IMG/VR virus record: IMGVR_UViG_3300025083_000280 | Span: 1-20,620 of that record | Strand: one strand, 5' to 3' | From: a virus | Length of the DNA: 20,620 nucleotides | Shown: one piece after another, positions 1-20,620 of the stretch | How the letters are laid out: the number at the start of each line of letters is the position of its first letter | How positions within the stretch are numbered: the stretch's first letter is position 1 | Program-made: the position numbers and the translations under genes | The notes under the pieces: generated by a model | The model's input: the letters and a program-made list of their open reading frames with translations, nothing else | The model's database searches: none | What the model was told of the DNA's origin: nothing

Positions 1-2
1 CT

Positions 3-176
3 CTAGTCAATGATAAAGCTTTGTGGGAATCTTTCTTAGACGAGATACAAAGCAGGCTAAATGAAGTCCACAGACAGATGGAGCAAGCAGGCTCTGTAGA
101 GGATCTCTTCAGACTTCAGGGTCAGGCAGCTTGTTTAAATAAGTTTAAGTTCTTAAGGGATAAAGTTAATGGCTGA
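3..176 (+). CDS. C-terminal end of a small phage protein (5' truncated)
   Basis: An open frame enters from the left edge and ends at TGA 174-176, giving the last 57 residues of a protein. The visible part is predicted helical and charged, with WESFLDEIQSRLNEV near its start and KFKFLRDKVNG at the end. Small helical proteins of this style occur beside terminase and portal genes in many marine phages, but I recognise no defined function. Its stop overlaps the start of the next gene by 8 bases (ATGGCTGA), so the two are probably translationally coupled. The start codon lies outside the window. Confidence 0.7.
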   Translation, partial: LVNDKALWESFLDEIQSRLNEVHRQMEQAGSVEDLFRLQGQAACLNKFKFLRDKVNG

Positions 177-3100
177 AGTAGGCAGATCTACGGGAAAAAA
201 GACTCAGGCTGGTCGTGAGGTATACGAAACGTCTGAGGGTAAAATGGTATCTGAACAATCTACTACTTTTAAGTATAAAGGTAAGTGGATTAATATACCT
301 ACTATTCACAATGGATATGTCTATGACGATGACACACTTCGTATGATGCTTGATGCGGAAGTTATAGAACCCACAAGTACCCATAAAAGTGAGACTGAAG
401 CCGTTAAAGTTGCTAAAGAAAGAAGTGAGTCTCTAAGGTTTAGTGAAGGTGGATTAGCCGATCAAATGCAACAAACATTAGCAACACCTCCCCTAGCGGA
501 AACTCAAGAGGCTAAGGATGCTAGAGTTAAGGCAGCGACTTCTCGTAGACCAGGTTTTAGAGGTGACGGTCCTTTTGACTTCAGTGGCTTTTCTTCTTAC
601 CTTCAAGATAATGTCTCCGAAGAAGAACTAATTGCTGGCCTCGATAATGCTGGTCAGTGGATGGTTCCGTTTTATGACGCTGGCACAAACATGGCTAACG
701 TTATCTCTGAGTATACTAAACCAGAGGACGAAAGGGACTATGCTTACATTAAAGAAGAACTAGGTAAGGCTGGTACATCAGCAGCAACTGAGGGTGCTAT
801 GTGGCTCATGGGCGGTCTTGCCACTAAGTACGGTATTAAAGGTGTTAAGGCTTTATCTAACAAGGCCAAGCAGTACGAGATTGATCCTAATTCCATGTCA
901 GCCTTTGGTGTTGGTTCTATCAGAAAGAAAGACACCTTTGAGGAGGTAATGACCCCAGTTAAAGTTACTAAAAGAGGTACTAAGAAAACTGGTGAAACTA
1001 TCTTACGTCCTTCTTCTGACTTAGCTAAAGACCTTGATCCACGTTTAAATAGGGCAATGTCTGCTGAGACAGCGGGTAGTGTAATGCCAGGTCCAGGTAA
1101 ATTCTTTGATCCATCTAAGAGGGGATACAAAGGAGATAAGTTTGTTGGTATGCTAAAAGATGCTGACATTGAGCTAGACCTTGAGTTTGGTAATTACATC
1201 ATGATGGGTAAAGGTAAACCTCAAGATGTGTCTAACGAAACTTTTGAAAACCTATTTGTATCTGCACGCCCTTCCCAAAAGAAAACAACATTTGGTCAGA
1301 ACAATAAGTCTGTAGCTCGTGCTAACATTTATGATGGTCCTTCTCTCTCTATAGGGGACATGAAAGCAAACTATTTAAGAAACACAAATAAACCAGGTGT
1401 AGAAGTTCGTACAAATCTGCTTCAACCTGAAAGATTTAGTATGGTAACAGATGAAGGTAAGAGAGCTTTAGATCATCCTATTGTTGCTGTTCAAAGTATG
1501 GGTGGTAAGAAAGACCACTTTTATACTTTAGATACACAGTTTGTTGGTCCTGTTCGCATGGATAGGCTTACCAAGAAAGCAAAACGTACAAATAAAGATA
1601 CTGGAAAAGTTACAGAAGAAGTTCCACAGCCTAACCTACGTCCCGCTACTGTCGGTGATATAAACTTAGGTGAACAGATTGGGACTATCAAAGTTGGTAA
1701 AAAAGAACACCCACTCTATGACTACATTGAGGTAGACGCTTCTAAGTCAGCACCAGAGGACATGGGTTCTATTCCAAAGTTTAATCAAGGCGGAGCAGTA
1801 ATGGGTGAGCAAATGGAAATGGCTTTCGGTGGGTCTGTTGAGGAGATTGATCCAGTATCAGGTAATGAAGTACCGCCAGGTTCTACCCCAAAAGAAGTAA
1901 GAGATGACATCCCAGCTATGCTTTCTGAAGGTGAGTACGTTGTTCCAGCGGATGTCACTAGGTTCTACGGAGTAAAGTTCTTCGAGGATCTTAGAGCTAA
2001 CGCTAAGGTAGAACTGGCAGACATGGAAACCAACGGACGTATCGGTGGTGAACCAGTTCCAGAGGATGAAGATGACTTAACAGAAGACGAAATGGCTCTT
2101 CTACAGGAGGTAATGGCGCAAGGTGAACCTGTCGCTATGCATCAAGGCGGTGCCATCAACCAACAGGTTCCTTACCTTTCCCCTCAACAACCTATGACAA
2201 ATCCTCAGTTAGCTGTTGACCCCTCCAAACAAACAGGTTACAATCAGCCTATCAATATGGCTGTAGGCGGCACAGTAGCTAAAGATCCCTTTGGCAACCC
2301 CATTCAACCAGTGCAACAGTCTCCTAACCAACCAGCCTATTCTGTCCTCCCGACTAATCCAGCAAACCCCCAAGGTATCTACGGTGTTACCACTGCGGCA
2401 GGAACCCCCTATACCGCAGCCACACCCGCCACTAATCGTGCTGTAGTTTCCACTACAGGTACACCGACCCCTACTTCAACAACAACGGACACCTCAACAA
2501 GTACTGAGGGTATGATAACAAAGTTTTATATCAACAAAGACTGCTCACGTATTTCAGTACTCATGTTGAACGGTAAGCCTATTAGTTCGGTACCTGCTAA
2601 CTTTAACGAGTACTTAGAAGATACCCCCGAGAATAGTGCTCGATTTGGTTGTAGCATCTCCGGTGTAGGAGATACCACGGGCACTACTGACACTGATACT
2701 GACATTGATACTGACGCTGATACCGTGACGACAGGTACATCTGTAGGCGTAGACGATGACAACACTGTCGAAAACTACAACGTAAATGTCAAGACAACAG
2801 TAGACCCTGACACACCTGATGGTGTTAGAAAGATGTATGAGGACAGTGGGGTAAACGCTAATGATCCTCTCTCAGGAGCTAGGGCTGTTCTCAACGATGC
2901 CTTTAAAGTTTCAAAAGGGGCAGGCGCACTCCTTTCCGCTATCAACCCCGTCCTCGGTGTAGCAGGTGCTGGGGTAAACTTAGTAAGTCAACTATCTGCT
3001 TTGTCCAAAGCAAACGCAAACCTAAAGATGGCAGAGTTTCTAGGTAAGACTGAAGATGCTACTTCCATACAAAAGGAAATTGATGACTTCCTCAAGGAGG

Positions 3101-4110
3101 CCCCCGGTGTAGTTTCTTCTCTTGATAGTGTTTTTGCTAAAGGTGAAGAACGGTTCAACAACGCTCTTGAGTCATCTGTAAGTCAGTACGCTTTAGAGGG
3201 AAATGTTCTTAACGTTGAGGGTTTAAATGAGGTAGGTAAGGAAAATCTACAAGACTACTTAGGTTACGATTACGTAGAGGTACCTCTTACAAGCGGCGGA
3301 GCCGTGGCTACAGATCCAAATCAACCGAGTTCGACTGCATCCTCTTATACTGCCCCTAGTTCAGATGATGGCTTTAACCAAGGTTTCTTTACCCCAGGTG
3401 AGACTACGGTAAGACCCAAGATGAGACCAGATTCTGTATCCGATCCGCTTAGTTCAACACAGGAAACTGCATCAGAGCCTGCTCAAACTACCCGGACAAG
3501 ACCCGTCAAGGACACGGTTACCACCACTACGGGTAAAGCTGTCATTGTTAATACGAACCCATCGACTATTAAGGACAGTAGCGGTAACGATACAAAAACA
3601 GAAGGCGCTGTATCAGCAGGTGGCCAGTACGCAGGTGACGGTTTCGAGTGGAAGAGATCAGAAAACGGTAATTACTTGACTAGAACCTACACTGGTGTGA
3701 ACAAAAATGCTACAGGAAGCAACGATACTTCGACTTCTACTAGTTCTTCCACTGCCTCATCGAGTGGTGGATACGGTTGTTATGTTGCTACAGCACTTCA
3801 GCAAAAAGGTTACTGGTCCCAAACACAAAGACTAAAACTTATTAAGTGGTGTATGAACTCAAAACCTGAAGGTAAACTAGACACCCTTCTTTGGAGAAAC
3901 GGTTATGTTACCTTTGGTAAAAGAGTAATTGCACCAAGAGTTGATAGTAGCTTAATTCAGTGGTTATCTAATGGTTTCTACGACTCAACCGTTCTCAATA
4001 AGAAGAGTATACAAGCTACCTTAGGTAAGTTGTTCTTTTATGTACCCTCCTACACCATTGGTATCTGGAAGGCCTTCAGAGGGAACCTTGTAGACATTGA
4101 AAGGACTTAA
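169..4110 (+). CDS. Very large mosaic virion-associated protein (1313 residues)
   Basis: The start ATG has AAGGGA 9 bases upstream and overlaps the previous stop. Several segments are visible. Residues about 18-92 form a compact domain with KGKWINIPTIHNG, which resembles, from memory, domains in marine phage structural proteins. A hydrophobic stretch lies near 202-223. An unassigned domain covers about 318-527. Residues 541-640 hold the module DPVSGNEVPPG followed by MLSEGEYVVPADV (about 584-596), also familiar from marine phage virion proteins. A long Pro/Gln/Thr linker follows, then a small two-cysteine segment near 782-833, a Thr/Asp-rich run near 836-870 and a Gly/Ala-rich hydrophobic stretch near 919-945. 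The last 110 residues start at GCYVATAL (Cys1204, Cys1228) and resemble the CFI-box type of C-terminal domain. The position just before the scaffold gene and the linker-rich design suggest a minor capsid, internal or ejected protein. The specific role is unknown. It does not look like a portal. Confidence 0.75.
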   Translation: MAEVGRSTGKKTQAGREVYETSEGKMVSEQSTTFKYKGKWINIPTIHNGYVYDDDTLRMMLDAEVIEPTSTHKSETEAVKVAKERSESLRFSEGGLADQMQQTLATPPLAETQEAKDARVKAATSRRPGFRGDGPFDFSGFSSYLQDNVSEEELIAGLDNAGQWMVPFYDAGTNMANVISEYTKPEDERDYAYIKEELGKAGTSAATEGAMWLMGGLATKYGIKGVKALSNKAKQYEIDPNSMSAFGVGSIRKKDTFEEVMTPVKVTKRGTKKTGETILRPSSDLAKDLDPRLNRAMSAETAGSVMPGPGKFFDPSKRGYKGDKFVGMLKDADIELDLEFGNYIMMGKGKPQDVSNETFENLFVSARPSQKKTTFGQNNKSVARANIYDGPSLSIGDMKANYLRNTNKPGVEVRTNLLQPERFSMVTDEGKRALDHPIVAVQSMGGKKDHFYTLDTQFVGPVRMDRLTKKAKRTNKDTGKVTEEVPQPNLRPATVGDINLGEQIGTIKVGKKEHPLYDYIEVDASKSAPEDMGSIPKFNQGGAVMGEQMEMAFGGSVEEIDPVSGNEVPPGSTPKEVRDDIPAMLSEGEYVVPADVTRFYGVKFFEDLRANAKVELADMETNGRIGGEPVPEDEDDLTEDEMALLQEVMAQGEPVAMHQGGAINQQVPYLSPQQPMTNPQLAVDPSKQTGYNQPINMAVGGTVAKDPFGNPIQPVQQSPNQPAYSVLPTNPANPQGIYGVTTAAGTPYTAATPATNRAVVSTTGTPTPTSTTTDTSTSTEGMITKFYINKDCSRISVLMLNGKPISSVPANFNEYLEDTPENSARFGCSISGVGDTTGTTDTDTDIDTDADTVTTGTSVGVDDDNTVENYNVNVKTTVDPDTPDGVRKMYEDSGVNANDPLSGARAVLNDAFKVSKGAGALLSAINPVLGVAGAGVNLVSQLSALSKANANLKMAEFLGKTEDATSIQKEIDDFLKEAPGVVSSLDSVFAKGEERFNNALESSVSQYALEGNVLNVEGLNEVGKENLQDYLGYDYVEVPLTSGGAVATDPNQPSSTASSYTAPSSDDGFNQGFFTPGETTVRPKMRPDSVSDPLSSTQETASEPAQTTRTRPVKDTVTTTTGKAVIVNTNPSTIKDSSGNDTKTEGAVSAGGQYAGDGFEWKRSENGNYLTRTYTGVNKNATGSNDTSTSTSSSTASSSGGYGCYVATALQQKGYWSQTQRLKLIKWCMNSKPEGKLDTLLWRNGYVTFGKRVIAPRVDSSLIQWLSNGFYDSTVLNKKSIQATLGKLFFYVPSYTIGIWKAFRGNLVDIERT

Positions 4111-4111
4111 G

Positions 4112-4390
4112 ATGCTAGAACAAGCACAAGATACAATCAGTAATCTAGAACAGTACAAAGTAGAAGTTTCCAACCGCCTCAATAATTTAGACGCAGAGGA
4201 AGTGAAGGTTTTAGCAAACATGTACGGCTCCCCTGAGTTAATCATGATTGGTAAGATTATAGGGCCAGAGGTTTCTCAAGCACTTGCAGAAGGTGTGAAC
4301 GAAATTTCTCGCAGCCTACAACAGAAGGGACAAGAAGCAGTTGCAACTCAAGAACGGCAACCAATTCGTGCAGGACTAGGCGCACGTTAA
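4112..4390 (+). CDS. Small helical protein upstream of scaffold (92 residues)
   Basis: The frame is open back to a TTG at 4097, but ATG 4112 is the better start. It has AAGGA 6 bases upstream (4101-4105) and begins 1 base after the preceding stop, whereas the TTG lies inside the upstream gene with no ribosome site. The protein is largely helical: an N-terminal coiled-coil-like half, then YGSPELIMIGKIIGPEVSQALAEG, a pattern also seen in small proteins beside portal and scaffold genes of marine phages, then a Gln-rich basic tail ending AGLGAR. No enzymatic motif is visible. A role in head assembly is inferred only from its position. Confidence 0.8.
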   Translation: MLEQAQDTISNLEQYKVEVSNRLNNLDAEEVKVLANMYGSPELIMIGKIIGPEVSQALAEGVNEISRSLQQKGQEAVATQERQPIRAGLGAR

Positions 4391-4424
4391 AACAACTAGT
4401 TACTTAAAACAACAATAAGGCTAC

Positions 4425-4440
4425 CCAGCAATACTGCTGG
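4425..4440 (+). promoter_or_regulatory. Hairpin between the 92-residue gene and scaffold gene
   Basis: CCAGCA, a four-base loop ATAC, then TGCTGG form a perfect 6-bp stem in the 71-base gap before the scaffold gene, 21 bases before its ATG. No T-run follows, so it is a weak terminator at best. It could be an RNA processing or stability element that lets scaffold be translated separately from the upstream genes. Confidence 0.45.
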
Positions 4441-4461
4441 CCCCAACATAAGGATAGAACT

Positions 4462-5403
4462 ATGTCTGAACTACTTACAATGCAAGCCCCCAAGTCAGCA
4501 GGATTTGTTGATAGAGGCTCTAACTATGACCGTAAGCGCAAGCGTATCGAACAAGAAGAGCAAGAGATAGCTCGACTAGAGGCGGAGGCTAAAGGTGAAA
4601 CCTTCGAAGAGAAACCCAATAGCGAGGGACTTGAGACAACCGAAGTACAAGCCGAGGATAATACCCAACAAGAAGAAGCCGACACTGAAGTTCAAGCACA
4701 AGAAGATGACTCCAACCTAAGTGCAGAGGAGAAGTCTTTCAAGAAACGCTACGGTGATCTCCGCCGCCACATGCAACAAAAAGAAAAAGAGTGGGAAGAT
4801 AAGTTTAGCTCCTTCGAGTCTAGGATGCGTAAAGAGTCTATTGTCCCACCTAAGTCAGACGAAGATATAGAGAAGTGGTCAAAGGAGTACCCTGACGTAG
4901 CTGGTATTGTTGAGACCATTGCCGCTAAGAAAGCGCAGGAGATGTTCAAGAAGGCTGAAGACAGGTTGTCACAGCTAGATGAGATCCAGTACGAAGCAGA
5001 CCGTAAGACAGCTGAAGCTAAGATAGCAGAGTCACACCCAGACTTCAGTAAGCTAAGAGACTCAGATGAGTTTCATCAGTGGGCAGAGAAACAACCCAAG
5101 TGGGTACGTGATGCTTTGTATGAGAACATGGATGACCCAGACTCAGTAGTGCGAGTTATTGATTTATTTAAGATTGATAAGGGACACACCACGCAGGCTA
5201 AGAAAGCTAACACTAAAGCTGCAGCCAAACCTATCGGCAGGGGATCAAGAACTCAAGTAGACCCTACTGAAGGTGGTACAGTAATCAGAGAGTCAGACGT
5301 TAATACTATGTCATCTGTAGAGTTTGAAGCCCGTGAAGAAGAAATTAGTAAGGCTATGCGAACAGGGAAATTTGTGTATGATCTTACTGGTAGTGCACGT
5401 TAG
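4462..5403 (+). CDS. Capsid scaffolding protein
   Basis: This 313-residue, highly charged and mostly helical protein lies directly before the coat gene, the usual place for the scaffold. The length is typical (T7 gp9 and P22 gp8 are both slightly over 300 residues). The N-terminus has a Lys/Arg/Glu-rich coiled coil (about 23-45), then an acidic disordered segment (about 45-90) rich in Glu and Gln. A second coiled coil spans about 92-125 and a third about 155-190. A basic Lys/Ala stretch follows near 240-260. The end, FEAREEEISKAMRTGKFVYDL, resembles the C-terminal coat-binding helix region of marine podovirus scaffolds. AAGGAT precedes ATG 4462. It would direct prohead assembly and then leave or be degraded. 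No protease domain is visible. Confidence 0.85.
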   Translation: MSELLTMQAPKSAGFVDRGSNYDRKRKRIEQEEQEIARLEAEAKGETFEEKPNSEGLETTEVQAEDNTQQEEADTEVQAQEDDSNLSAEEKSFKKRYGDLRRHMQQKEKEWEDKFSSFESRMRKESIVPPKSDEDIEKWSKEYPDVAGIVETIAAKKAQEMFKKAEDRLSQLDEIQYEADRKTAEAKIAESHPDFSKLRDSDEFHQWAEKQPKWVRDALYENMDDPDSVVRVIDLFKIDKGHTTQAKKANTKAAAKPIGRGSRTQVDPTEGGTVIRESDVNTMSSVEFEAREEEISKAMRTGKFVYDLTGSAR

Positions 5404-5406
5404 GTG

Positions 5407-5434
5407 TTGACAAACACTTTCGAGTACGTATAAC
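5407..5434 (+). promoter_or_regulatory. Sigma70-type promoter upstream of the capsid gene
   Basis: TTGACA (5407-5412) is a perfect -35 box. TATAAC (5429-5434) matches the -10 consensus at five of six positions. The 16-bp spacer is close to the preferred 17. It begins 3 bases after the scaffold stop and points toward the capsid gene. Such a match in a non-coding gap is unlikely to be chance. It implies recognition by host RNA polymerase holoenzyme rather than only a phage-encoded polymerase. Confidence 0.8.
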
Positions 5435-5446
5435 TAAGTACGTATA
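5423..5446 (+). repeat. 10-bp direct repeat across the -10 box and start site
   Basis: AGTACGTATA occurs at 5423-5432 and again at 5437-5446, separated by ACTA, a 14-bp period. The first copy overlaps the first four bases of the -10 box and the second covers the expected transcription start. Each copy contains the palindrome TACGTA. The placement would suit an operator, but chance or a duplicated -10 element is also possible. Confidence 0.5.
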
Positions 5447-5558
5447 GTTTAAGAGCCTCTTTATAGACTACCTCTTACCCTGTACAAAACTTCCCAAACC
5501 TTAAACTTAAACATAACGCCAAGAACACCTGTGTAAGTATAGGCCCGTTAGACTGATG

Positions 5559-5568
5559 GTTGGCCAAC
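5559..5568. repeat. Perfect 10-bp palindrome in the capsid leader
   Basis: GTTGGCCAAC is self-complementary. Flanking AGAC (5550-5553) and GTCT (5570-5573) could extend pairing with an asymmetric bulge. It could be a protein-binding site or part of a leader structure. No function is assigned. Confidence 0.35.
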
Positions 5569-5641
5569 TGTCTACCTAGCGCACCCTAGAAAATGTACAG
5601 CCTCTTAGTATAGATGACTTAGGTTTTATTAACTGGAATCT

Positions 5642-5683
5642 CCACACATAACTCGACACACATACATTAAGCACCTTGTGTGG
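5642..5683 (+). promoter_or_regulatory. Inverted repeat just upstream of the capsid ribosome site
   Basis: CCACACA (5642-5648) and TGTGTGG (5677-5683) are perfect reverse complements separated by 28 bases, and end about 35 bases before the ribosome site of the coat gene. In the messenger this could fold as a long hairpin near the 5' side of the coding region. It could stabilise the RNA or expose the ribosome site. The functional reading is inference. Confidence 0.35.
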
Positions 5684-5730
5684 GCTAATAGATTCTTACT
5701 TATCAAGCCAAACATTCTAGGAGAATTAAA

Positions 5731-6804
5731 ATGGCATTCGCATCAGCGTCAGGTTATACCAACCTGCCCAACGGAAACTTCAGTTCCGTAATCTACTCTA
5801 AGAAGGTACAACTTGCCTTCCGTAAGTCAACAGTCGTTGGCGACATCACTAACTCTGATTATTTTGGTGAGATTGCCAACCAAGGTGACACTGTCAAGAT
5901 CATCAAAGAGCCAGAGGTGAGTGTATCTGCTTATGCACGTGGTACAACCATTGCTGCACAAGATCTTACAGATGCTGACTTCTCGTTAGTCGTTGATAAA
6001 GCTAACTATTTTGCTTTTAAGATGGACGATATCGAGGAGGCCCATTCACATGTGAATTTCATGGATCTTGCAACCAACCGTGCGGCTTTCCGCTTGGCTG
6101 ATCAGCATGACCAAGAAGTCTTGGGTTACTTGGCTGGCTTTAAACAGTCTGCTCTTCATGCAAATGCAGACACAGTAAACGATGTTGTTAACGGTACTAA
6201 AGCCGATACAACTGCAGGTTCCGATGAACTCTTGGCTGGTAACAAACTGTCCCGCCCTGACTTCGGTAACATCACAACTGCTGGTACAGCTGGGGACTCT
6301 ATCCCAGTCGCTGCTCGTTTGCCAGGCGCAACAGCCCTTCCAACAGCATATGTCTCCCCGACTATGTTGATTGCACGCATGGGTCGTTTGCTTGATCAGA
6401 AGAGTGTTGACAAGGCTGGTCGTTGGGTTTGTATTGACCCGGTCATGATGGAGATCCTGATGGACGAAGATTCACGTCTTCTGAATGCAGACTTCGGTGA
6501 CTCTAACGGTCTTCGTAACGGTCTCGTACTGAACAACTGGAACGGCTTCCGTGTCTATGTGTCCAACAACCTGCCAACTATCGGCACTGGTCCATCGACA
6601 ACAGGTACAGCCGCCCAAAGCACTAACTTCGGTGCTATCGTAGCTGGTCATGATTCTGCTGTAGCAACTGCAGAGCAGATCAACAAAACAGAAACATACC
6701 GTGACCCAGACAGCTTTGCTGATATTGTTCGTGGTATGCATCTATACGGTCGCAAGATCCTTCGCCCAGAAGCTCTTGTAACAGCTAAGTACAACTTGGC
6801 CTAA
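5731..6804 (+). CDS. Major capsid protein, HK97 fold
   Basis: This 357-residue protein begins with NLPNGNFSSVIYSKKV (about 11-26), the N-arm style of P22/T7-like coat proteins. GEIANQGDTVKI (47-58) follows, leading into the E-loop/P-domain strands, then the long spine helix region DDIEEAHSHVNFMDLA (99-114). An inserted Gly/Ala/Thr-rich segment covers about 145-205. The A-domain region has WVCIDPVMMEIL near 232-243 and NNWNGFRVYVSNNLP near 268-282. The size matches T7 gp10A (about 345 residues). AGGAGA lies 6 bases upstream of the ATG. It has its own promoter, a long leader and a strong hairpin after the stop, as expected for the most highly expressed virion gene. Codons also lean to C-ending forms more than in its neighbours, which fits high expression. 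No fused protease or Ig-like domain is visible. Confidence 0.93.
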   Translation: MAFASASGYTNLPNGNFSSVIYSKKVQLAFRKSTVVGDITNSDYFGEIANQGDTVKIIKEPEVSVSAYARGTTIAAQDLTDADFSLVVDKANYFAFKMDDIEEAHSHVNFMDLATNRAAFRLADQHDQEVLGYLAGFKQSALHANADTVNDVVNGTKADTTAGSDELLAGNKLSRPDFGNITTAGTAGDSIPVAARLPGATALPTAYVSPTMLIARMGRLLDQKSVDKAGRWVCIDPVMMEILMDEDSRLLNADFGDSNGLRNGLVLNNWNGFRVYVSNNLPTIGTGPSTTGTAAQSTNFGAIVAGHDSAVATAEQINKTETYRDPDSFADIVRGMHLYGRKILRPEALVTAKYNLA

Positions 6805-6812
6805 GAACAAAC

Positions 6813-6839
6813 TAGGGGCTGGCTACTCGCTGGCCCCTA
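6813..6839 (+). terminator. Strong hairpin after the capsid gene
   Basis: TAGGGGCTGGC, a five-base loop TACTC, then GCTGGCCCCTA can form an 11-bp stem with two G-U pairs, starting 9 bases after the coat stop. The following bases contain only a short T run (CCTTTAAT), so termination would be partial or the hairpin may act as an RNA-stability element. The position is like that of the T7 terminator after gene 10. Partial read-through would give high coat and lower tail expression. Confidence 0.65.
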
Positions 6840-6868
6840 ACTACCTTTAATCCACTTAGGATAACTCT

Positions 6869-7594
6869 ATGGCTACCTATGTATCGCTAGTAAATGAACT
6901 ACTAAGACGTATGAATGAAGTTACCCTTGACACAGCGGGTGATGGCTTTGATACAACACGTAACGTTCAAGCTCTAGCCAAGGATGCAATTAATAGTAGC
7001 ATTAGACTTATTCTACAAGATGGTCAAGAGTGGCCCTTCCTTAAGAATACCTATACACAAACATTGGCAGTAGGTACCCGTCAGTACAGCTTCCCAGCCG
7101 ATTACTCTAGTGTTGACTGGGATACTTTCTATATTAAGCAACTTGCCTCTGAGAGTAATGGACCGCACTTACTTAAGTCTATTTCGTATGATGACTATGT
7201 CCGTAACTACCGCACCTCGGACGATACAGGTGACTTAGTTAACGGTGAGGCTGCTCCCACAGTAGTGTATCAAACCTACGGAGACAAGTTCGGTGTAACA
7301 CCTGTACCTAACGCTGCATACGAAATAGAATACGTGTACTGGTCTTACCCTCAGGACCTTACAGTGTACAGCGATGTAGCTATTATACCAGATCGCTTTA
7401 AACACGTAGTTATTGACGGTGCCATGATGTTTATGATGAGATTCCGTAGTAATGAGCAGAGTGCTTCAATGCACCAAAAGAACTTTGAGGACGGCATTAA
7501 GACTATGCGGCGTGTACTTCTAGATGATCCACTAGGCCTTAGATCTTTAGTTGTGTCCCAGGGACGTGCAACAGCGTTTAGCGGTTCTCTCTAA
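6869..7594 (+). CDS. Head-tail adaptor (T7 gp11-like gatekeeper / P22 gp4-like role)
   Basis: This 241-residue protein comes directly after the coat gene and before the nozzle-type gene, the place of the tail tubular A or gatekeeper protein in T7-like phages. It opens with VSLVNELLRRMNEV, a helix typical of marine phage adaptors, and continues with helices containing DAINSSIRLILQDGQEWPFL (about 48-67). A strand-rich middle follows (QYSFPADYSSVDWDTFYI, about 83-100), with a mostly helical C-terminus containing MMFMMRFRSNEQ. The family usually forms a ring below the portal and joins it to the nozzle. TAGGAT precedes the ATG. The stop shares a base with the next start (TAATG). The assignment rests on position, length and sequence style, not on a search. 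Confidence 0.72.
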   Translation: MATYVSLVNELLRRMNEVTLDTAGDGFDTTRNVQALAKDAINSSIRLILQDGQEWPFLKNTYTQTLAVGTRQYSFPADYSSVDWDTFYIKQLASESNGPHLLKSISYDDYVRNYRTSDDTGDLVNGEAAPTVVYQTYGDKFGVTPVPNAAYEIEYVYWSYPQDLTVYSDVAIIPDRFKHVVIDGAMMFMMRFRSNEQSASMHQKNFEDGIKTMRRVLLDDPLGLRSLVVSQGRATAFSGSL

Positions 7595-9132
7595 TGGCTG
7601 ACAATCTAGCCTCATTTAAAGTCTTCTGCCAAGGCGGTCTAAACACCAGCCGTGACGTGCTGTCACAGGGTGAGACACAGCCGGGTTCAGCTATCTCTTT
7701 GATTAACTACGAGCCTGCTGTTACAGGTGGCTACAGAAAGATCAACGGTTACTTAAATGATTATGGTACTATTTCTGGCACAGGAAATGTTTTAGGTGTT
7801 TGCGTATCTAATGGTATTAATGATGGTATCCTTGGTTGTCGTAAGCCTACTAGCGGCAATAACTATCTGCACTACTGGGATAATTCCACTGAAGCTTGGG
7901 TAGCAGTTACTACATCTGGCTCCCCTACGATGACAGGCGTAACAAAGGTTCGCTTTTCTAAGTTTAACTGGGGAACACCTGAAGTAATACTTACTGATGG
8001 CATTAATCCTGCAGCGTCATATGCTGGTACTACTTATACGCAGATTACACACGCTGATGCACCTAGTGCCCCTAAGTATTCTACATTCTTTCAGAACCAC
8101 TTATTCCTAGCTGGTGACCCAAGCGAAGACACTAATTTATACTTTAGTTCACCTTACGATGTTACTGACTTTTCTACTGCAGGCGGTGCTGGTGTCATCA
8201 ATGTAGGCTTTCCCATTGTAGCTATTAAGCCTTTTCGTGATACATTATATATCTTTGGTACGAACAACATCCGAAAGCTTACAGGTAACAACATTGCTAA
8301 CTTTGTGCTTGAAAATGTTACAGATGACCTTGGTTGTTTAGCTACGGATAGCGTTATTGAAATTGGCGGCGACTTGTTGTTCCTCTCTCAAGACGGCCTA
8401 CGCCCTGTGAGTGGTACAGATAAAATCGGTGATGTCAACCTTGAGACAGTATCCAAAGACATTCAGTCTATCTTTACTGATGTTATCTTTGACATAGACC
8501 TTGAGGGACTTAACGCTGTTGTGATTCGCCAGAAGACACAGTTTCGTTACTTCTTCTCTGGTAGTGATACTCAGGGTATTATAGGCGGCTTTAGGCAGAC
8601 CGCTAACGGCTTGCAGTTTGAATACAGTCAGATGCTAGGTATTACTGCTACCTGTGCAGACAGTGGCTACATCGGTCAGAACGAGTTTGTCATACATGGT
8701 GACTCATCAGGTAAAGTACATAGACAGGAACGTGCCTTTAGCTTTGATGGTGATCCAATATTTTCTGTGTTTCAGACACCGTTCTTTCACATGCAAGACC
8801 CTGAGCAGCGCAAGATATTCTACACGGTAGCTACTTACTTGCGTTCTGAGGGTGACAACGATATTGTTATGTCTACACTGTATGACTACGAGGATGTAGA
8901 CACACTGAGTCCCACTAACTTTACACTTAGTACAGCAGGTGCTGCTGCATATTACAACGAAGCTTTGTATAATAGCACAGCTATCTTTGACGGTAATCCT
9001 GCACCTGTACGTAGAACAAACATATCTGGCTCAGGTAAGTCAGCATCACTAAAATACGTTACCAATGACACAAGTGCCTCCCACAGTATTCAAGGCATAG
9101 TAATTACCTTCGGGGTAGGAGATAGATTATAA
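7594..9132 (+). CDS. Tail nozzle / packaged-DNA stabilisation-type protein
   Basis: This 512-residue protein is almost entirely beta-strand in style. Repeated blade-like segments include FFQNHLFLAGDP (about 163-174), FRDTLYIFGTNNIRKLTG (about 214-231) and IEIGGDLLFLSQDGLRPVSG (about 252-271). These match the pattern of P22 gp10-like stabilisation proteins and T7 gp12-like nozzles, which form the lower part of the short tail as a hexamer. The length is close to P22 gp10 (about 470 residues) and shorter than T7 gp12 (about 790). It overlaps the adaptor stop by one base, indicating coupled translation, and is followed one base later by the fibre gene. The general tail role is fairly certain. The choice between nozzle and stabilisation hub is not. 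Confidence 0.72.
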   Translation: MADNLASFKVFCQGGLNTSRDVLSQGETQPGSAISLINYEPAVTGGYRKINGYLNDYGTISGTGNVLGVCVSNGINDGILGCRKPTSGNNYLHYWDNSTEAWVAVTTSGSPTMTGVTKVRFSKFNWGTPEVILTDGINPAASYAGTTYTQITHADAPSAPKYSTFFQNHLFLAGDPSEDTNLYFSSPYDVTDFSTAGGAGVINVGFPIVAIKPFRDTLYIFGTNNIRKLTGNNIANFVLENVTDDLGCLATDSVIEIGGDLLFLSQDGLRPVSGTDKIGDVNLETVSKDIQSIFTDVIFDIDLEGLNAVVIRQKTQFRYFFSGSDTQGIIGGFRQTANGLQFEYSQMLGITATCADSGYIGQNEFVIHGDSSGKVHRQERAFSFDGDPIFSVFQTPFFHMQDPEQRKIFYTVATYLRSEGDNDIVMSTLYDYEDVDTLSPTNFTLSTAGAAAYYNEALYNSTAIFDGNPAPVRRTNISGSGKSASLKYVTNDTSASHSIQGIVITFGVGDRL

Positions 9133-9133
9133 C

Positions 9134-12100
9134 ATGGCAGGTTACACTAGACAGTCAGTAGCAGATATTATCGCCAATGCGGTTATTAAAGCTGCCCCAG
9201 TAAACGCAGAGTACAATGCTATTCGTGATGCTTTCGCCTTTTCAGGTGGACATAAGCATGATGGTTCTTCTACGGAAGGTGCTTATGTTCCCCTTATTGC
9301 GGATGTAGATGCTTTAAACAAAGCAGTAGTAGACACAGCTAATAATCGTATCAGCTTCTTTAGTGAAGTAGGTGGTGCAGCTGTTGAGCAAGTACGCATT
9401 CAAGATGGTGCTATTGTACCTGTAACAACTAATGATGTGGATCTTGGTACTTCCTCACTTAAGTTTAAGAACTTATACGTAGAAGGTATAGGGGCAATAG
9501 GCTCTGTAACTATTCTTGGTGGTGCTGTAGACGATGCAGTAATTGGTGGAACTACCCCAGCTGCTGGTACGTTTACGTCTTTAATAGCTGCTACTGCAGA
9601 CCTTAATGGTGGGACTATTGATGATGCAGCTATCGGTGGTACAACTCCTTCTACTGGTGCATTCACCAACATAACTGCATCAGGTACGTCTGACCTGACA
9701 GGAACAACAACCATTACATCCGCTGACATTGACTCTGGTGCAATGGATAACACTGTCATTGGCGCAGCTACACCTGCTGCTATCACAGGTACTACTATTA
9801 CAGGTACGTCACTTATTGGCCCTCTCACAGGAGATGTTACTGGCGATGTCACGGGTGACTTAACTGGAGATGTCACAGGTGATCTGACAGGTAATGTAAC
9901 AGGAAATGTAACGGGTAACTTAGATGGTATTGTTGGTTCTTCCAGTCCTGCTGCTGGTAGCTTTACAACTGTATCGACATCTGGACAGGCAACCCTTGCG
10001 ACTGTTGATGTTAATGGCGGTAGCATTGACGGTACTATTATTGGAGCATCAACTGCTGCAGCTATAACTGGTACAACCATTACAGGTACTAGCCTTGTAG
10101 GTCCAGTTACAGGTAACGTCACAGGTGATCTAACAGGTGATGTAACAGGAGACTTGACTGGTGATGTAACTGGTAACGTCAATGCTTCGTCTGGTTCATC
10201 TACCTTTAACAATGTTGTAATTGATGGTACACTGAATATGAATGCTGGAACTACAGCTACTATTCAGAACCTTACTGCACCAGTAAATGACCTTGACGCA
10301 GCCACGAAAAAATATGTTGACGATGAAGTAGCTGCCCTTGTAGACTCTGCCCCCGGTACACTAGATACACTGAATGAGCTTGCTGCAGCACTAGGTGACG
10401 ATGCAGACTTTAGTAATACTGTAACAACTAGCATAGCAACCAAGCTACCCCTAGCAGGTGGTACGATGACTGGTGCTATTGCTATGAGTACATCTAAGAT
10501 TACTGGCTTAGGTGATCCGACTGCAGCCCAAGACGCAATGACCAAAGCATATGCTGACACTACTTACTTAGGTAAAGCTGGTGGCACTATGACTGGTGCT
10601 ATTGACATGGGTAGTGCTAAGATTACAACTACCTACACACCTACAGATAATGCTGATCTTACAACTAAGACGTATGTGGATGCTATCTTAGGTTCAGGAA
10701 GTGATGCCGCCGCAAGTGCCGCTGCAGCCGCTACATCAGAGACTAACGCAGCTACTTCAGAAACTAATGCTGCAACCTCTGAGACAAATGCAGCTACCAG
10801 TGAAGCTAATGCCGCAGCATCATATGATGACTTTGATGACCGCTACCTTGGTGCTAAGTCTTCTGCCCCTACAGTAGATAATGATGGCGATGCACTTATT
10901 ATTGGTGCTTTGTACTTTAACAACACAACTAACATCATGTACGTCTATGGTTCTGGTGGGTGGCAAGCTGCTGGTTCATCCGTTAACGGTACATCTGATC
11001 GTGTTACATATACTGCTACTGCTGGTCAGACAGTCTTTGCTGCTACATACGATACAGGTTATATAGATGTATACTTGAACGGTGTTAAACTGGCACCTGC
11101 TGACTTCACTGCAACTAATGGTACAAGTGTTACACTTGCATCAGGTGCAGCAGTAAATGACATTGTAGACCTTGTAGCCTACGGTACATTTGTACTGGCA
11201 GATCACTACACTGAAGCACAATCAGACGCACGGTATGTGAACCTGTCTGGCGATACTATGACGGGTGATCTGAACATCACGGGTACTTTGACTAGCGATG
11301 GGCTGACTGTGGGAATTGGCGATAATATTGGAGTAAACGCAGGTAATGGGTTTGCTGTTGATGCGTCAAGCAACATTGATTTTACTTCTGGCGGTGTAAA
11401 GTCTCTTCGGATTAAAGAGGGCGACATCAGCTTCTACGAGGACACAGGCACCACGCCAAAGTTCTTCTGGGATGCGAGTGCGGAGAGCTTATCAATAGGA
11501 AGCCCGTCATCAGATAACGTAACGATTTATTCTACAGATGACGTTCCTCGTCTTGAATTTGAGCAGGGAGGAACTGTGTATGCTGATATTGGGCATCGTG
11601 GCGCATCTGCTGGGGCAAGGCAAAACATCTTTGAAATAACAACCAAGCAAGCGGAGCCTATGGCGTTCCGCACCAACAACTCAGAAGCCATGCGCATCGA
11701 CAGCAGCGGTAATGTTGGGATTGGCACGAGTTCGCCTAGTGCTAAATTGCACATGGTTCGCAATGCTGAAAACACACTTCGTATAGAAGACACCCTAGAC
11801 AGTACTGTTATGGATTTAAGGGCAGATAGTGTTGGCGGGTTTGTAAGGACAAACGGCTCTTATCCTTTGCGTTTTTTAACCAACAACACAGAACGTATGC
11901 GCATCGACAGCAGCGGTAACTTGCTGGTGGGTAAGACATCGGGTTCTATTGGGGTTCAAGGTTTTGCTGTTCAACCCAGCGGTCAAACTAAGATAACAGA
12001 GGATGGCGCTGACGTATTAAGACTAAACCGATTAACATCAGACGGCACTATTATTGACTTCCGCAAAGACGGCACCACTGTGGGGAGTATTGGGGCGATC

Positions 12101-12640
12101 GGCGGCGATATATATGTTGGTACTGGTGACACAACATTACGTTTTTACGATGCTGGCAATGCAATCACGCCCCGTGGCACAAACGGTGCGGGTAACAACG
12201 GTGTAATTGATTTAGGCGGTTCAAGCGAACGCTTCAAAGACCTCTACCTCTCTGGCGGTGTATACCTTGGCGGCACTGGGTCGGCTAATAAGCTGGATGA
12301 CTATGAGGAGGGGAATTGGACACCAACCTCGCCCACTGTTACATTTACTGGTACACATGGACGTTATACTAAAATAGGAAGGCAAGTCATTTGGGAATGC
12401 ACATTTATAGTTCCAACCAATTCTAGTGGTGTTCAATTTACTATAGACGGTTATCCTTTTGCGCAACCGTCAGGGGCTTATGGCGGAGCATTGATCCGTT
12501 ACAGTACACTTGGATCAGTTGTTTGGTTCCATCAAAATACGGGTTATAGATGCGTTGCATACAACCAAAACGGTACGGCTACCTCTTTAGCAAGCGTTTC
12601 AGGCAAAAGATTTGACCTTGTAGGATTTTATACAACATAA
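9134..12640 (+). CDS. Long tail fibre (1168 residues)
   Basis: The N-terminus holds GGHKHDGSSTEGA (about 38-50), an HxHDG motif common in phage fibre attachment regions. A repeat-rich shaft follows. TGD/TGN tetrads run at about 231-262 and 325-348, each preceded by an AAITGTTITGTSL segment, so the region looks like a duplicated beta-solenoid module. LDAATKKYVDDEV lies at 387-399, and LAGGTMTGAI-type repeats near 440, 481 and 704. Four Ala/Ser/Thr/Glu/Asn heptads at 533-560 look like a trimeric coiled coil. YLNGVKLAPADF marks a small domain near 650. The second half has two MRIDSSGN repeats (about 853 and 921) and a C-terminal domain starting FKDLYLSGG and DDYEEGNWTP (about 1055), likely the receptor-binding tip. 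No intramolecular chaperone domain is visible. From about 11240 the codon usage shifts to more GGC and GCG, suggesting a recombined distal half. Confidence 0.9.
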   Translation: MAGYTRQSVADIIANAVIKAAPVNAEYNAIRDAFAFSGGHKHDGSSTEGAYVPLIADVDALNKAVVDTANNRISFFSEVGGAAVEQVRIQDGAIVPVTTNDVDLGTSSLKFKNLYVEGIGAIGSVTILGGAVDDAVIGGTTPAAGTFTSLIAATADLNGGTIDDAAIGGTTPSTGAFTNITASGTSDLTGTTTITSADIDSGAMDNTVIGAATPAAITGTTITGTSLIGPLTGDVTGDVTGDLTGDVTGDLTGNVTGNVTGNLDGIVGSSSPAAGSFTTVSTSGQATLATVDVNGGSIDGTIIGASTAAAITGTTITGTSLVGPVTGNVTGDLTGDVTGDLTGDVTGNVNASSGSSTFNNVVIDGTLNMNAGTTATIQNLTAPVNDLDAATKKYVDDEVAALVDSAPGTLDTLNELAAALGDDADFSNTVTTSIATKLPLAGGTMTGAIAMSTSKITGLGDPTAAQDAMTKAYADTTYLGKAGGTMTGAIDMGSAKITTTYTPTDNADLTTKTYVDAILGSGSDAAASAAAAATSETNAATSETNAATSETNAATSEANAAASYDDFDDRYLGAKSSAPTVDNDGDALIIGALYFNNTTNIMYVYGSGGWQAAGSSVNGTSDRVTYTATAGQTVFAATYDTGYIDVYLNGVKLAPADFTATNGTSVTLASGAAVNDIVDLVAYGTFVLADHYTEAQSDARYVNLSGDTMTGDLNITGTLTSDGLTVGIGDNIGVNAGNGFAVDASSNIDFTSGGVKSLRIKEGDISFYEDTGTTPKFFWDASAESLSIGSPSSDNVTIYSTDDVPRLEFEQGGTVYADIGHRGASAGARQNIFEITTKQAEPMAFRTNNSEAMRIDSSGNVGIGTSSPSAKLHMVRNAENTLRIEDTLDSTVMDLRADSVGGFVRTNGSYPLRFLTNNTERMRIDSSGNLLVGKTSGSIGVQGFAVQPSGQTKITEDGADVLRLNRLTSDGTIIDFRKDGTTVGSIGAIGGDIYVGTGDTTLRFYDAGNAITPRGTNGAGNNGVIDLGGSSERFKDLYLSGGVYLGGTGSANKLDDYEEGNWTPTSPTVTFTGTHGRYTKIGRQVIWECTFIVPTNSSGVQFTIDGYPFAQPSGAYGGALIRYSTLGSVVWFHQNTGYRCVAYNQNGTATSLASVSGKRFDLVGFYTT
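9824..9919 (+). repeat. 12-bp tandem repeats encoding VTGD/LTGD (first block)
   Basis: Eight consecutive four-residue units of the form (V/L)TG(D/N) are encoded here in the fibre shaft. Synonymous variation between units (ACA/ACG/ACT, GGA/GGT/GGC) shows that the amino acid repeat is old or selected rather than freshly slipped DNA. Confidence 0.85.
10106..10177 (+). repeat. 12-bp tandem repeats encoding VTGD/LTGD (second block)
   Basis: Six more units of the same (V/L)TG(D/N) tetrad lie about 280 bases after the first block. Both are preceded by nearly the same AAITGTTITGTSL segment, so the whole solenoid module appears duplicated within the fibre. Confidence 0.85.
10730..10813 (+). repeat. 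Four 21-bp repeats encoding ATSETNA heptads
   Basis: Three copies of ATSETNA and one of ATSEANA are encoded in tandem, following an Ala-rich run. Seven-residue periodicity with Ala and Thr at core positions is typical of the short trimeric coiled coils that join fibre segments. Confidence 0.85.
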
Positions 12641-12691
12641 CCCACTGCATAGCTTTGGGTCGGACAGTCCAACCATCACAGGAGATAAACG

Positions 12692-13102
12692 ATGGCACTA
12701 GTTAAAGAGTGTAGAACTTGTAGTGAAACAAAACCTATCTCTGACTTTGCCAAGAATCCTACAGGAATACACGGTGTTAGAGGCACATGTAAAACATGCA
12801 GACCAAAAGACACTAGACTGACTGTTCGTGGAAGAAATGTAAAATGGCGGTATGGTATAGAATTAGATGACTTCGTAGCTATGTATGAAGATCAAGGTGG
12901 TAAGTGTGCTATCTGTCATATTGATGTAGACCTATATGCACCTGAAGATAGGAAAGCTAACGTAGCGCATGTAGATCACTGCCACACAACGGGTAAGATT
13001 AGAGCACTACTATGTCATCAGTGTAATGTAGGTATAGGTGCTTTTAGAGAAGATGCTGAAGTTTTAGAAAACGCAATACAGTATATTAAAGACCACTCTT
13101 AA
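12692..13102 (+). CDS. Endonuclease VII-like HNH nuclease with N-terminal zinc knuckle
   Basis: This 136-residue protein has two parts. The N-terminus has CRTC (Cys7, Cys10) and CKTC (Cys33, Cys36), a likely zinc-binding knuckle. The C-terminal half has GGKCAIC (Cys72, Cys75), HVDHCHTTGKIRALLCHQCN (residues 93-112) and GIGAF, the recombination endonuclease VII pattern. Asp95, His96 and Asn112 fit the catalytic positions, and Cys72, Cys75, Cys108 and Cys111 the structural zinc. Endonuclease VII cleaves branched DNA before packaging, while related free-standing HNH proteins act as homing endonucleases between structural genes. The location between a fibre gene and a small conserved gene suits a mobile or homing insertion, but debranching is equally possible. 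AGGAGA (12680-12685) precedes the ATG. Confidence 0.88.
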   Translation: MALVKECRTCSETKPISDFAKNPTGIHGVRGTCKTCRPKDTRLTVRGRNVKWRYGIELDDFVAMYEDQGGKCAICHIDVDLYAPEDRKANVAHVDHCHTTGKIRALLCHQCNVGIGAFREDAEVLENAIQYIKDHS

Positions 13103-13145
13103 TATTAGGGTTGGATAACTCTAACGGACAACAAGGAGAAAGACA

Positions 13146-13397
13146 TTGGCCTTAACAGAAGAAACAGTACAAGACAAAATAGAGATCGTAGGCGTTCACA
13201 AGCACGTTCAGGTGCGTACAGCCACGGTCATCAAGCGTGACGATGTAGAGATCAGCCGATCCTTCAGCCGCCATGTAGTAGCACCAGATGCAGACATCAC
13301 AGGTGAAAGCACAGAGGTACAAGCCATTTGTGCTGCGGTACACACACAAGCAGTCAAAGACGCATACGCAGCCCATGTAGCGGCACAAGAAGTATAA
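13146..13397 (+). CDS. Small conserved phage protein, TTG start (83 residues)
   Basis: No ATG or GTG start fits this frame. TTG at 13146 has AAGGAG 7 bases upstream (13133-13138), and the residues after it, ALTEETVQDKIEIVGVHKHV, are in the style of the N-terminus of this small phage family. The pattern QVRTATVIKRDDVEISRSF followed by HRHV-like SRHVVAP and an Ala/Val-rich helix is familiar from proteins encoded beside fibre genes in marine phages and prophages. The function is unknown. The fold is probably a small alpha/beta domain. It sits between the HNH gene and the second fibre. The rare start codon would keep expression low. Confidence 0.82.
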   Translation: MALTEETVQDKIEIVGVHKHVQVRTATVIKRDDVEISRSFSRHVVAPDADITGESTEVQAICAAVHTQAVKDAYAAHVAAQEV

Positions 13398-13412
13398 TAG
13401 GGGAAGCCAGCA

Positions 13413-15842
13413 ATGACACGAGCAAGAGACTTAGCTGATAGTGCTGACAAGGACATTGTTGGCACACTCACATTAGATGGGCTGGATGTAGCTGGCAACG
13501 TGTCAGTCGATGGCGGCACGATCAAGCTGGACGGGAACTATCCTGTTGGTACACAAAACGTGGCGTTGGGTGATACTGCGTTGGATAGCATCACGACAGG
13601 CAAATGGAATGTTGCGTTGGGCCATGCCGCATTGACAACGGCAACAAACTCTAGTCAGCAAACAGCAATAGGTCGCCTTGCGCTGACAACAAGCAACGGT
13701 TCGGATAATACTGCTGTCGGTTTTAATGCTGCAAATGCAAATACATCTGGCACAAGTAACACGGCAATTGGCGCTCAGTCTCTAAACTCCAACACCACCG
13801 CAAGCGGCAACACTGCGGTTGGGTATCAGGCGTCATATGCAAATACAACGGGCGCACAAAATACTGCGTTAGGTTACCAAGCATTACTTGATGCAACCAC
13901 AGCCAACTTTAACACCTCTTTGGGTTATCAGTCGGGCTTTAATATCACAACAGGCAGTCACAATACTGCGATTGGTCGCAACGCTTTATTTGATAATACA
14001 ACAGGAGCTTCCAATGTCGCTGTTGGAAACCAAGCCTTAGAGGATAACACAGCGTCTAATAATACTGCTCTAGGGTATGAGGCACTTCGCCTCAACACCA
14101 CCGCAAGTAACAACACTGCGGTTGGGTATCAAGCTGCGTACACTAATACTACAGGAACAAGGCTAGTTGGTTTGGGCCGCAGAGCTTTGTACAACAACAC
14201 TACGGGTAGTGATAATATAGCAATGGGCTACAACTCTCTGTTGTCTAATAGCACAGGCGCAAATAACACTGCACTTGGTTCATATGCTCTCACTGCCAAC
14301 ACCACCGCAAGCAACAACACAGCAGTTGGATACCAAGCTGGTTATAGTAATACTACTGGAGAGTATAACACGGCGGTTGGGGCGCAGGCACTAGATGCGA
14401 ACACCGTAGGATACCGAAACGTAGCGATAGGTTACACAGCCCTTACATCTTCCGATGCGGATGACAACACCGCTATTGGCTATGGTTCAATGAACCTTAC
14501 CACATCGGGAACAGACAGCGTTGGCGTTGGTGGATATACACTAAACCAAACCACAACGGGTTATAGTAATGTTGCAGTTGGTTTCTCAGCTTTAAGAAAT
14601 AACACCACCGCCAGCGAAAACACTGCGGTTGGCAAAAGTGCATTGCATTACAACACGACTGGCGCAGAGAATACGGCGGTTGGCTATAAGGCTATGGAGG
14701 ACAATACCACAGGTACCTATAACGTAGCCTTGGGGCGTTTAGCATTGGCTAACAACACCACCGCCAGCGAAAACACTGCGGTTGGGTATCAGGCTTTGTA
14801 TACAAATAACGCACCAAGTGTAACGGGTATTGGCTACCGTGCGGGTTATTCTAACACAGGTGATAAAAACGTCTTTGTTGGAACAGATGCAGGTTTTGAC
14901 AATACCTCTGGTCGTTTGAATACGTTTGTCGGGAACGATGCAGGTCAAAACAATACTACCGCATCTAACAACACGTTTATCGGTCAATCGTCAGGTTTTT
15001 CAACCACGACAGGCGCATCCAACACAGCAGTTGGGGATCAGTCCCTTATCTTCAACACCACCGCAAGTAACAACACAGCAGTTGGGTATAAGGCTGGGTA
15101 TAGTAATACTACGGGTGATTTGCAAAGTGCGTTTGGAAGTCTTGCATTATACTCCAATACGACAGGTGCGAGAAACAACGCCTTTGGTCGTGAAGCACTG
15201 TATGATAACACCACAGGTAATTATAACTCTGCTTTCGGCAATCAGACATTGTGGGAGAATAGCACAGGCTCTAACAACTCTGCCTTTGGTTATCAGGCCC
15301 TCCTCAACAACACCACCGCCAGCCAAAGCACTGCGGTTGGGTATCAGGCTGGATACAGCACCACCACTGGACACTCTACTGCGTTTCTGGGTCGAATGGC
15401 TGGATTTTCAAATACCACAGGTGTTCAAAACACATTTATTGGCGAGCAGTCAGGATATTATGTATCCACTGGCTCCAAGAACACCATCCTAGGCCGTTAC
15501 TCAGGCAACCAAGGCGGCTTGGACATCCGCACCTCAAGCAACAACATCGTGCTGTCGGATGGGGATGGTAACGTAAGGGCGCACTGTGACTCAAGTGGTA
15601 CTTGGACAGGCGTTGGCAGTAGTACAACCGCTGGTGATGTTGGTACTTATGCTATGGCTGGTGGACTATCGTTTACTTCTCAATTTGGTGACACAAGAGC
15701 GGGAAGCTCTATAAGGCCTAGAAGCCCAGTGGACCATGGGACTTATGGTTACTTAACAGGAACATGGCGGTGTATGGGGTATCACCAATATGAAACTAAT
15801 TGGAATGCAGGCAACACAACCATTTGGGTAAGGATTTCATAA
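13413..15842 (+). CDS. Second tail fibre, YadA-like beta-roll repeats (809 residues)
   Basis: The N-terminus, MTRARDLADSADKDIVGTLT, is a recurrent start of marine phage fibres and probably the attachment or assembly segment. Residues 49-689 consist of about 38 units of mostly 17 residues with the pattern NTAVGYQAxxxNTTGxx. This resembles the left-handed parallel beta-roll heads of trimeric autotransporter adhesins such as YadA. The shaft should therefore be a long trimeric roll with an Asn/Thr ladder on one face. The last 120 residues differ and contain GTWRCMGY and TTIWVRIS at the end, a tip style common in phage fibres. AGGGGA precedes ATG 13413. The stop overlaps the chaperone start. It may branch from, or be an alternative to, the 1168-residue fibre. 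No enzymatic motif is visible. Confidence 0.88.
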   Translation: MTRARDLADSADKDIVGTLTLDGLDVAGNVSVDGGTIKLDGNYPVGTQNVALGDTALDSITTGKWNVALGHAALTTATNSSQQTAIGRLALTTSNGSDNTAVGFNAANANTSGTSNTAIGAQSLNSNTTASGNTAVGYQASYANTTGAQNTALGYQALLDATTANFNTSLGYQSGFNITTGSHNTAIGRNALFDNTTGASNVAVGNQALEDNTASNNTALGYEALRLNTTASNNTAVGYQAAYTNTTGTRLVGLGRRALYNNTTGSDNIAMGYNSLLSNSTGANNTALGSYALTANTTASNNTAVGYQAGYSNTTGEYNTAVGAQALDANTVGYRNVAIGYTALTSSDADDNTAIGYGSMNLTTSGTDSVGVGGYTLNQTTTGYSNVAVGFSALRNNTTASENTAVGKSALHYNTTGAENTAVGYKAMEDNTTGTYNVALGRLALANNTTASENTAVGYQALYTNNAPSVTGIGYRAGYSNTGDKNVFVGTDAGFDNTSGRLNTFVGNDAGQNNTTASNNTFIGQSSGFSTTTGASNTAVGDQSLIFNTTASNNTAVGYKAGYSNTTGDLQSAFGSLALYSNTTGARNNAFGREALYDNTTGNYNSAFGNQTLWENSTGSNNSAFGYQALLNNTTASQSTAVGYQAGYSTTTGHSTAFLGRMAGFSNTTGVQNTFIGEQSGYYVSTGSKNTILGRYSGNQGGLDIRTSSNNIVLSDGDGNVRAHCDSSGTWTGVGSSTTAGDVGTYAMAGGLSFTSQFGDTRAGSSIRPRSPVDHGTYGYLTGTWRCMGYHQYETNWNAGNTTIWVRIS
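13557..15479 (+). repeat. About 38 tandem 51-bp units within the second fibre gene
   Basis: The 17-residue protein repeat is also a DNA repeat of 51 bp with a few 48-bp variants. A 41-bp block beginning AACACCACCGC is conserved at seven places, starting near 13791, 14094, 14298, 14601, 14754, 15054 and 15309. The gaps of 303, 204, 303, 153, 300 and 255 bases are whole numbers of repeat units within the 3-base indels. Confidence 0.85.
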
Positions 15843-16258
15843 TGAGCATAACAATCACAGAAGTCCGTAATGCGGCATCACTTCAGTCTGACAACCTCCG
15901 CATGGACGTAGAGATTAACCACCCCAAGTTTGGTTGGATACCATACACTCTTGATCCGTCTGACACGGACACAACTATCAACAACGATGAGGTCATGGCT
16001 CTAATTGGTACGGACTTCACAGCTTACGTTGCACCTACTCAAGAAGAGATTGATGCAGTTACAGCAGGGCAAGTTCGTGCAGAACGTGATCGTATCCTCA
16101 CTGCAGTAGTCGATCCCTTAGTATCTAACCCACTCCGTTGGGCTGATCTGACTGAGGCTGAACAAACTGAATGGTCACAGTACAGGACTGATCTCTTAAA
16201 TGTCCCACAACAATCGGGCTTTCCAAATACAATCACATGGCCCACTGAACCGTCATAA
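15842..16258 (+). CDS. Tail fibre assembly chaperone-like protein (138 residues)
   Basis: ATG 15842 overlaps the fibre stop (TAATG) and has AAGGA 7 bases upstream, so it is preferred over an in-frame ATG at 15800 inside the fibre gene. The C-terminal half carries the recognisable pattern of phage tail assembly chaperones: RDRILTAVVDPLVSNPLRW, then LTEAEQTEWSQYRTDLL, then VPQQSGFPNTITWPTEP. The N-terminal half (ITITEVRNAASLQSDNL, FGWIPYTLDPSD) probably forms a small beta domain. Such proteins help fibres trimerise or fold and often are not in the mature particle. Coupling to the 809-residue fibre suggests that fibre as its client. Confidence 0.83.
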   Translation: MSITITEVRNAASLQSDNLRMDVEINHPKFGWIPYTLDPSDTDTTINNDEVMALIGTDFTAYVAPTQEEIDAVTAGQVRAERDRILTAVVDPLVSNPLRWADLTEAEQTEWSQYRTDLLNVPQQSGFPNTITWPTEPS

Positions 16259-16270
16259 GGAGAATAACAA

Positions 16271-16492
16271 ATGACTGATACACCTACTACAGAAGAAATC
16301 GCACAGCACTACACAGCGATGGGCCACTCAGTTGACTTGATTAACGCAGGACAACCAGAGGACATGGACGATGCCGATTGGGCTGACACAGTGTCACGCA
16401 ATGTTGAGCATCTACAGCTAATGGTGGCTAAAGACTTCTGGACTACAGAAGACATGACTGCCGCTAATGCTGCAATCGCAGCTAACTCGTAA
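16271..16492 (+). CDS. Small acidic phage protein (73 residues)
   Basis: The ribosome site AAGGAG overlaps the previous stop codon and lies 8 bases before ATG 16271. The protein is acidic, with VEHLQLMVAKDFWTTEDMTAANAAI in its second half, a pattern I recall from small proteins near fibre genes of cyanophages and other marine phages. No domain of known function is recognised. It is part of a tight run of small genes after the chaperone. It is likely soluble and helical. Confidence 0.75.
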   Translation: MTDTPTTEEIAQHYTAMGHSVDLINAGQPEDMDDADWADTVSRNVEHLQLMVAKDFWTTEDMTAANAAIAANS

Positions 16493-16516
16493 CTCAAACT
16501 TAAAGGAGACTTAGTG

Positions 16517-16735
16517 ATGGCTAAAAATGACAAAACACCAATCACGGTCAACGACATCGAATACCTTGTTGAAGACATGACTGACGAGCAGAAAGTTCTG
16601 CTTAACCATGTGAATGACCTTGGTCGTAAGCTGGACAATGCTCGCTTCAACATGGATCAACTTGCAGTAGGGCGTGATGCTTTTGTTGCACGTTTGGCTA
16701 ACTCTCTGGAAAACCCAGAGGAAGATGCTGCATAG
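16517..16735 (+). CDS. Small helical protein, DUF6447-like (72 residues)
   Basis: Two start codons are adjacent, GTG 16514 and ATG 16517. ATG is chosen because it lies 8 bases from AAGGAG (16503-16508), and the product begins MAKNDKTPITVNDIEYLVED. The pattern of a short beta hairpin (ITVNDIEYLVEDM) followed by one long helix (DEQKVLLNHVNDLGRKLDNARFNM) ending in VGRDAF resembles the small DUF6447-type proteins of marine phages. That match is from memory and is tentative. The function is unknown; the helix could form a coiled-coil oligomer. Confidence 0.75.
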   Translation: MAKNDKTPITVNDIEYLVEDMTDEQKVLLNHVNDLGRKLDNARFNMDQLAVGRDAFVARLANSLENPEEDAA

Positions 16736-16768
16736 TAAAATAAAACTTGGGTAAGGTATAGTAACGAC

Positions 16769-17116
16769 ATGGAGAACGTAAAACTTCCTATTGCTCTTGT
16801 TGCAGCTATGGCTGTCCAGCTTGCAGGTGGAGTATGGTGGGTGTCTCAGCAGGCATCTACTATCTCTAGCCTAGAGGAGACTGTCAGTCAGCTTGGCTCA
16901 CGTATGGCTATTGAGGACAACATTAACCTCAAGCGTGACGTTGAAGGCAATGGCGTAGAGATACAGTACGTATGGAGTGACATAGAAGAGTTATGGGATG
17001 AGCTTGCCTCTATGACTTTAGCTATCAATGAGATCAATAAACTCAAGCAACGTATAGCCGTTATGGAGAGTGAGCTACGATACATCAACCGTGACCATAG
17101 AGACATGGCAAAGTAA
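16769..17116 (+). CDS. Single-pass membrane protein with coiled coil (115 residues)
   Basis: Residues about 5-26 (LPIALVAAMAVQLAGGVWW) form one hydrophobic membrane segment, followed by a long amphipathic helix region with ISSLEETVSQLGSRM and a second coiled coil at INKLKQRIAVMESEL. An N-terminal anchor plus coiled coil is the architecture of inner-membrane spanins and some holin-associated proteins. The gene begins a run of three membrane protein genes. TAAGGT lies 11 bases before the ATG. A lysis role is inferred from topology and context only; no outer-membrane lipoprotein partner with a lipobox is visible in the window. Confidence 0.75.
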   Translation: MENVKLPIALVAAMAVQLAGGVWWVSQQASTISSLEETVSQLGSRMAIEDNINLKRDVEGNGVEIQYVWSDIEELWDELASMTLAINEINKLKQRIAVMESELRYINRDHRDMAK

Positions 17117-17117
17117 A

Positions 17118-17591
17118 GTGGTTGATCCTTTTACAGCTATGGCTGCAGCTACTACAGCGTACAACGGTATTAAGAAAGCTGTATCCGTAGGTCGTGAGAT
17201 TAGTGCTATGACAGGTGCAGTCTCTCAGTGGTCTAAGGCAGTAAGTGACCTAGACTTCTTGGAGGACAAAGCTAAGAACCCTCCTATGTACAAGATGTTT
17301 AGTGACACCCAGTCTAACGCACTGGAGATTTGGTCACAAAAGCAGAAGCTCAAAGAGATGCGAGAAGAGCTTAGGTCACACATCTCTTGGACGTATGGCC
17401 CTAGTGCATGGGAAGAGATAGTACGTATAGAAGCAAAGCAACGTAAAGAACAACGTGAGCTAGTCTACAAGAAACAAGAGTTCATAGATAACTGTATTAA
17501 CTGGGCTGTAGGTATTGCAGTATTACTAGCAGGTGCAGGTACGTTGATCCTACTATTATTCTTCTTAGGTGTGCAGCAAGGCAAGTGGTAA
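17118..17591 (+). CDS. Helical protein with C-terminal membrane anchor, GTG start (157 residues)
   Basis: The frame is open back to GTG 17070, but that start lies 47 bases inside the previous gene. GTG 17118 comes directly after the preceding stop and gives MVDPFTAMAAATTAYNGIKK, an N-terminus I recall from marine phage homologues. A long helical body follows, with SNALEIWSQKQKLKEMREE and SHISWTYGPSAWEEI. The C-terminus has one strong membrane segment near residues 126-151 (WAVGIAVLLAGAGTLILLL). The body is charged and probably cytoplasmic. The function is unknown; location beside two other membrane proteins suggests a lysis or host-membrane role. Confidence 0.75.
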   Translation: MVDPFTAMAAATTAYNGIKKAVSVGREISAMTGAVSQWSKAVSDLDFLEDKAKNPPMYKMFSDTQSNALEIWSQKQKLKEMREELRSHISWTYGPSAWEEIVRIEAKQRKEQRELVYKKQEFIDNCINWAVGIAVLLAGAGTLILLLFFLGVQQGKW

Positions 17592-17594
17592 GTA

Positions 17595-17623
17595 TTGACA
17601 AGTAGGTCAAAAACTGCTATAAC
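17595..17623 (+). promoter_or_regulatory. Sigma70-type promoter before the internal-protein genes
   Basis: TTGACA (17595-17600) is a perfect -35 box, the spacer is exactly 17 bp, and TATAAC (17618-17623) matches the -10 consensus at five of six bases. Transcription would start near 17630, about 33 bases before the next ATG. It lies in the 71-bp gap after the 157-residue gene, with the same -35 and -10 sequences as the promoter upstream of the capsid gene. Confidence 0.8.
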
Positions 17624-17662
17624 TTAATCATCCTTTACTCAATAAAATAGGTGCTAAAGAGC

Positions 17663-17917
17663 ATGGGTCAAACTACAATCACAAACGATGAACTTGAGGC
17701 TATGCTTGATCGGGCTGCACGTAAGGGTGCGCAGCAGGCATTAGCTTCTATTGGCTTGCTCGATGACTCCGCACAGAAAGATATTGTTGAGATGCGTAGC
17801 TTGCTTGAGGCTTGGCGGGATACTCGTAAGTCTGTCTGGAATACAGTAACAAAAGTAATTACAGTCTCTATACTCACCTTTATTGCTGGTGCAGTATGGA
17901 TGAACTTGGATAAGTAA
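17663..17917 (+). CDS. Small C-terminally anchored membrane protein, holin-like candidate (84 residues)
   Basis: GTG 17651 is also in frame but has no ribosome site and would leave a very short leader behind the promoter. ATG 17663 has AGGTG 9 bases upstream and is preferred. Residues about 7-60 are soluble and helical: NDELEAMLDRAARKGAQQAL, then AQKDIVEMRSLLEAWRDTRK. The last 20 residues, ITVSILTFIAGAVWMNLDK, form one membrane helix. The layout resembles the DUF6127-type small membrane proteins found in phages and prophages, often suspected to be holin-like. That link is from memory. It is the first gene after the promoter. Confidence 0.75.
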   Translation: MGQTTITNDELEAMLDRAARKGAQQALASIGLLDDSAQKDIVEMRSLLEAWRDTRKSVWNTVTKVITVSILTFIAGAVWMNLDK

Positions 17918-17929
17918 GGGTAAAGTCTA

Positions 17930-19918
17930 ATGCTGGATATGTTTAGCAACAAACAAAAGTACACCATCCTCTCGAAAACAGGCTACACGGGGTCTGACCA
18001 GGGAGACGAGATGGAAGCTTTCATGCAGTCTAAGCCCGAGGCCAGATCCCTTGTGCAACGCCTAGAAAGAAAGGCTAAGTCAATGCAAGGCTCTCCTACC
18101 ATTGCGCCAGAAAATAAGACTATCGGTATGGCTGAAGGTGGGGGTGTAGAGTCTATATCATCTGGTGGCTTTGGCCCTGACGCTAATATTGGACCTAATG
18201 ATGGTCCCGTTTTTCAAGTAGTTAACCCTGGTTCTGCCTCGGGTGTTCCGATAACAATGGCAGCCGATGAAGGTGGCTATACTGGGTATATGACAAGATC
18301 CTCTGGGCTTAGCCCCTCTACTTCTGTTGCTACCCCTAACTACGCATACGTAACCCCTCAGGCTGACCAAGAGATTCAGACAGGACCAGACCAAGCGGCA
18401 ACTACAGCTGGGTTTGAAACTATTGGAACAGCTGCCCAAGCTACAGCCCCTCAAACAGCACAGGTTTCTACCTTCGCTCCTTCTACTGTTGCCCCTGCGG
18501 TTAAAGCAGCAACAGAGGCTACCACAGCGCAGCAAGGTGTTGTCTCACAGCAGGCTCAAGTAGACGCAGCACAACAAGACGAATCGGCAGTGTCTAACTT
18601 AACAGCTGCTCAAGGCGCTGCTGTACTAATGGACAACCCTGTGCAGCGTAAGATTGAAGCTGACCCTGTAACTGGTCAAAGTGAACTGATATCTCCTGCA
18701 GCTAATGCTGAAACTGCGTCTAAGTTTAATGAAGAGATACAGGCTGCAACAGCTACGCCCACTAAACAAGCTACAGTAGCGGGTCAACTAGAGTCTTTGA
18801 TGGCTGACTTTGAGGGTGGGGAGACCCCCGCCTGGGCTGCTGGTTCTATGCGAACAGCGATGGCTACGTTGTCTGCCCGTGGTCTAGGCGCATCTAGCAT
18901 GGCTGGTCAAGCAGTTGTTCAAGCCGCTATGGAAGCAGCACTACCCATTGCTCAGATAGATGCACAAGTACAAGCACAATTTGAAGTTCAGAACTTGTCT
19001 AATAGACAACAACGTGCTATGCTTGCTGCACAACAACGTGCTACCTTTATGGGTATGGAGTTTGATCAAGCATTTCAGACTAGGGTAGCTAACGCTGCTA
19101 AGATATCTGACATAGCAAACATGAACTTTACAGCTGAACAACAGGTAGCATTAGAGAACTCTCGTGCAGCCAACACGATGTCTCTGGCTAACCTTTCTAA
19201 TGATCAGGCTATGGTAATGTCTGAGGCATCTGCCTTAGCTAACCTTGATATGGCTAACTTAAATAATAGACAACAAGCAGCTGTTCAGAACGCCCAATCC
19301 TTCTTGGGTATGGAGATGTCAAACCTAAACAACAGACAGCAGACTGAGATGTTCAGAGCACAACAGAATGTCCAAGCTCTTTTTACTGACCAAGCTGCTG
19401 AGAATGCCGCATCACAGTTTAACTCTGCATCTGAAAACCAGACAAACCAATTCTTTGCTGACCTTCAGGCTAACGTTTCTAAGTTTAACGCAGACCAGAA
19501 GAATGCTATTTCACAGTTTGATACTAGTGCTGTAAATGCTACTTATCAATTTAATGTAGCTCAGGATAACGCCTTTAAACAGTTTATGATCTCAAATAGT
19601 TTAGTTGTTGCTCAAGCTAACGCTAAGTGGAGACAGACAGCTGCTACACTAAATCAATCAGCAGCCAATGAGAGAGCCTTATACGTAGCTAAAGAGCAGA
19701 ACGCTTTAACACAGGCAGAGATAGACGAGATCTGGCAGCGTGAGCGAGACGAAATGGACTACGTCTTTAACGCTTACCAAAACGATCAGGACAGAGCTAA
19801 TAACATAGTTGTCCAGAAGATTTCAGCTGACGGTACACTGGATGCTGCAAAGCTACAAGCAGAGATAGGCGCTAACCAAGAGATAGCTAAAGCTGTATTT
19901 GATTGGCTTTACGATTAG
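17930..19918 (+). CDS. Helical internal virion / ejection-type protein (662 residues)
   Basis: The first third (to about 230) is low-complexity, rich in Ala, Gln, Thr and Pro, with a MAEGGGV motif at 67-73 like the linkers of the 1313-residue protein. The middle contains AWAAGSMRTAMATL and ARGLGASSMAGQAVVQAAME (about 300-345), familiar from marine podovirus structural proteins. The rest is continuous helix with repeats: NL(S/N)NRQQ-type motifs near 355, 442 and 464, a related NLSNDQ near 421, and roughly 11-residue units with NAxxQF near 490-555. A large Ala/Gln-rich helical protein just before a transglycosylase gene matches the place of T7-like internal core proteins, which are ejected to form a channel. 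AAGGG precedes ATG 17930 by 9 bases. The role is inferred; no catalytic motif is visible. Confidence 0.78.
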   Translation: MLDMFSNKQKYTILSKTGYTGSDQGDEMEAFMQSKPEARSLVQRLERKAKSMQGSPTIAPENKTIGMAEGGGVESISSGGFGPDANIGPNDGPVFQVVNPGSASGVPITMAADEGGYTGYMTRSSGLSPSTSVATPNYAYVTPQADQEIQTGPDQAATTAGFETIGTAAQATAPQTAQVSTFAPSTVAPAVKAATEATTAQQGVVSQQAQVDAAQQDESAVSNLTAAQGAAVLMDNPVQRKIEADPVTGQSELISPAANAETASKFNEEIQAATATPTKQATVAGQLESLMADFEGGETPAWAAGSMRTAMATLSARGLGASSMAGQAVVQAAMEAALPIAQIDAQVQAQFEVQNLSNRQQRAMLAAQQRATFMGMEFDQAFQTRVANAAKISDIANMNFTAEQQVALENSRAANTMSLANLSNDQAMVMSEASALANLDMANLNNRQQAAVQNAQSFLGMEMSNLNNRQQTEMFRAQQNVQALFTDQAAENAASQFNSASENQTNQFFADLQANVSKFNADQKNAISQFDTSAVNATYQFNVAQDNAFKQFMISNSLVVAQANAKWRQTAATLNQSAANERALYVAKEQNALTQAEIDEIWQRERDEMDYVFNAYQNDQDRANNIVVQKISADGTLDAAKLQAEIGANQEIAKAVFDWLYD

Positions 19919-19930
19919 AGGATAACAACA

Positions 19931-20620
19931 ATGGCTTTCAAGACCAACTACATGACTAAGTATGACCAGCTTGACAGGTTCACTAAACAACAACAAGATC
20001 CTACAACTACACCCGCTGGTGCGGCTTCAAGACAAAGAACCAAGAGAATGGTTGCCTTAGGCCAGTCTCAGGCAGCAGAGACAAAGGCTGATATGCAGTC
20101 TAGCGCCCAAGGTGTGAAGAGAATTTTCAATCAGTCTGACATTGGCTCCTCAAGAGAGAGAGGTCTGGGTCCTGACTTTGATGTAGCTTCTTGGATGCAG
20201 GGTATCGAGGAAGACTATCAAGAGAATAAAAGAGATGAAGAATACAATGCCTTGAAGATTTCAGAAGATCTTTATGGTAAGAAAGGTGTTCAAGCTGGGT
20301 CTGTTGCCTCACAATCTTACTTCGATAGTCCTATCATTGAAGGGGAGTTAAGAGGTAGATCTCGAAGAGCAGGTGATGCATCTCCCGAAGTTCAACAAAC
20401 TATAATGAACAAGATCATTGAAGTGGGAAGCAGATTAGATATGTCTGATTACGAGATTGCTTACACCTTGGCTACTGTAAGGTATGAGTCAGGTTTTAAC
20501 CCAGACGCTGCCGCCAAGTCTTCCAGTGCTAGAGGTCTGGGCCAGCTTATTAATCGGACAGGCAAGGCTTATGGGATTAACGCAGAGAACCAGTGGGATG
20601 TAGACATGCAGGTTCAAGCT
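19931..20620 (+). CDS. Lytic transglycosylase-containing virion protein (3' truncated)
   Basis: ATG 19931 follows AGAGGAT, and the frame stays open for 230 residues to the window edge. The first 150 residues are hydrophilic and mostly disordered or helical. From about residue 155 an SLT-type transglycosylase domain begins. ATVRYESGFNPDAAAKSSSA supplies the catalytic Glu186 with its following Ser, and ARGLGQL (200-206) is the conserved second motif. Enzymes of this family cleave the glycan strand of peptidoglycan with formation of an anhydro sugar. In T7-like phages the large core protein gp16 carries such a domain and opens the wall during DNA entry. Position after the 662-residue helical protein suggests the same use here. 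The rest, and so the full length, is not visible. Confidence 0.87.
   Translation, partial: MAFKTNYMTKYDQLDRFTKQQQDPTTTPAGAASRQRTKRMVALGQSQAAETKADMQSSAQGVKRIFNQSDIGSSRERGLGPDFDVASWMQGIEEDYQENKRDEEYNALKISEDLYGKKGVQAGSVASQSYFDSPIIEGELRGRSRRAGDASPEVQQTIMNKIIEVGSRLDMSDYEIAYTLATVRYESGFNPDAAAKSSSARGLGQLINRTGKAYGINAENQWDVDMQVQA

Follow-up and report, generated by a model that had tools for sequence, protein, structure and literature searches.

Recombination at a short, conserved DNA block probably exchanges cassettes of a repetitive fibre gene between different phages, and occasionally deletes one—a reading to which a probability of roughly 0.7 is assigned from sequence comparison. The window, that is, the whole 20,620-nucleotide stretch of viral DNA analyzed here, is a linear fragment in IMG/VR. 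The repeat array of its fibre would be a mosaic of cassettes of a few units each, parted by short DNA blocks. These blocks could act as start or end points for homologous recombination because they are near-identical within and between phages, with the DNA between them diverged. A crossover between the blocks of two phages would replace a cassette in frame and alter the array sequence; it would also alter array length, since cassettes hold different numbers of units. A crossover between two blocks of one gene would delete or duplicate one cassette. Such exchange presumably takes place during co-infection, by means of phage or host recombinases, and the same process presumably built the window's own array. 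Overall, the dominant process appears to be exchange of block-bounded cassettes between different phages, and not switching within a clone.

The array fibre and its DNA block

The coat protein encoded in the window is 97.8% identical to its counterpart in Roseobacter phage CRP-13 and 69% identical to the HMO-2011 protein, and the window carries an HMO-2011/CRP-13-like structural module. No array fibre is present at the corresponding position in CRP-13; related array fibres, with the block present, occur in the cultured isolates CRP-1 and CRP-7.

The array fibre gene (13413..15842, plus strand, from the ORF list) encodes 809 amino acids and consists of three parts, all on the plus strand. The conserved N-terminal segment (13413..13556; MTRARDLAD...GGTIKLDGNYPVGTQ) is common to many array fibres: used as a query, it retrieved 80 loci, and at the DNA level it shows 90–96% identity between fibres that otherwise differ. 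The tandem array (13557..15530) comprises 39 units of 17 (some 16) residues in the unit table, with the consensus NTAVGYQALxxNTTGxx. The C-terminal part (15531..15839) begins with a conserved linker (TSSNNIVLSDGDGNVR) and ends, according to alignments, in a tip varying among relatives; this C-terminus is a phage fibre tip, and CRP-1 and CRP-7 end differently. With respect to protein families, the fibre matches virion structural and tail spike families in PHROGs, with E values down to 4e-122, and a putative tail structural protein of CRP-1 at 46% protein identity. For the 809-residue protein, a Pfam search up to E 0.01 gave no family, and a PDB sequence search gave nothing useful. Units between the blocks are diverged, with about 61–74% identity to a reference unit, and Tandem Repeats Finder reported no array in the gene because these units are too diverged. 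The near-identical, head-to-tail repeats of contingency-locus adhesins are therefore not what the gene contains.

The block core, AACACCACCGC, encodes NTTA and is often followed by ...AACACNGCNGTTGGGTATCAGGC, the two together encoding NTTAS-x-NTAVGYQAG. In the window, the full block pattern is AACACCACCGC[A/C]AG[C/T]nnnAACAC[T/A]GC[G/A]GTTGG, and it lies at seven unit junctions on the plus strand: 13791..13831, 14094..14134, 14298..14338, 14601..14641, 14754..14794, 15054..15094, and 15309..15349. The 32-nt core of the block matches at the first position of each of these seven copies, and 100 dinucleotide shuffles gave zero matches. All seven copies are in one reading frame and encode N-T-T-A-S-x-[N/S]-T-A-V-G. 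Thus, the seven in-register copies of the original prediction are borne out. Its further statement that they are nearly identical over 41 bp holds for most of them, but the fourth departs from the others beyond about 32 nt (...GGCAAAAGTGC in place of ...GGGTATCAGGC); the seventh has one mismatch to the core pattern. An eighth NTTAS (14952..14966, plus strand) is written in other codons (AATACTACCGCATCT) and does not belong to the DNA block family. The predicted spacing, always by whole 51-bp units, proved incorrect: the gaps between blocks are 303, 204, 303, 153, 300, and 255 bp, corresponding to 6, 4, 6, 3, 6, and 5 whole units. Only 204, 153, and 255 are divisible by 51; the others (303, 303, and 300 bp) depart from this period because the array also includes 48-bp units. 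When the window array was compared with all collected loci, foreign matches fell almost only at the blocks, with a mean depth of 160 inside them and 13.8 outside.

A second fibre gene (9134–12640, 1168 amino acids) contains short tandem repeats of its own, with periods of 24, 12, and 21 bp at 9825, 10109, and 10730, respectively, and it too looks mosaic because parts of it match CRP-5 and CRP-227. Between this region and the array fibre, a small gene with a TTG start (13146–13397) encodes 83 amino acids and has more than 540 viral relatives, the best of them 88–96% identical. An array fibre was present in only 6 of the 80 neighborhoods fetched for this gene; very different genes therefore adjoin the same small gene.

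Segments shared between array genes

A comparison of 211 non-redundant array genes yielded 41 internal segments that recur in different genes with 88–99% identity. The reading frame is the same in every case, and the unit offset mostly differs. In 36 of the 41 pairs, the two loci shared less than 700 nt of other similar DNA within the collected sequences, and in 40 of the 41 the contig names indicate different samples. Of the left edges of these segments, 32.5% lay no more than 3 nt from a block start and 42.5% no more than 15 nt; of the right edges, 36.6% lay no more than 15 nt from a block end. Both ends lay at blocks in 8 of the 41 segments. A first null of random in-register grafts gave 3.8% (left, 3 nt), 9.6% (left, 15 nt), 9.1% (right), and 0.4 segments with both ends at blocks. 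A strict null, in which block was aligned to block so as to let alignments overrun through the conserved block, gave 7.8%, 13.8%, 11.7%, and 0.84, respectively. The observed values were reached in none of 1000 simulations under either null, and edges at blocks were about 3–4 times as frequent as under the strict null. Roughly half of the segment edges lie away from blocks. Some one third of the array loci had been fetched with the block itself, and the simulations use the same genes.

The same analysis was made with an enlarged set of 66 segments. For the 46 pairs in which both genes have the DNA form of the block, the paired edge values were 48.8% and 39.1%, against 13.8% and 12.6% under the null; for the other 20 pairs they were 5% and 5%, against 5% and 5%, that is, with no edge effect. 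The edge effect is thus confined to pairs in which both genes have the DNA form, in a split of the 66 segments that was made after a weaker signal had been seen in the later loci. These later loci (L408 and above, 26 pairs) gave 20% and 12% against 7% and 7% under the strict null, with no segment having both ends at blocks. A replicate set assembled through the neighboring 83-residue gene yielded only 3 usable pairs, and a linkage test across anchors pointed in the same direction with too few pairs and a right side confounded by the blocks of the next unit.

Individual cases illustrate the shared segments. The loci L335 and L381 share 95% identity from the upstream region through the array as far as a block's end; their array sequences then differ, and downstream the identity returns, at 98%. 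A 518-nt array segment is shared by L092 and L113 with 99.2% identity at different offsets. The isolate CRP-7 shares 210 nt with the contig L111 at 94.8% identity, starting 1 nt before a CRP-7 block. Furthermore, 17 pairs of sister phages have conserved flanks and replaced arrays, with ORFs that differ by 15–465 nt. With respect to the window's own cassettes, a near-identical match elsewhere was found only in L007. A separate observation concerns the contig L095, which is identical to the window over 123 nt (13982–14104), up to a point inside the second block copy after which it has other array sequence, at its contig end; this match may represent either a real variant or an assembly-graph overlap.

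Array length and competing explanations

It had been predicted that recombination between block copies would delete or duplicate whole repeat units without a frameshift, and that the shaft could vary in length as in bacterial adhesins. In its fullest form—repeats recombining within one lineage, with shaft length switching among progeny—this explanation is judged unlikely. The block copies are in frame, as it would require, and they are somewhat more alike within a gene (83%) than between genes (75%), over 15 nt. Indeed, one pair of contigs, L485 and L488, is 99.9% identical except for a 327-nt (109-codon) cassette absent from L488, the junction of which lies in the block, at a 26-bp identical repeat (AACACCACAGCCTCAAGCAACACTGC) present twice in L485. 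However, in L007, the only near-identical relative of the window that was found, the 1852 bp of fibre sequence match the window without a single difference, although 38 SNPs lie in other parts. Furthermore, 94 close pairs of distinct contigs were defined by at least 95% identity over at least 8 units, 52 of them being not fully identical and not all of them independent; no indel of at least 40 nt was found inside their alignments, and the change between L485 and L488 is the only whole-cassette change among them. The indel scan missed this change because it splits the alignment; it came to light when pairs having an additional aligned piece were examined. Duplicates of 80 nt or more within a gene were likewise scarce (6 segments in 5 of the 211 genes), and the units between blocks are strongly diverged.

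Loss of units in frame through the repeats is therefore seen in one deletion at a block, but it does not appear to be the main process. Over the 1852 bp compared, the repeat number of the window and its sibling is the same, and 1 of the 94 close pairs differs by a whole cassette. Since the 17 sister pairs have replaced arrays and the close pairs are largely unchanged, fibre length varies between lineages, mostly by replacement of arrays and not by a slipping repeat count. Two further candidates for a change in the array were rejected: the difference between L484 and L487 lies outside the array, and a 315-bp difference between L250 and both L236 and L267 lies in the upstream shaft domain. This latter change, in an N-terminal shaft domain and flanked by a 38-bp imperfect repeat (QQSIKAYVD), appears to be a further example, in this gene family, of an in-frame change brought about by repeats.

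Slightly less probable again is that the block is conserved only through protein function, codon choice, or base composition, and that the shared segments reflect ordinary gene exchange in which the block has no role. Use of the core does depend on the G+C content of the gene, rising from 5% of sites below 36% G+C to 82% above 48%, and base composition therefore contributes. The fibres of low-GC pelagiphages and of Venkman (an OM43 phage) also contain NTTAS at the protein level, written in other codons. However, the NTTG sites of the same genes are without the codon pattern. Codon usage was compared in 118 non-redundant fibre genes that had been retrieved through their N- or C-terminal parts rather than through the block: AAC, ACC, and ACC were used for the NTT of NTTAS in 77%, 65%, and 50% of cases, respectively, compared with 47%, 23%, and 3% for the NTT of NTTG. 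In a 54-gene subset with sites followed by NTA[VIL]G, the corresponding values were 91%, 88%, and 71% for NTTAS and 56%, 23%, and 8% for NTTG. In a separate gene-by-gene comparison, AACACCACC was more frequent at NTTAS sites in 52 genes, against 2 in which NTTG sites had more of it (p 1.6e-13). The edges of shared segments, moreover, lie on the block and not on NTTG sites, which are three times as numerous and take only 10% of left edges, and pairs in which the protein motif occurs without the DNA form show no edge effect. A search with the block pattern gave at least 120 stretches in viral contigs; in 257 Gb of bacterial and archaeal genomes, a somewhat looser pattern matched 3 stretches. The block is conserved at synonymous sites across many phage fibres.

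An active role of the block, as a Chi-like recombination signal or as the target of a nuclease, in place of passive homology, is improbable. The core occurs 683 times in array ORFs, every copy in the sense orientation and in frame, as might be expected of a directional signal; orientation and frame, however, also follow from coding function, and no inverted repeats of the kind used in site-specific inversion were found, all 683 of these copies sharing one orientation. Outside recognized array ORFs the core is rare: 2.78 Mb contain 28 copies, where about 1.2 would be expected, and some of these may lie in array fragments missed by the unit finder. A Chi-like hotspot was rejected on this distribution, the core being largely confined to array ORFs, unlike genome-wide Chi. 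As for a nuclease, an endonuclease VII-type (HNH) gene (12692–13102) lies between the two fibre genes, upstream of the array fibre. A relative of it was found in only 1 of 266 array loci, within the DNA examined per locus; it was therefore rejected as the driver and looks like an independent insertion.

Least probable of all is that the mosaic pattern is an artifact of misassembly, or of chimeric reads, at short repeats. Metagenome contigs do make up most of the data, and the identity between L095 and the window covers 123 nt at the end of a contig. However, the shared segments are 88–99% and not 100% identical, and the contig names assign the members of 40 of the 41 pairs to different samples. 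In addition, isolate genomes have the block and the segment shared by CRP-7 starts at its block, and the 26-bp exact repeat in L485 and L488 is shorter than the final k-mers usually used in assembly. Recombination at the blocks between different phages remains the preferred reading.

Predicted fold, related systems, and meaning for phage fibres

An AlphaFold2 monomer model of ten units had a mean pLDDT of 78.9 and a pTM of 0.76, with regular short strands in each unit. In structural comparison, its top matches were the heads of trimeric autotransporter adhesins, namely CbpF (9gh4, Z 15.4), YadA (1p9h, 15.3), UspA1 (3pr7, 14.5), and AtaA (3wp8, 14.2), with rmsd values of 2.0–3.5. The left-handed beta-helix acyltransferases LpxD and GlmU, however, scored Z of about 14, within about 1 Z of these heads. 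The resemblance to a trimeric autotransporter head that had been proposed is thus plausible on the monomer model, but it is not exclusive, because the acyltransferase helices score nearly equally. The array is likely to form a left-handed parallel roll or helix, for which a YadA-like head is a plausible form. The likeness to such heads would lie in the predicted left-handed parallel beta-roll with its regular short strands; unlike them, the array belongs to a phage virion gene and has a 17-residue unit. Neither membership in the Pfam YadA-head family (at E up to 0.01) nor a C-terminal YadA membrane anchor was found, the protein having no Pfam hit and ending in a phage fibre tip. The array is presumably surface-exposed and affects adsorption. 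The ten-unit model also has structural matches among the predicted proteins of chloroviruses and of several giant viruses (Bodo saltans virus, Gaeavirus, and Tupanvirus), and the same repeat type may therefore occur in viruses of eukaryotes.

Recombination between conserved motifs is a feature of the distal tail-fibre adhesin genes (gp38 type) of T-even phages, and these appear, by analogy, to be the nearest known system. In both cases, short conserved motifs part the hypervariable segments of a host-recognition gene, and recombination would swap the segments. Indeed, two properties of the T-even type of exchange—conserved DNA motifs interspersed with variable segments, and exchange between phages with breakpoints at the motifs—are both apparent in the array genes. 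The T-even adhesins, however, have few, glycine-rich motifs in a non-repetitive adhesin, whereas up to nine NTTAS blocks per gene were counted here, in a long tandem array, and the block is common at the DNA level to many marine and other phages. Exchange of the cassettes may also alter host recognition.

A marine phage tail fibre with a C-terminal YadA domain has been described, in which the YadA-domain part under-recruits and is therefore hypervariable in the population, as part of metaviromic islands (Mizuno et al., 2014; PMC3909814). Repeat anatomy, a DNA block, cassette boundaries, and an exchange mechanism do not appear in the passages of that paper that were consulted. In HMO-2011-type roseophages, including CRP-9 and CRP-13, exchange of whole modules between phage groups has been reported, with module boundaries that remained elusive (PMC8528129). 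The window belongs to the same phage group, and the boundaries described here lie within one gene and are resolved to tens of bases. The block is described in the consulted passages of neither paper, and no description of fibre length variation or of the block motif was found in the open-access literature.

A further possibility, which is advanced only tentatively, is that the block is kept as a common crossover sequence, with lineages that have matching blocks continuing to trade cassettes in a decentralized pool that spans marine and other phages. The joints of exchange in host-recognition genes usually cannot be located in mosaic genomes; here, they would correspond to a specific short DNA sequence. 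It is accordingly predicted that recoding of the block would reduce exchange, and that cassettes would move in frame where the block is kept. Repeat fibres are common in marine viromes, and the window belongs to an abundant, roseophage-type group. In such phages, the block could mark cassettes that are moving between populations.
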